From NCBI RefSeq assembly GCF_005405125.1, contig NZ_BJDL01000020.1, forward strand, positions 1-64,000: 64,000 nucleotides of DNA. Direction: 5' to 3'. The notes below the pieces were generated by a model that did no database searches, was not told where the DNA came from, and saw nothing but the letters and a program-made list of their open reading frames with translations. Both the position numbers and the translations under genes were made by a program. This document shows positions 1 through 64,000 of this stretch, piece after piece. Positions within the stretch are counted from its first letter, which is position 1; every line of letters starts with the position of its first letter. This DNA is from Lactiplantibacillus songbeiensis. Its GTDB lineage: Bacteria; Bacillota; Bacilli; Lactobacillales; Lactobacillaceae.

Positions 1-17
1 CGCCCTAATTTAACCAA
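1..17 (-). CDS. start of an unidentified protein, cut by window edge
   Basis: Only five codons are visible, reading MVKLG from a TTG start at 17-15 on the minus strand. A strong GGGGAGG ribosome binding site lies six bases upstream, and a TATACT -10 hexamer sits at 47-52 on the same strand. The signals suggest a real gene start, but too little is present to name the product. Confidence 0.4.
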
Positions 18-176
18 TGGATACCTCCCCTGTAGATTGGATTTAGTATACCATATTTAGCCTTCTTGGGGAACGTATGTTTCAAGAAAAATTATTAAAT
101 CCTGGCATTCATCCCGCGATTAAAATCGCAGGTTTTCTGCTTGGTTTTTAATAAATTTAATAATAAGTAATCGATT

Positions 177-398
177 AGTGTTAGTTTCAGTGGCTTAACG
201 TTAGTTTATAAACAATCAATAATTAACGTCGGGTGGGCCAGAATTGGTTCAGTGGTGTCGTTTATCTTAGTCACGGGTTTCGACTTAGATAAAGTCCGGC
301 TTTCGAGACCGCACGATGGCTCGAAAACGCGGCCACCACGTTCCAGCCGATTCTGGACCAACCAGAGTGGCAATTTAAGCTAACTATCACTAAGCGTA
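177..398 (+). repeat. palindromic intergenic repeat, module B with a degenerate left end
   Basis: The segment from about 221 to 398 matches module B of the composite repeat found at eight other loci in this window: the start near AATTAACGTCGGG, the TTTATCTTAGTC hairpin, the TTTCGAG/CTCGAAA stem and the ACCAGAGTGGCAATTTAA end. A diverged left terminal sequence (about 177-198) suggests an internally deleted composite. It lies directly upstream of the phosphatase gene. The stretch 18-176 before it holds the promoter of the leftward gene and nothing else I recognise. Confidence 0.75.
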
Positions 399-424
399 GA
401 TTATTAACATGAGGAGTGATTTTT

Positions 425-1048
425 TTGACAACTTTTTACATTGTCCGGCATGGTCAGACAACAGCGAATGCGCAGAATTTGAAGCAAGGTACGATTAATA
501 CGGCCATTACACAGTTAAATGCGACGGGTGAACAGCAGGCCCAAGCGCTGCATGCGAGCTTTGACATTAGCTTTGCGGATCGATTGATTTGCAGTCCATT
601 AGTGCGAACTAAAGAGACGGCTGCGTTATTGAATTTGGGCCGAGAGTTACCGGTCACAACGGATGACCGGTTGTTAGAAATCTCCTATGGTCAGTGGGAT
701 GGCCAGCAAAATGATGTGCTAAAACAAACCTATCCACAGTATTTTGATCCCGCGCTAAATGATGTCTTGCCAACATATGTTGAGGCGGCAACGCAAGGCG
801 AAACGTTTGATCACGTGGTGGCGCGCGTCACGGACTTTTTAACAACGACAGCCGCTGATTATCCGACTGACCAGATTATTGTTGTCACGCATGGGTTTAC
901 CGTCAAAGCCATGGCGTTGGCGGTTTTAAAACCGGCTGACCCGATGACGATACCCGAACCAGATAATACGAGTGTGACCAAAATTACGGTTGATGCGGCG
1001 ACTAACCGCCAGTACTTAAGTTATTACAATCGAAAAAGTGGGTTTTAA
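425..1048 (+). CDS. histidine phosphatase family protein (phosphoglycerate mutase-like)
   Basis: A 207-residue cytoplasmic phosphatase of the branch with a phospho-histidine intermediate. The RHG signature is at residues 8-10, where the His is phosphorylated, and the second catalytic His is in the THGFT motif at about residue 156. The ISYGQWDG stretch carries the usual acidic proton donor region. Family members hydrolyse phosphate esters; the substrate here cannot be read from sequence. The TTG at 425 is chosen because GAGGAG (411-416) stands eight bases before it; a GTG at 416 overlaps that site. The GyrI-like gene follows after 12 bases, so the two are probably cotranscribed. Confidence 0.85.
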   Translation: MTTFYIVRHGQTTANAQNLKQGTINTAITQLNATGEQQAQALHASFDISFADRLICSPLVRTKETAALLNLGRELPVTTDDRLLEISYGQWDGQQNDVLKQTYPQYFDPALNDVLPTYVEAATQGETFDHVVARVTDFLTTTAADYPTDQIIVVTHGFTVKAMALAVLKPADPMTIPEPDNTSVTKITVDAATNRQYLSYYNRKSGF

Positions 1049-1060
1049 GGGGGGCGCCTG

Positions 1061-1690
1061 ATGACAAAATATGAATGGCGAAAACAAGATAAAGCCTTGT
1101 ATCTACCCAAAGCAGTGCCAACTTTAGTGACCGTGCCGACCTTCAATTATTACACGATCACCGGGCATGGCGATCCGAATGAATCCGAATTCGGTGAACG
1201 GACCGCAGCTTTATATGCGGCAGCTTATGGTATTCGCATGATGCCTAAGTCGGGGACCCTGCCGGCGGGGTACTATGAATATACGGTCTTCCCGTTAGAA
1301 GGGCTCTGGACGTTAGCGCCTGATGACGTTCGGGCTGACGGCAGTTTTGATAAGGCCGATTTAGACTATCAGATCATGTTGCGGCAACCGGATTTTGTGA
1401 CACCCGCTTTGGCGGCGGCTAATCTCACCGCTGTTCAGGCTAAAAAGCCCAATCCATATCTGCCGGAAGTGCATTTTGAAGCGTTGACTGATGGCCATTG
1501 TCTCCAAATGTTACATGTGGGCTCTTTTGATACGGAACCAGCCAGTTTCCAGCAGTTAGCGGCTTATGCAGAAGCTCATCATTTAAAACGGCGGACCTTA
1601 GCCCACAAAGAAATTTATTTGTCGGATCCACGGCGGACAGTCGCAGCCAAACGCAAGACCGTCTTAAGATGGCTGCTAACTGACAGTTGA
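1061..1690 (+). CDS. GyrI-like small-molecule-binding domain protein
   Basis: A 209-residue soluble protein without an HTH. The composition resembles stand-alone GyrI-like/AraC effector-binding domains: a TYYTITGHGDPN-like early strand, a central PAGYYEYTVFPLEGLW segment and a C-terminal HVGSFDTEP motif typical of this fold. Family members bind hydrophobic or cationic small molecules and some hydrolyse cyclopropanoid toxins; no specific ligand can be assigned. A purine-rich GGGGGG ribosome binding site precedes the ATG. It follows the phosphatase gene by 12 bases and probably shares its transcript. Confidence 0.7.
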   Translation: MTKYEWRKQDKALYLPKAVPTLVTVPTFNYYTITGHGDPNESEFGERTAALYAAAYGIRMMPKSGTLPAGYYEYTVFPLEGLWTLAPDDVRADGSFDKADLDYQIMLRQPDFVTPALAAANLTAVQAKKPNPYLPEVHFEALTDGHCLQMLHVGSFDTEPASFQQLAAYAEAHHLKRRTLAHKEIYLSDPRRTVAAKRKTVLRWLLTDS

Positions 1691-1702
1691 CGGGATTTTG
1701 AC

Positions 1703-1730
1703 TTGACCAATTCAGTCAGGCGACTACAAT
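1703..1730 (+). promoter_or_regulatory. candidate sigma-A promoter
   Basis: TTGACC at 1703-1708 and TACAAT at 1725-1730 are separated by 16 bases. No protein starts within the next 200 bases, so the transcript would begin near 1737 in a structured non-coding stretch. Confidence 0.5.
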
Positions 1731-1736
1731 AGAACT

Positions 1737-1890
1737 ATTGCTAATCAAATCGCAGTAAAACTTGGACTTCGCTAGTCACTGCTGCTCTCAGGTCCAAGGT
1801 GTGACACAACGTTAGACAGCAACAGCCAGATGGCATAATTCTGGGTCTCCTAAGTAGAGCAATCCTTTTCGTGAGGACTGCTCTTTTCGT
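1737..1890 (+). ncRNA. candidate structured small RNA or long leader
   Basis: This gap between the GyrI-like gene and the aldo/keto reductase has its own promoter at its head. It contains a CTTGGAC (1761-1767) / GTCCAAG (1792-1798) stem and ends in a terminator-like hairpin, AGAGCAATCC (1856-1865) against GGACTGCTCT (1875-1884), followed by a T-rich run. A separate TATAAT-like -10 lies just after it, before the reductase. It matches no RNA family I can name, so the call rests on promoter, stems and terminator only. Confidence 0.4.
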
Positions 1891-1939
1891 TTGTATTATA
1901 ATGAAAGCGGAAACAATAACTTTAGAAGGGTGATTCTAA

Positions 1940-2929
1940 ATGACATTTACCGCAGCAGACACGCGTTATGACAACTTGCCAATTCGGCGAGTTGGTAAGA
2001 CAGGGCTACAGTTACCAGCGATTTCGTTAGGATTGTGGCGTAACTTTGGTGATGAAGCACCGTTAGCCAATTCCAGAAAAGTTGTTTTGGATGCATTTGA
2101 CCATGGCATTTTTAGTTTTGACTTGGCCGATAATTATGGGCCATCGAAAGGCTCAGCAGAACAAACCTTTGCCCAGATTCTAAAAAGTGATTTGATGCCG
2201 TATCGGAATGAATTAGTCATTACAACGAAAGCCGGGTATCCAGCTTGGCCAGGGCCTTACGGGGCATTTGGCTCTCGCAAGACGTTGATTGGGGCCTTGG
2301 ACCGTAGCTTAAAGCGGATGAATTTAGATTATGTTGATATTTTCTATTCTCATCGGCCTGATCCAAATATCGATCTGCAAGAAACAGCGCAAGCTTTAGA
2401 CTTGTTAGTCCGTCAAGGTAAAGCGTTATATGTCGGTATTTCAAACTATGATCAAGCGCAGACGGCTGAAATGGTGAGCTATTTTGAAGATATGCACACA
2501 CCGTTCACTGTTAATCAATATTCATACAATATGTTGAACCGGCAAGCTGAAACGAACGGGTTGTTAGATTATCTTGGTCAGCATCAGGCTGGCTTGGTGG
2601 CTTACGGTCCATTAGCAGAAGGGTTATTGACGGACCATTATTTAGGTGGCATTCCAGCGGACTTCCCTATTCATCGGACCAATAAATATTTGTTTGACCA
2701 GGGGACTGACGCGGTAGTTAAGCAACTAAACGCTTTAAACGGGATTGCTCAGCAACGGGGCCAAAGCTTGGCACAAATGGCGTTGGCTTGGTTATTACGT
2801 TCGGAGACGGTTGCCAGTGTGATTATTGGGACCACCAGCGTTGAACATTTGCATGATGATTTAGCGGCGACTAATCAGTTAGCCTTTAGCAATGATGAGG
2901 TTGCGGCGATTAAAAAAATCTTGAATTAA
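1940..2929 (+). CDS. aldo/keto reductase, YghZ/L-glyceraldehyde-3-phosphate reductase-like
   Basis: A 329-residue NADPH-dependent reductase of the (beta/alpha)8 AKR superfamily, close in layout to the potassium-channel-beta/YghZ group. The catalytic tetrad is visible: Asp64 and Tyr66 in the LADNYG motif, Lys97 in TTKAGY and His138 in YSHRPD. The C-terminal IIGTTSVEHL stretch is the usual cofactor phosphate-binding region. Members reduce small aldehydes or methylglyoxal; the exact substrate is unknown. It is a single-gene unit with its own -10 (TATAAT near 1897) and a strong terminator behind it. Confidence 0.85.
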   Translation: MTFTAADTRYDNLPIRRVGKTGLQLPAISLGLWRNFGDEAPLANSRKVVLDAFDHGIFSFDLADNYGPSKGSAEQTFAQILKSDLMPYRNELVITTKAGYPAWPGPYGAFGSRKTLIGALDRSLKRMNLDYVDIFYSHRPDPNIDLQETAQALDLLVRQGKALYVGISNYDQAQTAEMVSYFEDMHTPFTVNQYSYNMLNRQAETNGLLDYLGQHQAGLVAYGPLAEGLLTDHYLGGIPADFPIHRTNKYLFDQGTDAVVKQLNALNGIAQQRGQSLAQMALAWLLRSETVASVIIGTTSVEHLHDDLAATNQLAFSNDEVAAIKKILN

Positions 2930-2948
2930 GCTCAGTTGGGGCTGAAAT

Positions 2949-2992
2949 TAGCGGCTTGGAAATCTTAATGATTTCCAAGCCGCTAGTTTTTT
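2949..2992 (+). terminator. rho-independent terminator
   Basis: A perfect 16-bp stem (TAGCGGCTTGGAAATC and its complement) around a 5-base loop, followed by TTTTTT. It ends the aldo/keto reductase transcript. Confidence 0.9.
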
Positions 2993-3087
2993 ATCGAGTA
3001 TCGTCAGCCGGACAAACTGGTCCCTTGTTTTTTAGTCGGACTGGCCCTTGGTTAACGGTTCAACTGCCGTAAACTAGTCTTTGTAAG

Positions 3088-4437
3088 TTAGTTCACTAGC
3101 CGCCAGACCGTTGCGAGCTTTTGAATGCCAGCAACGAGTTGGTCGTCAGTGACTTGCCGAAAGCTTAAAACGACTTGTTGATGGTGCGGTCGATTATCGT
3201 GCCAGCAACGATCCGGATTGACTAACCCGATACCCGCTTGGGCCGCTTGATCGATTAAGTCGGATATGGACTGCTTGGTTTGCAACTGTAACACGACGAA
3301 GGTGCCAGCTGATGCGCCGATGAGTTGGACTTGATCACCGAAATAAGTGGCACAGGTTTGTTGTAAGAGTTGACGGCGGTTGTGGTAAACGATGGTAAGT
3401 TGTCGAATGTAGCGTTCTAAAGCATCGTTAGCAATGAGCCGACTTAAAATCAATTGTTGCCATTGTGAATTGCGATTCGGCAGTTGACCGTACTTAGCTT
3501 GGTAGCGTGGCACCAGTTCAGCTGGCAAGACTAAGATACCCATACACAAAGCTGAGCCGAGGGTATCGTCGTAGTTAGTGTAGTAAAAGCTGCGTTGTCC
3601 CTGCAAATAGTGATGGATGGCGGGTGCCGGTTGGCCGTCGTAGGTCAAAGTGCCATCAGTATCTAGTTCAATTAGATAACGTTGGTGAGCGTTGAGTTGC
3701 GCCGCCAATTGTTGACGTTGCTGTTGAGATAGCCCTTGACCATCTGGAAAATTATGGGTAGGGGCTAAAACGTAACCTAACGCTGATGGCAATGACGTGA
3801 GGTCCTGAAAGTTAATGGTTGCAACGCCTAAGCGTGACCACACTTCACGGGCATTCGGCGCAATCGGTTCCGCAATTGCTAATTGATTGGTTGAAAGATC
3901 AGGAATCAAGTTCGCGATAATGCCAGCTGCTTCATTGAACCCGCTAGTAACAACGATTTGATTAGCGTTGGCATGAATACCCTTGAGTCGGGCTAGGTAG
4001 TGGGTCAGTTGCTGCCGATATTGGGGATCGCCATTGGCTGGCTGAATATGGGATAAGCCGCTAAACATCACAGCTTGTTCGGCTGTTTGCCAAGCATTTT
4101 TGGGAAATAGCTGCAGATGATCATAATCTTCGGTGAAGTCGAATTCAAAGCGCGGCTGACTGATTGGTGTGAGCGGCGTTACTGTGGCGGCTAGACTGGG
4201 TAACTGTTGAGCGACGTGATATCCAGCGCCAGGTTTGCTGATTAAGTAGCCCTCCGCAACCAAGTTTTGGTAGGCGTGATCGACAGTATTGCGGCTAACG
4301 GCTAGCGTTTGTGCTAAAAAACGGGTACTGGCGACCGCTTGCCCGGGTTGCCGAATCCCGGTCTCGATTTCGGCCCGAAGCTGGCGATAAAGCTGATGAT
4401 AGATTTGTTCCTGACTCTCACGATCAATAACTAACAC
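3088..4437 (-). CDS. MocR/PdxR-family regulator (GntR HTH plus aminotransferase-like domain)
   Basis: About 449 residues: an N-terminal GntR winged helix (residues about 10-75, with TRFLAQTLAVSRNTVDHAY as recognition region) and a C-terminal fold-type-I aminotransferase-like domain. In typical MocR proteins that domain binds PLP through a lysine in an SFSKT-like motif. Here the equivalent stretch reads NYDDTL with Asp291 at the lysine position, so PLP Schiff-base formation looks lost. The GTG at 4437 is preferred because AGAGG stands eight bases upstream; an earlier in-frame GTG (4446) overlaps that site. It is divergent from the flavin reductase gene with only 48 bases between them, so that gene is its likeliest target. 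Confidence 0.85.
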   Translation of the reverse strand: MLVIDRESQEQIYHQLYRQLRAEIETGIRQPGQAVASTRFLAQTLAVSRNTVDHAYQNLVAEGYLISKPGAGYHVAQQLPSLAATVTPLTPISQPRFEFDFTEDYDHLQLFPKNAWQTAEQAVMFSGLSHIQPANGDPQYRQQLTHYLARLKGIHANANQIVVTSGFNEAAGIIANLIPDLSTNQLAIAEPIAPNAREVWSRLGVATINFQDLTSLPSALGYVLAPTHNFPDGQGLSQQQRQQLAAQLNAHQRYLIELDTDGTLTYDGQPAPAIHHYLQGQRSFYYTNYDDTLGSALCMGILVLPAELVPRYQAKYGQLPNRNSQWQQLILSRLIANDALERYIRQLTIVYHNRRQLLQQTCATYFGDQVQLIGASAGTFVVLQLQTKQSISDLIDQAAQAGIGLVNPDRCWHDNRPHHQQVVLSFRQVTDDQLVAGIQKLATVWRLVN

Positions 4438-4485
4438 GTTACCCACCTCTTTTAATTAAATTGTACCAGAAAGGACTTTTCAAAT

Positions 4486-5091
4486 ATGAAAATTTTATTG
4501 ATTAATGCGCATCCCGACTATCAAAATACAGACCGAACGATTAATCAACTGGTCCAAGTTAGTTTGCAGACAATAGCTCGCGTGGCTCCCACTGCGGATG
4601 TTGAACAGTTGACCTTGTATAATCCTAAAAATACGATTCCACCTATTACCGCAGATGTGATGAACCATCCAGAACGGGTGGCTGACACTCAGCAGGCGTT
4701 GATTGAACAATGGAAACGGGCCGATGTTATTTTGATTATGATGCCGTTGCATAATTTCAACGTTGTCAGCAAGTTAAAGGATTATATTGATAATATTTTT
4801 GTTGCCAAACAAACCTTTAAGTACACTGCGGATGGCTCAGTTGGCTTGCTAGATGGTCATCAAAAAGTGGCCTATATTCAATCGAGTGGCAGTGACTATG
4901 AACATGATTTACGCTATGTGAACGCCGACTTTGCACCACATTATTTACGGACGATTTTAAACTTCATGGGGATCACTAAGATGACGTTAATTCGAGCGGA
5001 GGGCTTGGATTTAATTGAAAATGATAAGCCGGCGATTGTGGCACAAACAAAGCGTGAGTTAACGGCTTACTTGACGGCAACGTTAGGCTAG
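4486..5091 (+). CDS. FMN-dependent NAD(P)H oxidoreductase, azoreductase-like flavodoxin fold
   Basis: A 201-residue flavodoxin-like protein. It begins with MKILLINAHPDYQNTD, the FMN phosphate-binding edge, and carries MMPLHNFNVVSKLKDYID, the family segment that contacts the isoalloxazine ring. Members (AzoR, NQO-like) reduce quinones or azo compounds with NAD(P)H; the natural substrate here is unknown. The gene is read away from a MocR-type regulator across a 48-base gap and ends in its own terminator, suggesting a regulator-target pair. Confidence 0.8.
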   Translation: MKILLINAHPDYQNTDRTINQLVQVSLQTIARVAPTADVEQLTLYNPKNTIPPITADVMNHPERVADTQQALIEQWKRADVILIMMPLHNFNVVSKLKDYIDNIFVAKQTFKYTADGSVGLLDGHQKVAYIQSSGSDYEHDLRYVNADFAPHYLRTILNFMGITKMTLIRAEGLDLIENDKPAIVAQTKRELTAYLTATLG

Positions 5092-5097
5092 AATAGG

Positions 5098-5127
5098 CGT
5101 TTGGGATAGTCCCCAAACGTTTTTTTA
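5098..5127 (+). terminator. rho-independent terminator
   Basis: CGTTTGGG / CCCAAACG stem with a 6-base loop and a run of seven T after it, directly behind the flavin reductase. Confidence 0.85.
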
Positions 5128-5153
5128 GTGGGCAAAATTTATTTTAAAAATAT

Positions 5154-5183
5154 CGAACACACGTTCTGAAAATGTGCTATGAT
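5154..5183 (+). promoter_or_regulatory. LexA (DinR) SOS box overlapping a promoter
   Basis: CGAACACACGTTCT at 5154-5167 fits the Gram-positive LexA consensus CGAAC-N4-GTTC. A TATGAT -10 hexamer lies at 5178-5183, so the box covers the place of the -35. This arrangement would keep the following small gene off until DNA damage. Confidence 0.7.
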
Positions 5184-5214
5184 AGGAGTACTTATTTACG
5201 ATGAGGTGATCAAA

Positions 5215-5436
5215 ATGGAACAACTAAAAACAATTGAAGCGTCGTTGTTGCAAGCGTATGAACTAAACTGTGTCGTTCGTTTAACATTGGTTAATGGTGC
5301 GACGCCGAGTGGGTTAATCGCCGCGGTTGATGGGACGAGTTTGTTGTTGAATCAACAAGCTGGGGTGGTCGAACGATTGAAGATTAGTGAGATTGTTGAG
5401 ATTACCTTTTTGAAGGAGAGTTGGTGGCAACGTTAG
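5215..5436 (+). CDS. small YolD-like protein, probably SOS-regulated
   Basis: A 73-residue protein with alternating strands (RLTLVNGATPSGLIAAVDGTS and a closing KISEIVEITFL), the pattern expected for a YolD-like small beta barrel. YolD-like genes are often found beside UmuC/UvrX Y-family polymerases in Firmicutes, and the LexA box before this gene supports that reading. No polymerase gene is adjacent, so it is an orphan. The ATG at 5215 follows GAGGTG; a longer frame upstream would run through the promoter. Family assignment is tentative. Confidence 0.55.
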   Translation: MEQLKTIEASLLQAYELNCVVRLTLVNGATPSGLIAAVDGTSLLLNQQAGVVERLKISEIVEITFLKESWWQR

Positions 5437-5502
5437 AGTGTGAGGTCCGACGGGTTGAAGCTAAGCGGAGTCCCCAGCTTTGCCGAACACGTTTCCGCTA
5501 CA

Positions 5503-5543
5503 TAAAAAATCGCGCCACCAGTCCAAACACTGATGACGCGATT
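5503..5543 (-). terminator. rho-independent terminator (minus strand)
   Basis: On the minus strand AATCGCG and CGCGATT close a long stem with small interruptions, followed by TTTTTTA. It ends the leftward NFACT/DUF1801 transcript. Confidence 0.8.
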
Positions 5544-5548
5544 CCTAT

Positions 5549-5905
5549 CTATTCAGTTAACCTAAATTTCTCAATAACTTCTTGTTTTCGATAATCAGTA
5601 ATCCGCCGTACTAACTCCAAGGGCAACGGTTGATCCAGCGGCAATTGAATGGCGCCCTTACTCGTCTTATAAGCCGTTAATTCCGCTTGAAAAGCCTTGA
5701 CCCCACTAGGTGTTGGGTATAACCCAATATGGTGCTTAAACCAGGCAAAATGAATCACATTTTCGTGCCAGTAAAAGGTCGGCATTTGATATTTCAATTG
5801 TTCTTCAGCATCCGGTAAGACGGCTAAAATCGTTGTGCGGAGGTCAGTTAATTGTGGTTGAACGGCCAGCGGTGCGGTTTGGATATAGCTTTCAATCGGC
5901 GTTAT
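5549..5905 (-). CDS. DUF1801 (YdhG-like) protein with no canonical start codon
   Basis: A full DUF1801 domain can be read: an ESYIQTAP-like N-terminus, a DAEEQLKYQMPTFYW centre, FKHHIGLYPTPSG and YKTSKGAIQLPLDQPLP. The frame is open only back to the TAA that ends the upstream gene (5911-5909). Between that stop and the domain there is no ATG, GTG or TTG. ATA at 5905-5903, seven bases after a GAGGA site, sits where ATG would be expected. Either a rare ATA start is used, the start codon has mutated, or only a shortened product from TTG at 5797 is made. Family members are small proteins linked to iron handling; the function is uncertain. Confidence 0.6.
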   Translation of the reverse strand: MTPIESYIQTAPLAVQPQLTDLRTTILAVLPDAEEQLKYQMPTFYWHENVIHFAWFKHHIGLYPTPSGVKAFQAELTAYKTSKGAIQLPLDQPLPLELVRRITDYRKQEVIEKFRLTE

Positions 5906-5908
5906 TGG

Positions 5909-6772
5909 TTAGTCCTCAGTTCGTAATTTTTTAACCAGCTCAGCGTCTGGTCGTACCGTAATTGTATCCGCTTTCCCAGTGAATGTCACTAGCCCAGACT
6001 TAGCCCCTTTAGGTTTGTGTAATTGGCTGACTTTTAAGACGTCGACGGGCACGCGAGGGTACTTGCGACCTTTACTGTAATAGGCAGTTAAGACGGCCGC
6101 TTCAGTTAAGGTCTGCTCGCTAGGATGGTTACTGTGAATTACCACGTGTGAGCCGGCCAATTCGCTGACGTGCATCCAGTAATAGTCTTTGCGTGCCGTT
6201 AACGTTAGGTGGTCATTTTGGTCACTGTTCTTGCCAACTTCGACGAGGACGTGATCGCTCGTGTAGAAGCGGCGTGGATGCGCTGGTTCAGGTAACTTTG
6301 ACGAGTGCAGGACTTTGGTCTTTAGGGCGCCTTCTGCAATTAATTGGGCTTTGACCGCAGCGACACTGGCAGGGTCTAATGGTTTAAAGGCCGCCTGCCG
6401 AGCTTGTTGTTGTGCGAGCGTTTGTTTGGCAGCGGCCAAATTAGCTTCAACGGTTTGCAAGCCGCGTTTATCCTTGCGATAATGGTGGAAATAAGTCTCG
6501 GCATTCGCCATGATTGACTTGGTCACGTCGAGTTGAATCGTGAGGGTTTGCCCAGGTTGTCGGTAGTCAGGCAGTTCGACGTAATGGTGGTGACCTTCGA
6601 TTTGACTGGCATAGGTTTTCAGTAACGTGCCTTTAACTTGGAGCTCGGTGAAATCATCGACGCGATTGACTGCGCGTGTTAAAGCTTCGATTTGTTTATT
6701 CGTCCGAAACAGCTGACGTTCCATGGCTTGACTGACTTCGGTTGCTGCGGATAATTCTGCTTGAGTTGACAT
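5909..6772 (-). CDS. short NFACT-R (DUF814) protein, RqcH/FbpA C-terminal half
   Basis: 287 residues, about half the length of RqcH/FbpA proteins. The N-terminal catalytic-like NFACT-N domain is absent. What remains is a helical, coiled-coil-prone segment (residues about 1-150) and the RNA-binding NFACT-R core with HPRRFYTSDHVLVEVGKN and YYWMHVSELAGSHVVIHS. Full-length relatives bind 50S-peptidyl-tRNA complexes in ribosome quality control; a stand-alone R domain suggests RNA or tRNA binding, which is inference. The downstream DUF1801 frame follows directly after its stop. Confidence 0.8.
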   Translation of the reverse strand: MSTQAELSAATEVSQAMERQLFRTNKQIEALTRAVNRVDDFTELQVKGTLLKTYASQIEGHHHYVELPDYRQPGQTLTIQLDVTKSIMANAETYFHHYRKDKRGLQTVEANLAAAKQTLAQQQARQAAFKPLDPASVAAVKAQLIAEGALKTKVLHSSKLPEPAHPRRFYTSDHVLVEVGKNSDQNDHLTLTARKDYYWMHVSELAGSHVVIHSNHPSEQTLTEAAVLTAYYSKGRKYPRVPVDVLKVSQLHKPKGAKSGLVTFTGKADTITVRPDAELVKKLRTED

Positions 6773-6884
6773 GCTAAGCCGTCCTTAATTTAAGAATTTT
6801 GATACTTATATTGTAACGCTACGAAAATAATTCAGCATATTTTCTGAAAATTCGGTATTCTAGATAGTGGGAGTGTGATTTTCG

Positions 6885-8069
6885 ATGCAAAAAACATTAA
6901 TTATTAACGCTGGGAGTTCATCGTTGAAGTGGCAATTATTTGAAATGCCCGCTGAAACGGTACTTGCCAGTGGGTTAGTTGAACGAATCAGTATGCCAGG
7001 CTCAATCTTTACGATTAAGTACGGTGATCATCAAAAATTTGAAACAACGGTCGATAATTTGGACCAAGAGCATGCGGCCCAGCTCGTCTTTGATGAATTG
7101 CAACGATTAGATATTATTCAATCATTGAGTGAAATTACGGCCGTTGCGCACCGGGTAGTTGCCGGTGGGGAAACGTTTAAACATGCCGTTGAAGTAACCC
7201 CAACTGTTTTGGAACAAATCAAAGGGTTGAGCAGCTTTGCCCCATTGCATAATCCAATGGAAGCGCAAGGCATTGCGACCATGGCTAAAACGTTGCCAAA
7301 CGTGACGCAATACGCCGTTTTTGACAGTCAATTCTTCACGGACTTACCTGAAATGAACGCCATTTACAGCTTGCCATATGACTTGACGAAGAAGTACCAT
7401 ATTCGTCGCTATGGTGAACATGGGATTTCCCATGGGTATTTGACTGGTCGGGCCGCCGAATTATTGAACAAGCCCAAAGATGACGTGAATTTAGTCACCC
7501 TACACTTAGGGAGTGGTGCATCATTAGCCGCCGTCAAAAATGGGAAAGCCTTTGATACCTCAATGGGCTTTACACCGTTAACTGGAGTGACGATGGGGAC
7601 ACGGGCTGGTGATGTTGATCCAGCAGTCGTCCCATTCTTGATGGATAAGCTCAATATTAGTGATCCTAATGAAATCATGATGATGCTCAATAATAAGTCT
7701 GGATTGTTAGGCGTGTCTGAGATTTCGCCAGATATGCGTGAAATCAAAGCGCAAGAACAAACCAATCCGCAGGCTAAATTAGCCGTCGATATTTTTGTTA
7801 ACCGGATTGCGAAGTATGCCGGGAGCTATTTAACCGAACTCCACGGTGCCGATGCAATTATTTTTGCTGGTGGAATTGGTGAGCATAATGTCCAATTACG
7901 GCAACAAATTACCGATGAATTGGCAATCTTTGGCGTGAAGTTGGACGCTGACTTAAATGCGGCTGGTCAAGAAGGGGTCATTAGTAGTGCTGATTCGGCG
8001 ATTAAAGTCATGTTGATTCCGACTAACGAAGAGTTGGCGATGGTGCGTCAGGTCGCGGCACTACAGTAA
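6885..8069 (+). CDS. ackA: acetate kinase
   Basis: 394 residues, the normal length. The N-terminal KTLIINAGSSSLKWQLF motif is the ASKHA phosphate-1 loop, and HGISHGYLTGRA, HLGSGASL and the C-terminal FAGGIGEHN adenosine motif are all present. It converts acetyl phosphate and ADP to acetate and ATP, the energy-yielding end of the phosphoketolase and pyruvate-oxidation routes in lactobacilli. It appears monocistronic, in a region with no pta. Lactobacilli often carry several ack paralogues, so this may be one of a set. Confidence 0.95.
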   Translation: MQKTLIINAGSSSLKWQLFEMPAETVLASGLVERISMPGSIFTIKYGDHQKFETTVDNLDQEHAAQLVFDELQRLDIIQSLSEITAVAHRVVAGGETFKHAVEVTPTVLEQIKGLSSFAPLHNPMEAQGIATMAKTLPNVTQYAVFDSQFFTDLPEMNAIYSLPYDLTKKYHIRRYGEHGISHGYLTGRAAELLNKPKDDVNLVTLHLGSGASLAAVKNGKAFDTSMGFTPLTGVTMGTRAGDVDPAVVPFLMDKLNISDPNEIMMMLNNKSGLLGVSEISPDMREIKAQEQTNPQAKLAVDIFVNRIAKYAGSYLTELHGADAIIFAGGIGEHNVQLRQQITDELAIFGVKLDADLNAAGQEGVISSADSAIKVMLIPTNEELAMVRQVAALQ

Positions 8070-8159
8070 GTTAAGCTTTTAATAATTTGAAACGGCGCAG
8101 TCGATATTTCGTAGGTGACATGCTACACTAACGGTCAAGAACATAACTTGTTCAACCAG

Positions 8160-8209
8160 CGGTCGCGACGACCGTAAGGAGGGAAGCTCGTTAGTCGAGC
8201 GGCAACATG
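8160..8209 (+). promoter_or_regulatory. ribosome binding site set between two hairpins, ATG restored by folding
   Basis: CGGTC/GACCG (8160-8174) forms one hairpin. AAGGAGGG (8176-8183) follows unpaired, then GCTCG-TTAGT-CGAGC (8186-8200) forms a second hairpin, then GGCAAC and ATG at 8207. The linear spacing of 23 bases is too long for initiation, but removing the 15-base hairpin leaves eight bases, the optimum. The in-frame TAG at 8192-8194 excludes an earlier start. Confidence 0.6.
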
Positions 8210-8401
8210 ATCGGTTTTTTGATTGCGTTAGTGATTGGCTTGTGGCTCTTAAAGATCTTCTTTAAGATTGGCTTTAAAATTCTGGGCCTATTTTTTATGA
8301 TTATTGCGGGCCTGATTTTAATTCGGGTCGCTTTGTGGATTGGTTTAGCGGTCATCGTCCTTGGGGGCATGGCGCTATTTGCGAGTCCGTTTGGTAATTA
8401 A
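8207..8401 (+). CDS. small membrane protein of unknown function
   Basis: 64 residues, almost wholly hydrophobic: MIGFLIALVIGLWLLKIFF, then a short KIGFKI linker and LGLFFMIIAGLILIRVALW followed by a third hydrophobic stretch ending in FASPFGN. It would cross the membrane two or three times and has no recognisable motif. It stands alone behind ackA with a terminator after it. Its translation start is unusual because the Shine-Dalgarno and ATG are separated by a stem-loop. Confidence 0.7.
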   Translation: MIGFLIALVIGLWLLKIFFKIGFKILGLFFMIIAGLILIRVALWIGLAVIVLGGMALFASPFGN

Positions 8402-8412
8402 AACTAAAATAA

Positions 8413-8455
8413 AGTCCCAACTAGATTTTGATTCAAAATCTAGTTGGGGCTTTTT
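8413..8455. terminator. bidirectional rho-independent terminator
   Basis: AGTCCCAACTAGATTTTG pairs almost perfectly across a 3-base loop, with TTTTT on the plus side and an A-rich stretch on the other. It serves the small membrane protein gene and the convergent uhpT-like gene. Confidence 0.85.
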
Positions 8456-8463
8456 AAAATGCT

Positions 8464-9849
8464 TTAGTTTGTTTTCAATTGTTGGCGAATCCGTTTTTCT
8501 TCCCCAACCGCAATAATCGCGAGCATGATAATACTCAAAACCACCGCGATATAGAAAACGATAAACGTATCGTTCCAACCATGTAAGTTCATTCCTAAGA
8601 GTGACAACCCGTTAGCTTTAGGATCGGCGATAGCGGCAAATCCAACTTGAGCCATCAAGTCCCCAAAGATATACGCAAAGGTCCCGGTCAAACCATCAGA
8701 AACGTTTAAGGCGTTCTTAGGCACGAAGCTGATGACAGCGACCCCGATTAAGAGTTGTGGCCCATAGATTAACATCCCTAAGAAGAACAAGGACGTGTTG
8801 ATCATCATCGGCGTGGTTCCGTAGCGGTAACCTAACACGACAAACGCCGTTAAGGCTAGGCAAATAATTGAAACAACCGCACGACGACCCTTTAAGACAT
8901 CTGAGAACCAGCCCCAAACAACACTACCAATAATCCCACCGAGTTGGAAGAGCAACAAGGTATTAGCGCCTTGAGCCACCGTAAAGTGGAGTTGTTGAAC
9001 CGTGTAGAGTGGTGCCCAGTTAACGATCCCAATTCGGACCACGTAGACGAAGACGTTGGCGATACAGAGTAACCAAACCCAAGGACTCTTCATGACGAAG
9101 GTCTTGAAGATGGTCCATTTACTCATTTTCGCGGCAGTTTGATCAGCTTGTGAGACTTCTTCACCGAAGATCACTTCACTGGAATCCCAACCAAGTTCTT
9201 GCGGATCGTCGGCGCCGAAGAAGAGGCCCCAAAAACCAATGATGAGCCCAATAATAGCAGGAAAAATAAACATCCCGCCGACATTGCCCGCAAATAAATG
9301 ATTCGCACCCCAGAGTGCAATAACCCCAGCAACGGCACCACCGAATTCATGGGAGATGTTCCAAATCCCGATGTAACGGCCCCGTGTCGTTGTAGTTGTC
9401 CAGCGTGAAATCGTGGAGAGTGATGCTGAACCGCCTGGCGATTGGAAGACCCCGTTCAATGACCAGAGGACTAAGATTAAACCAACCGGCGCATGGTTCA
9501 TCAATAAAGCGACCCCGATGATTAACGTCATCAACGCTGCCAAGATGAGTAAGAATGACATGAAACGCTTGGTATTCTTACCATCGACCACATAACCTAA
9601 GACGGTCTTCCCAATCCCATAAGCCAATGAGAAGCCGTAACCGATCCAGCCTAACTCAGTCGTGGAGATCCCGTCTTTAACTAATAACGGTTGTGCCGCG
9701 GAGAGGTTATTGCGGATCAGGTACATACTGAAATAAACAAAGAAGACGACCAAAAACGCTTTCAAAAATTCACGTAACCAACGTTGCCGTTGATCCGCAA
9801 TTGAAAGGCCAAGTTTTTTAGGTCGTTTCAGGTCAAAATAATGTAACAT
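8464..9849 (-). CDS. uhpT: organophosphate:phosphate antiporter, UhpT-like hexose phosphate transporter
   Basis: 461 residues with twelve hydrophobic segments and strong resemblance to UhpT of the OPA family in the major facilitator superfamily. Visible family blocks are YLIRNNLSAAQ, WIGYGFSLAYGIGKTVLGY, DGKNTKRF, FQSPGGSASLSTISRWT and GPQLLIGVAVISFVPKNA. UhpT proteins exchange hexose-6-phosphate for inorganic phosphate; glycerol-3-phosphate (GlpT) is the main alternative. The ATG at 9849 is chosen because AGAAGGG precedes it. No uhpABC-type regulator is adjacent. Confidence 0.85.
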   Translation of the reverse strand: MLHYFDLKRPKKLGLSIADQRQRWLREFLKAFLVVFFVYFSMYLIRNNLSAAQPLLVKDGISTTELGWIGYGFSLAYGIGKTVLGYVVDGKNTKRFMSFLLILAALMTLIIGVALLMNHAPVGLILVLWSLNGVFQSPGGSASLSTISRWTTTTTRGRYIGIWNISHEFGGAVAGVIALWGANHLFAGNVGGMFIFPAIIGLIIGFWGLFFGADDPQELGWDSSEVIFGEEVSQADQTAAKMSKWTIFKTFVMKSPWVWLLCIANVFVYVVRIGIVNWAPLYTVQQLHFTVAQGANTLLLFQLGGIIGSVVWGWFSDVLKGRRAVVSIICLALTAFVVLGYRYGTTPMMINTSLFFLGMLIYGPQLLIGVAVISFVPKNALNVSDGLTGTFAYIFGDLMAQVGFAAIADPKANGLSLLGMNLHGWNDTFIVFYIAVVLSIIMLAIIAVGEEKRIRQQLKTN

Positions 9850-9923
9850 AAAAACAACCCTTCTTATAATGAAAAATTTGATGACCATTTCCAGTATATC
9901 ACAAGTGTAATCGGTTGCTTATT

Positions 9924-10277
9924 CTAAAATAAGGTGCCTAGCCAGCCAAAAAGTAAGCCGCCACCTAAGCTGAGCATTAAATAAATGAGCGCCGTTTTTT
10001 GTTGGTGGTGCCGGGCTAAGATGATGATTTCATTGATCATCGTTGAAAAAGTGGTCAAGCCGCCCATGATGCCGGTGCCTAAAAAGAGTTGCCAACTTGG
10101 GGATAACGAACTAGTTAAGTCCCATCCCAGCAGTAAAGCCCCAATCAGATTAAGCCCTAATGTGGCGACTGGCAGTGACCAGCGCTGATTGAGCGGTTTA
10201 GAGAGTTGCATCGTCGTATAGCGGATCAAGGCACCAATCGCTGCACCACCGCCCACGATACCAATTAAAGTCAACAT
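9924..10277 (-). CDS. crcB: fluoride channel subunit, CrcB/FluC family
   Basis: 117 residues with four membrane spans. The GGAAIGALIRY motif near the N-terminus and TGIMGGLTTFSTM in the third span are the family hallmarks; the latter lines the fluoride pore. FluC dimers export fluoride passively. Its ATG follows the stop of the other crcB gene with no base between (TAA then ATG), so the two are translationally coupled. Paired genes of this kind may form a heterodimer of opposite topology, which is inference. Confidence 0.92.
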   Translation of the reverse strand: MLTLIGIVGGGAAIGALIRYTTMQLSKPLNQRWSLPVATLGLNLIGALLLGWDLTSSLSPSWQLFLGTGIMGGLTTFSTMINEIIILARHHQQKTALIYLMLSLGGGLLFGWLGTLF

Positions 10278-10661
10278 TTAGGCATTCCCCCGTGGCAGCC
10301 AATGGTCGCTGAGTAAGTTGCCAGCGAGACCCGCTAATAAGCCAAGTCCCAGACTGGCACCAACATAAGCGAGCACGAGGCCAGTCTGACCTTGTTGCCA
10401 GAGTTGGATCGTTTCGTAAGTGAAAGTTGAAAAGGTTGTGAAGCTACCAATTAAACCGACACTCATGCCAGTGACGATTGCTTCGGAGACTGGCAACCGG
10501 GCTGGCAATAACGTGGTGATTAAGCTGAGTAGAAAGGCCCCGCTAACATTAATAATGACGGTGATCCAGAAGTGTTGCGGCCAGCTGATGAGTAAGCTGA
10601 GCCACTCGCGCAGGCCACCACCGATAACGGCAAAGCCCGCGATATAACATAATTTTTGCAT
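10278..10661 (-). CDS. crcB: fluoride channel subunit, CrcB/FluC family (second copy)
   Basis: 127 residues, four membrane spans, with GGGLREWLSLLI and TGMSVGLIGSFTTFSTFTYE as signature blocks. It is the first gene of a two-gene leftward unit with the 117-residue paralogue directly behind it. The two proteins differ clearly outside the motifs, so this is not a recent duplication. I looked for a fluoride riboswitch upstream on the minus strand and did not see one. Confidence 0.92.
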   Translation of the reverse strand: MQKLCYIAGFAVIGGGLREWLSLLISWPQHFWITVIINVSGAFLLSLITTLLPARLPVSEAIVTGMSVGLIGSFTTFSTFTYETIQLWQQGQTGLVLAYVGASLGLGLLAGLAGNLLSDHWLPRGNA

Positions 10662-10717
10662 GAATGAAGTTGCTCTTTTCAGTAAGATGAATTTAGTTTA
10701 CAGAAAAACAACCCGGC

Positions 10718-10746
10718 TTGCAAAATAAATTAAAGCATGCTAACCT
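10718..10746 (+). promoter_or_regulatory. candidate promoter of the ABC-F leader
   Basis: TTGCAA at 10718-10723 and TAACCT at 10741-10746 have 17 bases between them. It would start a leader of about 200 bases before the ABC-F gene. Confidence 0.35.
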
Positions 10747-10862
10747 ATTAAACAACTTATGAAAACACGGGGTATTCAGCCAATGCGCAACTAATTAATG
10801 CCAGTAATTGAACAGGATCACTTCTTCTAAGGGGTGGACTGTCGTTTTTGGGATTAATTAGT

Positions 10863-10915
10863 GGCGCTGGCGAATACGTAGCCAGCGGTCTCGCCATGTC
10901 GAGGTCGCTTTTTTT
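10863..10915 (+). promoter_or_regulatory. transcription attenuator before the ABC-F gene
   Basis: A perfect 7-bp hairpin CGCTGGC/GCCAGCG (10865-10887) overlaps by three bases the stem of a second hairpin, GCGGTCTCG/CGAGGTCGC (10885-10908, with two G-T pairs), which is followed by seven T. The second is a terminator located 40 bases before the ribosome binding site, and the two stems exclude each other. Short frames such as MPVIEQDHFF at 10798 lie upstream but lack a good ribosome binding site. Antibiotic-inducible attenuation is known for several ABC-F genes. Confidence 0.6.
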
Positions 10916-10955
10916 GTGCGCTGAATTGATCCCTGATTCTAAGGGGGATTTTTAA

Positions 10956-12470
10956 ATGTCTGAAATAAAATTAACGAAGATTGAAAAAATGGTGAATGGT
11001 CGCGGTCTCTTTACGGTGCCGCATTTGTTAGCGAATACGGGCGACCGCATCGGTATCGTGGGTCGCAATGGTGCTGGAAAATCAACGCTAGCCCATCTGT
11101 TGACCGGTGATGATCAGGATTATCAAGGTCAATTGATTGTGGCTGGAGATGTCACCTATGTGCCTCAGATTGCGGCAACCCATGACCGTAGTGGGGGTCA
11201 AGCAATGATGGATCGGGTTCGGGTCGCGTTGAGTAGTCGTCCAGAAATTTTGATCTTAGACGAGCCCTCATCGAATTTAGATGAACCGCATCAAGCTTGG
11301 CTTATCAAGCAATTGCAGCATTATCATGGGTTACTACTGCTGATTTCACATGACCGGCAGTTGCTGAATGCTGTCACTACGCAGACGTGGGCGGTACGCC
11401 ATGGTGAATTTACGGCCTATGCCGGCAATTATGCTGATTATCAAGCCCAATTAGACCAACAATTAACGAGTCAACAAGCTGCTTACGTTCGGCAGAATCG
11501 GCATCAACATGACTTAAAAGTTGCGATGCAAGCCCGTCATGAAAAGGCGCAACAGATTCGTAAAGGCAGTCGCCGGATGACCGCGGGGGAACGGGCGAAT
11601 TCCAAATCATTACGCGAAGCGACCGCAGCTAAGATGGATCGTAGTGCGAAAAAGTTAGTAGAACGTGGCGAACGGGAGGCCCAAGTAACTAAGCCGTTTA
11701 CCACGACAGGATTCAAGTTAGTCGCGACTGATTTTCCACCATTTAAAGGTAAAACAGTGGCTTCAGCGGCTAACTTTACGTTGCGTCGTCATAACAAAAC
11801 ATTGTTAAAACGAGTGACGTTTCAGATTAAGCCCGGTGAACGAGTTGCGTTGGTTGGGCCGAATGGGAGTGGGAAAACCACGCTATTAACGGCTATTTTA
11901 GAGCATCAAGCCGGCTTGTCGGTTTCGCCCGCCGCTAAGATTGGGGTCTTTCAACAAGATATGACCGCGTTAGATGGCAAGAGAACGGTTTGGCAGACGG
12001 TGCGCGATGCCAGCCAGTTGCCAGATCAAACGGTGCGCAATGTCATGGGGGCGTTAGGCTTACCCGCGCGCTTTTATGACCAGCTGGTTGGTGAACTAAG
12101 TGGCGGTGAATTGGTAAAGTTACAATTAGTGGCTATCTTGGTCGGTAATTATAATGTGTTGATGTTAGATGAACCGACTAATTATCTGGATGTCGATGCG
12201 TTGGACGCCTTAGCAGATTATCTACAGCATTATCCTGGGACTGTCATCTTTGTGTCACATGATGCGGTTTTTCGTAAACAAGTCGTTACGCGCCAGTTAA
12301 CGTTTGACGATCAGCAGTTGATTGATCCACAACGGGTTGCAGTTAAAGCTGCGGCCCCATCGGACTTACCATTATTGCAATTCAAGTATGATCAGATGAT
12401 GGCTGACCCCAACGCTGACACAGCCACGATGCAAGCGTTGCGGGCCCAGATAGAAGTGGCACGCAACTAA
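10956..12470 (+). CDS. ABC-F ATPase, Vga/Lsa-type (ribosome protection)
   Basis: 504 residues with two ATP-binding domains and no membrane spans. Domain 1 has Walker A GRNGAGKST (36-44), Q-loop VPQ (69-71), SGGQ (79-82) and Walker B ILILDEPSSNLD; only eight residues separate Q-loop and signature, the compact form seen in Vga-type proteins. A charged linker (about 155-250) is the arm that reaches the peptidyl transferase centre. Domain 2 has GPNGSGKTT (about 300), ELSGGELVKLQL and MLDEPTNYLD. Such proteins displace lincosamide, pleuromutilin or streptogramin A drugs; the actual spectrum is unknown. A terminator-type leader suggests inducible expression. Confidence 0.85.
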   Translation: MSEIKLTKIEKMVNGRGLFTVPHLLANTGDRIGIVGRNGAGKSTLAHLLTGDDQDYQGQLIVAGDVTYVPQIAATHDRSGGQAMMDRVRVALSSRPEILILDEPSSNLDEPHQAWLIKQLQHYHGLLLLISHDRQLLNAVTTQTWAVRHGEFTAYAGNYADYQAQLDQQLTSQQAAYVRQNRHQHDLKVAMQARHEKAQQIRKGSRRMTAGERANSKSLREATAAKMDRSAKKLVERGEREAQVTKPFTTTGFKLVATDFPPFKGKTVASAANFTLRRHNKTLLKRVTFQIKPGERVALVGPNGSGKTTLLTAILEHQAGLSVSPAAKIGVFQQDMTALDGKRTVWQTVRDASQLPDQTVRNVMGALGLPARFYDQLVGELSGGELVKLQLVAILVGNYNVLMLDEPTNYLDVDALDALADYLQHYPGTVIFVSHDAVFRKQVVTRQLTFDDQQLIDPQRVAVKAAAPSDLPLLQFKYDQMMADPNADTATMQALRAQIEVARN

Positions 12471-12518
12471 GGGACGGTTTCGTTGGTACTTGGGCTGATC
12501 TGTCGTTAATTATCAGTA

Positions 12519-12919
12519 ATACGCTTGGTGCTAGTTGAAATTACCGCCTGCCGGTCGGTTTCTAAAATGCTGGAACGCTATGGGCCATTTTGAAGCCAAA
12601 AATGAGGTCTTCAAAACTGACCTTGGTCTAAGTCCGAGCAAAACACTCACGCTAAGGCCAACGACCCGGTTGAGCATTTTAGGAACCAACCTCTCGGCTA
12701 AATTAGTGGTCGACAATAGATAGTCATTAACTCCTGTTAATTAACGCCGGGCGGGTCAGAATTGGCTCAGTGGTGTCGTTTATCTTAGTCGGTGATTTTC
12801 CGACTTAGATAAAGCCCGGCTTTCGAGACCGCACTATGGCTCGAAAACGTGGCCACCACGTTCCAGCCGATTCTGGCCCAACCAGAGTGGCAATTTAAGT
12901 CAACTAGTACCAAGCGTAT
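12519..12919 (+). repeat. composite MITE-like intergenic repeat (modules A+B)
   Basis: About 400 bp. The left end GCTTGGTGCTAGTTGAAAT and the right end, read on the other strand (GCTTGGTACTAGTTGACTT), are imperfect inverted repeats. Module A (about 12550-12712) is a large palindrome with CTAAAATGCT and AGCATTTTAG arms. Module B (about 12745-12897) contains the TTTATCTTAGTCGG hairpin and the TTTCGAG/CTCGAAA stem. It lies between the ABC-F gene and the ykoEDC terminator and has no coding potential. Confidence 0.85.
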
Positions 12920-12926
12920 TAGTAAC

Positions 12927-12975
12927 GAAAAATCGTTGTTTTAAGCCAGCAAGCACTGTGCTTAAGACAACGATT
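12927..12975 (-). terminator. rho-independent terminator of the ykoEDC operon
   Basis: On the minus strand AATCGTTGTCTTAAGC pairs with GCTTAAAACAACGATT, followed by TTTT. The flanking A run on the other side makes it usable in both directions. Confidence 0.8.
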
Positions 12976-12986
12976 TTTTAGTTAGG

Positions 12987-13646
12987 CTAGTGCCAAGGAA
13001 TCACGAATACGCCAATTTGCATGCCAATGATGCCTAAACCTAAAATAATCCAATCCCGTGCATGTACCGCGGAATGGCGGTAATGGGTTCGGGGCGCATC
13101 TTCGACAAAGCCATGTGACGCCATCGCTTGAGCCAGGTTCTGTGACCAATTGATGGAGACTAAGATGGCTTTAAAGTACAACTGTGGTGACCAAAAGGAC
13201 AGTTGCTGGCCTCGCATTAACCCCGCAGCGCGAATGACTTTAACTTCGTGCTGGATTTTGGGGACTAAATTATACGCCGCTAGGACACCATAGGCGAATT
13301 TTGATGGCAAGTGCCAATTTTGTTCTAAAGCATCGGCCAACTGTAAGATATTCGTCGTGAGCGTAAAGGTGGCACCAGTAAAGACAAAGGCATAGATACG
13401 GGTGAATAATACCCAAGCCATTAGCGTTTTATCGCCACTGCCGTTAATATATTGAGTACTCCAAAGACCAATTGCGGGCAATAGCGGCACGACTAGCAGC
13501 CAAGCGAGCGTTTTGAGCTTGGTCCCATGTAAGCCCAAGTAGATGATGGCTAAAACCACTAATGCCACGTTCAAGCTAATAATCATCGTAAACGAGATTT
13601 CTAAGGCAATGACTAATAATAGGAGGAGTTTAATACTAGGATTCAT
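12987..13646 (-). CDS. ykoC: ECF transporter transmembrane (T) component, YkoC-like
   Basis: 219 residues, several membrane spans, with the coupling-helix region LMRGQQLSFW and ANSMASHGF-like QAMASHGF motif that contacts the ATPases in EcfT proteins. It couples ATP hydrolysis to movement of the substrate-binding S component. The ATG at 13646 overlaps the stop of ykoD by one base (TGATG) with AGGAGG seven bases upstream, so translation is coupled. The downstream position and TPP riboswitch identify the system as the YkoEDC thiamine-precursor importer. Confidence 0.85.
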   Translation of the reverse strand: MNPSIKLLLLLVIALEISFTMIISLNVALVVLAIIYLGLHGTKLKTLAWLLVVPLLPAIGLWSTQYINGSGDKTLMAWVLFTRIYAFVFTGATFTLTTNILQLADALEQNWHLPSKFAYGVLAAYNLVPKIQHEVKVIRAAGLMRGQQLSFWSPQLYFKAILVSINWSQNLAQAMASHGFVEDAPRTHYRHSAVHARDWIILGLGIIGMQIGVFVIPWH

Positions 13647-15058
13647 CAAGTCACCTCCTGATACTGTAACTGATGTTGGTCAAAGCGTAAGTGGCAGTCG
13701 ATCAAAGGGGTTAGGCCGGTCAACTGGTGACTAATAATAATCAGCGTTTGCTGAGTCGCCGCCAATGTCGTCTGCAGGAGTTGAACTAAAGCGTTGATTG
13801 ACGCTAAGTCCAAGCCCTTTAACGGTTCATCTAAAAGCAGCACCGGTGATTGCATGATTAGCATGAGTAAAATCTGTAGTTTCTTTTTCTGGCCCTCACT
13901 CAAGGTATAGATGACTTGGTCTTGATGTCCAGCCAAATTTAACTGCTGTAAGGCCGCGTCGATGTGTGCCGGGGTAAAGTAATCACCATATGCGTACTTT
14001 TGGCACTGTGCCAATTCTTCGGCCACGGTGATATTTAGAAATTGTGTTTCTGCATCTTGAAACAATAAAGCCACTTGGCGGGCATAGGCCTTCCGTTTTA
14101 GTTTTTGAATGTCATTGCCCAGATAAGTGAGCTGTCCAGAAAAAGCTTGTAACCGGACTAAGGCTTCAAATAAAGTCGATTTACCACTACCGTTGGGACC
14201 TGTGATTAACGTCGTTTGATGCTGATAAATCGTTAAGTCAGTCGGTTCAAGCAACTGGTGCTGAGCTTGTTGCAAGGTCACTTGCTTGAGTTGAAACAAC
14301 GGTGTACCGCTAGTGGGTGTCGGCCAAGTGGTATGAGTAGAGACCCGCTGATTAAAGGCTTGGAAAAGGGCCGGCTGTTGGACTTGTGGGACGATGGCAA
14401 GGGTGTGCTCTGCAGTGATTCGTACCACGTTGTCGATTAACGGTTCATAATCGGTCAGATCATGGTCGGCCAGAATAATCGTTTTGCCAGCCTCATCACG
14501 CAAGCGAACAAGTCGGCGTAATAGACTGGCACGTGCGGTGGGATCGACACTGGCAAACGGTTCATCTAATAAGATCACATCGCTATCCATGGCGACAATA
14601 ACTGCTAAGGCGACTTTTTGTTTTTCCCCGCCGGATAGGTGGTTGAGGTGACGATGCCGTAAGTGACTAATGCCGACAAAGTCGAGGGCCGCCGTCAGTC
14701 GCTGTGGCATCTGTTGCGGTGGTAATTGCCGATTCTCAAGGGCGAAGATCAATTCATTTTCAACTGTATCCATAGCAAATTGTTGATTCGGATTTTGAAA
14801 CATTAACGCCACTTGAGCTGCCCGGTCAGTCGGGACGATAGCGGCTAAGTTGGTCTGATTGAAGCTAATGCTGCCTTGGTTAGCTGGTAAGCTTAGCAGT
14901 CCAGTCATTAATTTGAGCAGGGTTGACTTACCAGTTCCAGAAGGCCCTGTCAGCAGGGTGAATTGTCCGCTAGCAAACGTCAAGTTGACTTGGTCGAGAA
15001 TTGGCGCCACCGCTTCTGGGTAACTGAACGTTAAATTGTGTAAGGTGATGGTCGCCAT
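13646..15058 (-). CDS. ykoD: ECF transporter double ATPase, YkoD-like
   Basis: 470 residues holding two complete ABC ATPase domains in one chain. Domain 1 has GPSGTGKST (about 37-45), LSGGEKQKVALA and ILLDEPFASVD; domain 2 has GPNGSGKST, TLSEGQKKKLQIL and LLLDEPLKGLD. It powers the ECF complex together with YkoC and YkoE, so one protein replaces the usual EcfA1/EcfA2 pair. The ATG at 15058 is preferred over an upstream TTG because AAGGAG stands eight bases before it. It lies 12 bases after ykoE in the same riboswitch-controlled operon. Confidence 0.92.
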   Translation of the reverse strand: MATITLHNLTFSYPEAVAPILDQVNLTFASGQFTLLTGPSGTGKSTLLKLMTGLLSLPANQGSISFNQTNLAAIVPTDRAAQVALMFQNPNQQFAMDTVENELIFALENRQLPPQQMPQRLTAALDFVGISHLRHRHLNHLSGGEKQKVALAVIVAMDSDVILLDEPFASVDPTARASLLRRLVRLRDEAGKTIILADHDLTDYEPLIDNVVRITAEHTLAIVPQVQQPALFQAFNQRVSTHTTWPTPTSGTPLFQLKQVTLQQAQHQLLEPTDLTIYQHQTTLITGPNGSGKSTLFEALVRLQAFSGQLTYLGNDIQKLKRKAYARQVALLFQDAETQFLNITVAEELAQCQKYAYGDYFTPAHIDAALQQLNLAGHQDQVIYTLSEGQKKKLQILLMLIMQSPVLLLDEPLKGLDLASINALVQLLQTTLAATQQTLIIISHQLTGLTPLIDCHLRFDQHQLQYQEVT

Positions 15059-15070
15059 AAACAAGTCTCC

Positions 15071-15646
15071 TTAGTTATTGTGGGTAGATTTCAACACGTG
15101 ACTGCGATCGAGTAAGTCGGTGATTAGTTTGGTTAAGACACCACCAAAGAAGAACATCGAAATGAAACGGACAATAAAGTAAAGCACGAGTAGCCAGAAT
15201 TGAAGCTTGAAATAGCCATTTTTAGCTAAATCCCACGCAAACGTGACTAAGGTCGTCGTGATGGCTGAGGCGGTTAAGCCTAGCCAATCATAGTGTTTGT
15301 AGCGGGTCGCGATGTAACCTAATTCTGATCCGAACCCTTGCAAGACCCCAGAAATCAATGTTGAGATACCCCATTGACCCCCGAAAAACATTTCAACTGT
15401 TGCGGCTAAGAGTTCGCCTAACGTCGCCGAGCCCTTTAGACGGAGCAGATAACCGGCTAACATCCCAGGCATACACCACAATCCTAGCAACAATTCATTG
15501 GCTAAGCCGGCTAGCCCAACTGGCGCCAAGGCGGCAGTCAGCACATCATAGACGTAGTTTGTCCCCATAAAGATTGCTCCAAAAAAGATCCCGATTAATG
15601 CAATCAAGATCACGTCACTTAAATACCATGATTTTGCCCATTTCAT
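15071..15646 (-). CDS. ykoE: ECF substrate-binding (S) component, YkoE-like, thiamine precursor
   Basis: 191 residues with five to six membrane spans (for example SDVILIALIGIFFGAIFMGTN-like start and a GGQWGISTLISGVLQGFGSE block). This block and the gene order S, double ATPase, T match the YkoEDC system, which imports hydroxymethylpyrimidine or a related thiamine precursor. The TPP riboswitch directly upstream supports this. The ATG at 15646 has AGGAGG ten bases ahead; a longer frame upstream enters the riboswitch leader. Confidence 0.88.
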   Translation of the reverse strand: MKWAKSWYLSDVILIALIGIFFGAIFMGTNYVYDVLTAALAPVGLAGLANELLLGLWCMPGMLAGYLLRLKGSATLGELLAATVEMFFGGQWGISTLISGVLQGFGSELGYIATRYKHYDWLGLTASAITTTLVTFAWDLAKNGYFKLQFWLLVLYFIVRFISMFFFGGVLTKLITDLLDRSHVLKSTHNN

Positions 15647-15687
15647 TAGCAAAAACCTCCTAAGTTTTTCATCCACGCATCGGTTAG

Positions 15688-15840
15688 ACAAAAAACGCCT
15701 GACAGTAGTTAACAGCTACTGCCAGACGGCTAAGTCTTGATTGATGGTTCCCCAAAAAAGCATTGCTCCCTGCGCTGGCATTATCCAGATTCAGGTTCAA
15801 TGGGTATTCTCTCAGCCGTATGGCACCCCAGTTGCTATGA
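15688..15840 (-). promoter_or_regulatory. TPP (THI-box) riboswitch with terminator platform
   Basis: On the minus strand the core reads GGGGTGCC, CTGAGAgaaTACCC, TTGAACCTGA, TGGATAATGCCAGCG and AGGGAGC (about 15835 down to 15761), the conserved thiamine pyrophosphate aptamer. Downstream a stem built on TCTGGCAGTAG and CTACTGTCAG (about 15696-15732) followed by TTTTTT (15690-15695) is the terminator that ligand binding would favour. It precedes ykoE, so high TPP shuts off the transporter. Confidence 0.95.
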
Positions 15841-15978
15841 ATGATTATGTTCAGTGTACCGGAATTCAAATGATAGCGCAATCAAATTTCACACCATCTG
15901 AGCAAAGGTTACTCAAAAGTCATGCTTTTGTGCTTTAATTTAGTTAGCGAGTTGGGTTAACTTAACGATTGCTGCTAC

Positions 15979-16124
15979 GGTTGCTCCGGACTGATGCTGG
16001 AACGTGGTGGCCACGTTTTTGAGCCGAATGGCGGTCTCAAAAGTCGGGTTTTATCTAAGCTGGGAAATCGTCAGCCAAGATGAACGACACCACTGAGCAT
16101 TATCCAGGCCGTCCTGCGCTAGTG
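15979..16124 (-). repeat. diverged module B repeat, minus orientation
   Basis: Recognised on the minus strand by CACCACTGAG-side and GCTGGAACGTGGTGGCC blocks and the stem TTTTGAG/CTCAAAA, which replaces the TTTCGAG/CTCGAAA seen in other copies while keeping pairing. Ends are degraded and module A is absent. It fills most of the gap between the ykoE riboswitch and the peroxidase gene; the rest of 15841-16250 holds only the peroxidase promoter region. Confidence 0.7.
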
Positions 16125-16250
16125 GTTACGACTATTGTGGTCAGCATACTTTTTTGTTAATAATGATATTGCATGTTAGTGATCATTTGGCTGTTATGAG
16201 GTCTGAAAAATTTAGAAAAGAACACTGTGTAATTGAGTGGAGGATTTGAA

Positions 16251-16724
16251 ATGACATCAATCTATGAGTTCAAAGAAACGGAAATGAGTGGGGCAGACTT
16301 ACCACTGGAACAATATCGCGGGCAAGTCTTGTTAATTGTGAATACGGCTAGTAATTGTGGTTTAGCGCCACAATTTAAAGGCTTAGAAGAGCTGTATCAA
16401 AAGTATCAACGGGAAGGCTTAGTGGTTTTAGGACTGCCATCTAACCAATTCCATCAAGAAAAGTCAGACGATGACGCAACGCACGATTATTGTCAGCGGC
16501 ATTATGGGGTGACATTTCCGATGACGAAGCGGGTACTGGTTAATGGTGATCAGGAAGATCCATTGTTTGGTTATTTGAAGCAAACGGCGGGTCATGGTCG
16601 GATTAAGTGGAACTTTACGAAGTTTTTAATTGGTCGTGACGGTCAGGTCTTAGAACGATATGCGCCAACCACCCGGCCCGCAACTTTTGAAGCCGCAATT
16701 CGGGACGCCTTGGCGGATCGTTAA
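16251..16724 (+). CDS. gpo: glutathione peroxidase family protein (Cys type)
   Basis: 157 residues, thioredoxin fold. The peroxidatic Cys36 lies in NTASNCGLAPQ, the Gln is in LPSNQFHQE and the Trp in RIKWNFTKFLI, completing the catalytic triad. No selenocysteine is involved. In lactobacilli such proteins more likely use thioredoxin than glutathione to reduce hydroperoxides; trxA lies 11 kb away. The ATG at 16251 is preceded by GGAGG. An aldo/keto reductase gene follows after 47 bases and may share the transcript. Confidence 0.9.
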   Translation: MTSIYEFKETEMSGADLPLEQYRGQVLLIVNTASNCGLAPQFKGLEELYQKYQREGLVVLGLPSNQFHQEKSDDDATHDYCQRHYGVTFPMTKRVLVNGDQEDPLFGYLKQTAGHGRIKWNFTKFLIGRDGQVLERYAPTTRPATFEAAIRDALADR

Positions 16725-16771
16725 ATAGTGGTAAGCTAAACCTAAATGACCATTTGAGGAGGAATTTTGAA

Positions 16772-17602
16772 TTGGAAACTTATACATTGCGTGACGGGTT
16801 GACGTTGCCGAAAGTTGGTTTCGGAACTTATAAATTGAATGGTGCACATGGCGTCAATGTGATTGATTCGGCGATTGATCGTGGTTATCGCTTATTGGAC
16901 ACGGCTTTTAATTATGAAAATGAAGGCGCTGTCGGTGAAGCAGTCCGGCGTTCATCGGTGCCACGCTCAGAATTATTGATTTCATCGAAGCTACCGGGGC
17001 GGCATCATCATTATGACGAAGCGATTGCAACGATTCAAGAATCGTTGTACCGCGCTGGCTTGGATTATTATGATTTGTACTTAATTCATTGGCCGAACCC
17101 TAAAGAAGATCACTATGTTGAAGCTTGGCAGGCCTTGATTGACGCTCAAAAGTTAGGCTTGGTGCGTTCAATCGGCGTATCGAACTTTTTGCCAGAACAT
17201 TTGGATCGTTTGCAACAAGCGACCGGCGTCTTACCAGTCATCAACCAAATTGAATTGCATCCTTACTTTAACCAGCAAGCGCAACGCGAGTATGATACGG
17301 CCCATGGTATCTTGACACAGGATTGGAGTCCAATTGGCCGGGCCAGTGAGATGTTGCAAAATCCAACCTTAAAAGCAATTGCAGCTCGGTACCATAAGAA
17401 TGTTGGTCAATTGATTTTACGTTGGGAAGTTCAGTTAGGTACTTTGCCGATTCCTAAGTCATCAACACCGACCCGGCAAGCAGGAAATATCGACCTCTTT
17501 GATTTTGAAATTAATCCGACTGATATGGCTACGATTAATGGGCTCAGTCATGTGGATGGCCGGTTGAAAAATCAGGATCCAGCTGTTTATCAGGAATTTT
17601 AA
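16772..17602 (+). CDS. aldo/keto reductase, AKR5-like
   Basis: 276 residues. Catalytic residues are visible in order: Asp and Tyr in LLDTAFNYENE, Lys in LLISSKLPGR and His in LIHWPNP; IPKSSTPTRQAGN near the C-terminus binds the NADPH phosphate. It reduces small aldehydes or keto compounds; the substrate is not determined by sequence. The TTG at 16772 is chosen because AGGAGG (16757-16762) stands nine bases before it, inside the longer possible frame. Its proximity to gpo fits a detoxification pair for peroxides and carbonyls. Confidence 0.85.
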   Translation: METYTLRDGLTLPKVGFGTYKLNGAHGVNVIDSAIDRGYRLLDTAFNYENEGAVGEAVRRSSVPRSELLISSKLPGRHHHYDEAIATIQESLYRAGLDYYDLYLIHWPNPKEDHYVEAWQALIDAQKLGLVRSIGVSNFLPEHLDRLQQATGVLPVINQIELHPYFNQQAQREYDTAHGILTQDWSPIGRASEMLQNPTLKAIAARYHKNVGQLILRWEVQLGTLPIPKSSTPTRQAGNIDLFDFEINPTDMATINGLSHVDGRLKNQDPAVYQEF

Positions 17603-17609
17603 GTAAATG

Positions 17610-17645
17610 AAAACCGCTACTAGTTCAGCTAGTAACGGCTTTTTT
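17610..17645. terminator. bidirectional rho-independent terminator
   Basis: ACCGCTACTAG and CTAGTAACGG pair across a short loop, with TTTTTT to the right and AAAA to the left. It separates the convergent aldo/keto reductase and greA genes. Confidence 0.8.
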
Positions 17646-18114
17646 AGCTACGATGAATCTCAATAATTTTAACTTGGTAACTACCATTAGGTGCAGCGAC
17701 TGTGACGATATCATTGACCGTATGCCCATCTAACGCTTGGCCGATAGGCGAGGTGAATGAGATCTTTTGTTGTTCTAAGTTAGCTTCTTGTTTACCAACT
17801 AATTGATAGGTGACTTGATCGTGATCATCCATAAATTCCAAAGTCACTGATTTACCGATATCAAGTTTATCATTGTCCGCTGGTTTAACGACTTGCGCGT
17901 ATTGGAGTTGTTTGTTTAAAAAGCGTACCCGACTTTCCAAGCGGCCTAAATCCCGTTTGGCATTCGTGTATTCAGCATTCTCTGAACGGTCGCCTAGTGC
18001 GGCCGCCGCGGCTAGAACCTTGATACGATGTGGACGTTGTTGTTTTAAGGCTTCGATTTCTTGCTCGATGGCATGATAACCAGCGGGAGTCATTTTATTA
18101 AAGGTTGGTTCCAT
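17644..18114 (-). CDS. greA: GreA-family transcription elongation factor
   Basis: 156 residues, standard GreA length: an N-terminal coiled-coil (residues about 10-78) with the acidic tip in GDRSENAEYTNAK, which enters the RNA polymerase secondary channel to rescue backtracked complexes, and a C-terminal FKBP-like domain ending TSPIGQALDGHTVNDIV. The initial residues MEPTFNKMTPAGY match the family start. Lactobacilli often have two GreA copies; this may be either. A small RNA with its own promoter and terminator lies about 180 bases upstream on the same strand. Confidence 0.93.
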   Translation of the reverse strand: MEPTFNKMTPAGYHAIEQEIEALKQQRPHRIKVLAAAAALGDRSENAEYTNAKRDLGRLESRVRFLNKQLQYAQVVKPADNDKLDIGKSVTLEFMDDHDQVTYQLVGKQEANLEQQKISFTSPIGQALDGHTVNDIVTVAAPNGSYQVKIIEIHRS

Positions 18115-18292
18115 TGATAAAACCTCGCATATTTATTGGATTTTTCTGGGAATAGGTTACCACATTGTTGCTGGTTTGGGAATGTTTGATGATGGTGATA
18201 GCACATGTTTAAACACGGTTATTGAGGATAAGCGTTTGAAAGTGGGCACTTTGTGACTGAACTGTTTTTGGATAAACTGATGTCTCTTGGCA

Positions 18293-18362
18293 TAAAAAAT
18301 AGCCAACAGCTTTACAGCCTTGGCTAGTCGTGGAGTTTCTCACGTTCCACGGAGTTACGAAC
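18293..18362 (-). ncRNA. candidate short RNA or terminated leader of greA
   Basis: On the minus strand TTGTAT (18397-18392) and TATACT (18374-18369) are 17 bases apart. Transcription would begin near 18362, fold CGTGGA/TCCACG (18329-18351) and then TAGCCAA/TTGGCTA (18300-18326), and stop in TTTTTTA. The product would be about 70 bases. It points towards greA, 180 bases further on; in E. coli the greA leader also yields a short terminated RNA (GraL). The remaining 18115-18292 holds no gene I can see. Confidence 0.6.
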
Positions 18363-18480
18363 AGCTTAAGTATAGGCAATGGCTAAGAAAAATACAACTA
18401 TCCAGCTTATCTTAAAAGGCGACTTAAACTAATGGTGGTAACGGTTACAACAATTTTTCAAACTTTTTTGAGCAAATCCC

Positions 18481-18522
18481 TTGAATTTCAGTCTAGACCA
18501 ATATATAATTGGACTATACCAA
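18481..18522 (+). promoter_or_regulatory. nagB promoter with NagR-like operators
   Basis: TTGAAT at 18481-18486 and TATAAT at 18504-18509 are 17 bases apart. GTCTAGACCAAT lies between them and TTGGACTATACCAA (18509-18522) follows the -10. Both resemble the TGGTATAGACCA-type dre half-sites of the GntR-family NagR/YvoA repressor, which responds to amino-sugar phosphates. Confidence 0.65.
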
Positions 18523-18544
18523 ATAAAGAGGGAGTCAGTTAATT

Positions 18545-19258
18545 ATGAAAGTTATCGTAGTAAAGGATCAAGCTGCTGGCGGCAAAGAAGGATTTAAAGT
18601 ATTTAAGAATGCTTTAGACAATGGGGCAAAAGTTTTTGGGTTGGCGACTGGTTCTACACCCGTAACGACGTATCAAGAAATCGTAAATAGTGATTTAGAT
18701 TTCAGTAACTGCACATCTGTTAATTTGGATGAATATGTTGGGATTGCTCCTGACAACGACCAAAGTTACAAATACTTCATGCAATCACACTTGTTTAATG
18801 AAAAGCCATTCAAGCAATCATTCTTGCCAAATGGTTTAGCTGCTGATCCAGCTGAAGAAGTTAAACGTTATGACAAAGTTATCGACGAACATCCAATCGA
18901 CTTACAAATCTTAGGAATTGGCCGTAATGGTCATATCGGTTTCAACGAACCTGGGACTGATCGGAATGTGACGACTCACGTGGTTGACTTAACACCATCA
19001 ACGATTGAAGCTAACGCGCGGTTCTTTGCTAGTGAAAATGATGTGCCTAAGCAAGCCTTCTCAATGGGCTTAGCTTCCATCATGAAGAGCAAGCACTTAA
19101 TCCTTGAAGCCTTTGGTGAAAACAAAGCCGATGCTGTTAAGGGTATGATCGAAGGCCCAGATACCCCTGATTTACCAGCATCAATCTTACAAAACCATCC
19201 TGATGTTACGGTTATCATTGATGAAGCCGCAGCAAGCAAGTTAAGCAAAAAATATTAA
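18545..19258 (+). CDS. nagB: glucosamine-6-phosphate deaminase
   Basis: 237 residues. [12 protein letters not shown] forms the phosphate loop, Asp61 in NLDEYVG is the proton-abstracting residue and [13 protein letters not shown] carries the catalytic His. It converts glucosamine-6-phosphate to fructose-6-phosphate and ammonia, feeding amino sugars into glycolysis and opposing GlmS. It is a single-gene unit with a near-consensus promoter and NagR-like operators, and ends at a strong terminator. Its length matches the short Gram-positive NagB form, which lacks the allosteric C-terminal part of the E. coli enzyme. Confidence 0.96.
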
Positions 19259-19276
19259 TCTGTACCATTAAAAGCT

Positions 19277-19327
19277 AAAGGTTCCATTCAAACGTCTTTG
19301 ATGACGATTGAATGGAACCTTTTTTAG
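19277..19327 (+). terminator. rho-independent terminator of nagB
   Basis: AAAGGTTCCATTCAA and TTGAATGGAACCTTT form a perfect 15-bp stem around a 16-base loop, then TTTTT. Confidence 0.9.
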
Positions 19328-19343
19328 TTAGTCAATCGAGAAC

Positions 19344-19499
19344 TTAGCGTCTAACAAGCAGCAGTTGAACAAATTGGTTGACTGAGAGATGGGAGTGACG
19401 GTAATTTTGGTACAATTCCCAACTATTGGTAATCCACCCTCCACCATCTAAGTAAGCTACAATGACGGCAATCATGATGCTTAAAATAATGACGAACAT
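19344..19499 (-). CDS. 51-residue membrane-anchored small protein
   Basis: The frame starts at ATG 19499 with a perfect AAGGAGG eight bases upstream. It begins MFVIILSIMIAVIVAYLDGG, one membrane span, followed by a polar tail of about 30 residues rich in Trp, Asn, His and Arg (GGWITNSWELYQNY and on to VRR). I recognise no family. The strong ribosome binding site and clear anchor-plus-tail design argue that it is real despite its size. It is read leftward toward the nagB terminator. Confidence 0.6.
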   Translation of the reverse strand: MFVIILSIMIAVIVAYLDGGGWITNSWELYQNYRHSHLSVNQFVQLLLVRR

Positions 19500-19615
19500 G
19501 TTCACTACCTCCTTGACCATTAGATAATTTAAATGATATTTTACAACCTTAACATAGCATAATTGGTTGAATAATTACTGGAAAGATTATGAACGTCCTT
19601 AAAAGGAACTTGAAC

Positions 19616-20039
19616 GTTAGTAAATACGCTTGGTGCTAGTTGAAATTGCCGCCTGCCGGTTGGATTCTAAAATGCTGGAACGCCATGGGCCATTTTGAAG
19701 CCAAAGCCCGGTCTTTAAAACTGGCCTTGGCCTAAGTCCGAGCAACCCACTCGCACTAAAGTCAACGACACGGCTGAGCATTTTAGAATCCAACCTCTTG
19801 GCTAACTAACGGGAATTAAATAATTAATCGTTAATTTTTTAATTTCCGTTAGTTAACGCCGGGCGGTCCAGAATTGGCTCAGTGGTGTCGTTTATCTTAG
19901 TCGGTGATTTTCCGACTTAGATAAAGCCCGGCTTGTGAGACCGGTCTGTGGCTCGCAAACGCGGCCACCACGTTCCAGCCGATTCTGGGCCAACCAGAGT
20001 GGCAACTTAATCCAACTAGCACCAAGCGTTAGTAAATAC
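19616..20039 (+). repeat. complete composite MITE-like repeat with flanking direct repeat
   Basis: The best-preserved copy. The element runs 19628-20027 (400 bp) from GCTTGGTGCTAGTTG to CAACTAGCACCAAGC, and is bordered on both sides by the same 12 bases GTTAGTAAATAC (19616-19627 and 20028-20039). Module A carries the arms GGTTGGATTCTAAAATGCT (19662 on) and its near-perfect complement before 19800. Module B carries the TTTATCTTAGTCGG hairpin and a TTGTGAG/CTCGCAA stem. There is no open reading frame. Confidence 0.9.
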
Positions 20040-20082
20040 AAAATGACACCCAATCCTAGCTAAAGGAGAAGGTGTCATTTTG
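20039..20082 (-). terminator. rho-independent terminator of the dipeptidase gene
   Basis: AAAATGACACC and GGTGTCATTTT flank a 20-base loop. The minus-strand side runs into a T-rich tract. Confidence 0.7.
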
Positions 20083-20132
20083 TTAATTAAAGGTGAAACA
20101 ATCGCCAATTAATAAGGTCAAATCGTTAATAA

Positions 20133-21548
20133 CTAAAGGTTTTGTCCCTTTTCCCAAGCAGTCTTCGATAAGTTCAACCCATGTTTAACGATCTCGTCGA
20201 ATAATTGATGGGTCCGCTTTGAAATTTCGCCAGCAGTTTCAGCGTTGGCTTTAGTCAAAGCGGTGGTCATATCAACACTAGCGACGGTATCGGTAGCTGC
20301 GACCCGGCCGCGGGCATATGATTGACAACCGTTGCGGAAAGCATTAACGGCTTCGGCGTAGTCGTGCCAGTGGGGTTCAATTAATACCGAAAGTGTCTTG
20401 TTTAACCAATAGACATTATCGACATTGACCGTGGCGCCTGCATTTTGATAATCAGTCGGCGTGTCATTGATATTAGTGAAGAATGGCATGTAAGGGGCGT
20501 AAGCAAAGAAGCCCATGGCCACCCATTGAATCGCCGCGCGGTCAGCGGGAACATCATTTCGAATCTGTAAGATTGAGGAGCATTGGTTACGATCCATCGC
20601 GATTGGCCGGTATTTCCGTTGGTCGGCTTCAGAACCGGAAGCGTAAGTGCCGAACGGATCATAGGGTGTCCCATTATAGTGGGAGGATAAGAACGTTTGC
20701 ACGTCTTCAATGGCTAATTGCTTGCTAGGCTTACGGGCCATTGGCATCTCTTGGTCAGTTGGTTGTTGGTCAATTTCAGGATTGAACAACTTTTGCCCAT
20801 ACCATGTCCGTGGGGTGTTGTAGTAAGCGTCATCTTCACCGTGCGTCCCAAAGATTTCCCGGAAGTTAAAGGTATCCGGTGTTGGATTCAAATGGTATTT
20901 ATTAACAAAGGCCACTAAATCAGTCGCACCTAAGAAGTTGTCACTGTCCGTTAAGTCCATGTTTTGCACAACGGTTTGATTCGGCACAATCGCGTAAGTG
21001 TCATCGGGCAAACGCATAGCCCCCCAATGATGTCCACCAGCAGTTTCTAACAACCAAATATCATTATGGTCATTAAAAGCGATGCTGTTACATTCGCCGG
21101 TCCCGTACTTTTCAAGTAAAGCGCCCAACCGTTGGACACCTTCCTTGGCAGTCTTAATGTAAGGCAAGACCAAGGTTAGCATGGCTTCTTCGTTGATCCC
21201 ATCATTAACTAATGGGTCATAGCCGAGTACGCGGGCGTTAGTTGCCGTTGTTTCGGTTGCGCTCATCCCAACGTTCAATTCGTTGATCCCAGCTTCTTCA
21301 TATTGACCATCACTTTGGTCAGCTTGTGGTGTCGCGGTATAGCGATAAGCGTGTTTGGGTAGCGGCACGGTCACACCGGTCGTGACGGATGTAAAGCTAG
21401 CTTGCGTCTGGTCATGCGCGGCGTGCACCACGAACTTGATGGGATTAATTGGGCCGTAACCGTCTTCATTACGGGCAACAATCGTGGAACCGTCGATACT
21501 GGCGGCTTTTCCTACTAATATTTCGGTACAATCAGAACTTTTCTTCAT
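20133..21548 (-). CDS. pepD: C69-family dipeptidase (PepD)
   Basis: 471 residues, an N-terminal nucleophile hydrolase. The nucleophile is probably Cys7 in KKSSDCTEILVGK, followed by SIDGSTIVARNEDG, the family hallmark. EKYGTGECNSIAFND and IWLLETAGGHHWGA are further core blocks. It cleaves dipeptides with broad specificity in the cytoplasm and supports amino-acid supply from peptides. The ATG at 21548 is chosen since it puts Cys near the N-terminus and follows GGGGGC; the longer frame adds 32 unrelated residues. It stands alone. Confidence 0.92.
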   Translation of the reverse strand: MKKSSDCTEILVGKAASIDGSTIVARNEDGYGPINPIKFVVHAAHDQTQASFTSVTTGVTVPLPKHAYRYTATPQADQSDGQYEEAGINELNVGMSATETTATNARVLGYDPLVNDGINEEAMLTLVLPYIKTAKEGVQRLGALLEKYGTGECNSIAFNDHNDIWLLETAGGHHWGAMRLPDDTYAIVPNQTVVQNMDLTDSDNFLGATDLVAFVNKYHLNPTPDTFNFREIFGTHGEDDAYYNTPRTWYGQKLFNPEIDQQPTDQEMPMARKPSKQLAIEDVQTFLSSHYNGTPYDPFGTYASGSEADQRKYRPIAMDRNQCSSILQIRNDVPADRAAIQWVAMGFFAYAPYMPFFTNINDTPTDYQNAGATVNVDNVYWLNKTLSVLIEPHWHDYAEAVNAFRNGCQSYARGRVAATDTVASVDMTTALTKANAETAGEISKRTHQLFDEIVKHGLNLSKTAWEKGQNL

Positions 21549-21636
21549 AATTAGTTCTGCCCCCTTTGTACTATTAGTATAGGAGTCTTGTAACCATAAA
21601 ACAAAATTGGTTTTGTTCTGTAGTTGTCTTGTTAAA

Positions 21637-21671
21637 CTTGCCACTCTGGTTGGCCCAACCAGAGTGGCAAG
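21637..21671. repeat. perfect 17-bp palindrome derived from the repeat family
   Basis: CTTGCCACTCTGGTTGG, one base, then its exact complement. The arm is the terminal sequence of module B seen in all other copies. It appears to be a collapsed remnant that keeps only the right end and its mirror image, just upstream of pepD. Confidence 0.75.
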
Positions 21672-21783
21672 CTAAAAGCACAATAAATTAGTCAACACCA
21701 CTTGTGAAAACGTAATCATTACAGCAATGTTACCAGTTTCAGAAAAGGTTGTCATTGTGACTGTACCGGCGTTTGTTGTCGAT

Positions 21784-21891
21784 TGTGCCAACTGTGCCAA
21801 TTGTGAATCCGTGAGTTTAATTCTGGCACAGCTTCCTGTGCCACCGCTCTGCCTAGAATGTCTTGAAACCGTTTTCTAAGCTCGTTATGAT
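21784..21891 (+). promoter_or_regulatory. mtl promoter with MtlR operator candidates and cre
   Basis: TTGAAA (21863-21868) and TATGAT (21886-21891), spacing 17, form the promoter. TTGAAACCGTTTTCTA (21863-21878) is a near-consensus CcpA site over the -35. Upstream lies a perfect inverted repeat TGGCACAGCTTCCTGTGCCA (21824-21843), plus TGTGCCA at 21784 and 21793; these are likely MtlR binding sites, as PRD activators bind just ahead of the -35. Confidence 0.7.
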
Positions 21892-21924
21892 GTAAGAGTA
21901 AAGAAAAGGAAGGAGCTTTATCTG

Positions 21925-23760
21925 ATGAGTGAAAATAATTCTGCAACCCAATCCGCTCCTGTTGCGAAGAAAAAAGTGGGCATTAAAGCCCGCGTGCAAA
22001 AGTTCGGGAGTGCATTGAGTAATATGGTCATGCCGAACATCGGGGCCTTTATTGCTTGGGGGTTAATTACCGCGATCTTTATGGCCGGTGGTTGGTTCCC
22101 AAATGCTGACTTAGCCAAGATGATTCAACCAATGGTCCATTATTTATTGCCATTATTGATAGCGTTTACCGGTGGGAATATGCTTGCCGGACACCGTGGT
22201 GGGGTCGTTGGTGCGATTGCTACTATGGGTGTGATTGTTGGATCAACCATCCCAATGTTTATTGGGGCCATGATTATGGGGCCTTTAGGTGGTTGGTGTA
22301 TTAAGAAATGGGACGATGCCATTTCTGATAAAGTCCACAGTGGGTTTGAAATGTTGGTTAACAACTTCTCCGCTGGGATTATGGGGATGCTATTAGCAAT
22401 CCTCGGTTACTTCGGGATTGGCCCGTTGGTTGCCGGTGCTAGTGCGGCGATGGCCGTTGGGGTTGACTGGATCATTAAAGCAAACCTCTTACCATTAGCC
22501 AATGTCTTCATTGAACCAGCCAAGATTTTGTTCTTAAACAATGCGATTAACCAAGGTATCTTGACACCGCTTGGGATTCAAGCTGCGGCGAGTGCCGGTA
22601 AATCAATTCTGTTCTTGCTTGAACCGGATCCAGGTCCCGGTCTTGGGATTCTGTTAGCCTTTGCTTTATTTGGTAAAGGTACCGCGAAAGCTTCAGCGCC
22701 AAGTGCGATGATTATTCATTTCCTTGGTGGGATTCATGAAATTTACTTCCCATACGTTTTGATGAAGCCAGCTTTGTTCTTAGCTGTTATTGCTGGTGGG
22801 GTTACTGGGACTGCAACTTTCAGTCTCTTAAACGTTGGGTTACGTTCAACACCTTCACCTGGTTCCATCATTATGTTATTCGCGATGGCACCACGGAGTA
22901 TTGCCAACTACCTTGGTTTGATTGTTGGGGTTGTCTTAGCAACGTTAGCCTCATTCATTGTTGCGGCGATTATCTTGAAGCGTGACAAATCAATGGGTGA
23001 TGATTCCTTAGCTGCGGCTAAAGGTCAAATGAACGATATGAAAGGTAACAAGGGTGGTGAAACTGCTACACCAGCTGCCGATGCCGCTGACGTGATTGCT
23101 TCTTATAAAGATGTTGATCACATTATCTTCGCTTGTGACGCCGGGATGGGGTCATCCGCAATGGGTGCTTCCTTACTACGGGACAAGGTCAAGAAGGCCG
23201 GCATTGATATGTCAGTTACCAACACGGCCATCAGTAATTTGAAAGATGAACCTGGGTTATTAGTCATTACGCAAAACGAATTAGCTGATCGGGCCGCTCA
23301 AAAAGCCCCACATGCGTTACGTTTAGCCGTCGATAACTTCTTGAGCAGTCCTAAGTACGATCAAGTGGTCGTTAACTTAAAGGCTCGTGATCAAGTAAGT
23401 CCTGAACCAGCGCCAGCTTCTGAAGCCGCACCGGCTGAAAGTGCCGCTGAAGATGATTTGCCAAGTGATTTAGACTTAGATGTGGTTAAAGAAGTCGTCT
23501 TTGTTCATCATGACAGTCATTTAGGGACCGCTACTATGGCGACATCCTTGATGAAAGGTCGCTTGAAGAAAGCTAATAAGCAAGCGGTTGTTAAGAACTT
23601 AGGGATTGATGAATTACAAGATAACAATAGTCTCTTAGTTGTTTCTTCCTCAGAAGCTGCTAAGAACTTGAAGACTCGTTACACGCATGTTCAAGTGCTC
23701 GTTACCGATGATCTTCTGAGCTCACCTAAATATGATAAAATGGTAGCAGGATTAAAATAA
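21925..23760 (+). CDS. mtlA: mannitol PTS permease IICB with an extra IIB-like domain
   Basis: 611 residues. The membrane IIC part (about 25-355) includes GGIHEIYFPYVLMKP, the mannitol-binding family block. The IIB domain has the phosphorylated Cys404 in FACDAGMGSSAMG. After an acidic Pro/Ala-rich linker (about 490-515) a second IIB-like domain repeats the fold (FVHHDSHLGTATMATS to LLSSPKYDKMV), with His529 at the cysteine position, so it cannot carry the normal Cys phosphate. It imports mannitol as mannitol-1-phosphate using phosphate from MtlF. It is first in the operon, under MtlR and CcpA control. Confidence 0.95.
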   Translation: MSENNSATQSAPVAKKKVGIKARVQKFGSALSNMVMPNIGAFIAWGLITAIFMAGGWFPNADLAKMIQPMVHYLLPLLIAFTGGNMLAGHRGGVVGAIATMGVIVGSTIPMFIGAMIMGPLGGWCIKKWDDAISDKVHSGFEMLVNNFSAGIMGMLLAILGYFGIGPLVAGASAAMAVGVDWIIKANLLPLANVFIEPAKILFLNNAINQGILTPLGIQAAASAGKSILFLLEPDPGPGLGILLAFALFGKGTAKASAPSAMIIHFLGGIHEIYFPYVLMKPALFLAVIAGGVTGTATFSLLNVGLRSTPSPGSIIMLFAMAPRSIANYLGLIVGVVLATLASFIVAAIILKRDKSMGDDSLAAAKGQMNDMKGNKGGETATPAADAADVIASYKDVDHIIFACDAGMGSSAMGASLLRDKVKKAGIDMSVTNTAISNLKDEPGLLVITQNELADRAAQKAPHALRLAVDNFLSSPKYDQVVVNLKARDQVSPEPAPASEAAPAESAAEDDLPSDLDLDVVKEVVFVHHDSHLGTATMATSLMKGRLKKANKQAVVKNLGIDELQDNNSLLVVSSSEAAKNLKTRYTHVQVLVTDDLLSSPKYDKMVAGLK

Positions 23761-23784
23761 ACCGTTATCATATGAGGTGGCCCC

Positions 23785-25860
23785 ATGGTAAAGTTCACAA
23801 AACGTCAAGACGACTTATTACAATTATTGCTAGACAGTGCGACCGGACTCACCATGAGTCAGATTGAAACCGCCATCAATAGCAGCCGTCGGACAATCTA
23901 TCGTGAATTCAGTAATTTAGAATTAGTTTTAGACAATGCCCAATTGAAAATCGTCAATCAAGACCATCGCTTCCAGTTAAGTGGAACGACGGCCGCTTTG
24001 GCGGATTTTCAAGGCGAACTCAGTAGCAGTCAAGGCTTAACACCGGCTTTCGATACCCAGACGCGGCAGAATGCGTTGGCTTGTCGGGTGCTGATGGCTG
24101 ATGATTCGATGAAACTAAAAGAATTAGCGTTAGATTTCAATGTGAGTATTGCCACGATTTCAAACGACTTAACGACGTTAGCCACACCCTTTGGGGACTA
24201 TGACTTGTCGATTGAGCGGCTGAAGTCACGGGGAATTCAAGTGGCCGGTACCGAGGCGAATATTCGGAGCCTCTTTGCCACCATCTTGAATAATGCCATT
24301 AATGATTATGAATTTTTCAAAACAATTGCCAAGTTAAAACGTGGTGTGACCGTCACTGCGACCGATGAACAATCTTACTTTTTGAATCAATTAGAACCGC
24401 AATTACTGTTGCATTGCTACGAAGCAGTTCGGAATCTAAAGAAAAAGTATTTTTCATCAGTGCCAGATGGTCAGCTACAGCAATTGATGATTACGTTGAC
24501 GACGGCGGTCATGCGCTTACAACATGGCCAACGGGTCACGTATCTCCAAGGGATTAACCGGGATGACTTCTTGCAGTACCAGCGGATTGCGTTAGCGATT
24601 TTGACGCAGCTGCCGGGAGACATTAAGTCGCAAGTCACGGGTGCTGAGATAGATTTCTTAGCGCAACAGATCAAAGGGTTAACGTTTCGGATTGATCAAG
24701 ATGCGTCGTTATCGAATTATGATTTACAGTTAACGTATCGTGTTAAGAAGTTGATCGATGCCGTGGCGGCTAACTTCAAGTGGTCGTTTGGAACCGATGA
24801 TCAGCTGATGAATAACTTGACTGCACATATGCAGATTGCCTTGCAACGCAATGGCATTCCTGGTCCAGTGCCACCGAGTGCTGAATTGCAGGAGGTTCGC
24901 AGCCAATACCCGAAGTTATATGCGGCGGTGGTGCGTGGCTTTGAAGCCACATTCCCTGATCAGAACTTTCAGATTGATGAACTGACCTACTTGTTGATTC
25001 ACTTTGCGAGTACGTATGAGCAACAGCTGAGTCATCAGGCGTTGAAAGTGTTAGTTTTATGTCCGAACGGGATGACGACCGCGCGCATTTTAAAAACGCG
25101 GTTAACGCGGTTGATTCCAGAAATTACGACGATTGAGGTGGCTCGAATTGGTAATCTTGGTCAGATTGACTTACAACAATTTGATATGATTCTCTCAACC
25201 ACCCAATTGCCGGGTTTCAAATTGAATTATCGGGTAGTCAGTCCATTGTTGTTAGAAAATGAAGTGAGTGCGCTTCGTGAATACATTCATCAATATTTTC
25301 CTAACACACAAGCGGCCATTAAGCCGGCGCCCAAGGTGGCAACACCGACCGTGGACTTTGACACCGCCTATCAACGGCTGACAGTTGCCAAGCGGATTCT
25401 TGACCGGTTTGCCATTACCCCCATTAGTAACGGCGAGCAGACCATCGCAGAGACGCTGGTGACAATTACCCGACAAATCGCCCCGACGATTGTTCACGAC
25501 CCCCTAGAAGTCGCGGGCAAGTTGCTCCATCGATTGAGCTTAGCGCCAGTTGGCATTCCTAATACCAACTTAGCCCTTGTGCATACCTTGAGCGAACAAG
25601 TCGCTGCGCCGTATTGTGCTATCTTTGAATTAGCCAAACCAGTCCCATTTAAGAGCATGGGCGATCAAAGCATTCAGTTGCAACGGGTTGTCTTAATGCT
25701 GGGACCGGCTGACATCAGTGATTATGAGAATCGCTTGATGGGTAAGTTGAGTGCGTTAGTCATTGAAAGTCATGCCAATACGCAGACCTTTATGACCGGC
25801 AGTCGCCAACAACTTTATCAGTTAATTAGCAGTGCATTTTTGAACGAACTAACGAAATAG
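23785..25860 (+). CDS. mtlR: PRD-type transcriptional activator of the mannitol operon
   Basis: 691 residues with the standard MtlR layout: two N-terminal HTH segments (about 1-130, including GLTMSQIETAINSSRRTIYREF), two PRD domains (about 180-400), a IIB-Gat-like domain with LCPNGMTTARIL (Cys near 435) and a C-terminal IIA-like domain (about 530-690). Phosphorylation of these domains by HPr and PTS proteins reports mannitol availability. It lies between mtlA and mtlF, 24 bases after mtlA, with GAGGTGG before ATG 23785. The operator candidates upstream of mtlA are its probable targets. Confidence 0.95.
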   Translation: MVKFTKRQDDLLQLLLDSATGLTMSQIETAINSSRRTIYREFSNLELVLDNAQLKIVNQDHRFQLSGTTAALADFQGELSSSQGLTPAFDTQTRQNALACRVLMADDSMKLKELALDFNVSIATISNDLTTLATPFGDYDLSIERLKSRGIQVAGTEANIRSLFATILNNAINDYEFFKTIAKLKRGVTVTATDEQSYFLNQLEPQLLLHCYEAVRNLKKKYFSSVPDGQLQQLMITLTTAVMRLQHGQRVTYLQGINRDDFLQYQRIALAILTQLPGDIKSQVTGAEIDFLAQQIKGLTFRIDQDASLSNYDLQLTYRVKKLIDAVAANFKWSFGTDDQLMNNLTAHMQIALQRNGIPGPVPPSAELQEVRSQYPKLYAAVVRGFEATFPDQNFQIDELTYLLIHFASTYEQQLSHQALKVLVLCPNGMTTARILKTRLTRLIPEITTIEVARIGNLGQIDLQQFDMILSTTQLPGFKLNYRVVSPLLLENEVSALREYIHQYFPNTQAAIKPAPKVATPTVDFDTAYQRLTVAKRILDRFAITPISNGEQTIAETLVTITRQIAPTIVHDPLEVAGKLLHRLSLAPVGIPNTNLALVHTLSEQVAAPYCAIFELAKPVPFKSMGDQSIQLQRVVLMLGPADISDYENRLMGKLSALVIESHANTQTFMTGSRQQLYQLISSAFLNELTK

Positions 25861-25874
25861 AGTAGGTGAATAGA

Positions 25875-26324
25875 ATGGAAGCTTTAGATAAAAAGATGAT
25901 TGCGTTGAACCAGCAAGTGGCCACGCAAGAAGAAGGCATCCGCTTAGCCGGTCAATTATTGGTCGATGGCGGTTGTGTCGAACCGGAATACATCGACGCG
26001 ATGCAAGCGCGGAACCAAGATGTATCCGTTTATATGGGTAATTTCATTGCCATCCCCCATGGTACTGAAGATGGCATGAAGTACATTAAAAAGACCGGGA
26101 TTTCCGTGGTCCAAGTACCAATGGGTGTGAGCTGGGGTGATCCAACCAATGATGATGACGATAAGACCGTTACCGTTATCTTCGGAATTGCTGGATTGAA
26201 CGGTGAACACTTGAACCTCTTGTCTCAGATTGCGATATACTGCAGCGACGTGGCTAACGTTGCCAAGTTAGCGGACGCTCAATCTGAAGATGAAATTATT
26301 AATCTATTAAAGGAAGTTGATTAG
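25875..26324 (+). CDS. mtlF: mannitol PTS IIA component
   Basis: 149 residues. The active-site His is in [11 protein letters not shown], the IIA-Mtl signature, and [20 protein letters not shown] follows. It accepts phosphate from HPr and passes it to the IIB domain of MtlA. The ATG at 25875 follows AGTAGGTG, 14 bases after the mtlR stop, and its own stop is one base before the mtlD start, so all are cotranscribed. Confidence 0.95.
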
Positions 26325-26325
26325 A

Positions 26326-27480
26326 ATGTTAGACGTACACTTTGGTGCAGGTAATATCGGTCGCGGTTTCATTGGCGAAACCTTGGCTGACAACGGCTTT
26401 AAGATTACGTTCGTCGATGTTAATGAAACTTTGATCGATGAATTGAACAAACGCAATGGCTATACAATTGAATTGGCTGCAGAAGGCCAAAAGCACATTG
26501 AAGTTCATGATGTTAAAGGCATTAACAACGGCAAGGATCCTAAAGCAGTTGCTGAAGAAATCGCTAAGGCTGATATGGTCACTACGGCTATTGGTCCTAA
26601 GATTTTGAAGTTCATTGCCCCACTCATTGCCGACGGGATTAAGTTACGTCAAGCTAACAACGATACACAGACCTTAGACGTGATTGCTTGTGAAAACATG
26701 ATCGGTGGGAGCCAATCATTAAAGAAATCCGTTTATGAAGCCTTGAACGATGACGAGCAAGCTTGGGCTGACCAATATATTGGCTTCCCTAACGCGGCGG
26801 TTGACCGGATCGTGCCATTACAAAAGCATGATGATCCATTGTTTGTTTCTGTTGAACCATTCAAGGAATGGGTCATTGATAAGTCACAAATGAAGAATCC
26901 TGAAATCCAATTGAAGGGTGTCGACTATGCGGACGATTTGGAACCATACATCGAACGCAAGTTGTTCTCCGTTAACACTGGTCATGCCACGGTTGCTTAC
27001 ACCGGGAACATGAAGGGTTACAAGACTATCGGTGAAGCCGTTAAAGATGATAGCGTGGTTGAACAAGCCAAGCATGTCTTAGGCGAAACTGGGGACTTGT
27101 TGATTCAAAAGTGGGGCTTTGATCCTGAAGTTCACCATGCTTATCAAAAGAAGATCTTGAGCCGGTTCGAAAACCCATATATCTCAGATGATATTGAACG
27201 GGTTGGCCGGACACCAATCCGGAAGCTCGGCTTTGACGAACGCTTTGTTCGCCCAATCCGTGAATTGAAGGAACGCGGCCGTGATTACAGTGCCTTAGTT
27301 GACACTGCCGGCATGATGTTCTTCTTCAATTATCCAAATGATTCTGAAAGCGTTAAGTTACAACAAATGCTTAAGGATGAACCTATCGACCAAGTGATTC
27401 GCGAAACCACTGGCTTGAAGGATGAAGATTTAGTTAATGAAATTAAAGCGGCTTATGAAAAGCATTTAGCTGAAAAATAA
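26326..27480 (+). CDS. mtlD: mannitol-1-phosphate 5-dehydrogenase
   Basis: 384 residues. [19 protein letters not shown] is the Rossmann NAD-binding loop at the N-terminus, and the [15 protein letters not shown] block is the long-chain polyol dehydrogenase signature with catalytic Lys/Asn/His. It oxidises mannitol-1-phosphate to fructose-6-phosphate. The ATG at 26326 lies directly after the mtlF stop with AAGGAA 10 bases upstream. It is the last gene of the operon, followed by a terminator. Codon use is notably biased to few codons, suggesting high expression. Confidence 0.96.
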
Positions 27481-27496
27481 GCTTTGAATATAAAAG

Positions 27497-27534
27497 ATCT
27501 GGTTACTAACCGCCATGGTAACCGGATCTTTTTT
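27497..27534 (+). terminator. rho-independent terminator of the mtl operon
   Basis: AAGATCTGGTTAC and GTAACCGGATCTT pair with one G-T, followed by TTTTTT. Confidence 0.9.
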
Positions 27535-27561
27535 TGGTGGTAGTTGTCATTTGGGATGGCC

Positions 27562-27726
27562 TGAAATTGCCACTCTGGTTGGCCCAGAATCGGCTGGAAC
27601 GTGGTGGCCGCGTTTGTGAACCGAGGTGTGGTCTCACAAGCCGGGCTTTGACTAAGCTGAGAAAGTCACTCAACTAAGTCAAACGACACCACTGAGCCAA
27701 TTCTGGGCCGCCCGCCGTTAATTAAC
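27562..27726 (-). repeat. module B repeat, minus orientation
   Basis: It starts TGAAATTGCCACTCTGGTTGG and ends at GCCGCCCGCCGTTAATTAAC, the reverse of the right half of the composite. Its inner hairpin reads TTTGACTTAGTTGAG/CTCAGCTTAGTCAAA, with ATC/GAT of other copies changed to GAC/GTC on both arms. No module A is attached. The remaining 27727-27952 is AT-rich and holds the trxA promoter region. Confidence 0.85.
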
Positions 27727-27952
27727 GGATCATTGTGGCCAAAATTATTTTTTAATTGGTAGTCAATAATTGTAACTAGCAGTAGATGGCGCCGGTGTAC
27801 GTTGATTAAGTTAGTGCAGCTTTATGATCAAGTCATCTTTTAGGCGTTCGCTGGTTACCGTGGTATGATTATAACTAAAATTGAGATGATTGGTCGTTGG
27901 TTCAGATAGTGCCAATGACTGTGTAACGAGTAAAAGTGAGGGTGTTTAGACT

Positions 27953-28285
27953 ATGTTAGAACCGATTACAGGCGCTGAATTTGAAACCGTTGGTGTTGGG
28001 ACGGATTTGACTGTCGTGGATTTCTGGGCGGACTGGTGTGGGCCTTGTAAGATGCAGACGCCAGCGTTGGAAGCTTTGGATGAAGATTATGATGGCAAGA
28101 TCAAATTTGCTTCCTTAGATGTTGATCAAAATAAGGAATTAGCGGAGAAGTTACAGATTATGAGTATCCCCGCCTTGGTTATTTTTAAGCATGGTAAGCC
28201 AGCTGAAAAGGTGGTAGGCTTTCATCCACAGGCCGCTTTAAAGAAGTACTTAGACCAGAAATTAGCCGAAGTAACGGCTGATTAG
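27953..28285 (+). CDS. trxA: thioredoxin
   Basis: 110 residues with the redox motif WCGPC (Cys29 and Cys32) in DFWADWCGPCKMQTP and the cis-Pro loop SIPALVIFKHGK. It reduces protein disulfides and feeds peroxidases and ribonucleotide reductase, itself reduced by TrxB (not in the window). A TATGAT-like -10 lies near 27865-27870, and GAGGGTG precedes the ATG. Length is normal for the family. A small membrane protein gene follows 41 bases later and may share the transcript. Confidence 0.94.
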   Translation: MLEPITGAEFETVGVGTDLTVVDFWADWCGPCKMQTPALEALDEDYDGKIKFASLDVDQNKELAEKLQIMSIPALVIFKHGKPAEKVVGFHPQAALKKYLDQKLAEVTAD

Positions 28286-28326
28286 GCTTGGGAAAGTGAT
28301 TTAAATCGAGTGGGGGCGATTTTTAA

Positions 28327-28560
28327 ATGTTTGGAAAGCTGAAATTAGCTGGCAATATCCTAATCGGGGCTGTGGTTGTCTTAGTTTGGGGCTGTATCCG
28401 ATTGGTAAAGGTTTTAAGACAGTTGGATCAAGGAGTGCCTTATGCCAGGTTACAGTTACAGCTTTGGAACTGGGCATGGGTCTTAATTGCCGGTACAGCA
28501 GTTATCTTGGTGGCACTAACAGTTGCTATTATTCAGAAGTATCGGGCCACTAAATTTTAA
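28327..28560 (+). CDS. two-span membrane protein of unknown function
   Basis: 77 residues with two hydrophobic helices (NILIGAVVVLVWGCIRLV and AWVLIAGTAVILVALTVAII) and a basic C-terminus. No motif is recognisable. GGGGG lies nine bases before the ATG. It sits just behind trxA and before a terminator shared with the convergent gene, so cotranscription with trxA is likely; no functional link is visible. Confidence 0.65.
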   Translation: MFGKLKLAGNILIGAVVVLVWGCIRLVKVLRQLDQGVPYARLQLQLWNWAWVLIAGTAVILVALTVAIIQKYRATKF

Positions 28561-28568
28561 GCATATAG

Positions 28569-28610
28569 CGAGTGGGGTCGGACTAACATGGTTAGCCTGG
28601 CCCCACTTTT
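28569..28610. terminator. bidirectional rho-independent terminator
   Basis: AGTGGGGTC and GGCCCCACT form the base of a stem with further pairing (CTAAC/GTTAG) inside, followed by TTTTTT. It lies between convergent genes. Confidence 0.8.
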
Positions 28611-28613
28611 TTG

Positions 28614-29003
28614 CTATAAATAGTCGTCAATTGTGGCAACTAGGTCATCACTGTTCTTAATCAGCTGGCGATTTAAGGCGATGATGTAAGTCGGACAGTC
28701 AGGATGCAAGATATTACTGAACGTATTTTCGATGAGACAACCAGTCAAATTGAACTTATGCTGTGGATCATCAAAGATCACGTTGAAGGTGTGACGATCG
28801 CTGGTGAGAATAATCGTGGTGTCAAAAAGTTGAGTTAACAATAAGCTTAACGTGGCGGTTGATTGTGTCAATCCTAGAGCCCCAGTAGTGGTGATGCGGG
28901 CTAAGCATTGATCCACTTGGTTGAGCAGTCGAAACATTGACGGTAGCACTGGTGTTGGTACATGTGGTGCGCTGGTTGGTACGGTCCCCATAACTAAATC
29001 CAT
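28614..29003 (-). CDS. hypothetical protein
   Basis: 129 residues, soluble. The N-terminal third is Pro/Thr-rich (MGTVPTSAPHVPTPVLPSMF), then a predicted helix-strand body with TIILTSDRHTFNVIFDD and TYIIALNRQLIKN. I recognise no domain. The ATG at 29003 is preferred because GGGGGGATTCGTT precedes it. It is a single gene between the trx transcript and ndk. Confidence 0.55.
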   Translation of the reverse strand: MDLVMGTVPTSAPHVPTPVLPSMFRLLNQVDQCLARITTTGALGLTQSTATLSLLLTQLFDTTIILTSDRHTFNVIFDDPQHKFNLTGCLIENTFSNILHPDCPTYIIALNRQLIKNSDDLVATIDDYL

Positions 29004-29147
29004 AACGAATCCCCCCAATTCTGTAACTTAAGCATAGGGGGTTAACGAACTGGCGACCAAAATAATGACTTTATTTGCAGTAAAAAATAGCTTTTCGACA
29101 GTTGACTTAATAAGCTTGCCGAAGTATCCGGAAGTTAAACTAGGATC

Positions 29148-29182
29148 AAAAAAACGCCAACGATTGCTTCGTCAGCGTTTGA
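29148..29182 (-). terminator. rho-independent terminator of ndk
   Basis: On the minus strand AACGCTGACGA and a near complement ending GGCGTT pair around a short loop, followed by TTTTTTT. Confidence 0.8.
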
Positions 29183-29195
29183 GTCTTATTAATAG

Positions 29196-29663
29196 TTATT
29201 TTTTGCCAGCTTTAGCTAAATCTTTACGTGCTGTGACGGCTAGTTCTGGGAACCAAATAGCGATTTCATGATGGGCGTTTTCACGACTGTCCGAGGTATG
29301 GATGATATTACGTAGAATGCCATCGGGATATTCATGGGCAAAGTCCCCCCGAATGGTCCCAGCTTGGGCGTCACCAGGACGAGTGTTGCCGGCTAGGTGA
29401 TGGACTGCTTTAACGACCCCAGTCCCACTGACGATAATGGCAACTAATGGGCCTTCCATCATGTACGTTTCAATTTCGTGGAAATACGGGTTGTCCACTT
29501 GATCCCGATAATGAACATGTAACTGATCCTTAGTCGCATTGACCACTTTTAACGCGGAAATTTTGTAATTTTTACGTTCGAACCGGGTAATGATCTCACC
29601 GATGTGACCTTCTGCGACACCATCGGGTTTGACGAGAACTAAAGTTTTTTCTGAATTTGCCAT
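29196..29663 (-). CDS. ndk: nucleoside diphosphate kinase
   Basis: 155 residues. KTLVLVKPDGV at the N-terminus, RPGDAQAGTIRGDFA and the phosphorylated His122 in NIIHTSDSRENA are the family core. It balances nucleoside triphosphates by moving the gamma phosphate of ATP. Slightly longer than most bacterial Ndk because of a C-terminal tail (LAVTARKDLAKAGKK). It is monocistronic, with GGGAGG before the ATG. Confidence 0.96.
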   Translation of the reverse strand: MANSEKTLVLVKPDGVAEGHIGEIITRFERKNYKISALKVVNATKDQLHVHYRDQVDNPYFHEIETYMMEGPLVAIIVSGTGVVKAVHHLAGNTRPGDAQAGTIRGDFAHEYPDGILRNIIHTSDSRENAHHEIAIWFPELAVTARKDLAKAGKK

Positions 29664-29784
29664 AATGCTGGACCTCCCATAATTTTGGTAAGCGCTACCA
29701 TTTAGCTGTTACTTAGATGGTAGCCTAACTCAGCAGGCGCGTCAACTGCAATCAACCGTGTGGCGCAATAATTTACGGTGAAAA

Positions 29785-29815
29785 TTGTCACTTAGTTGTT
29801 ATTTATCGGTATAAT
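29785..29815 (+). promoter_or_regulatory. promoter of the DUF2252 gene
   Basis: TTGTCA at 29785-29790 and TATAAT at 29810-29815; the spacing of 19 is long but the -10 is perfect. Confidence 0.5.
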
Positions 29816-29846
29816 GGAGTCAGCTCAATACAAAGGATTGATGTCC

Positions 29847-31196
29847 ATGCCACCACTTGATTTAACACACATTCGTCAGCACCACACCGTCGCTGAACTC
29901 GTTGCCCTTGGTAAAGCGCGCCGGTTAGTGACGTCGTTTGACCAATTAGGCACGTTTAAGCCAGTCAAACGGGATGCTGCTGCGTATTTACGGCATGTCC
30001 GGGCCATGTTGGTACCGGAGTTATTGCCGTTGCGCCGCGAACGAATGAGTACTTCGGCCTTTGCCTTTTTCCGTGGCTCGGTCGAATTAATGGATTATGA
30101 TTTAGATTATCAAGGTTCCACTGAAATTCCCACCGTCGTTTGCGGGGATGCTCACTTAGGTAACTTTGGATTTTACGCTTCACCTGAACGCCGGTTGGTC
30201 TTTGATTTAAATGACTTTGACGAAGCCGGCGTCCATCCTTGGGAATGGGATTTACGGCGCCTACTGGTCAGCATTATTCTGGCCGCCCGTAATTCTGATT
30301 TTAAACCGAAAAAAGTTGATAAATTAATCCGTGAAGCCAGTGCTAGTTATCGGGATGGCATTCAACGGATGTTTGACCAGACGACGCTCCAACGCTTCTA
30401 TCGGGATAATGAAGTCCAGTCAGTCTTGAACTTTGGTGGTGAACCGACTGATACGGCTGATTTTATTGCGGATTTGGTCAAGAAAGCCACCAAACGCAAC
30501 TCCGAACAAGTTGTCCGGAAGTTTACGTGGACTAACAGTGCCGGTGAACGGCAATTTAAAGAAAATGCACCACGTTCCGTCCATCCGAATAAGAAAACTT
30601 ATCGGGGGTTGAAACACGGGATTACGCAGTATTTACAAACTGTGCGGACTGATGTGGCTTTGCTATTATCCCAATATGAAGTCACCGATATTATTCGGCA
30701 CAGTGTGGGCGTCGGTAGTTTTGGCTCGCTTTGTTACTTGGTCTTGTTGACGAGTACCGATGGCAGTCACATGGTCTTACAGATTAAAGAAGCCTTACCA
30801 ACCCGGAAAGTCGGTAGTCAAACGCGGCCAGAATTAACGGCAGCGTTGGAACTAACTGAAGGCCAACGGATTGTGAGCGCACAGCGAATTCTACAATCTA
30901 CTTCAGATGTCTTTTTAGGTTATTTCCAGATGGCGGATAAGAGTTTTTATGTTCGCCAGTTCCGGGATATGAAAGAATCCATCGATATTCCGACTTTATC
31001 CTGGGGGCAGTTCAAAGCGTATGCCAATACTTGTGCGATGATTTTAGCGCAAGCACATGCTCAAAGTCCAACCGCGGCCATGATTCGCGGTTACGTTGGC
31101 AATTCCAGCAAGTTCGACGATGCAATGGCTAACTGGGCAACTAGTTATGTCGAACAAGTCGATAATGACTATCAGACCTTTTTAGATTTGGATTAG
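29847..31196 (+). CDS. DUF2252 family protein
   Basis: 449 residues. The block CGDAHLGNFGFYASPERRLVFDLNDFDEAG (given here as CGDAHLGNFG and FDLNDFDEAG) and the following WEWDLRRLLVSI match DUF2252, whose fold resembles aminoglycoside phosphotransferase-like kinases; the Asp and Asn residues would bind metal and ATP. The substrate is unknown. Of two close ATG codons, 29847 has the better distance (nine bases) from AAAGGA. It has its own promoter and stands alone, with a composite repeat immediately behind its stop. Confidence 0.75.
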   Translation: MPPLDLTHIRQHHTVAELVALGKARRLVTSFDQLGTFKPVKRDAAAYLRHVRAMLVPELLPLRRERMSTSAFAFFRGSVELMDYDLDYQGSTEIPTVVCGDAHLGNFGFYASPERRLVFDLNDFDEAGVHPWEWDLRRLLVSIILAARNSDFKPKKVDKLIREASASYRDGIQRMFDQTTLQRFYRDNEVQSVLNFGGEPTDTADFIADLVKKATKRNSEQVVRKFTWTNSAGERQFKENAPRSVHPNKKTYRGLKHGITQYLQTVRTDVALLLSQYEVTDIIRHSVGVGSFGSLCYLVLLTSTDGSHMVLQIKEALPTRKVGSQTRPELTAALELTEGQRIVSAQRILQSTSDVFLGYFQMADKSFYVRQFRDMKESIDIPTLSWGQFKAYANTCAMILAQAHAQSPTAAMIRGYVGNSSKFDDAMANWATSYVEQVDNDYQTFLDLD

Positions 31197-31199
31197 GCT

Positions 31200-31556
31200 T
31201 CTGCCTACCGGTTGATTCCTAAAATGCTGGAACGTCATGGGCCATTTTAAAGCCAAAGTTCGGTCTTCAAAACCGACCTTGGCCTAAGTCCGAGAAAATC
31301 ACTCGCACTAAGGCCAACACCACGGCTAAGCATTTAAGAATCAACCTCTCGGCTAGACTAATGGGTTAAAATAGACATTTATAAGTGTTGATTAATTAAC
31401 GTCGGGCGGGTCAGACTTGGCTAAGTGGTGTCGTTTATCTTAGTCGGTGGTTTTCCGACTTAGATAAAGCCCGGCTTGGGAGACCACACTTTGGCTTCCA
31501 AACGCGGTCACCGCGTTCCAGCCAATTCTGGCCCAACCAGAGTGGCAATTATAATC
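31200..31556 (+). repeat. composite repeat (A+B), left end missing
   Basis: Module A begins at CTGCCTACCGGTTGATTCC, three bases after the DUF2252 stop, and its palindrome closes with GAATCAACC near 31350; the GATTC/GAATC change on both arms keeps pairing. Module B follows (about 31392-31556) and ends at ACCAGAGTGGCAATTATAA. The left terminal repeat is absent, perhaps lost when the element met the gene end. Confidence 0.8.
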
Positions 31557-31564
31557 GGCAACTG

Positions 31565-31595
31565 AAACGCGTCCTAAAAACTAGGGCGCGTTTTA
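31565..31595 (+). terminator. rho-independent terminator
   Basis: AAACGCGTCCT and AGGGCGCGTTT pair, then TAGTTT. It is the first plausible end for the DUF2252 transcript and would place the repeat in its 3' untranslated region. Confidence 0.65.
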
Positions 31596-31665
31596 GTTTG
31601 GGCGCGCATAATTAGGGGAACTGTTATACAATAAGGAATAGCTTGGTGATAGGGGAATTTTGAAG

Positions 31666-32664
31666 ATGAAGAATAAAGCAATCACAATCAAGGACGTGGC
31701 CAAACAATCTGGGGTGTCGATTTCGACGGTATCGCAGATTTTAAATGGCAAAAGTGACAAGTTCAGTCCGGTCACCGTGGCTAAAGTTCAGCAGGCCAAA
31801 GCCGACTTACACTATGAACCGGATTACTTTGCTCGCCGGATGATTATGAAGACCAGTAAAACGATTGGCGTCTTGGTACCAGATATTACCAATCCGTTCT
31901 TTGGTGAACTCATTCGGGGGATTGAGCAAGTCTTGTATCAGGCCAGTTACATCACGATGCTGTGTAATGCTGATTTGGATGAAACCAAAGAACAGGGGTA
32001 TCTGGCCGAACTCAGCCATCGGGGCGTAGATGGCTTTATTATTGCGAGTTCGGCGGTCTCAAATCAAGCCATCAATGATATCCTGCGTACGAAACAACAT
32101 CCTTTTATTGTCTTGGACCAAAAAAAGGCGGAAGGTTTTAGCGATGCCGTACTGACGGATGACTTTGAAGGCGGTCGGCTGGCGGCGACTCATTTAAAGC
32201 AATTGGGTCACCAGCACGTGGCAGTCTTAATGCCGGCCCAAGCTTCGGTCAATGTGCAACAACGCTTGGCTGGTTTTAAGACCGTCTATGCCGATGCGGA
32301 CATTGATCGCATTGACGTGCCACTATCGAAGTTAGGTGGTCGGCAAGCAGTCCCAGCTATCCTTAAAACAGCGGCAACGGGATTGTTTGCGATTAACGAT
32401 GAAATTGCTTTTGGGTTGTATCTTGGGTTAGCCGAAGCCGGCAAGCAAGTGCCCCGTGATTATAGCGTGATTGGCTATGACAATGTGGAGATGTGTGAGT
32501 ACGTCACCCCGCAACTGACGACAATTGCCCAACCGATTTTTGAGCTGGGTCAAGTTACAGCCGAAATTTTATTGGCTCGAATCAAGAATCCAGACCAGCC
32601 ATGGGATGAACGGCGCTTACCAGTTAAATTAATTGAAAGAAAATCAACGGCGCATTTGAATTAA
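31666..32664 (+). CDS. rbsR: LacI-family ribose repressor
   Basis: 332 residues: a LacI HTH (TIKDVAKQSGVSISTVSQIL at about residues 6-25, hinge NGKSDKFSP) and a periplasmic-binding-protein-like effector domain with IGVLVPDITNPFFGELIRGIE and FAINDEIAFGLY. It heads rbsK-rbsD-rbsU, so ribose is the probable inducer. The ATG at 31666 stands nine bases after AGGGGA. Two LacI-type palindromes lie between it and rbsK. Confidence 0.9.
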   Translation: MKNKAITIKDVAKQSGVSISTVSQILNGKSDKFSPVTVAKVQQAKADLHYEPDYFARRMIMKTSKTIGVLVPDITNPFFGELIRGIEQVLYQASYITMLCNADLDETKEQGYLAELSHRGVDGFIIASSAVSNQAINDILRTKQHPFIVLDQKKAEGFSDAVLTDDFEGGRLAATHLKQLGHQHVAVLMPAQASVNVQQRLAGFKTVYADADIDRIDVPLSKLGGRQAVPAILKTAATGLFAINDEIAFGLYLGLAEAGKQVPRDYSVIGYDNVEMCEYVTPQLTTIAQPIFELGQVTAEILLARIKNPDQPWDERRLPVKLIERKSTAHLN

Positions 32665-32696
32665 TGATTCAGATGTGCTATATTTTTGTTGTTCTA

Positions 32697-32723
32697 TTAA
32701 AACGTTTTCATAAAACGTTTTAA
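32697..32723 (+). promoter_or_regulatory. tandem LacI-type operators (RbsR and/or CcpA)
   Basis: AAAACGTTTT occurs at 32699-32708 and again at 32712-32721, 13 bases apart, each a perfect palindrome with the central CG of LacI-family sites. They lie 50 bases before rbsK and suggest that rbsKDU is repressed from here, separately from rbsR. Confidence 0.7.
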
Positions 32724-32773
32724 TGAAAAGCAATTAAGCTTAAATTAGCGATTAATTAACTGGAGGGATTCCT

Positions 32774-33697
32774 ATGAATACAGTCACTGTCATTGGTAGC
32801 ATCAACTTAGATCGCACGATTCGGGTGAAGCAAATGCCCAAGCCTGGTGAGACCATGCATACGAAAGAGATTTTCTCAGCCGGAGGTGGCAAAGGCGCCA
32901 ATCAAGCCGTTGCCGCCAAGCGCTCAGCAGCCATCACGCATTTTATTGGGGCGGTCGGCGATGATGATGCTGGTAAAGCCATGCTTGAATTACTGACACA
33001 AGAAGAGATTGACTTAACGGGTGTGACCACTTTGACGAATACCTCGACTGGTCAAGCGTATGTTGTCGTTGATGATGCCGGTGAAAATCAGATTATGATT
33101 CATGCTGGTGCTAATATGGCGTTTGATCCGGATTATGTTGCCCAACAACATCAGTTAATTGAAAGCAGTGACTTTATTATTGCTCAGTTTGAAAGCGCTA
33201 CCGATAGTACGATTGCTGCTTTCAAACTTGCGCAGGCGGCGGGAGTCCGGACAATCTTGAATCCGGCACCGGCGATGGCAAAGGTTCCAACTGAGTTATT
33301 AGCGGTGACGGATATGATTATTCCCAACGAAACTGAAACCGAAATCTTAACTGGTATAAAAATTACGGATGAAGCTAGCATGTTACAAGCAGCGGCAGAT
33401 TTGCATGCCTTAGGGATTGCTGCCGTGATTATCACGATTGGGAGTAAAGGCGCCTTCTATGATGTTGATGGTCGGCACGGTATCGTTCCAGCATACAAAG
33501 TTAATGCTGTCGATACGACGTCGGCTGGTGACACCTTTATTGGCGCGATGAGTAGCGTCTTAAAGTCTGATTTTAGTAATTTAGAAGCAGCGATTCGATA
33601 TGGTAATGGTGCGTCATCATTAACCGTCCAGCGGTTTGGTGCGCAACCATCGATTCCGTATCGGCATGAATTAATTGAAGCGGGGTTAGCCGAATGA
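32774..33697 (+). CDS. rbsK: ribokinase
   Basis: 307 residues, PfkB family. [15 protein letters not shown] near the N-terminus binds the sugar and the C-terminal [13 protein letters not shown] holds the anion hole and catalytic Asp. It phosphorylates ribose to ribose-5-phosphate, which enters the phosphoketolase pathway. GGAGGG precedes the ATG. Its stop overlaps the rbsD start by four bases (ATGA). Confidence 0.94.
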
Positions 33698-34089
33698 AAA
33701 AAAGTAAAGTGATCAATTCAGATTTATCGCGTGTGATTGCGCAAATGGGCCATTTTGACAAATTGAGTATTGGTGATGCCGGGATGCCAGTGCCAATGGG
33801 AACCGAAAAGATCGATTTAGCTGTCGATAATGGGATTCCAAGCTTTATGCAGGTACTCAATAACGTATTGGAAGAACTTGAAGTGCAACGAATTTACTTA
33901 GCCAGTGAGATTAAGACGCAGAATCCGGCGATGTTAACAGCGATTAAAAAGCGGTTGCCAGATACGCCGATAACGTTTATGCCGCATGATGAGATGAAAC
34001 AGGACTTGCACAACTGCCGGGCCTTTGTCCGGACGGGGGAAATGACCCCATATGCAAATATCTTATTGGAAAGTGGCGTGACGTTCTAG
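33694..34089 (+). CDS. rbsD: D-ribose pyranase
   Basis: 131 residues. The sequence starts [21 protein letters not shown], with the catalytic His of the family in MGHFD, followed by IGDAGMPVP. It interconverts pyranose and furanose forms of ribose so that RbsK receives its substrate. It is translationally coupled to rbsK by a four-base overlap. Confidence 0.95.
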
Positions 34090-34116
34090 GCATAGGCACG
34101 CATAGGAGGAAAGAGT

Positions 34117-35001
34117 ATGAATGCAACGGCATTGTTAATTGGGCTGGGCCCATTGTTAGGGTGGGGGTTATATCCCACGATTGCTTCTAAGATTGGTGGT
34201 CGTCCCGTTAATCAGATCCTCGGGTCCACGATTGGGACGTTATTGTTTGCCATGGTCTTTGCGATGGTTCAAGGAATTGCCTTGCCAACTGGCCATGATT
34301 TGATCTTTGCCATTATCTCTGGAATCGGTTGGGCCAGTGCCCAAATTATCACGTTTAAGGCGTTTACGATGGTCGGTTCGTCACGGGCAATGCCGGTGAC
34401 GACAGCGTTTCAATTATTAGGAGCTTCGTTATGGGGTGTGATTGCGCTAGGTGATTGGCCAACGATGGCTGCGAAACTTTTCGGCGGGGTAGCTTTGGTG
34501 TTAATCATTATTGGCGCTAGCTTGACAGTCTGGTCAGAACATAAGGATGCCGGTAACGCCCGATTACTGCGGCAAGCGGTGCTCTGGCTGGCAGTCGGTG
34601 AGATTGGCTACTGGGCCTATTCCGCCGCTCCTCAAGCGACCAAGCTGAGTGGGATGCAAGCTTTCTTACCTCAAGCAATTGGGATGGTCTTAGTTGGGAT
34701 CGTGTATGCCATATTCCTCGCGTTGCGGGGTGAAAAATTAGTGTTAACGGAAAGCATTTCGTATCGCCATATTTTCTCAGGTTTATTCTTCGCATTTGCG
34801 GCGTTAACTTACCTAATCTCTGCCCAACCAGACATGAATGGTTTAGCAACTGGTTTTATCTTGTCACAAACTTCTGTAGTCCTCGCAACTTTGACTGGTA
34901 TTTGGTTCTTAGGCCAGAAGAAGACCAGTAAAGAAATGCGTATCACGGTCTTGGGGTTAGTCTTAATCTTAGTTGCGGCTACTGTGACCGTTTTAATTTA
35001 A
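34117..35001 (+). CDS. rbsU: ribose uptake protein, GRP/RbsU family
   Basis: 294 residues and ten hydrophobic segments of the glucose/ribose porter family in the DMT superfamily. LGWGLYPTIASKIGGRPVNQ near the N-terminus and GIGWASAQIITFKAF are family blocks. It brings ribose in without phosphorylation, which fits its place after rbsK and rbsD. AGGAGGAAAG precedes the ATG. Confidence 0.93.
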   Translation: MNATALLIGLGPLLGWGLYPTIASKIGGRPVNQILGSTIGTLLFAMVFAMVQGIALPTGHDLIFAIISGIGWASAQIITFKAFTMVGSSRAMPVTTAFQLLGASLWGVIALGDWPTMAAKLFGGVALVLIIIGASLTVWSEHKDAGNARLLRQAVLWLAVGEIGYWAYSAAPQATKLSGMQAFLPQAIGMVLVGIVYAIFLALRGEKLVLTESISYRHIFSGLFFAFAALTYLISAQPDMNGLATGFILSQTSVVLATLTGIWFLGQKKTSKEMRITVLGLVLILVAATVTVLI

Positions 35002-35010
35002 TAGTTTGAA

Positions 35011-35403
35011 ATACTTGGTGCTATTTGGTGTAAGTTGCCACTCTGGTTGGTCCAGAATCGGCTGGAACGTGGTGGCCGCGTTTGTGAGCCGAAGAGCGGT
35101 CTCACAAGCCGGGCTTTGACTAACCCGGAAAAATCACCGGCTAAGTCAAACGACACCACTGAGCCAATTCTGGCCCGCCCGCCGTTAGTTAGTCGATATT
35201 TATAAAATGTTCAATCAACAAATTTAGCCGAGCCGTTGGTTCCTAAAATGCTCAGCCGTGTCGTTGGCCTTAGTGCGAGTGGCCTGCTCGGACTTAGGCC
35301 AAGGCCAGCTTTGAAGACCGAACTTTGGCTTCGAAATGGCCCATGGCGTTCCAGCGTTTTAGGAACCAACCGGCAGGCGACAATTTCAACTAGCACCAAG
35401 CGT
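35011..35403 (-). repeat. complete composite repeat, minus orientation
   Basis: Reading left to right, the right end of module B comes first (ACTTGGTGCTATTTGG, then GCCACTCTGGTTGG), then module B to about 35190, then module A (GTTGGTTCCTAAAATGCT at 35234 against AGCGTTTTAGGAACCAAC) and the other terminus ACTAGCACCAAGCG. Its inner stems are TTTGACTTAGCCGG/CCGGGTTAGTCAAA and TTGTGAG/CTCACAA, both altered on both arms compared with other copies. It lies behind rbsU. Confidence 0.88.
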
Positions 35404-35429
35404 AATTTGACTTATAAATATTGAGATTA

Positions 35430-35477
35430 AAAAAAAGGTTATCTGAAATTTTAAAATTTCAGATAACCTTCTTTTTT
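35430..35477. terminator. bidirectional rho-independent terminator
   Basis: A perfect 18-bp palindrome centred on AATTTTAAAATT with AAAAAA on the left and TTTTTT on the right. It ends map on the minus strand. Confidence 0.9.
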
Positions 35478-35480
35478 AAT

Positions 35481-36269
35481 TTACTTCAGTAAATACTTCG
35501 CATCGAAGTCATGATCGTATGATGATAAGATTTTTGGCCCATCATTGGTAACGACTAAAGTGTGTTCGTATTGGCAGCTAAGGCTGCCGTCTAACGTGCG
35601 CACAGTCCAGCCGTCGTCAGCGGTTTCGCCAGAGCGCCAGTCGCCAATGTTGACCATTGGTTCGATGGTGATGGTCATCCCAGCCTTTAAGCGGGTCCCA
35701 TGACCAGCTTCACCGTAATGTGGGACGTCAGGCTTTTCGTGCATCGTCGGTCCAATTCCATGACCAATGTATTCGCGAACCACGCCGTACCCCATTTCGT
35801 TTTCGGCGTAATTTTGAATAGCCCAGCCAATGTCACCGATACGGTTGCCGACAACGGCTTGGTCGATTCCTAGATATAAAGCCTTTAACGTGACGTCCAT
35901 TAACTTTTGGACTTCTGGAGTCGCGGTCCCAGCAACGAAAGCGTGGCAAGAATCACTCAAGTAGCCATGGTAGTTGATGACCGTGTCGACTTTTAATAAG
36001 TCGCCGTCTTTAACTAAGATGTCTTTGCTTGGGCAACCGTGACAAATCATGTCATTAACACTGACACAAGTTGAGTACTTGTAGCCTTCAAAATTCAGTT
36101 CACCAGGAGTGGCGTCATGCGCCGTAATGTATTCGTAGGCGAAGTGGTCCACATCCCAGGTAGTAATCCCAGGCTTGATGTAATCTGATAAAGCATGGAA
36201 CAAGCCGACCATAATGTCGCCGGCTGCTTGCATGCCCTTAATCTCACGATCTGATTTAAGAGTTATCAT
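35481..36269 (-). CDS. map: methionine aminopeptidase
   Basis: 262 residues, type I. CVSVNDMICHG, VDTVINYHGYLSDS (metal-binding Asp residues), EYIGHGIGPTMHEKPDVPHYG and TIEPMVNIG provide the dinuclear metal site; a final Glu is in CQYEHTLVVT. It removes the initiator methionine from new proteins. Single gene, with a good GGAGGAAAC ribosome binding site. The 300 bases upstream contain an A/T-rich stretch and a hairpin of unclear role near 36433-36470. Confidence 0.95.
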   Translation of the reverse strand: MITLKSDREIKGMQAAGDIMVGLFHALSDYIKPGITTWDVDHFAYEYITAHDATPGELNFEGYKYSTCVSVNDMICHGCPSKDILVKDGDLLKVDTVINYHGYLSDSCHAFVAGTATPEVQKLMDVTLKALYLGIDQAVVGNRIGDIGWAIQNYAENEMGYGVVREYIGHGIGPTMHEKPDVPHYGEAGHGTRLKAGMTITIEPMVNIGDWRSGETADDGWTVRTLDGSLSCQYEHTLVVTNDGPKILSSYDHDFDAKYLLK

Positions 36270-36543
36270 GTTTCCTCCAACAAAATTTAAATAATGTAAG
36301 TAAAAAAGTTTCCGTATCTAGTATACTCCAGCTGGTTGCTACCGACAAAGGGCATTGTTTTGCGGCTGATGGAATTTGTGGCACTGTCACGGCTAGCTAT
36401 TTAAATGCTCAAAGCTGATATAAAAAAATAATAAAAAATCGCCAACCGAAAAATACCGGTCTGGCGGTTAAGTAAGCGGATTGATTGTGAACAACTGGTT
36501 TAATAATTCAAAATTAGCCCTTTTCATCGTCAAAGATAATGAT

Positions 36544-36587
36544 ACAATATATAGTGTTGTTTCGAGCAGATGCACCATATATAGTGG
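36544..36587 (+). promoter_or_regulatory. paired NrdR-like boxes over a promoter
   Basis: ACAATATATAGTGT (36544-36557) matches the NrdR consensus ACACTATATATTGT read on the other strand, and ACCATATATAGTGG (36574-36587) is a second copy, 30 bases away, about three helical turns. TTGTTT (36557-36562) and TATAGT (36580-36585), spacing 17, form a promoter covered by the boxes. NrdR represses nucleotide-reduction genes when ATP or dATP is bound. Confidence 0.7.
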
Positions 36588-36659
36588 TATCTAATGATTA
36601 GTTGGCCAACTAAACACGACGCACGGCATAAATTGATTGACGGAAAGAGGAATTTGATT

Positions 36660-37433
36660 TTGAGTAATTATTTTAAATTTTTAGCGCACCAACTAAAGGG
36701 TTGGCCACAACAGAATTATTATTTATTCTACTTTAGCTTGGGTTGCCAAGTAATGACCTTGGTCAGTGCCCCAATTACACTGCTGTCTATCTTAACATTT
36801 ATTGGGACGACTTTGGGTGTTTTATGTGTCTTGGCGATCAATGCCGCTAAATCGGTTAATGGGTTGTTAGGCGTTATTTCGGCTTTTTGCTTTATCGTCG
36901 TTGGTTTTTCAGCTAAAAACTATTTAAGTATTGGGGAACAATTAGCTTACGTGGTTACTTTAGATATTCCAGTTTTATTGAGTGCTAGTTGGAATGTCAA
37001 CATGGTTTCAAAGATTCGAAAGTTCACTGGTAGCACTTGGGTGATTGCGATTGTTTCCACGATTATCGTGTATGGTATTTCTGGCTACTTAATTGGCACC
37101 TTTACTGATGATCCGCGGCCTTGGGTTGACGCGATCAGCTTTGCCATCTGCTTAACGGCCGGTGTAATCTGCTTCTTGCGTTATAACAACCAATACTTCT
37201 GGTGGATCGCCTCGGGCTTAGCACAGATGGTCTTATGGTTTATTTCTTTCCGTCAAGGTTCAGCGACATTGGCGATGTTTATCAATAGTTCTGTTTACTT
37301 GATCAATGATATCTTGGCTTTCACGGTATCGCCTTGGTACAACAAACACGAACGGGCACGCTTGATGGCTGAAGAACAAGCTGCTGCGGATGCGGAAAAG
37401 GCTGATCAGCACGCTTTTGGATTGAATCACTAA
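36660..37433 (+). CDS. PnuC-family transporter (possible deoxynucleoside type)
   Basis: 257 residues with seven to eight membrane spans; NINDILAFT-like INDILAFTVSPWY, RYNNQYFWWIASG and WNVNMVSKI correspond to PnuC blocks. PnuC proteins move nicotinamide riboside by facilitated diffusion, and relatives handle thiamine, riboflavin or nucleosides. The NrdR-like boxes before this gene suggest a (deoxy)nucleoside substrate instead of the NAD precursor; that is inference. The TTG at 36660 is chosen because AGAGG lies nine bases ahead. Confidence 0.8.
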   Translation: MSNYFKFLAHQLKGWPQQNYYLFYFSLGCQVMTLVSAPITLLSILTFIGTTLGVLCVLAINAAKSVNGLLGVISAFCFIVVGFSAKNYLSIGEQLAYVVTLDIPVLLSASWNVNMVSKIRKFTGSTWVIAIVSTIIVYGISGYLIGTFTDDPRPWVDAISFAICLTAGVICFLRYNNQYFWWIASGLAQMVLWFISFRQGSATLAMFINSSVYLINDILAFTVSPWYNKHERARLMAEEQAAADAEKADQHAFGLNH

Positions 37434-37470
37434 TTTTAAAAAATAATAATCGGAATTTTACTTTCCGGCA

Positions 37471-37506
37471 GTGACGTCGCATCGATGATGATGCGGCGTT
37501 TTTTGT
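37471..37506 (+). terminator. rho-independent terminator of the PnuC-family gene
   Basis: CGTCGCATC and GATGCGGCG pair across a 6-base loop, then TTTTTT. Confidence 0.85.
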
Positions 37507-37507
37507 G

Positions 37508-37541
37508 TAAAAAAAGAGTTTGGATCATCATCCAAACTCAG
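37508..37541 (-). terminator. rho-independent terminator (minus strand)
   Basis: GAGTTTGGAT and ATCCAAACTC pair around a 4-base loop and are followed on the minus strand by TTTTTTT. It ends the leftward unknown gene. Confidence 0.85.
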
Positions 37542-37547
37542 TAAACT

Positions 37548-38336
37548 TTATGACCCAACAGCTTGCAACCGGGATTGCTGTCGAATAGCTTCCACATAAA
37601 CGCGAACAAAACTGGTTCCGTAAGTAGCGGCTAATTGTGCCTCTAAATGTGGCGTTGGCGGCAAGACCTGTAAAAGCGGCCGAATCCATTGATTGGTCGG
37701 CAATAGCCGTAGTAATTGATGACTCGTAAATTGTGAAAACAACAAATTGCGACCGAAGTAGCGGCCAATACGTGCCTGAAATTGGGACTGATTTACCGGG
37801 ACCAATTGTAGGCTGCTGTTATTCATATTACCAAGCAATAATTTAGCACTCGGAAAGTCGGCATGGAGATCAAGTTGCTGATTCTTATAGGCCTTAGCAA
37901 TTGCCGGTGAGAGTTGGACCAGCCAGATTAACTGGTGTTGCTCCAAATGTAGCAATAATCTCAGGGTGATAATATCGGTCATTGTTAGCTGGTAACTGTA
38001 TGCCTGCAAGGTTTCAGCCGTTAAGCGGGCGCGTAATTGTTGTTGAACCGCGTCAAAATTACCGGCTTGCCAGGTCAAGGTCAATTGATCGTGATTGGCT
38101 AGCCAAAGGGTATGATCGGCAATCCGCAACGTTAAGAAGCGAGGCGTCACATGATTGGGTTGGTCCAGCATTAATAGCCAGTAGGAGCTGGCACTAGAAC
38201 GGGCGAAGTTGCGTGCTAAGACGTGGACGTTCGTCGGTAACGCCGTTTGAACGGCCAGTTGCAGTTGCCGGCGATGGTCGTCCGTATTAACAAATTGATT
38301 TGGATTATGAGTGGTGCGTCGATTCGCCATCACCAT
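37548..38336 (-). CDS. hypothetical protein, about 262 residues
   Basis: A soluble protein rich in Gln, Leu and His with no signal peptide or membrane span. Segments such as SSYWLLMLDQPNHVTPRFLTLRI and YSYQLTMTDIITLRLLLHLE suggest an alpha/beta protein, but I recognise no domain. Three start codons (ATG 38336, GTG 38333, ATG 38330) follow an AGAGGA site closely and cannot be separated by eye. It is a lone leftward gene with its own terminator. Confidence 0.6.
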   Translation of the reverse strand: MVMANRRTTHNPNQFVNTDDHRRQLQLAVQTALPTNVHVLARNFARSSASSYWLLMLDQPNHVTPRFLTLRIADHTLWLANHDQLTLTWQAGNFDAVQQQLRARLTAETLQAYSYQLTMTDIITLRLLLHLEQHQLIWLVQLSPAIAKAYKNQQLDLHADFPSAKLLLGNMNNSSLQLVPVNQSQFQARIGRYFGRNLLFSQFTSHQLLRLLPTNQWIRPLLQVLPPTPHLEAQLAATYGTSFVRVYVEAIRQQSRLQAVGS

Positions 38337-38501
38337 CACTTCCTCTATATAAACTACCTTGAGTATAAGCCAAAATTAACGAGGCAACACAGATTAAGTT
38401 CAATTTGTTAACTAATTCGCTTCGGAACGGATATTAACTGTGGCCTGAGCATAGCGTTACAATAAAAGGTGAAGTTTGTTAACAAAATGGGAGGTCATGA
38501 G

Positions 38502-40697
38502 ATGGATTTATGGACACTGTCAGCGACACAGCCGACACGTGAATTGGCATCGCGGTTAACCGTTAGTAATGGCTTGATTGGGATTAAGGATTTAGCTGAA
38601 ATCCCGCAGCTTCAAGCTGTTCCGATGACTGATACGGTAGCGTATGTGAATGGCTTTTATGATTATGAACCGATCCAGTACGGGGAAGCTCAGTTCGGCT
38701 TTCCACAACGTAACCAGACGATGATTCCGTTACCCGCACCGACCCAATTACAACTCTGGCTAGATGATGTGGCCGTGGATTTAAACCAAGGTCAGGTCAT
38801 TGATCAGCACTATGCGTTAGATATGCGGACTGGGCAATTCACCCATACCTTAATTTGGGAAGCAACGGCGACTGGCCAGCAGCTAAAAATCAAAATTGAC
38901 CGTTTGACGAGTTTACACATGGCTGCCTTGATGGGCCAACGGTTGACGGTTGAGGCGCTAAATTTTAAGATCGGTAAGTTACGGGTAGTGGCCGGGTTAC
39001 ATGCCACGGCGACTGCGAAAAGTACTGCCTTTGATCCACGTTTAGCGCATTATGATCCACATGATATTTTAGACCATCAGGAGGTGTCACAACCAACGCC
39101 TGATATTCGAGGCCTATCGTTAAACGCCTTGCACAGTGACCAGCAGTTAAGTCTCTTTGTCCATTACGATCAGCCGGGTCAATGGGTCGATGATGGAAAT
39201 TGGACCGGTGAATTTGCTTTTGAACAGGGAAAAGTTAGCCTGACAAAGACGGTGTGGTTTGCTTTAGGGACAACGTCATTACCGGAGGCTGCTACCGACG
39301 GACTGAAGACTAGCTTTGAAGCGCTGGCCCAAGTACAAACGGCTGATTTGCAACAGTTCTGGGCGACTAGTGATATTAAGATTAGTGGGGATGAGGCTTC
39401 ACAATTAGGCATTCGTTTCTCACAATTTGGCTTACTCCAAGCACTCGGTGGCCATCAAGGTAGTCATGGCATTGCGGCGAAAGGCTTAACTGGCAGTGGT
39501 TACAATGGTCACTATTTCTGGGACACTGAAATCTATGAAGCCCCGTTCTTTTACTGGAATCATCCCGAGTTAGCGCGGCGCTTATTGCTCGTTCGTTATC
39601 AACAGTTACCCCATGCCAAAACTTATGCACAGTCACTGGGATTAGCCGGCGCGTTGTTCCCGTGGCGGACGATTAATGGTGAAGAGTCGTCGGCCTACTT
39701 TCCAGCCAGTACCGCCGCGATTCATATCGATGCTGATGTCGCTTATTTAGTGATTCGGTATTTCCAGATTACCCACGACGCGGCCTTTATGCGTGATTAC
39801 GGCTTGGAAATCCTCATTGAAACTAGTCGTTTTTATTTAGATTATGGGAATTTCGATGCACAAAAAGGCTTTGTTTTAAATACAGTTACTGGACCAGATG
39901 AATATACCGCTTTGGTCAATAATAATGCCTATACCAATTATTTAGTGCAATTTGAATTGCGCTACTTAACGGATCATTATGATCAACGCACTGTAGGGCA
40001 CTTTAAGGTGTCTAATCAAGAATGGGCCCGCTTTAAAAAAGCCGCTGACGAAATGTACTTTGAAACGCAAGGCGACTTAATTGCGCAGGATGATAGTTTT
40101 TTATCGAAGAAACGACTCGATTTGAGTCGGATCCCACGTGATCAATTTCCATTATTGACCCACTACCATCCGTTAGTTTTATATCGGTTACAAGTCTTAA
40201 AACAGGCGGATTTAATCTTAGCGATGGTCTTGTTGCCGGAACAATTCACTGATCAACAAGTCCAGACCAATTATGATTATTACGAACCCATCACCACGCA
40301 TGACTCGTCATTATCACCGGCCATTTATGCGATTGCGGCGGCGCGGTTAGGCAAGTATGCAGGGGCGATTGATTTCTTCAAACGGACGATTAATACGGAC
40401 CTTGAAAACTTACAAGGCAACACCGCTGATGGCCTGCATTTGGCTGCGATGGGCGGTAGCTGGATCACATTTGCTTGGGGACTGATGGGGCTAGAAATTG
40501 ATGATCAGCACGCAACGTTGCACCCTTACTTACCAACCGGCTGGACGCAATGTGCCTTTAAGTTACAGTATCGAGGTACTGTTTATGCCATCACTGTCAC
40601 ACCCGCCGATTTAACTGTGACTGGCGCAGTCGGCGATGAAGTGACGATTGATCAAGCGAGTCGGACCATTCAGATTCAGGCGACTAAGCAATTTTAG
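38502..40697 (+). CDS. glycoside hydrolase family 65 phosphorylase
   Basis: 731 residues, near the usual GH65 length: an N-terminal beta-sandwich (about 1-260), a helical linker, an (alpha/alpha)6 barrel (about 320-680) and a C-terminal beta layer. FWDTEIYEAPFF and the general acid Glu467 in TGPDEYTALVNNNAYTN are family signatures, and YHPLVLYRLQVLKQADLILAM lies before the phosphate site. GH65 enzymes phosphorolyse alpha-linked disaccharides (maltose, kojibiose, trehalose, nigerose); which one is not decided here. No beta-phosphoglucomutase or transporter gene is adjacent. The ATG at 38502 has GGGAGG seven bases before it. Confidence 0.88.
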   Translation: MDLWTLSATQPTRELASRLTVSNGLIGIKDLAEIPQLQAVPMTDTVAYVNGFYDYEPIQYGEAQFGFPQRNQTMIPLPAPTQLQLWLDDVAVDLNQGQVIDQHYALDMRTGQFTHTLIWEATATGQQLKIKIDRLTSLHMAALMGQRLTVEALNFKIGKLRVVAGLHATATAKSTAFDPRLAHYDPHDILDHQEVSQPTPDIRGLSLNALHSDQQLSLFVHYDQPGQWVDDGNWTGEFAFEQGKVSLTKTVWFALGTTSLPEAATDGLKTSFEALAQVQTADLQQFWATSDIKISGDEASQLGIRFSQFGLLQALGGHQGSHGIAAKGLTGSGYNGHYFWDTEIYEAPFFYWNHPELARRLLLVRYQQLPHAKTYAQSLGLAGALFPWRTINGEESSAYFPASTAAIHIDADVAYLVIRYFQITHDAAFMRDYGLEILIETSRFYLDYGNFDAQKGFVLNTVTGPDEYTALVNNNAYTNYLVQFELRYLTDHYDQRTVGHFKVSNQEWARFKKAADEMYFETQGDLIAQDDSFLSKKRLDLSRIPRDQFPLLTHYHPLVLYRLQVLKQADLILAMVLLPEQFTDQQVQTNYDYYEPITTHDSSLSPAIYAIAAARLGKYAGAIDFFKRTINTDLENLQGNTADGLHLAAMGGSWITFAWGLMGLEIDDQHATLHPYLPTGWTQCAFKLQYRGTVYAITVTPADLTVTGAVGDEVTIDQASRTIQIQATKQF

Positions 40698-40795
40698 TAA
40701 GATTTATTGACTAGCAGGCTCGTGGTGGATCAGCTCTACAGGTCACTACGATTATTTTTAAGGTCAGCTTTTGGTTAATAATACTGTATTGGATT

Positions 40796-41081
40796 ACGTC
40801 TGATGCTAGGTGAAATTATGGCCTACCACTTAGTTTCTGAAAGGCTGAAACGCCATGGCTGAGCATTTTAAGAAATGAGTTTAAATTGTTGAGTGAAAAA
40901 TAACCAAGCGTTAATTTAACGGCGGGCGGTCCAGAATTGGCTCAGTGGTGTCGTTTATCTTAGTCGGTGATTTTCCGACTTAGATAAAGCCCGGCTTTCG
41001 AGACCGCACTGTGGCTCGAAAACGCGGCCACCACGTTCCAGCCAATTCTGGGCCAACCAGAGTGACAAGTTGAAGTTGACA
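40796..41081 (+). repeat. composite repeat with shortened module A, abutting the trp promoter
   Basis: The left end is degenerate (ACGTCTGATGCTAGGTGAAAT) and module A is reduced to about 70 bases (GGCCTACCACTTAGTTTC to AAGAAATGAG). Module B (40913-41063) is complete, with TTTCGAG/CTCGAAA. The right end, CAGAGTGACAAGTTGAAG, runs straight into TTGACA, the -35 of the trpE promoter. Confidence 0.8.
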
Positions 41082-41402
41082 AAGTTCTCATTAAAGTTTA
41101 ATCTAAACGGCAATTAAAAAAGTTCGTCCAAAAACCGATGAGATGGAGATCAAGATGACCGGGCCCGCCCAGAGAGCGACTATTGCTGTGAATGTTGCCG
41201 AATGCCAGTCATTAAATGGACCATTGAGGGTTCCCGCGAAATAAGAGTACCGGGAAACGTTAGGCAGACGTCACTGCCAGCAAGGTGTTAGCCTTGTTTA
41301 GAGGGAACGGGTTAGTTATCGCAACTAACGCGTTAATTAAGGTGGTACCGCGGAGTGAATCCGTCCTTAAACGTTGCAAAACGTTTTTGGGCGGATTTTT
41401 TA
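41076..41402 (+). promoter_or_regulatory. trpE promoter and tryptophan T-box leader
   Basis: TTGACA (41076-41081) and TAATCT (41099-41104) with 17-base spacing start the leader. The T-box has the specifier TGG (41217-41219, Trp) in TTAAATGGACC, the T-box sequence AAGGTGGTACCGCGG (41339-41353) that pairs with the tRNA acceptor end, and a terminator (TCCGTCC to GGGCGGA then TTTTTT, about 41363-41402). Uncharged tRNA-Trp would stabilise the antiterminator and allow transcription of trpEG. Confidence 0.95.
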
Positions 41403-41420
41403 GTTTGGAGGAATTTGTGT

Positions 41421-41465
41421 ATGTTAACTTGTCGATGGTCATGCTTGAAAGCTGCTGGTTACTGA
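41421..41465 (+). CDS. 14-residue micro-ORF after the first T-box
   Basis: ATG 41421 has GGAGGA eight bases upstream and opens the frame MLTCRWSCLKAAGY, which ends 21 bases before trpE. A single Trp follows Arg (CGA TGG). The second T-box of the operon is also followed by such a frame with the same CGA TGG pair, so it may be translated as a leader peptide or couple translation into trpE. Confidence 0.45.
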   Translation: MLTCRWSCLKAAGY

Positions 41466-41486
41466 AGCCGTTCAAGGAGATTAAAA

Positions 41487-42932
41487 ATGAATCTAAAAAC
41501 GCTACAACAACTAAGTCAAAGTTACCCCATGGTGCCCGTAACCTTACAATATCAAGTCGATCAATTTGATCCAGTGGCCGTGACCGCGGCACTACAAACG
41601 CCTACGCAACCGTGTTTTCTATTAACCGGCCAACCGAAACCCAATGAAGCTGGCTATAGTTTTATCGGTGTGCGCCCGCAACAAACCTTGACGTATCGCA
41701 ATGGTCAGCTAACGGTGACGACAGCTGACAAAATAACGCAGACTAAAACCGCATTAAAACCAGTCCTGCAGCACTTAATGACCGTTAACCAAACGCCTAA
41801 GATTCCTGGCTTACCGCCTTTTACTGGTGGCTTGGCAGGGTACTTTAGTTATGATTATGCGCGTTATGCCAATCCCACCTTACCGCAACATCCGGCCGAC
41901 CCAGATCATCTGAATGATGCTGATCTATTAGTGGTGGATCAGGTCATTGGTTATAACCACCAAACGCATCAAGTCACCTTGTCACAGTTAGTCTCAACGG
42001 CAACCTTGGCGACGCGTTATGCCACGGTAATGGCGGATTTGCGGGCCCTTAAACAGCGACTTGCCACTTGTCTGGAACCCGCGCTGCCGACATTACGGTT
42101 ACTGACACCGTTGACGCTAGCTTTTGATTTGCCGACGTTTACCGCCAAGGTCGCCCAAACGAAGCAGCATATTCGCCAAGGTGATATTTTTCAGTTGATC
42201 TTATCAAACCCACAACGGGCACAGATGACGGGGCCATTATTCAACTTAACCCGAACCTTATTTCCAGCCAGTCCGGCGCCGTATCAATTTTACTTTCGGC
42301 ACGGTGATTTCGAGACGGTTGGGGCTTCACCGGAGACGCTGATTAAAAAACAAGGGGATAAGCTAGTGACTTATCCGTTAGCAGGTACTCGGCGACGAGG
42401 AAGAACGGCTGCTGAAGATATGGCGTTGGCCCGTGAATTAATGACTAGTCCGAAAGAATTGGCGGAACATAATATGCTGATTGACTTGGGCCGCAATGAT
42501 TTAGGCAAAGTCAGTCAGTTTGGTAGTGTACAAGTGACTCGGACGCGGCAACTGTTGAAGTTCAGCCAAGTGATGCACTTGGGATCAACAGTTGAAAGTC
42601 GGGTGGCAGCAGGAACGTCTCCGATTGATATCATCGAGTCGCTAATGCCAGCGGGAACGCTATCGGGCGCCCCTAAAGTTCGGGCAATGCAACTGATTAG
42701 TGAGCTTGAACAGCGCAAGCGCGGTATTTATGGCGGTTGCTTAGGATACTTAGATTTCAATGGTGATTTGGATTTCTGTATTGGCATTCGTTTGGCCTAT
42801 CGACAAGGCGCCCAACTAGTCGTACATTCTGGTGCGGGCATTGTGGCCGATAGTTGTGCCAAACATGAATTTCAAGAGTTCAATCATAAAGCGCGCGCGG
42901 TCGTGCAAGCGCTAAAGGTGGTGGCGCAATGA
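41487..42932 (+). CDS. trpE: anthranilate synthase component I
   Basis: 481 residues, chorismate-binding fold. GDIFQLILSNPQRA, YPLAGTRRRGRT, DLGRNDLGKVSQFG and GTLSGAPKVRAMQLI are the active-site blocks for chorismate and Mg. With TrpG it makes anthranilate from chorismate and glutamine. The usual N-terminal feedback motif LLES appears as LLTG in this protein, so tryptophan sensitivity may differ; this is inference. AAGGAG precedes ATG 41487. The stop overlaps the trpG start by four bases. Confidence 0.95.
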   Translation: MNLKTLQQLSQSYPMVPVTLQYQVDQFDPVAVTAALQTPTQPCFLLTGQPKPNEAGYSFIGVRPQQTLTYRNGQLTVTTADKITQTKTALKPVLQHLMTVNQTPKIPGLPPFTGGLAGYFSYDYARYANPTLPQHPADPDHLNDADLLVVDQVIGYNHQTHQVTLSQLVSTATLATRYATVMADLRALKQRLATCLEPALPTLRLLTPLTLAFDLPTFTAKVAQTKQHIRQGDIFQLILSNPQRAQMTGPLFNLTRTLFPASPAPYQFYFRHGDFETVGASPETLIKKQGDKLVTYPLAGTRRRGRTAAEDMALARELMTSPKELAEHNMLIDLGRNDLGKVSQFGSVQVTRTRQLLKFSQVMHLGSTVESRVAAGTSPIDIIESLMPAGTLSGAPKVRAMQLISELEQRKRGIYGGCLGYLDFNGDLDFCIGIRLAYRQGAQLVVHSGAGIVADSCAKHEFQEFNHKARAVVQALKVVAQ

Positions 42933-43498
42933 TTTATCTGATTGATAATTATGACAGCTTCACGTATAACTTGTACCAACTAGTCGGTACTTTAACGGCC
43001 GAACCAATTACGGTAATCAAAAATGATGCGTTAACACCGGCTGAACTGATTGCGCGTCATCCTAGTAAACTCTTTTTTTCGCCCGGTCCAGGACGGCCAG
43101 AACAGGCGGGGGCAATGATGGCTCAACTACATGCGTTGATTGGCCGGGTCCCCATTCTAGGGGTATGTCTAGGTCATCAAGCACTAGCGTTAGCGTATGG
43201 CGGTCAAGTCGGTCCAGCTCCTGAGTTGATGCATGGTCGTCCCAGTTCGATTACGGTTAATCAAGCTGGGCAGCTGTTTGCTGGTTGTCCAACGACCTTT
43301 ACCGGGGCGCGTTATCATTCACTGGCGATTACCCAATGTCCGTCTGACTTACAAGTAACGGCGACGGCTGATGATGGCACGATTATGGCGGTAGCAGATG
43401 AAGCCCGTGCGGTTTATGGGGTACAGTTTCATCCGGAATCAATCATGACTGATCCCAAGGTGGGCACTAAAATCATTCGTAACTTTCTGTCAATTTAG
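42929..43498 (+). CDS. trpG: anthranilate synthase component II (glutamine amidotransferase)
   Basis: 189 residues, class I amidotransferase. IDNYDSFTYNLYQ starts the domain, Cys80 in GVCLGHQALA is the nucleophile, and His/Glu lie in VQFHPES. It supplies ammonia to TrpE. It is coupled to trpE by an ATGA overlap. Behind it the operon is interrupted by 475 bases holding a second promoter and T-box. Confidence 0.95.
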   Translation: MIYLIDNYDSFTYNLYQLVGTLTAEPITVIKNDALTPAELIARHPSKLFFSPGPGRPEQAGAMMAQLHALIGRVPILGVCLGHQALALAYGGQVGPAPELMHGRPSSITVNQAGQLFAGCPTTFTGARYHSLAITQCPSDLQVTATADDGTIMAVADEARAVYGVQFHPESIMTDPKVGTKIIRNFLSI

Positions 43499-43530
43499 TG
43501 AGTAAAATTAAAATTAAATGAAAATAAAGC

Positions 43531-43872
43531 TTGACTTTCATCAAAAACAGCCTTATTCTCAATAACAACCAAATAAGTTCGTCCATAAACCGATGAGATG
43601 GAGATCAAGATAATTGTGCACGTAAAGAGAGCGGCCGCTGCTGAGAGTGCCGTCGAACGCAGATTATTAAATGGACCATCGAGGGTTCCCGCGAAACTGT
43701 AGTACCGGGAAACGTTAGGCATACGTCAATTGTCGGCAGGGTGTTAGCCCTGTGCTAAGCGTAATTAATTGAGGGACTGTCTGAGCAGTCGTCGATTAAT
43801 TAAATTAAGGTGGCACCGCGGAATAATCCGTCCTTAAACGTAGGTAAACTGCGTTTATGGGCGGATTTTTTG
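43531..43872 (+). promoter_or_regulatory. internal promoter and second tryptophan T-box
   Basis: TTGACT (43531-43536) and TATTCT (43554-43559), spacing 17, lie just before a second full T-box (about 43575-43872). It has the same stem I start (AGTTCGTCCATAAACCGATG), specifier TGG at 43672-43674, AAGGTGGCACCGCGG at 43807-43821 and a terminator ending GGGCGGATTTTTT. The copy is clearly homologous to the first but diverged in the middle, so trpDCFBA is controlled separately by tRNA-Trp. Confidence 0.95.
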
Positions 43873-43893
43873 GATTCTAAGGAGGTCATCAGT

Positions 43894-43935
43894 ATGCAAC
43901 TAAACCCTGGTAAACGATGGTATCACCCAATTTAA
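43894..43935 (+). CDS. 13-residue micro-ORF after the second T-box
   Basis: AAGGAGG (43879-43885) stands eight bases before ATG 43894, giving [13 protein letters not shown]. The codons CGA TGG (Arg-Trp) appear as in the first micro-ORF. Its TAA overlaps an ATG (43935) that is in frame with trpD, so ribosomes finishing here could restart on a 13-residue longer TrpD. Confidence 0.5.
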
Positions 43936-43973
43936 TGGCGCGTTACTTAGCATTTAAAATTGGAGGAATACCT

Positions 43974-44993
43974 ATGATTGAAACTGCGATTAAAACCTTA
44001 ACTGAAAATCAAGATTTAACTTATGACCAAACCCACGCCGTGATTGATGAGATTATGAGCGGACACACGACCGATATTCAAATTGCCAGCTTTTTAACTG
44101 GGCTAGCAGTCAAAATGGCGACCGTACCAGAAATTGCGGGAGCAGCCGCCGCGATGCGCGCTCATGCGTTGGCGTTTCCAACCGATGAAGCCGTCTTAGA
44201 AATTGTCGGTACGGGCGGTGATCATTCGAATTCATTTAATATTTCAACGACGACGGCGCTAGTTGTTTCGGCGACTGGGATTCCGGTGGCCAAGCATGGT
44301 AATCGCGCGGCTTCATCGAAGAGTGGCGCGGCCGATGTGTTAGAAGCACTGGGCGTCAACATTACCGTTGATCCGCAACAGAGTGCCACGATTCTGCGAC
44401 AGATTGGGTTATGTTTCTTATTCGCGCAAGAATACCATCAAGCGATGAAGTATGTGGCGCCAGTCCGTCAGGCATTAGGCATTCGGACCTTGTTCAACAT
44501 TCTTGGGCCGTTAGCTAATCCGGCACATGCCACGGCACAAGTCTTGGGGGTCTACGATGATGCCTTAGTCGTCCCGATGGCGAAGGTCTTGCAGCAGTTG
44601 GGGCTAAAGCATGCGATGGTCGTGCATGGTCAAGATGGCTTTGATGAAGTGTCCTTATCCGCACCAACCACAGTGGCTGAGATTAACGGTGACCACTTAA
44701 CCACGACCACGTTAACGCCCGAACAATTCGGACTACAACGTTGTGATAAAGCGGCAATTATTGGAGGCTCGCCAGCTGACAATGCGGCGATTACGCGTGC
44801 TATTTTGAATGGACAACCGGGTCCACAACGAGATGTGGTCGTGTTCAACGCCGGTTGTGCCATTCACACGGCGCGACCCGAACTGAGTATTCAAGCTGGC
44901 ATTAACTTGGCCCAAGCCGCCATTGATGACGGAGCAGCTTTACAACAATTGACGCAACTGATTGCCTTAACGAAAGCGGGGCAGGCCGCATGA
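43974..44993 (+). CDS. trpD: anthranilate phosphoribosyltransferase
   Basis: 339 residues. [19 protein letters not shown] binds [22 protein letters not shown] and [23 protein letters not shown] (in parts) bind anthranilate and Mg. It joins anthranilate and PRPP. The ATG at 43974 has GGAGGA five bases ahead and gives the normal family N-terminus; an in-frame ATG at 43935 overlapping the micro-ORF stop is possible. Its end overlaps trpC by four bases. Confidence 0.95.
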
Positions 44994-45775
44994 TTTTAGA
45001 CACGCTGGTCCAGCATACCCAACGCCGACTAGCGGCGCAGACGATTCCCACAGCGATCTTGCGACAGCAAGCCCTGGCAAGGCCTAAAGGTAATGTCGAC
45101 GCCGTCTTGAATCGGTTTCGACACCCCGGCTTACAAGTGATTGGCGAAGTCAAACAAGCGTCGCCATCGAAAGGCCAGATTGTAACGAATTTTCCGTATT
45201 TACAAATTGCACAGGCTTATGTCGCAGCCGGAATTGATGCGATTTCCGTGTTGACCGAACCAGATTATTTTCACGGTGACTTGGCTTATTTGCAAACGAT
45301 TGCTAATAAGGTTGATGTTCCAGTCTTACGAAAAGATTTTACGTTAGCACCAAGCATGCTGTATCGAGCGAAGTTAGCAGGGGCCGACATGGTCTTACTA
45401 ATTGTTGCTATCTTAACGGATGCACAATTGCGTGAGTTGCAGGCGTTAGCCGATGACTTAGGCTTAGCGGCGATTGTAGAAGTGCATAATCGGACAGAAT
45501 TAACCCGTGGCTTGGCAGCTGGCGCGCGGCTGATTGGGATCAATAACCGGGATTTAACAGATTTCAAAGTTGACTTAAATCGCAGTATTAGTTTACGGCC
45601 GATGGTGCCAGCGGGGATTCCCGTGATTGCTGAAAGCGGGATTCGGACTGCCACGGATATGGCGCGCTTACGGGCAGCTAAGCTGGATGGCGTCTTGATT
45701 GGTGAGACCTTAATGCGTGCCCCTGATAAAGCGGCTAAGTTAGCCGAGTTAAAAGGAAGTATTGCTAATGACTAA
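44990..45775 (+). CDS. trpC: indole-3-glycerol phosphate synthase
   Basis: 261 residues, TIM barrel. [34 protein letters not shown] and [15 protein letters not shown] are conserved, with the catalytic lysines in the first and third. It closes the indole ring from the TrpF product. Start and end overlap its neighbours (ATGA with trpD, eight bases with trpF), showing tight operon packing. Confidence 0.95.
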
Positions 45776-46355
45776 AATTAAAATCTGCGGGTTAATGACG
45801 ACCGCTGATATTGCGGCTATTAATCACGCTAAACCAGATTATGCCGGCTTTGTATTTACTGCTGGTCGACATCAACTGACCTTGGATCAAGCTTTAAACT
45901 TGCGGCGACACCTGGATTCAGCGATTCCTAGTGTAGGAGTCTTTGTCGATGCCTCATTGGCGACGATGCTGATGGCCGTGCAGCAAGGGGCGATTAGCAT
46001 CGTGCAACTGCACGGCCATGAATCGGCAACGACCATCCGGGCCTTACAACGCACTGGTGTCCCAGTGATTCAAGCATTTCGTTTGCCAGAACGGCCGTAT
46101 CAGGCAACGCCAGCGGATTATGTCATGCTAGATAGTCAGGTAGGCAGTAAGCAACCGTTAACGCAAGCACAGCTTAACCTACCGATTAGTCAGCCGGTCT
46201 TTTTAGCCGGCGCATTGACGCCAAAAAATGTTACGGCTGTCCTACAAACTAGTCGGCCTGCAGTTATCGATGTCTCGCGTGGTGTGGAAACGGCTGGCCG
46301 TAAGGATCCACATAAAATCGCGCAGATGGTGGCTAAAGTCCATCAATTCAACTGA
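45768..46355 (+). CDS. trpF: phosphoribosylanthranilate isomerase
   Basis: 195 residues, TIM barrel. KIKICGLM holds the catalytic Cys at residue 7 and [18 protein letters not shown] and [13 protein letters not shown] are family blocks with the phosphate site. It carries out the Amadori rearrangement before TrpC. The ATG at 45768 lies inside the end of trpC, with AAGGAAG ten bases upstream. Confidence 0.94.
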
Positions 46356-46371
46356 AATGGAGTTCTTTAAA

Positions 46372-47586
46372 ATGTCAGAAAGACTAACAACAGCTCAGAC
46401 AACCGATGATCGCTATTACGGTCAGTTCGGTGGTCAATTCATCCCAGAAACCTTAATGACGGAATTACAAGCCGTGGCTAAGGCGTATCACCGTTATCGG
46501 CAAGATCCAGATTTCTTGCATGACCTACACACATTATTACACGACTATGCTAATCGGCCCTCATTGCTCTACTATGCCGAGCGGATGACCAAGGATTTGG
46601 GTGGCGCCAAGATTTATTTAAAACGTGAAGATTTGAATCATACTGGTGCTCACAAGATTAATAATGTGATTGGTCAAGCCTTAATTGCTAAACGGATGGG
46701 AAAGACCCGCCTGATTGCCGAGACCGGGGCCGGGCAGCATGGCGTGGCAACGGCCACAATTGCCGCCTTATTCGGCATGGACTGTGAAGTCTATATGGGT
46801 AAGTTGGATACGGATCGTCAACGGTTGAATGTCTATCGGATGGAATTACTAGGCGCTAAAGTCCATCCAGTGACGACTGGTTCAATGGTGTTAAAAGATG
46901 CGGTCAACGCGGCGCTACAAGCATGGACGCAACGGGTCGATGATACTTTTTATGTGATGGGTTCAGCCGTAGGACCTTATCCGTTTCCACAGATGGTGCA
47001 TGATTTTCAGAGCGTGATCAGTCGGGAATCTAAAGCGCAGCTGCAAGCGGTTGAACATCATTTACCAGATATGGTCGTGGCGTGTGTTGGCGGTGGCAGT
47101 AATGCCATTGGGAGTTTTGCCCAATATATCGACGATCCTAGTGTGCAGTTGATTGGTTGTGAAGCTGCGGGTAAAGGTGTCAATACCGGGCAAACTGCTG
47201 CCACGATTGAAAAGGGAACTCCAGGGATTTTCCACGGCATGAAGTCCTTGTTCTTACAAAATGATGATGGTCAGATTGATCAAGTTTATTCGATCTCAGC
47301 CGGCCTGGATTATCCTGGGGTTGGTCCGGAACATGCCCAATTAGCAGCGCTAAAACGCGCGACCTATGTTGGCATTACGGATGAAGAAGCCGTGCAAGCT
47401 TTTGAATATATTGCGAAGACGGAAGGAATTATTGCGGCGATTGAAAGTTGTCACGCTTTAGCCTATGTGATGAAGGTGGCGCCAACGATGCGACCGGATC
47501 AAACAATCATTTGTACATTGTCAGGCCGTGGCGATAAGGATGTTGCCGCAATTGCACGCTATCGGGGGACTGATTTACATGACTAA
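46372..47586 (+). CDS. trpB: tryptophan synthase beta subunit
   Basis: 404 residues, PLP enzyme. Lys95 in [15 protein letters not shown] forms the Schiff base, and [12 protein letters not shown] binds the cofactor phosphate. [13 protein letters not shown] is the typical N-terminus. It joins indole from TrpA with serine. The ATG at 46372 has GGAG nine bases before it; longer in-frame starts lie inside trpF. It overlaps trpA by eight bases. Confidence 0.96.
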
Positions 47587-48349
47587 TTTAAAAGCTGTTT
47601 TTGATCAACAAAAAGTTTTTATGCCTTTTATTGTGGCTGATGATCCGGATGTTGAGACCACAGTAAAAAGTATCGTGACACTCGCTGAAAATGGAGCGGA
47701 TGTTGTTGAACTGGGATTACCATTCTCTGACCCCGTCGCGGATGGTCCCGTGATTCAGGCGGCTGACTTACGCGCATTTAAAGCCGGGGTCAAGACGGCG
47801 ACCGTCTTTGAAATCGTCGAGCAGGTTCGCACACAAACGGCCGTGCCTATTGTGTTATTAACCTATGTCAATTTGGTTTATAAATATGGTTATGACGCCT
47901 TTTGCCAGCGCTGTCAGCAACTCGATATTAGTGGTTTGGTGATTCCAGATCTGCCACTAGAAGAAAATGCCGAATTAAAAGCGATTGCGACGAAGCATCA
48001 TGTGGCGTTAGTGCCACTGATTGCGCCGACTTCTGGCAAGCGTATCACCAAGATTGCGGCTCAAGCAACTGGGTTTATTTACGTCGTTTCAGCGATGGGC
48101 GTCACCGGTCAACGGGAGCAGTTTTCGAAGCAGTTGGCCACGACGATTGCCCAGATTCGGGCGGTTACCACAGTCCCAGTCGCCATTGGGTTTGGCATTC
48201 ATTCACCGCAACAAGCGCATGAGCTTGGCCAATTAGCGGATGGTATCATTATTGGGAGCGCGATTGTGAAGTTGATGGCCGCCCAACCGGTTGACTTGCA
48301 AGCCCAATTAGCCAACTATGCGCAGTCAATTAAGCAAGCTTTAAGCTAA
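47579..48349 (+). CDS. trpA: tryptophan synthase alpha subunit
   Basis: 256 residues, TIM barrel. The catalytic Glu is in [16 protein letters not shown], followed by the second Asp in [23 protein letters not shown] and GSAIVK bind the phosphate. It cleaves indole-3-glycerol phosphate and channels indole to TrpB. It is the last trp gene and is followed by a terminator. The set trpEGDCFBA is complete for chorismate to tryptophan. Confidence 0.96.
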
Positions 48350-48373
48350 ATGATAGGTCATCCTAACTAGGTT

Positions 48374-48402
48374 GAAACACGTCTCATTTGGGGCGTGTTT
48401 TT
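48374..48402 (+). terminator. rho-independent terminator of the trp operon
   Basis: AAACACG and CGTGTTT pair around a loop and are followed by TTGTG; the T run is modest. Confidence 0.7.
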
Positions 48403-48408
48403 GTGTTA

Positions 48409-48423
48409 TTCCATAACGGAATA
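48409..48423 (+). promoter_or_regulatory. palindrome upstream of lpdB
   Basis: ATTCC-ATAAC-GGAAT is an inverted repeat about 90 bases before lpdB. Its size and T-N11-A shape would fit a LysR-type operator, but no LysR gene is in the window. Confidence 0.35.
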
Positions 48424-48511
48424 TGAATTAGTCAAAAGTCGAGTTGTTCCCGACCTAGCCGGCGTTTAAGATAGAGGTTGAAGCTAAAGATGAAATTAAG
48501 AGGTCGATTAA

Positions 48512-49075
48512 ATGAAACAGATTGTAGTTGGGATTACGGGGGCGTCCGGAACGATATACGCCGTCGATTTATTAGCCAAGTTAAAGCCAATGCCGGATGT
48601 GGAGACGCATCTGGTGATGAGTACTTGGGCTAAGAAGAACTTAGCACTTGAAACGGATTATTCCTTACAACAGTTAAAAGACTTAGCTGATTATACGTAT
48701 AATATCAACGATCAAGGCGCTAAGATTGCCAGCGGTTCTTTCTTAAATGATGGGATGGTGATTGTTCCCGCTAGTATGAAAACCGTAGCCGGAATCGCTT
48801 ATGGCTTTGGTGACAATCTGATTGCGCGAGCCGCCGATGTCACGATTAAGGAGCAACGAAAATTAGTGATTGTTCCACGTGAAACACCGTTGAGTGTGAT
48901 CCATCTGGAAAATTTGACGAAGTTGGCGAAGCTCGGTGCCCAGATTATTCCGCCGATTCCAGCGTTTTATAATCAGCCAAAAACGATTCAAGATTTAGTC
49001 AATCATCAAACGATGAAGATTTTAGATGCCTTTCAAATTCATAACGACACTGATCGACGTTGGGAAGGGGATTAG
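48512..49075 (+). CDS. lpdB: UbiX-like flavin prenyltransferase, gallate decarboxylase subunit B
   Basis: 187 residues. GITGASGTIYAVDLL at the N-terminus binds FMN, and VIVPASMKTVAGIAYGFGDNL and LVIVPRETPLSVIHLENL are UbiX/PadB blocks. Such proteins make prenylated FMN for a UbiD-type decarboxylase. With the small LpdD gene behind it, the pair matches lpdB-lpdD of L. plantarum, where the catalytic subunit LpdC is encoded elsewhere; no UbiD-like gene is present here. The ATG follows a modest AGAGG site. Confidence 0.88.
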   Translation: MKQIVVGITGASGTIYAVDLLAKLKPMPDVETHLVMSTWAKKNLALETDYSLQQLKDLADYTYNINDQGAKIASGSFLNDGMVIVPASMKTVAGIAYGFGDNLIARAADVTIKEQRKLVIVPRETPLSVIHLENLTKLAKLGAQIIPPIPAFYNQPKTIQDLVNHQTMKILDAFQIHNDTDRRWEGD

Positions 49076-49079
49076 TTAG

Positions 49080-49490
49080 ATGGCAACATTTATGACGCGT
49101 CAAGCGGGGTATCAAATGATGGCCACTGTCCAAGTGATCGGCTTTGACCTGTTGATTGTCGTCACCGGTGGTAGTCATCCGCACATTGGCGATGTGACCA
49201 CCCTAACGGCGACAACTACGCCACAAACCATCAAATTTCCAAGTCATGATGGTCGCTTCCACAAAGATAACTTTATTTCGGAACGCCTAGCCCAACAATT
49301 GCAGGCTTATTTACCTGGTAGTTGTACGATTACGGCTGGTATTCACGTTAATCAAATTACAAAAGCTCAGATTGCTGCGGCCGCGCCAATGACGACCGCG
49401 CTGGGTGAACAAATTATCACTTGGCTGCAAGCTAATCCGATTCAAGCTCAACAACCAGAATATTACAGCAATACAGAACAGCCCAAGTAG
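49080..49490 (+). CDS. lpdD: gallate decarboxylase subunit D (LpdD-like)
   Basis: 136 residues. GFDLLIVVTGGSHPHIGDVT and the later FPSHDGRFHKDNFISERLA contain several His and Asp residues typical of the YclD/LpdD group. Its precise role in hydroxyarylic acid decarboxylases is unclear. It starts five bases after the lpdB stop, which supports the assignment, and ends near a hairpin that also serves the convergent phosphatase gene. Confidence 0.85.
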   Translation: MATFMTRQAGYQMMATVQVIGFDLLIVVTGGSHPHIGDVTTLTATTTPQTIKFPSHDGRFHKDNFISERLAQQLQAYLPGSCTITAGIHVNQITKAQIAAAAPMTTALGEQIITWLQANPIQAQQPEYYSNTEQPK

Positions 49491-49503
49491 GCTTAAAATA
49501 AAT

Positions 49504-49551
49504 AGAACGCCCATTACTAACAGTCATTGACTGCCGGTAATGGGCGTTCTT
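49504..49551. terminator. hairpin between convergent genes
   Basis: AGAACGCCCATTAC and GTAATGGGCGTTCT form a perfect 14-bp stem around a 20-base loop. The T run is short, so termination strength is uncertain. Confidence 0.6.
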
Positions 49552-49586
49552 GCTAGGATTTAGGATGGTTCAAGTGGAGTTGAGGC

Positions 49587-50462
49587 TTATTTTAAATACA
49601 TGTGCCGCAATTTGGTGATGTCACTGTTGGTCAAGCCAATTCCTTTATGCAAGAAATTGTTCATTGAACCGTAGTCCTTTTTGATTAACTTATATGATGT
49701 GTTGATGTAAGTCATCTTTACCGCATCCATTGCTTTTTTACGTTTGTAGTCGAGTGATTTTTTCGAAACACCTTTGGCAGTTAAGGCTGCCAAGTTCTGC
49801 TTGTTGAGGCTAGCGCGGAATTTATTGGAGAGCATGAAGTCATGATTGATGGTCTTACGATCAACGCCTAACGCTGACAAAACCAGTACGCTACCCATAC
49901 CGGCACGGTCTTTGCCTGCGGAGCAATGCCAGAGCACTGCTTTATTCTTAGGGTTGTGTAAGAGTTGCTCGAATAAGTTGTGATAAGCGTTGCGGGCGCC
50001 TTTGGTTGTGACGAATTGGCTATAAGTATGTGCCATAACTTTGTCGCCGGATTCCGTCTTGCCAATCTTGGAGAAGTTATGCATGACTGGATCAAAGACG
50101 TATTTAACGCCTTTGATTTTAACATCCGGCGATTTTTTAACTTCGCCATCAGTTCGGAGATCAATATCAGTTGCGAGATGGTACTTTTGGACTAATTTCT
50201 TAGTATCAGCCTTGGTTAAGGTTCCGAGCGCTGCTGACCGGAGTAACTTGTGTTTCTTAATCGTTTTGCCGTCTTTAGTCCGGTAACCGCCTAAGTCGCG
50301 GACGTTAATCGCACCTTGGAGCTTAATCTGTTTTACTTTCGGTTGTTTGACCGTTTTCGTTGCTTTTTTGGTTGCCGCATGGGCTAACAAAGGCGTCACG
50401 ATACTGGTGCTAGGTGTTACTACCGATAAAGCTAACATTGCCACAATAACTGATTTTCTCAA
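49587..50462 (-). CDS. secreted tyrosine/serine-type protein phosphatase
   Basis: About 291 residues. A signal peptide ends near residue 29 (LLAHA before ATKK), followed by a Lys-rich segment. The domain of the Y_phosphatase3 group has GAINVRDLGGYRTKDG and the CX5R loop HCSAGKDRAG with Cys180 as nucleophile. It may dephosphorylate proteins or phospholipids outside the cell; the substrate is unknown. The TTG at 50462 follows GGAGGGG; an ATG at 50477 would place that site inside the gene. Confidence 0.85.
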   Translation of the reverse strand: MRKSVIVAMLALSVVTPSTSIVTPLLAHAATKKATKTVKQPKVKQIKLQGAINVRDLGGYRTKDGKTIKKHKLLRSAALGTLTKADTKKLVQKYHLATDIDLRTDGEVKKSPDVKIKGVKYVFDPVMHNFSKIGKTESGDKVMAHTYSQFVTTKGARNAYHNLFEQLLHNPKNKAVLWHCSAGKDRAGMGSVLVLSALGVDRKTINHDFMLSNKFRASLNKQNLAALTAKGVSKKSLDYKRKKAMDAVKMTYINTSYKLIKKDYGSMNNFLHKGIGLTNSDITKLRHMYLK

Positions 50463-50591
50463 TGGATTCCCCTCCAATAAAAGAATGTCTTAACTATAGT
50501 CCTCGAATGTAAAGCTCATATATGGATTCGGTAAAGATTATGTAAGCGAAGTGAACTAATTGGTTTTATCAGCTGATTGAGCGAGAATAGT

Positions 50592-50633
50592 AAAATAGTC
50601 GGAGATCCTGAAATTATCAAGGATTTCCGACTA
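50592..50633 (-). terminator. rho-independent terminator of the Rrf2-type gene
   Basis: AATAGTCGGA-ATCCT and its complement pair almost fully; on the minus strand the stem is followed by TTTTA. Confidence 0.7.
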
Positions 50634-50636
50634 TTG

Positions 50637-51083
50637 TTAGTTATGCGATAAAGCGTCTTTTTTAGCTTGTTCGACTAAAATGTTATCGACAATATCTTGC
50701 ATGCTGGTACGTGCTAACCGAGCTTCGGCAGCGGTCTGGGCGTCTTGATAGTATTGCTGCAAGACGGTCTGAATATTGCCGCCAACGATGCATTCCGGAT
50801 TGGTTTTCAGATCAACGGCAAAGAGTGATTTATCCCCTTCGACCGCGTAAAAAATGGTTAGTAATGAGATCTGATTTAGTGGTTTGGCTAATGCTGGTTG
50901 TGCTGAACCGGGGGTCGTTGTAATAAGCCCGGCCTGCCGTAACTTGCCCATTAACCGTCGGACCACCACCGGACTGGTCTCGATACTGCTGGCAATCAGG
51001 TCACTAGTTAAGTGTTGATCAGCATAGATATTGAGAAACGCTAGTAAATGGATGGAATCACTCAAACGGGTTGATACACGCAT
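50637..51083 (-). CDS. Rrf2-family transcriptional regulator
   Basis: 148 residues. It starts MRVSTRLSDSIHLLAFL, and the winged helix TSDLIASSIETSPVVVRRLMGKLRQAGLI is typical of Rrf2. Only one Cys (PECIVGG) is present, so the three-Cys iron-sulfur site of IscR or NsrR is missing; such members may sense redox state or a metabolite in another way. The ATG at 51083 has AGGAAGTGAG ahead. A TetR regulator gene is divergent, 182 bases away. Confidence 0.85.
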   Translation of the reverse strand: MRVSTRLSDSIHLLAFLNIYADQHLTSDLIASSIETSPVVVRRLMGKLRQAGLITTTPGSAQPALAKPLNQISLLTIFYAVEGDKSLFAVDLKTNPECIVGGNIQTVLQQYYQDAQTAAEARLARTSMQDIVDNILVEQAKKDALSHN

Positions 51084-51265
51084 AAACTCACTTCCTGTAA
51101 CTATATTAATTACTGTGATTATACGATAGCTAAATATGTAAAGCAATTATTAATGCTAATTCGAATAATCATGTAACTTTTCAAAGAAATTTGTTGCTTA
51201 TTATTACAAAATCGGTTATGATGATGGTAATAAATTGAGCAGTTACTTCAAAAAGGAGCTTTAAA

Positions 51266-51943
51266 ATGAGTGAACTTGAAACCATCCAGGCGTATTATGC
51301 CGCTTCATTAGGCAAGGATGGCCAAATTACCAAGACCCAACGCAAGATTTTATCGGCCGCGTTAGCGCTGTTTGCTGAAAAGAGTTATGAAGAGGTTGGC
51401 ACCCGGGAAATTGCAGACCGTGCGGGTGTTGCAGAGGGGACACTTTTTCATAATTTTACTAATAAGAACGGGATTTTAAAGGCAATTATGCAGCCAATTG
51501 TGCAGCATATTTTGCCGATGATGTTGAACACTTTGGATCAGGCGACCTTAGACGAAGATAGTCAAACGTTAGACATGTTTATCGTTAGTTTAGTCGCGGA
51601 TCGCGTTGCTTTTGTGGAACGGAATCGGGCTTCTTTGGAAGTGATCTTATCCCAATTCTTCAATAACGCGGAAGACCGTGCTGCCGTACTGGGCATGGTG
51701 TCACCAGAGGTTTTAACGCAAGCCAATCAGGTGATGGATCGCTTAAAAGCGGACGGTGAACTGGTTGACTGGCCAAATCATATGATTTTACAATTGTTGT
51801 TTTCAACATTGGGCGGTTATTTAGTTGAAAAAGTCTTGTATGCAGACTTAGATGTTTATGATAATCAACAAACGGTACACTATCTCAGTGATTTCTTAGT
51901 TAACGGCTTAAGCCCGCGCAGAATGCCGTTACAGGTGGATTAG
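51266..51943 (+). CDS. TetR-family transcriptional regulator
   Basis: 225 residues. The N-terminal HTH reads VGTREIADRAGVAEGTLFHNFTNK (recognition part AGVAEGTLFHNF), preceded by an extended tail of about 30 residues. The C-terminal ligand domain is helical and not diagnostic. AAGGAGC precedes the ATG. It lies between a divergent Rrf2 gene and mntH; either it regulates itself or a nearby target, which cannot be told from sequence. Confidence 0.85.
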   Translation: MSELETIQAYYAASLGKDGQITKTQRKILSAALALFAEKSYEEVGTREIADRAGVAEGTLFHNFTNKNGILKAIMQPIVQHILPMMLNTLDQATLDEDSQTLDMFIVSLVADRVAFVERNRASLEVILSQFFNNAEDRAAVLGMVSPEVLTQANQVMDRLKADGELVDWPNHMILQLLFSTLGGYLVEKVLYADLDVYDNQQTVHYLSDFLVNGLSPRRMPLQVD

Positions 51944-51992
51944 TCGGCATCTTTGTAAACTTAGGTGACCCAAATAAAACAAATGAAAACAG

Positions 51993-52132
51993 TTGACTAT
52001 TTTCTCATTGATGATATACTACCAAGTGGAATTAAAGTGACTGCTCAATTTAAGGTGATTGAGCGTTACTGTTGAGGATCACACAGTAGTCCACAACCTG
52101 AATTCTAAACCAATAGAAGAGAGGGTTTCATA
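51993..52132 (+). promoter_or_regulatory. mntH promoter and leader
   Basis: TTGACT (51993-51998) and TATACT (52015-52020), spacing 16, are followed by a leader of about 105 bases. This contains the hairpin GCTCAAT/ATTGAGC (about 52042-52063). No known manganese riboswitch is recognisable. Confidence 0.5.
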
Positions 52133-53527
52133 ATGAAACTAGCAAAAACGAAGGACCGTTCAGCGATGGTAGCCACGAAAGGCAGTACGGGGATCCATTC
52201 GACTGGGACCGATAGTAAAAGCTTGGACGAAGTGAATGGGAGTGTGCGCGTTCCGAAGAATGCCAATTTCTGGCGAACGTTGGTGGCCTATACTGGGCCA
52301 GGCGCACTAGTGGCAGTCGGTTATATGGACCCAGGGAACTGGATCACGTCGATTGCCGGGGGTTCACAATATAAGTACGCGCTGTTATCGGTTATCTTAC
52401 TTTCAAGTTTGATTGCGATGTTACTGCAAGCGATGGCCGCCCGGTTAGGGATTGTAACGGGGAAAGATTTAGCCCAATTGACCCGCGAGCGGACATCTAA
52501 GCGCATGGGAATTTTCCTATGGGTGATTACTGAATTAGCTATTATGGCGACCGATGTGGCTGAAATTATTGGTTCAGGGATTGCGTTAAAGCTGTTGTTT
52601 GGGTTCCCATTAATTGTTGGGATCTTGATTACGACCGCGGATGTTTTGATCCTATTACTCTTAATGAAGTTAGGCTTCCGTAAGATTGAAGCGATTGTGG
52701 CAACGCTGGTAGCGGTGATTCTCTTCGTCTTCTTATATGAAGTGATTATCTCCCAACCAAACGTACCGCAAATGTTAAAAGGCTACGTGCCAACCACTCA
52801 AATTGTCAGCAACCAATCCATGCTTTACTTAGCATTAGGGATTGTTGGGGCAACGGTTATGCCGCATAACTTGTATCTAGGCTCTTCCATCTCGCAAACA
52901 CGGGCAGTTGATCGCAATGATGAAAAAGAAGTGGCTAAAGCCGTTAAGTTCACGACGATTGATTCTAATATTCAATTATCCGTGGCCTTTGTGGTCAATA
53001 GTTTACTCTTGATTTTGGGTGCGGCATTATTCTTTGGAACTAAGGGTGATTTAGGCCGGTTCGTTGATTTATACAATGCGTTAGGTAACAGTAAGATTGT
53101 TGGCTCGATTGCAAGCCCGGTCTTGAGTATGTTATTCGCTGTCGCTTTGCTATCTTCCGGTCAAAGTTCCACAATTACTGGGACGCTTTCCGGACAGATT
53201 ATCATGGAAGGGTTCATCCGTTTGAAGATGCCATTATGGGCACAACGGTTATTGACCCGATTAATCTCCGTCGCTCCAGTTTTGGCTTTCGCGATTTACT
53301 ACCATGGTAATGAAGCCAAGATTGAAAGTCTCTTAACGTTCTCACAAGTCTTCTTAAGTATCGCGTTGCCATTTGCGATGATTCCACTGGTTATGTTTAC
53401 TAGTGATAAGAAACTGATGGGGAACTTCAAGAACCGCGAGTGGGTCAAGTGGACGGCTTGGGTCATTACTGCAATTTTGATTGTCTTGAATATCTACTTA
53501 ATCTTACAAACGGTTGGCTTAGTTTAA
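52133..53527 (+). CDS. mntH: NRAMP-family manganese transporter
   Basis: 464 residues, eleven membrane spans. The metal-binding motifs MDPGNWITS (first unwound helix) and MPHNLYLGS (sixth helix) are both intact. It imports Mn(II) with protons; lactobacilli accumulate Mn against oxidative stress and often have several paralogues. The N-terminal 45 residues are hydrophilic and longer than in E. coli MntH. GAGAGGG precedes the ATG. Confidence 0.94.
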
Positions 53528-53547
53528 ATTTGAACTTAAACTTAATG

Positions 53548-53584
53548 TGACACGTTCAAGCGATTGCTTGAGCGTGTTTTTTTG
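53548..53584 (+). terminator. rho-independent terminator of mntH
   Basis: CACGTTCAAGC and GCTTGAGCGTG pair with one G-T across a 4-base loop, then TTTTTTT. Confidence 0.9.
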
Positions 53585-53750
53585 TGGCCTTGACTGTGCA
53601 AGAGCAGTTAAGGGAACACTATCGAAAAATGAAATCGTTTACTTTATTGCTGGATTACTTTAAGATTATGCTTAACAAGGTTCAGTAAGTGACTGAACCT
53701 TAGTCGACTGTTATGGAGGAGTAGCGGTTAATGCTTAGGAGGAGTAGTAG

Positions 53751-55175
53751 ATGATGAAAAGACAACTTATCGCGGGAATGATCGGGATTATTGGTGGCTT
53801 GACGGTGTTGTCAGCACCACTGACTAGCCAAGCGGTAGCAAGTTCGGGTTCAGCAGTGACCACGCGGACAGCCACGGTGCCGCTAACGCCCAAACCGTAC
53901 TATTCAGTGGGAACGGGGCATGGGTATCGACTGATTGATCAGGATCAACATGTTCAGTTGACAGCTACTCATGATTTAAAGACTACTTCCAAAACGACTT
54001 GGATGGTGAGTGCGCAAACGGATGTGTTGGTTGCAGGGACCACCGCACGCTATTATCGAGCGACCAATGCTAAAGATGGCGGTCAAACTTGGATTGCCGC
54101 GGATCATTTAAAACCCGGACGGCATTATCAAGCCGATACGATTAAAGTTAAGCGAGCTAAAAATTATATTAAAGCAAAAAAAGGCCGTCTCTTCCAGATG
54201 ACGGGACCCACAACGGCGCTGCAATTAGTTAACAGTCAACCCTTAAGCGCCAAGCAAACCTATCGTGCAACGAAACAACGCTATTTCTATCGACATGGGA
54301 CGAAGTACTTGTACTTTTATGTCACGACTAAGAAAGGGGTTAGGGGTTGGGTCTGGCATCGGTACTTAAAAGCGGGGACTTATTACGATGTCGCTAAGCA
54401 ACAGGCTGCGATTAAAAAGAAACTACAAACTTACCTCAATAGTGTGACTAAGCAACGGACAACCGCAGTTGCATTTTATAACTTAACGCCGAAAAAAGAC
54501 AGTCCAGCTGCTAAAGCTAAGCAAGCGGCAGTTTATCAAGCTGGTAAATTAGCCGTTAGTGCGCATGGCAGTCAAGTGACGGTTTCGGCTAGTACGTATA
54601 AGCTCTATATTGCGGCATATTTGATGCACTTGAAGCAGCAACATCGATTTTCTTGGACGAAAGCCAATACTGCGGGTATCCAGCGGATGATTGTTCAAAG
54701 TGCGAATGATTACCCGGTCAGTATATTACGGCGTTATGGGCGCACCAATATTAACCATTGGCTGGCATCACAAGGCTATTACGGGGGTGTCTTTAGTGCC
54801 AATCATGATTCGGTGACGACGGCCAATAGCTTAATGCGTGTCTTACGGGACCTAGCAACGGGTAAACGTGCGTTTAAAAATGCGACTGATCGAGCTCGAA
54901 TTTTAAACTTAATGGGTCAACAGATCTATCGTAAAGGCATTCCAACGGGAGCAGATCGGGCTAACGCTGGGACGACCGTGCAAGATAAAGTCGGTTTTTT
55001 AGCTGATTATGGTCAAAATTACAACGGCGATGCGGGGATTGTGACCTTACCAAATGGGCAACGCTACATCTTAGTGGTCCTAACTTGGCGTCAATATGGT
55101 GGCAACAGTGCCAGCTTTGTTGATTTTCCAAAAATTGCTAAAATAACTGAAAAGGTCCAACAAATTGTTTATTAA
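53751..55175 (+). CDS. secreted serine-hydrolase-like protein (class A beta-lactamase fold) with SH3-like repeats
   Basis: 474 residues. A signal peptide (residues 1-30, LTSQAVA) leads to a region with SH3/GW-like repeats (about 50-210, TTWMVSAQTDVLVAG, TYRATKQRYFY and RGWVWHRYL). The C-terminal domain has the motifs of beta-lactamase-like hydrolases: Ser281-Thr-Tyr-Lys284, SAND (317-320) and DKVGF (about 412). The general-base Glu of true beta-lactamases is not evident, so a role in the cell wall is more likely than antibiotic resistance. AGGAGG precedes ATG 53751, and a duplicated GGAGGAGTAG lies just upstream. Confidence 0.75.
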   Translation: MMKRQLIAGMIGIIGGLTVLSAPLTSQAVASSGSAVTTRTATVPLTPKPYYSVGTGHGYRLIDQDQHVQLTATHDLKTTSKTTWMVSAQTDVLVAGTTARYYRATNAKDGGQTWIAADHLKPGRHYQADTIKVKRAKNYIKAKKGRLFQMTGPTTALQLVNSQPLSAKQTYRATKQRYFYRHGTKYLYFYVTTKKGVRGWVWHRYLKAGTYYDVAKQQAAIKKKLQTYLNSVTKQRTTAVAFYNLTPKKDSPAAKAKQAAVYQAGKLAVSAHGSQVTVSASTYKLYIAAYLMHLKQQHRFSWTKANTAGIQRMIVQSANDYPVSILRRYGRTNINHWLASQGYYGGVFSANHDSVTTANSLMRVLRDLATGKRAFKNATDRARILNLMGQQIYRKGIPTGADRANAGTTVQDKVGFLADYGQNYNGDAGIVTLPNGQRYILVVLTWRQYGGNSASFVDFPKIAKITEKVQQIVY

Positions 55176-55186
55176 TAATCAATCAG

Positions 55187-55216
55187 GGGTTGGTGTCAGC
55201 ACCGGCTCTTTTTGTT
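55187..55216 (+). terminator. probable rho-independent terminator
   Basis: GGGTTGGTG and CACCGGCTC pair imperfectly across a 4-base loop, with TTTTTG behind. It lies directly after the secreted hydrolase gene. Confidence 0.55.
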
Positions 55217-55842
55217 TATCCCGCGCAGGCCAGGGCAAACGGAGTCGGCTGCAGTAAGTTGGCAAGTAACGGTAAGATCCCGTGCTCTAAATCATAAATA
55301 TCGGTAATTGGCGTGTTCGTAGGCAAGGTCTGCAGGGCTTTTAGGAGTGCTGCTTGTGACCAGACTTGCGGTTCACCGGGTAATTGTAAACCAGCTTCTG
55401 GTGTTTGAACGAGGGCTGGGGCCAAGTCTTGGACGAAATAGGCAAAGTTAGGCGCGGTATTTAAGAGCAGCGTTAACAGACTAACTTGTTGCGGGTCAAC
55501 TTGGGCAGCCAGAATGTGCATTTGATTCGGCGGGTAGACCATGGCGGTGAAGTGATCCGGGGTTAATGAGGGACGCTGTTTAGTTGGGGCAGCTAAGGTG
55601 ACATTAATGCCTAGTTTCCAACTGGCAATTAATAAGACTGGTAAAACAGCGGTATTATCCAAACTAATCAGCAATTGTTGGCCGGCACCGACTGATTGCT
55701 GTTGCAGGCTGGTGCGACAAAGGGCAATATCTTCTAACAGATCACCGCCTGTATACCAAATGCCCTGCGCTTGATTCTTGATCAGGGCAGCTTGGCGATG
55801 CAATTGAAGTTGGGTTTCGATTTGGTCAGTTAAAGTTGACAT
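55216..55842 (-). CDS. AMP-binding-enzyme-like protein, N-terminal part only
   Basis: 208 residues. The stretch LLISLDNTAVLPVLLIASWKLGINVTLAAP resembles (in parts) the N-terminal subdomain of acyl-CoA synthetase or AMP ligases. The P-loop, the adenylate motif and the whole C-terminal domain are missing, and the protein ends normally at TAA. It may be a degenerate paralogue, or a small protein that keeps only a binding subdomain. GGAGG lies eight bases before the ATG. Confidence 0.55.
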   Translation of the reverse strand: MSTLTDQIETQLQLHRQAALIKNQAQGIWYTGGDLLEDIALCRTSLQQQSVGAGQQLLISLDNTAVLPVLLIASWKLGINVTLAAPTKQRPSLTPDHFTAMVYPPNQMHILAAQVDPQQVSLLTLLLNTAPNFAYFVQDLAPALVQTPEAGLQLPGEPQVWSQAALLKALQTLPTNTPITDIYDLEHGILPLLANLLQPTPFALACAG

Positions 55843-55876
55843 GGTGGCGACCTCCTAGACTATAGTCGTTGCTGGT

Positions 55877-56176
55877 TTATTTTGTTGGGGCGTATTTGGC
55901 TTTGCTGATACTTTCAGCGCTGGTATCAATGGTGTCTAACACAAAATTCTGGGTAGATTTAGCAGTTAGTTTAGTTGCTTTGGGAGTTAAGTCGTGTTTC
56001 ACGACAACGGTTGCTTTGGTTGCCAAGTTGGTGTCTCGATTGACGCGGGTGACTAAGGTAGTTGAGGTTTGCGCTGGGGCGGCTGGCTTGGTATCGGCTA
56101 AGGCTGTCCCAGTTGTGGCAAATAACGTTCCGGCGGCCATTAAGGTAATCGTTAATTTCGTCAATAAGTTTTTCAT
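55877..56176 (-). CDS. small secreted protein of unknown function
   Basis: 99 residues. It starts MKNLLTKLTITLMAAGTLFA, with a cleavage site after TALA (about residue 27), and the mature part is Thr/Lys/Ala-rich with no Cys. No domain is recognisable. AAAGGAG precedes the ATG well. It lies between the AMP-binding-like gene and an unknown 83-residue gene on the same strand, possibly one transcript. Confidence 0.65.
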   Translation of the reverse strand: MKNLLTKLTITLMAAGTLFATTGTALADTKPAAPAQTSTTLVTRVNRDTNLATKATVVVKHDLTPKATKLTAKSTQNFVLDTIDTSAESISKAKYAPTK

Positions 56177-56216
56177 TGTAATCGAACTCCTTTTAGTTGT
56201 GTCATTATTTTTAGGT

Positions 56217-56468
56217 TTAGTTAGTGGCTGGCATTAACCAGTCATTTGACAGTAGTTGATGAAACTTGCGCCCCATTGGCACCCAAAGTTGGTTGCGGCA
56301 TAAGTCGCGGGCGGTGTCCCAGAATAGCGGATCGCTTAGTTGATCGTTGCTTAGCTTCACTTGGAAGTAGTCGCCGTCTTCGGTCTGGGCGATCACCATC
56401 GGGTAGAAGACCTTGACCAAGTGAACGGCCGTGATGTTTTTAATCTTAGGATCGGTATCTAATAACAT
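56217..56468 (-). CDS. hypothetical protein, 83 residues
   Basis: A soluble, acidic-to-neutral protein: MLLDTDPKIKNITAVHLVKV followed by IAQTEDGDYFQVKLSND and a WVPMGRKFHQLL block. No family is recognised. The ATG at 56468 is preferred since AAGGAG lies eight bases upstream; an ATG at 56474 is only two bases from it. Confidence 0.6.
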   Translation of the reverse strand: MLLDTDPKIKNITAVHLVKVFYPMVIAQTEDGDYFQVKLSNDQLSDPLFWDTARDLCRNQLWVPMGRKFHQLLSNDWLMPATN

Positions 56469-56584
56469 TTGCATCGCTCCTTGCTTGACTTGAATGACTA
56501 TAGTTTACCGGCAAAACGAGCTGGCAACTATCGAGTTTTCGTAAGCGTTAAATAAGAATTTCTTAGAAACTAATTTATTTTTAG

Positions 56585-56630
56585 ACAAAAACAGCACCAA
56601 AGCTTGATTTGTCAAGCTTTGGTGCTGTTT
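56585..56630 (-). terminator. rho-independent terminator of the two-component operon
   Basis: AAACAGCACCAAAGCTTG and its exact complement pair across a 6-base loop; the minus strand continues in TTTTTGTC. Confidence 0.9.
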
Positions 56631-56638
56631 AGCTGGCT

Positions 56639-58024
56639 TTAGTTTTTTGACCAAACAATCGTAAAAATACTACCTTGCGGGTGGTTATTGACGATTTTGA
56701 TGGTTGCTTGGTTCAATGAAACGAGTTGTTGCACGATGGCTAGGCCGAGTCCGCTACCTTCAATGGCCTGTGAGCGTGATTGATCGACGCGATAGAAGCG
56801 TTGGAAAACAGCTGCTTTTTGGTCGTCGGGAATCCCTTCACCTAAGTCCGCTACTGTCAGTTGAATCTGTTGCTTGGTTTGCGTCAAACCCAACGTAATC
56901 GGCTGGTCATGAGGTGAGTATTTGTGAGCATTGTCGAGCAGAGCCACAATGATTTGTTGCAGCATTTCGGCATTGCCCTTAACATGAATATTTTGGTCGA
57001 CAGCTAGCTTTAACGCTTGTGGTGCTAACGATGGTTGGTAATGTTCACCTAGTTGCAAGACTAGATAGGATAAGTCTTGATCGCTGAGTTCGATTTTGGC
57101 CCGATCTGCGCGTGATAGGTGTAGCAAGTTCTCAATTAAATGTTGCATGCGCAGTGATTCTTCATCAATGAAACTTAGTGATTCAGGAATCACTTCTGGA
57201 TGGGCGTCACCCCGGCGGCGAATTAAGCTGAGATTGCCACGAATCGCGGCAATCGGTGTCCGTAATTCGTGTGAGGCATCCGAAATGAATTGCCGTTCGT
57301 GCTGAAGCCGTTGATTTTGAGCAACTAATAGTTCGTTGAATGCTTGGCCTAAGTCCGTAATTTCACGCGGGCTGCTTGGCACGGTCAGAGTCGGTTGGTC
57401 AGCTTCAGGGTCATTAGAGGTGTACTTAGTTTCGTGTAGTAAAGCAATGGTTGGGGCACTTAAACGCAAGGCCAACCGGTGTGCCCACCACGTTCCCAGT
57501 GCTAACGTGGCCAGCATGACGATGATGATTAAGACAATCAAGACCAGCAGACTATTGATTAAACGACGGAGACTGACCCAGAGCTGGTACGTATTTTGAC
57601 CGTCTTTTTGTGAATAGGCTAAAAAGAAACCAAAGCCCCGTACATAGACGAGACTACCTAGTAATTTCGTCTGATTTTTAGCAAAAAAGGCTTTTGATGA
57701 TGGTGACGTTAAGATGGTTTGCTTATTCTTTGTCGTGGTGGTGAGTGTCGCATCGTTGGTTGTGACGCGAATAAAAGCCGGTTGCTTCGAGTTGCGCGTT
57801 GTCGTATTGTTCCAATGAATAAAGCTAGGCACGTCTTTAATATTGGCTTGGTGCAAGCTATTCATTAAGTCATGGGCTTCATGCGTGGTATTAACCGTTT
57901 GTTGGGTGCCGACGACAATCAAGATAATGGCACTGATGGCTAAGGTAATGATTAAAACCAGTCGCTTGACGGCTTGATTTATGAGCTGCTCATAGGTTGG
58001 AGTAGCGGCATTTTTAGTTGGCAT
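56639..58024 (-). CDS. sensor histidine kinase
   Basis: 461 residues: membrane span 1 (about 21-40), an extracellular region of about 115 residues, span 2 (about 157-178), a HAMP-like linker, the dimerisation helix with His252 in ISDASHELRTPIAAIRG, and an ATPase domain with LLDNAHKYSP (N box), VADLGEGIPD (G1) and GSGLGLAIV (G2). It phosphorylates the regulator encoded just upstream, whose end overlaps its start by 11 bases. The domain layout resembles ArlS-type kinases; the stimulus is unknown. Confidence 0.92.
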   Translation of the reverse strand: MPTKNAATPTYEQLINQAVKRLVLIITLAISAIILIVVGTQQTVNTTHEAHDLMNSLHQANIKDVPSFIHWNNTTTRNSKQPAFIRVTTNDATLTTTTKNKQTILTSPSSKAFFAKNQTKLLGSLVYVRGFGFFLAYSQKDGQNTYQLWVSLRRLINSLLVLIVLIIIVMLATLALGTWWAHRLALRLSAPTIALLHETKYTSNDPEADQPTLTVPSSPREITDLGQAFNELLVAQNQRLQHERQFISDASHELRTPIAAIRGNLSLIRRRGDAHPEVIPESLSFIDEESLRMQHLIENLLHLSRADRAKIELSDQDLSYLVLQLGEHYQPSLAPQALKLAVDQNIHVKGNAEMLQQIIVALLDNAHKYSPHDQPITLGLTQTKQQIQLTVADLGEGIPDDQKAAVFQRFYRVDQSRSQAIEGSGLGLAIVQQLVSLNQATIKIVNNHPQGSIFTIVWSKN

Positions 58025-58715
58025 TGGCAGTCGACTTCCTTAATTTATAACCGACCCCGCGCACCGTTTTAATTAACGGCGTGGGACTGTCACCATCGAC
58101 TTTACTGCGCAAGTAGCCGACATAGACATCCACGACGTTTTGCTGGCCGAGAAAGTCGGCGCCCCAGACTTGGTCGAGTAAGTCATCACGAGTGAAGACC
58201 TGATCGGGATGTGCCAGGAAGAATTGTAACAAGTCGTACTCACGATGGGTGAGCTGGACTTCGGCCCCGGCACAGGTCACGCGATGGGCTTTGGTATCGA
58301 GGATGACATCATCTAATTGGTAGATTTGATTTGGTTCCGTTTGATTTTCAGCGCGCCGCTGAATCACCCGAATGCGGGCTAATAATTCTTCAATCTCAAA
58401 AGGTTTGGTGATGTAATCGTCAGCGCCGTTGTCTAGGCCGGCCACTTTATCACCAATGTAATCGCGGGCAGTCATAATGATGACAGGGACTTGGTCGTGT
58501 TTACGAATACGCCGCAAGACTTCCATCCCGTCAAGCTTCGGCAACATCCAGTCTAATAGAATTAATAAAAGGTCATTTTTATATTGGTCGTAACTCGCCA
58601 TTGCGGCTAAGCCATCATTGGCGACAACGACATCAAAGTCTTCAAATTGGAGTTCTTTAGTTAGGTATCCCGATAAACTTAATTCATCTTCAACGATTAA
58701 AATCGTCTTTTTCAT
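58014..58715 (-). CDS. OmpR-family response regulator
   Basis: 233 residues. The receiver domain has acidic ED pair at residues 9-10 and phosphoacceptor Asp55 in LILLDWMLPK, with Lys in ITKPFEIEELLARI. The winged helix (about 130-228) has LTHREYDLLQFFLAHPDQVFTRDDLLDQVWG (in parts) and TVRGVGYKL. It overlaps the kinase gene by 11 bases, so both are made together. Targets are unknown. Confidence 0.94.
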   Translation of the reverse strand: MKKTILIVEDELSLSGYLTKELQFEDFDVVVANDGLAAMASYDQYKNDLLLILLDWMLPKLDGMEVLRRIRKHDQVPVIIMTARDYIGDKVAGLDNGADDYITKPFEIEELLARIRVIQRRAENQTEPNQIYQLDDVILDTKAHRVTCAGAEVQLTHREYDLLQFFLAHPDQVFTRDDLLDQVWGADFLGQQNVVDVYVGYLRSKVDGDSPTPLIKTVRGVGYKLRKSTANAN

Positions 58716-58798
58716 CGTTAGCTCAGTCCTTACTATTAGTAAATTTATCTTGAGTTTAGCATAGAAGCATGGCGTAAGTGTGAAAAATCCATTCTGAA

Positions 58799-59230
58799 TT
58801 GACCAGAGTGGTAAGCTAATCCAACTAGCAATAAACGATGGCTACGTTTGGTGCTAGTTGAAATTGCCGCTGCCGGTTAGATTCTAAAATACTGGAACGC
58901 CATGGGCCATTTTGAAGCTCAAAACGGTCTTTAAAACTGACCTTGGTCTAAGTCCGGGAAAGACACTCGCACTAAGGTCAACGATACGGCTATTTTAGAA
59001 TCCGACCTCTCGGCTAAGTAACTGAACTAAAAATAATCAATCGTTAATTCTTAAATTCCCGTTAGTTAACGACGGGCAGACCAGAATTGGCTCAGTGGTG
59101 TCGTTTATCTTAGCCGTGGTTTTCGGCTTAGATAAAGCCCGGCTTGCGAGACCGATCTTTGGCTCGCAAACGTGGCCACCACGTTCCAGCCAATTCTGGG
59201 CCAACCAGAGTGACATTTTAGTACCAAACG
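58799..59230 (+). repeat. composite repeat inserted next to an older repeat end
   Basis: 58799-58837 is the right end of one element (GACCAGAGTGGTAAGCTAAT and ACTAGCAATAAACG). A second, complete composite follows from 58845 (CGTTTGGTGCTAGTTGAAAT) to 59230 (GTACCAAACG). The bases ATGGCTA flank it on both sides (58838-58844 and 59231-59237), consistent with a target duplication. Stems include TTTATCTTAGCCG/CGGCTTAGATAAA and TTGCGAG/CTCGCAA, both changed on both arms relative to other copies. Confidence 0.88.
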
Positions 59231-59238
59231 ATGGCTAT

Positions 59239-59267
59239 AAAAAAAGATCTGATAGTTAATCAGATCG
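59239..59267 (-). terminator. rho-independent terminator (minus strand)
   Basis: GATCTGATT and ATCAGATC pair around a 4-base loop; on the minus strand TTTTTTT follows. Confidence 0.85.
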
Positions 59268-59289
59268 GTTGCTTTCAAATAATAGCGAT

Positions 59290-59601
59290 TTAACGAGTAT
59301 GAAATTGTGGGTGCAACATCTTAGGATGCTGATGATCATTGCCACGGTACTGAATCAGCCAATAATCATTTTGGGGTAGTGAATACCGGGCAATCACGTG
59401 AGAGACTACGTAACGAACGGTGTCAGCGTTAGCGTTGGTCCATAGACGCCAGGTGGGTAACTTAGCGGAATAGACGCGTTCCCAATCGCCTAAATCTTGC
59501 TCGGCGGCCGATAATGCGACTAACAGGTCAGTCTGCAGGTTTCCAGTTAATTCAATTAAATAACAGTATTCTTGCTGGTGCACTGATTCGGTCTTGATCA
59601 T
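59290..59601 (-). CDS. hypothetical protein, 103 residues
   Basis: A soluble protein with many aromatic residues (EYCYLIELTGN, LPTWRLWTNANAD, YWLIQYRGNDHQH). No known domain is visible. The ATG at 59601 has AAGGAG nine bases upstream. It stands alone and is divergent from the following small gene, with 231 bases between. Confidence 0.6.
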   Translation of the reverse strand: MIKTESVHQQEYCYLIELTGNLQTDLLVALSAAEQDLGDWERVYSAKLPTWRLWTNANADTVRYVVSHVIARYSLPQNDYWLIQYRGNDHQHPKMLHPQFHTR

Positions 59602-59770
59602 AATAGGCAACTCCTTTGGTGTAGATTAGCCTGGCTAACCGCCTAAGCCCATAAACAATCCTTCAAATATATAGTACAACCATTTGACTAATAAGCCTAG
59701 TATTTTAATTGACTGTTACTAAAATGTAATAATTACAGTTTCAGTTTAGCTTATTTCTAAGCGTATTCCC

Positions 59771-59807
59771 TTGACCTGAAACGCGTTTCAGCGGTTATAG
59801 TATAACC
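59771..59807 (+). promoter_or_regulatory. promoter with cre-like palindrome in its spacer
   Basis: TTGACC (59771-59776) is followed at once by TGAAACGCGTTTCA (59777-59790), a perfect palindrome of CcpA-site type. Then comes GGTTATAGTATAACC (59793-59807), a second palindrome that contains a TATAGT -10. The -35 to -10 spacing is 19. Two regulators could meet here. Confidence 0.6.
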
Positions 59808-59832
59808 AGAAGAACGAGAGGGGATGCGGGTA

Positions 59833-60102
59833 ATGGAGACTGGTATTTTAAAACAGATTGATTTAAAAACGATGATCGAACGCTATTTTTTTGTCGCGGT
59901 TGAACGGCAGGCTGATCAGATTAAAATCTGGTCGACGCAAGCTTTCAAACCACTGACAGTGACATTTAATATGCATGAATTACACATTCATCGTCAACGC
60001 GCCGAAGCGGCAATTGCAAATAAAAAATATGAATTTAATGATAATACGGGCGGCTTGGTTTCACAACTGGCTAATTGGCAACATGGGGTTAGTTTAGCTT
60101 AA
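59833..60102 (+). CDS. hypothetical protein, 89 residues
   Basis: It starts METGILKQIDLKTMIERYFF and contains a VAVERQADQIKIWSTQAFKP segment; no membrane span, signal peptide or known motif. The ATG at 59833 is spaced correctly from GAGAGGGG; an ATG at 59824 touches that site. The promoter with a perfect cre-type palindrome suggests carbon-source control. Confidence 0.6.
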   Translation: METGILKQIDLKTMIERYFFVAVERQADQIKIWSTQAFKPLTVTFNMHELHIHRQRAEAAIANKKYEFNDNTGGLVSQLANWQHGVSLA

Positions 60103-60198
60103 ATCAAGTAGTTGAGGCCGACATTATAAGGCTAAAACAGTTTGTAAGGATACTTAAGAATAGGCAGCGTAAGCGGTTAAACCGCCTGGGACAAAATT

Positions 60199-60250
60199 AA
60201 AGATAGGGGTTCAGAAAGTAACACCTAATTTCTGAACCCCTATCTTTAAT
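60199..60250. terminator. bidirectional rho-independent terminator
   Basis: AAAGATAGGGGTTCAGAAA and its complement form a 19-bp stem around a short loop; it lies between convergent genes. Confidence 0.88.
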
Positions 60251-60266
60251 TGTAAAAATTTGGCGT

Positions 60267-61301
60267 TTAATTGGTGGCTTCGGTATAAGTAATGGTATCT
60301 AAGCCATTCGTATCATAGTTCAAGTTATTGATACCATCGTAAGTCGTATTCAAGGCATTTAGCTTGGTTTCCATATTACTAATCGTTTCAGCTTTCAGGC
60401 CTAGTTGTTTGCGAATGGCATCAGAGGTCGCTTGCAATTTGGCCGTACTGGCGATTTGGTAAGAACTTGTATTGATCCAAGCGGGTGTTTCAATCATTTG
60501 GTGTGATTGAATGTGCTTGGTGTTCGCGCGGTCTTTAGTGGCTAAGGCCACTAAATCGTTGAAGCTTAAGTCGGTCCGTAAGTTGTTTTTCAGTGAACCT
60601 AGTAGTTGATTATAACGGGTTAAGGTCTTGGTGGCGGCAAGTTTGGTCAAGACGGCCTTCATCACTTGTTGCTGTCGTAATTGCCGGCCATAATCACCGC
60701 GTGGATCTTGGTAACGCATCCGGGTGTAAGTTAAGGCCTGTTTGCCGGTTAAATGATGCCGACCTTTGGTGATGGTAATGTGATCGTAACTGACTTTCAT
60801 CGGACTGGTAATGGTGACCCCGCCCACGGCATCTACAATCTGTTTTAAACCGCCCATATTTAAAGTGGCATAATAATCAATCGGAATGTTTAGTAGCCGA
60901 CCGACACTAGCTTTAGCCATCGTTGAGCCGCCGATATTATAGGCAGCATTTAACTTTTGGACGTTAGTCGTTTTGGTACCAACCATCTGTGCCAAGGTAT
61001 CTCTAGGAATACTGGTGATTACCGTCTTTTTCGTTTGTGGATTGATGGTCACGACCATAATAGTATCGGAATTGCCTTTATCAATGCGGCCATCTGCGCC
61101 GGTATCAGTACCAAGTAATAGCAGACTGATTGGCTGCGATGTCTTTAGTGTACTGCTAATATTACTGCCGGTATAAATCTGATCGGCGTATTGCGCTTTA
61201 GCCTGGTGAATCATGATACCTGCGACGATGGCGAAAATACCAACGACGAGTCCCATGACCCATAATAATGGCCGGCGTTTAGATTGTCCCATATGTTGCA
61301 T
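60267..61301 (-). CDS. LytR-CpsA-Psr (LCP) family cell wall protein
   Basis: 344 residues: a short cytoplasmic N-terminus, one membrane span (PLLWVMGLVVGIFAIVAGIM) and an extracellular LCP domain with LLLLGTDTGADGRIDKGNSD, SIPRDT, VGGVTI and TYTRMRYQDPRGDYGRQLRQQQ (in parts), which hold the Asp and Arg residues that bind polyprenyl pyrophosphate. LCP enzymes attach teichoic acids or polysaccharides to peptidoglycan. The ATG at 61301 is eight bases from GAGGGG. Several LCP paralogues per genome are usual. Confidence 0.92.
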   Translation of the reverse strand: MQHMGQSKRRPLLWVMGLVVGIFAIVAGIMIHQAKAQYADQIYTGSNISSTLKTSQPISLLLLGTDTGADGRIDKGNSDTIMVVTINPQTKKTVITSIPRDTLAQMVGTKTTNVQKLNAAYNIGGSTMAKASVGRLLNIPIDYYATLNMGGLKQIVDAVGGVTITSPMKVSYDHITITKGRHHLTGKQALTYTRMRYQDPRGDYGRQLRQQQVMKAVLTKLAATKTLTRYNQLLGSLKNNLRTDLSFNDLVALATKDRANTKHIQSHQMIETPAWINTSSYQIASTAKLQATSDAIRKQLGLKAETISNMETKLNALNTTYDGINNLNYDTNGLDTITYTEATN

Positions 61302-61529
61302 GTGTTGCACCCCTCTTTTTGATCCTAATCACTAGGATAGCGATAAAATGGGTCATTGAAAAATACTAAAATTAAGTGTAGTTAATCAAAAAAATAAATA
61401 CCAGTTATACTGCTTGGATAAGTAACTGTCTAAATACTTGTTTAAGATTTAGGGTTTATTGGTAGGGTTACGCTTTCATTTGGCCTATACTGAATGAGTA
61501 GTTAACTGACAAAAAGTGAGGTTTTGAAA

Positions 61530-62924
61530 TTGACAATTTTTAAAGCATTTTCAGATCAGCAAGTTTTAGATGACTTAAACGCCGAAGTAACGGACGGTCA
61601 GGTCTTAACTGATGCGGCTACTTTGCAGCAGTTTTCGTTTAGCAAGAGATTAAGTGACGATGATAGTGGCTTAGCGTTAGCTTACATCGAAGCGCAATCA
61701 ACCAAGGACATTCAGGGGACTTTAAAAATTGCCCGTAAATACCATATTGCCGTTGTGCCACAATCGCAAACCACGAGTACCGTTATTGGTTCCGATGGGA
61801 TTGCCGGGTGCTTTATTTTATCGACTGCTAAGATGAATCGTATCTTAGAAATTAGCAAAGAAGATTCTATCGCGGTCGTAGAACCAGGGGTCGTTAATGG
61901 TGATTTAGACCGTGAAGCACGTAAACAAGGGATGTTTTATGCCCCAGATCCAGGTTCAAAGCCAATGTCCGGGATTGGTGGGAATGTCGCGACTAATGCC
62001 GGTGGGATGAGTACCGTTAAGTATGGTGCGACTAAAGATAACGTGCTTGGTGTGAAAGTTGTGTTGGCTGATGGGCGCGAGATTAAATTGGGCGGCCGGA
62101 CGTTGAAGCAAGCCTTTGGGTATGATCTGACGCAACTCATGGTTGGATCAGAAGGAACGTTAGGCATCATTACTGAAGTGACCGTCAAAATAATGCCAAT
62201 TCCATTAGGAACACCAGTGATGGGAGTCGCTTTCTTTGATAGTATGACGGCCTTAGCGAAAGCGGTTACTGCAATTCGTATCTCTGGGGTTTATCCAACT
62301 ATGTTGGAAGCCTTGGACGGGAATACCGTGATTGCTTTGGATCGTTATGAAAAGACCCATTATGCCGATAATAATGGGGCAATGTTGATCTTTAAGTTGG
62401 ACAACGGTGGCGAGGCCAGCATGAACGTCGTCAAGCAACTCTTGGATGACCAGCAAGCGGGTAATGTGACGATTACGACGGATCCAACTGAACAAGCTCA
62501 GCTTGAAAAGTTACGTCAAGATATGTTGCCAGCTGTCTTTGCCGGGCAAAACCATATTATGGAAGATATGGCGGTGCCATTGTCACAATTAGCCCCATTG
62601 ATGGACTACATTCAAGACTTAGGCAAGCGGTTGGATGTTAAGATCTATACCGCCGGGCATGCTGGTGATGGTAATGTGCATCCTACATTGATCTGGCCAA
62701 AAGATGTGACGGAAGTTCCAGAAAATGTGATTATTGCTTTGCAAGAAATGTTCCATAAGACTCTCGAACTTGGTGGGACGATTTCGGGTGAACACGCTGT
62801 CGGTATGCTGAAGAATCAATGGAATAATGCTGAATTGGGTGAAGATGTCGATCAATTGCAACATCAAATTAAAGCCTTATTTGACCCGATGAACCTATTA
62901 AATCCTAAACGGAAAATTAATTAA
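61530..62924 (+). CDS. FAD-linked oxidase, GlcD/D-lactate dehydrogenase type
   Basis: 464 residues. The FAD-binding PCMH domain has VVPQSQTTSTVIGSDG, GSKPMSGIGGNVATNAGGM and GSEGTLGIITEVTVKIMP. The C-terminal cap has YTAGHAGDGNVHPTL and GTISGEHAVGMLKN, with active-site His residues typical of GlcD, which oxidises 2-hydroxy acids such as glycolate or D-lactate. Partner subunits GlcE and GlcF are not present. The TTG at 61530 has GTGAGG eight bases upstream. Confidence 0.9.
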   Translation: MTIFKAFSDQQVLDDLNAEVTDGQVLTDAATLQQFSFSKRLSDDDSGLALAYIEAQSTKDIQGTLKIARKYHIAVVPQSQTTSTVIGSDGIAGCFILSTAKMNRILEISKEDSIAVVEPGVVNGDLDREARKQGMFYAPDPGSKPMSGIGGNVATNAGGMSTVKYGATKDNVLGVKVVLADGREIKLGGRTLKQAFGYDLTQLMVGSEGTLGIITEVTVKIMPIPLGTPVMGVAFFDSMTALAKAVTAIRISGVYPTMLEALDGNTVIALDRYEKTHYADNNGAMLIFKLDNGGEASMNVVKQLLDDQQAGNVTITTDPTEQAQLEKLRQDMLPAVFAGQNHIMEDMAVPLSQLAPLMDYIQDLGKRLDVKIYTAGHAGDGNVHPTLIWPKDVTEVPENVIIALQEMFHKTLELGGTISGEHAVGMLKNQWNNAELGEDVDQLQHQIKALFDPMNLLNPKRKIN

Positions 62925-62929
62925 TAAAC

Positions 62930-63046
62930 GATCAGAACCAGTCCAATCATCCTGAAGTGTTTGTCGGTTTAGATGGGACGTTTAACGCTGGTCCAGATAG
63001 CTACGATAGCATCGGTACTGATGGCTTAAAATGGCAACTGGATTAG
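62930..63046 (+). pseudogene. orphan protein-like fragment, 38 codons, no start
   Basis: A frame without start codon reads NHPEVFVGLDGTFNAGPD, then SYDSIGTDGLKWQLD and TAG. Its composition looks like the C-terminus of a secreted or carbohydrate-active protein, in a different frame from the dehydrogenase before it. It may be the tail of a deleted gene. This rests on composition alone. Confidence 0.25.
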
Positions 63047-63135
63047 ACCCGGTTGGTTAATAGTTGCGCCCAATGACGATTATCGCTATCATTAGGATTA
63101 AATACGGGATGACATGTGATAGAGGAGGAGATTAT

Positions 63136-63423
63136 TTGACACCAAAAAGTGCTAACATTCGGCTGGAGTTCGATGCTGAGGTGTTACGTAACGAGATTTT
63201 TGATGTCGTTGATTTTGCCAGTTTTGAGCGTTTTTGGCAACGTTTTGAACACTTCTTGGAGGATCGCAAGGTCGCTGGTCATTTACATGTTTTGGAAGGA
63301 CACGGCCTAATTCCGAGTGATTTCAAAGATGTTGCCGGTAGTTTAGGTTATTTAGCTGGTGGTGAGCCTTATCAGGTTGATTATGACCAGATTATGCGCG
63401 ACTGGCTAATCACCATTCAGTAA
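63136..63423 (+). CDS. hypothetical protein, 95 residues
   Basis: A soluble, acidic protein: MTPKSANIRLEFDAEVLRNE, then DFASFERFWQRFEHFLEDRK and GHLHVLEGHGLIPSDFKDV. No domain is recognised. The TTG at 63136 is chosen because AGGAGGAG (63123-63130) lies just upstream. The alarmone synthetase gene follows 49 bases later, so they may be cotranscribed. Confidence 0.6.
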   Translation: MTPKSANIRLEFDAEVLRNEIFDVVDFASFERFWQRFEHFLEDRKVAGHLHVLEGHGLIPSDFKDVAGSLGYLAGGEPYQVDYDQIMRDWLITIQ

Positions 63424-63472
63424 TCAATGAAGTATTAAGCGCGCAAGTTCAGCCATTGGAGTGCGAAATTTA

Positions 63473-64000
63473 GTGAGTAAAGCAAATTCTCAAGCTGATC
63501 AGGCGGATCAATTCCTGCCAGCCCCACCGGAGTTGCTGCAAGCGGTTGATCAACTGAAAGCTTATTCGCTGCGCTATGAAGTAGCGATGAAATTGGTTTT
63601 GGATAAGTTAGATTATATTAGTCAAGAATATGAATTACGATACGGTTATGCGTTAATCGACAGTAAGCAGTCGCGGATTAAGGCGCCGGAAAGTATTATC
63701 GGTAAGCTACAACGGAAGCATTTGCCATTGACGCTAGATGCGATGTTTCATAATTTACATGATATTGCCGGTATTCGCCTGATCGTCCGCTTTCTGAGTG
63801 ATGTTAAAACGGTTGAAGACTTATTGGCCACTCAGGCTGATTTGAAAGTCTTGCGGGTTAAGGATTATATCAATCATCCGAAACCTAATGGCTATCAAAG
63901 CTTGCATCTGATTATTGGGGTGCCGGTCTATACGGTTGATGGGCCTAATATTGTTGAAGTCGAGTTGCAGATTCGCACGATTGCGATGAACTTCTGGGCC
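63473..64000 (+). CDS. small alarmone synthetase (RelP/RelQ type), cut by window end
   Basis: 176 codons are visible from GTG 63473, which follows TTGGAGTG. The order of motifs is that of single-domain (p)ppGpp synthetases: SRIKAPESIIGKL (G loop region), LHDIAGIRLIVRF, HPKPNGYQSLHLII and VEVELQIRTIAMNFWA. No hydrolase HD domain precedes it, so it is a small alarmone synthetase, not RelA/SpoT. It moves pyrophosphate from ATP to GDP or GTP in stress. The C-terminus lies beyond the window. Confidence 0.92.
   Translation, partial: MSKANSQADQADQFLPAPPELLQAVDQLKAYSLRYEVAMKLVLDKLDYISQEYELRYGYALIDSKQSRIKAPESIIGKLQRKHLPLTLDAMFHNLHDIAGIRLIVRFLSDVKTVEDLLATQADLKVLRVKDYINHPKPNGYQSLHLIIGVPVYTVDGPNIVEVELQIRTIAMNFWA

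Follow-up and report, generated by a model that had tools for sequence, protein, structure and literature searches.

The repeats of about 400 bp found in Lactiplantibacillus songbeiensis are MITEs: short, transposase-free elements with inverted ends and target duplications, at sites that can be found empty in related DNA. The reading preferred here, to which we give a probability of roughly 0.7, is that they form a family moved in trans by IS982 transposases and carrying an old module kept as folded DNA. The window, that is, the whole stretch of DNA analysed, comprises 64,000 nucleotides of a 95.5-kb contig from a draft genome of 3.03 Mb in 50 contigs.

An earlier note had listed nine loci of the window sharing one or both of two palindromic modules. 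The common modules were recovered at 9/9 loci by direct-repeat families D1-D6 and D8-D10 (D7 is something else, outside the element family), with 34 inverted pairs, and by the covariance model R1, whose 15 window modules include one or more from every locus, the weakest being that at 40826-40880 (E 0.0025). The modules are real, but they are not two different ones, both arms of the element being copies of a single branched hairpin of ~137 bp in inverted orientation. Both modules are present at 12519-12919, 19616-20039, 31200-31556, 35011-35403 (reversed, so that the family occurs in both orientations, as the earlier note had said) and 58799-59230, and according to R1 one module only at 177-398, 15979-16124 and 27562-27726 (Table 1). 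The nine loci cover ~4.4% of the window when the spans listed in the earlier note are summed. The genome as a whole contains at least 40 near-full copies, 84-100% identical by BLAST across 359 or more of 424 bases; from 359 candidates at first look 40 were scored, and all 40 were near-full. Their similarity is beyond chance, with E values down to 5e-193 for other copies, and the 16-base terminus with up to 3 mismatches occurs at 279 sites, compared with 42 for a reversed control. R1 modules number at least 150 in this genome (the 150 listed are all at E 3.5e-31 or better), and the 18 found in the window's contig would extrapolate, from that one contig, to ~570. The fold z-scores of the element are -14.6 as RNA and -12.1 as DNA.

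Table 1. Elements, modules and flanking duplications located in the window
Feature	Position	Strand	Basis and remarks
Full MITE copy, 402 bp	19627..20028	+	Termini CGCTTGGTGCTAGTTG / inverted complement; empty site in L. dongliensis L061
Left target duplication TTAGTAAATA (10 bp)	19617..19626	.	Flank comparison
Right target duplication TTAGTAAATA (10 bp)	20029..20038	.	Flank comparison
Module A of the 19627-20028 copy, branched hairpin reading outward	19656..19795	-	R1, 132.2 bits
Module B of the 19627-20028 copy, branched hairpin reading outward	19861..19997	+	R1, 151.7 bits
AT-rich central hairpin between modules A and B, sequence variable	19796..19860	.	Sequence, folding, alignment
Full copy, same site in L. 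dongliensis (older insertion)	12522..12916	+	Cross-species comparison, ends, duplication scan
Full copy, reverse orientation; modules 35043-35180 (-) and 35234-35373 (+)	35012..35402	-	Ends, duplication scan, R1
Two-module copy; modules 31208-31347 (-) and 31404-31540 (+)	31200..31556	+	R1
Two-module copy; modules 58873-59007 (-) and 59074-59208 (+); adjoins fragment of another copy, 58791-58837	58799..59230	+	Repeats, R1
Copy with module B 40924-41060 (+) and remnant of A 40826-40880 (-)	40796..41081	+	R1
Single module	231..365	+	R1
Single module, same site in L. dongliensis	15977..16114	-	R1, cross-species comparison
Single module, same site in L. dongliensis	27575..27713	-	R1, cross-species comparison
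33-bp hairpin remnant TTGCCACTCTGGTTGG/CCCAACCAGAGTGGCAA; ~525-bp two-module element there in L. dongliensis	21638..21670	.	Cross-species comparison

The copy at 19627-20028 reads CGCTTGG...CCAAGCG, its 16-base ends showing 0 mismatches on both sides. Modules A and B are inverted relatives, and the element, aligned with its own reverse strand, is 69% identical to it along almost its entire length. When 26 of the 30 copies fetched were aligned, the modules proved conserved and the centre did not, and four copies (L101, L107, L115 and L116; 307-325 bp) make up a sub-family with a common deletion inside module A, from positions ~60-63 to 138-139. No open reading frame of at least 80 aa was found in the five two-module copies of the window, in agreement with the previous observation that the elements encode no transposase. 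The claim that they always lie between genes held as well: none of 36 elements is inside a longer mechanical ORF, and such an ORF overlaps one element edge in 7/36, ORFs wholly within an element being set aside in this count.

Several neighbouring features deserve mention. A TPP riboswitch (15748-15840, minus strand) is located near the single module at 15977-16114. Two other repeats of the window, 41098-41273 and 43553-43728, are 79% identical. The repeat at 43553-43728 overlaps with an Rfam T-box (43584-43838); that at 41098-41273, which is directly preceded by the MITE copy 40796-41081, precedes an anthranilate-synthase-like gene (41487-42932). The T-box overlap of the one and the gene that follows the other suggest that 41098-41273 is likely a second T-box leader. 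Eleven contig ends of the L. songbeiensis assembly (L104-L114) run in or beside element hairpins, and hence the repeats may break short-read assemblies; these ends were chosen for a nearby element end.

The insertion of the elements has left duplications of the target. Taking CGCTTGG...CCAAGCG as the element bounds, we compared the two flanks of 34 of the 39 copies for duplication lengths from 4 to 20. Lengths of 9, 10 and 11 bp stood out (z 4.2, 5.9 and 4.8; 0/1000 shuffles each), followed by 14 bp (z 2.4). The identical 12-base repeat previously reported to border the 19628-20027 copy exists, but it takes in the element's own terminal C/G; the target duplication proper is the 10 bp TTAGTAAATA. 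Strain comparison, which the earlier note had recommended, disclosed reciprocal empty sites between L. songbeiensis and its sister species L. dongliensis 218-3. In the latter the 19627-20028 site is empty and carries a single GTGAGTAAATAC, with a different element copy ~300 bp away; conversely, L. dongliensis copies flanked by TATTCTAGTA and TAATCAAGT duplications lie at sites that are empty in L. songbeiensis, where in turn a 152-bp mini copy with AATGATATT is present that L. dongliensis does not have. The flanks have diverged in places, so that the position of the empty sites is clear although not every letter agrees. Both species have the copy at 12519 and the single modules of loci 15979 and 27562, and the five loci compared in L. 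daowaiensis (12519, 15979, 19616, 27562 and 31200) are all much shorter there and without the element. The 33-bp remnant of Table 1 looks like the product of a palindrome collapse, judging from the comparison of the two sequences.

An IS with the same terminal sequence, the search for which had also been proposed, was found in a congener and not in the L. songbeiensis genome. The Lactiplantibacillus genome G014 contains element copies together with a 956-bp IS982-family IS (locus L234) with an open 290-aa frame. The left end of this IS, CGCTTGGTGCTAGTTGA, is identical to the MITE terminus over 17 bases, and its right end differs at 2 of 15 positions. Five MITE copies of the same genome are 84-88% identical to the 19627-20028 copy over nearly its full length. 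A second IS982 copy lies ~290 bp from the first (L234, 1465-3483), the two transposases being 97% identical, and runs off the locus. The scan for partners covered 30 PF01609 loci (28 plus two from L. songbeiensis itself) from 21 genomes of the genus, whose matches are more numerous than these loci. At 5/30 loci the ORF lies between inward-facing ends having at most 2 mismatches in 13; they correspond to four distinct places (L224 and L236 are one). Ends with 3 mismatches in 15 enclose the ORF at three further loci. These eight loci harbour elements of 956-983 bp with related transposases, and the 3/3 transposases tested score 222-264 bits against NCBIfam NF033520 (IS982), whose cut-off is 130. 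Perfect duplications, TATTTATATA and TTAAGCCTA (10 and 9 bp; 9-11 bp in the MITEs), border 2/7 IS982 copies; a third copy has an imperfect one (9 of 11 bases), and the other 4/7, including L234, the closest to the MITE, are without clear duplication.

The common termini, together with a duplication length that is alike in 2/7 IS copies, might be taken to mean that the element arose from one IS982 element by simple internal deletion, for which a precedent exists in MITECca01/ISCca4 of Cardinium, as described in the available part of that report (PMC9769881). We consider this very improbable. The identity between MITE and IS ends after ~17-18 bp, only the ends being common and the sub-terminal sequence not shared; the R1 module was matched in just 1/30 transposase loci (L222, 26.7 bits), whose transposase is unlike that of IS982; and twin modules of 20 loci from other species, considered below, do not have IS982-type ends. 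Mobilisation in trans by an IS982-type transposase is, in contrast, the most likely explanation of the shared ends, the duplications and the empty sites taken together, and the earlier suggestion that these are non-autonomous elements moved in trans is strengthened by the same three observations. In L. songbeiensis itself no intact IS982 was found among the PF01609 (DDE_Tnp_1) matches, which consist of two remnants unlike the IS982 transposase, so that we infer the mover there; the genome being a draft in 50 contigs, an IS982 copy could be missing from it. Two other candidates were discarded in this genome. An IS256-type transposase (PF00872) had no match, and an autonomous partner enclosed by distant inward ends was not encountered, since the three pairs lying 3.4-5.3 kb apart, drawn from the 100 listed of the 279 end sites, hold neighbouring elements and ordinary genes.

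The second part of the preferred reading concerns the ~137-bp module. An alignment of 40 modules from the genus (A2), folded with RNAalifold, gave 38 pairs, 22 of them with compensatory changes, and a covariation of 0.46 versus 0.166 in shuffled alignments. R1, which was built on these 40 modules, had matches under stricter filters in 87/301 Lactobacillaceae genomes, belonging to 14/40 genera; in an order-wide sample it matched 22/345 genomes, including a single, weak match beyond the family (E 3.6e-4). A further alignment (A4) was made of 37 modules that had not been used for R1, 30/37 of them from other genera and six genera in all, which were aligned and folded anew. The same fold was obtained, with 43 pairs, 37 of them compensatory, and a covariation of 0.632 versus 0.186 shuffled; these modules were found with R1 and to a degree therefore fit its fold. 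The unpaired positions are also fixed: the module has a CA/GTTCC internal loop, a T.T mismatch and an A.G mismatch. In A4 the inner unpaired columns are more conserved than the paired ones (0.847 vs 0.721, one-sided p 0.005).

This conservation bears on the possibility that the element is an ordinary foldback MITE, in which template switching at replication would correct imperfect palindromes and this alone would keep the pairing, the fold having no function. Changes that are mostly Watson-Crick on both strands agree with such a process, and palindromes do rearrange here, as the 21638-21670 remnant suggests. Correction would, however, erase the T.T, the A.G and the CA/GTTCC loop, yet all 11 columns that they occupy are 92-100% conserved in A4, across six genera, which makes this explanation improbable.

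Modules tend to occur as twins. Of 46 module pairs separated by less than 500 bp, 42 are divergent, 4 tandem and none convergent; some of the close pairs represent one insertion shared by related species, so that the 46 are not independent events. The 4 tandem pairs are all in loci of four Levilactobacillus species (L092, L093, L094 and L098). IS982-type ends were sought at 20 twins of other species, 15 of them from other genera, and none beyond background was found, the best end match within 120 bp having 5-8 mismatches of 15. The module is hence not tied to an IS982 IS. By eye, the outer flanks of the twins L149, L063 and L064 seem to carry an end of another type, resembling AAAGGTTGAAAGTA, which L149 has on either side and which may perhaps belong to a different IS partner. 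In genome G020 (L033-L060), also by eye, a B-like module and a different, apparently related module C diverge from an AT-rich centre, module C being long in 8/15 loci read and shortened or unlike in the rest. Among plasmids and phages the element was unmatched; the module gave one weak match in a Rhizobium plasmid (E 9e-3), and R1 confirmed neither of two pattern matches in viral contigs.

A fold that is conserved to this extent could be maintained as RNA or as DNA. According to the first alternative, the modules would be structured RNAs in host transcripts, acting as processing or stability signals with one sense module per direction, and mobility would only spread them. The strong covariation of A2 and A4 and the conserved unpaired bases are what a structured RNA would display, and the outward strand folds better in 4/4 alignments compared. 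The wobble ratio of A4 also leans 2:1 to one strand (15 vs 5 columns, p 0.04), which, with the better fold of that strand (-61.8, versus -52.0 for the other), would fit RNA. Taken as a whole, however, the wobble pairs weaken this reading. At pairs predicted on both strands, G.U and A.C cells are nearly balanced, 35:18 in A4 (2.3% G.U) and 21:29 in A2 (1.9% G.U), whereas RNase P RNA of 30 Lactobacillaceae, treated by the same procedure, gave 70:9 and 5.5% G.U, so that G.U is less than half as common in the modules. Fisher's test of the differences from RNase P gave p 0.002 for A4 and 2.5e-8 for A2, with cells treated as independent though the copies are related. Copies from the L. songbeiensis genome with a few from L061 are equivocal, at 17:17 for module A and 25:15 for module B, and any RNA signal is drawn towards 1:1 as dead copies decay. 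RNase P RNA took the place of 6S RNA as control, the latter having given 7:5 on 14 sequences and 5:1 at a stricter threshold, numbers that are too small and come from a poor alignment; for a tRNA control, ARAGORN found no genes on 18 loci. Two further observations are unfavourable to structured RNAs. The gene contexts of 36 elements were 10 divergent, 10 ++, 8 --, 7 convergent and 1 at the window edge, with no orientation bias relative to genes among the 35 classified and no sign of a cis role for the elements in this mixture, and no terminator-like T run is present in the sequence at the ends of the 19627-20028 copy. Thus a role as structured RNA seems rather unlikely, and the rarity of G.U with respect to RNase P, together with an almost purely Watson-Crick covariation, leads us to lean, from these patterns of substitution, towards a module kept as folded DNA.

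The mechanism that we propose on this basis is as follows. An IS982-family transposase would recognise the ~17-bp end CGCTTGGTGCTAGTTGA at both extremes of the ~400-bp gene-less element and insert it into AT-rich intergenic DNA with a target duplication of 9-11 bp. Between the ends would lie the two inverted ~137-bp modules, each predicted to form a three-way-junction hairpin with the CA/GTTCC loop and the T.T and A.G mismatches. The module would represent the old, conserved part; the outer ends differ in the twins examined from other species. More probably than an RNA, the module would be a site for recognition or processing in DNA that is extruded or single-stranded. As a tentative extension, for which the odds seem somewhat less than even, the ~137-bp DNA hairpins would have spread through the Lactobacillaceae as divergent twins fitted with different IS ends in different lineages; the module would then be a structured unit independent of any transposase, its folded form being recognised by a cellular or element-encoded protein.

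The earlier note did not recognise a named family, and none has come to light. Rfam 15 gives two matches in the window, neither of them in an element, and none in 20 loci; a relaxed search against it offered no plausible match up to E 10; and no paper on these repeats was found in the literature, judged from titles, starts of abstracts and some passages. Integron attC sites resemble the module in conserving structure rather than sequence and in having fixed unpaired bases. A tyrosine recombinase acts on attC sites and leaves no target duplication, whereas DDE transposases make duplications, as seen here. BOX, RUP and SPRITE of Streptococcus pneumoniae, and the ERIC/RU, NEMIS and Efa repeats, are likewise abundant intergenic folding repeats, in part MITE-like; their sizes and ends appear to differ from those of our element. 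The closest relative in kind may be compared in what is available of the report on MITECca01, an IS982-derived MITE of ~240 bp from one endosymbiont lineage, Cardinium (PMC9769881). It too is a short gene-less repeat, carrying the ends of an IS982-family IS that is believed to maintain it; it differs in keeping a 5-bp piece of the parent IS beyond the left end, and that part of the report describes no cross-genus branched module (PMC9769881). A MITE with an IS982 partner is therefore of a known kind, and the cross-genus twin module is absent from Rfam 15 and from the literature found.

As a MITE, the element joins the other non-autonomous passengers of IS982-type elements. Its cargo is unusual: a branched fold with heavy compensatory change, present in 14/40 genera, in at least 150 copies in one genome, and not in Rfam 15. 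The elements provide markers for strain comparison in food lactobacilli, and their hairpins may account for adjoining assembly breaks. If the fold is kept as DNA, selection would be acting here on an extruded or single-stranded DNA structure, which is rare for a chromosomal repeat so widespread, and the mismatches and the internal loop would be candidate contact points.
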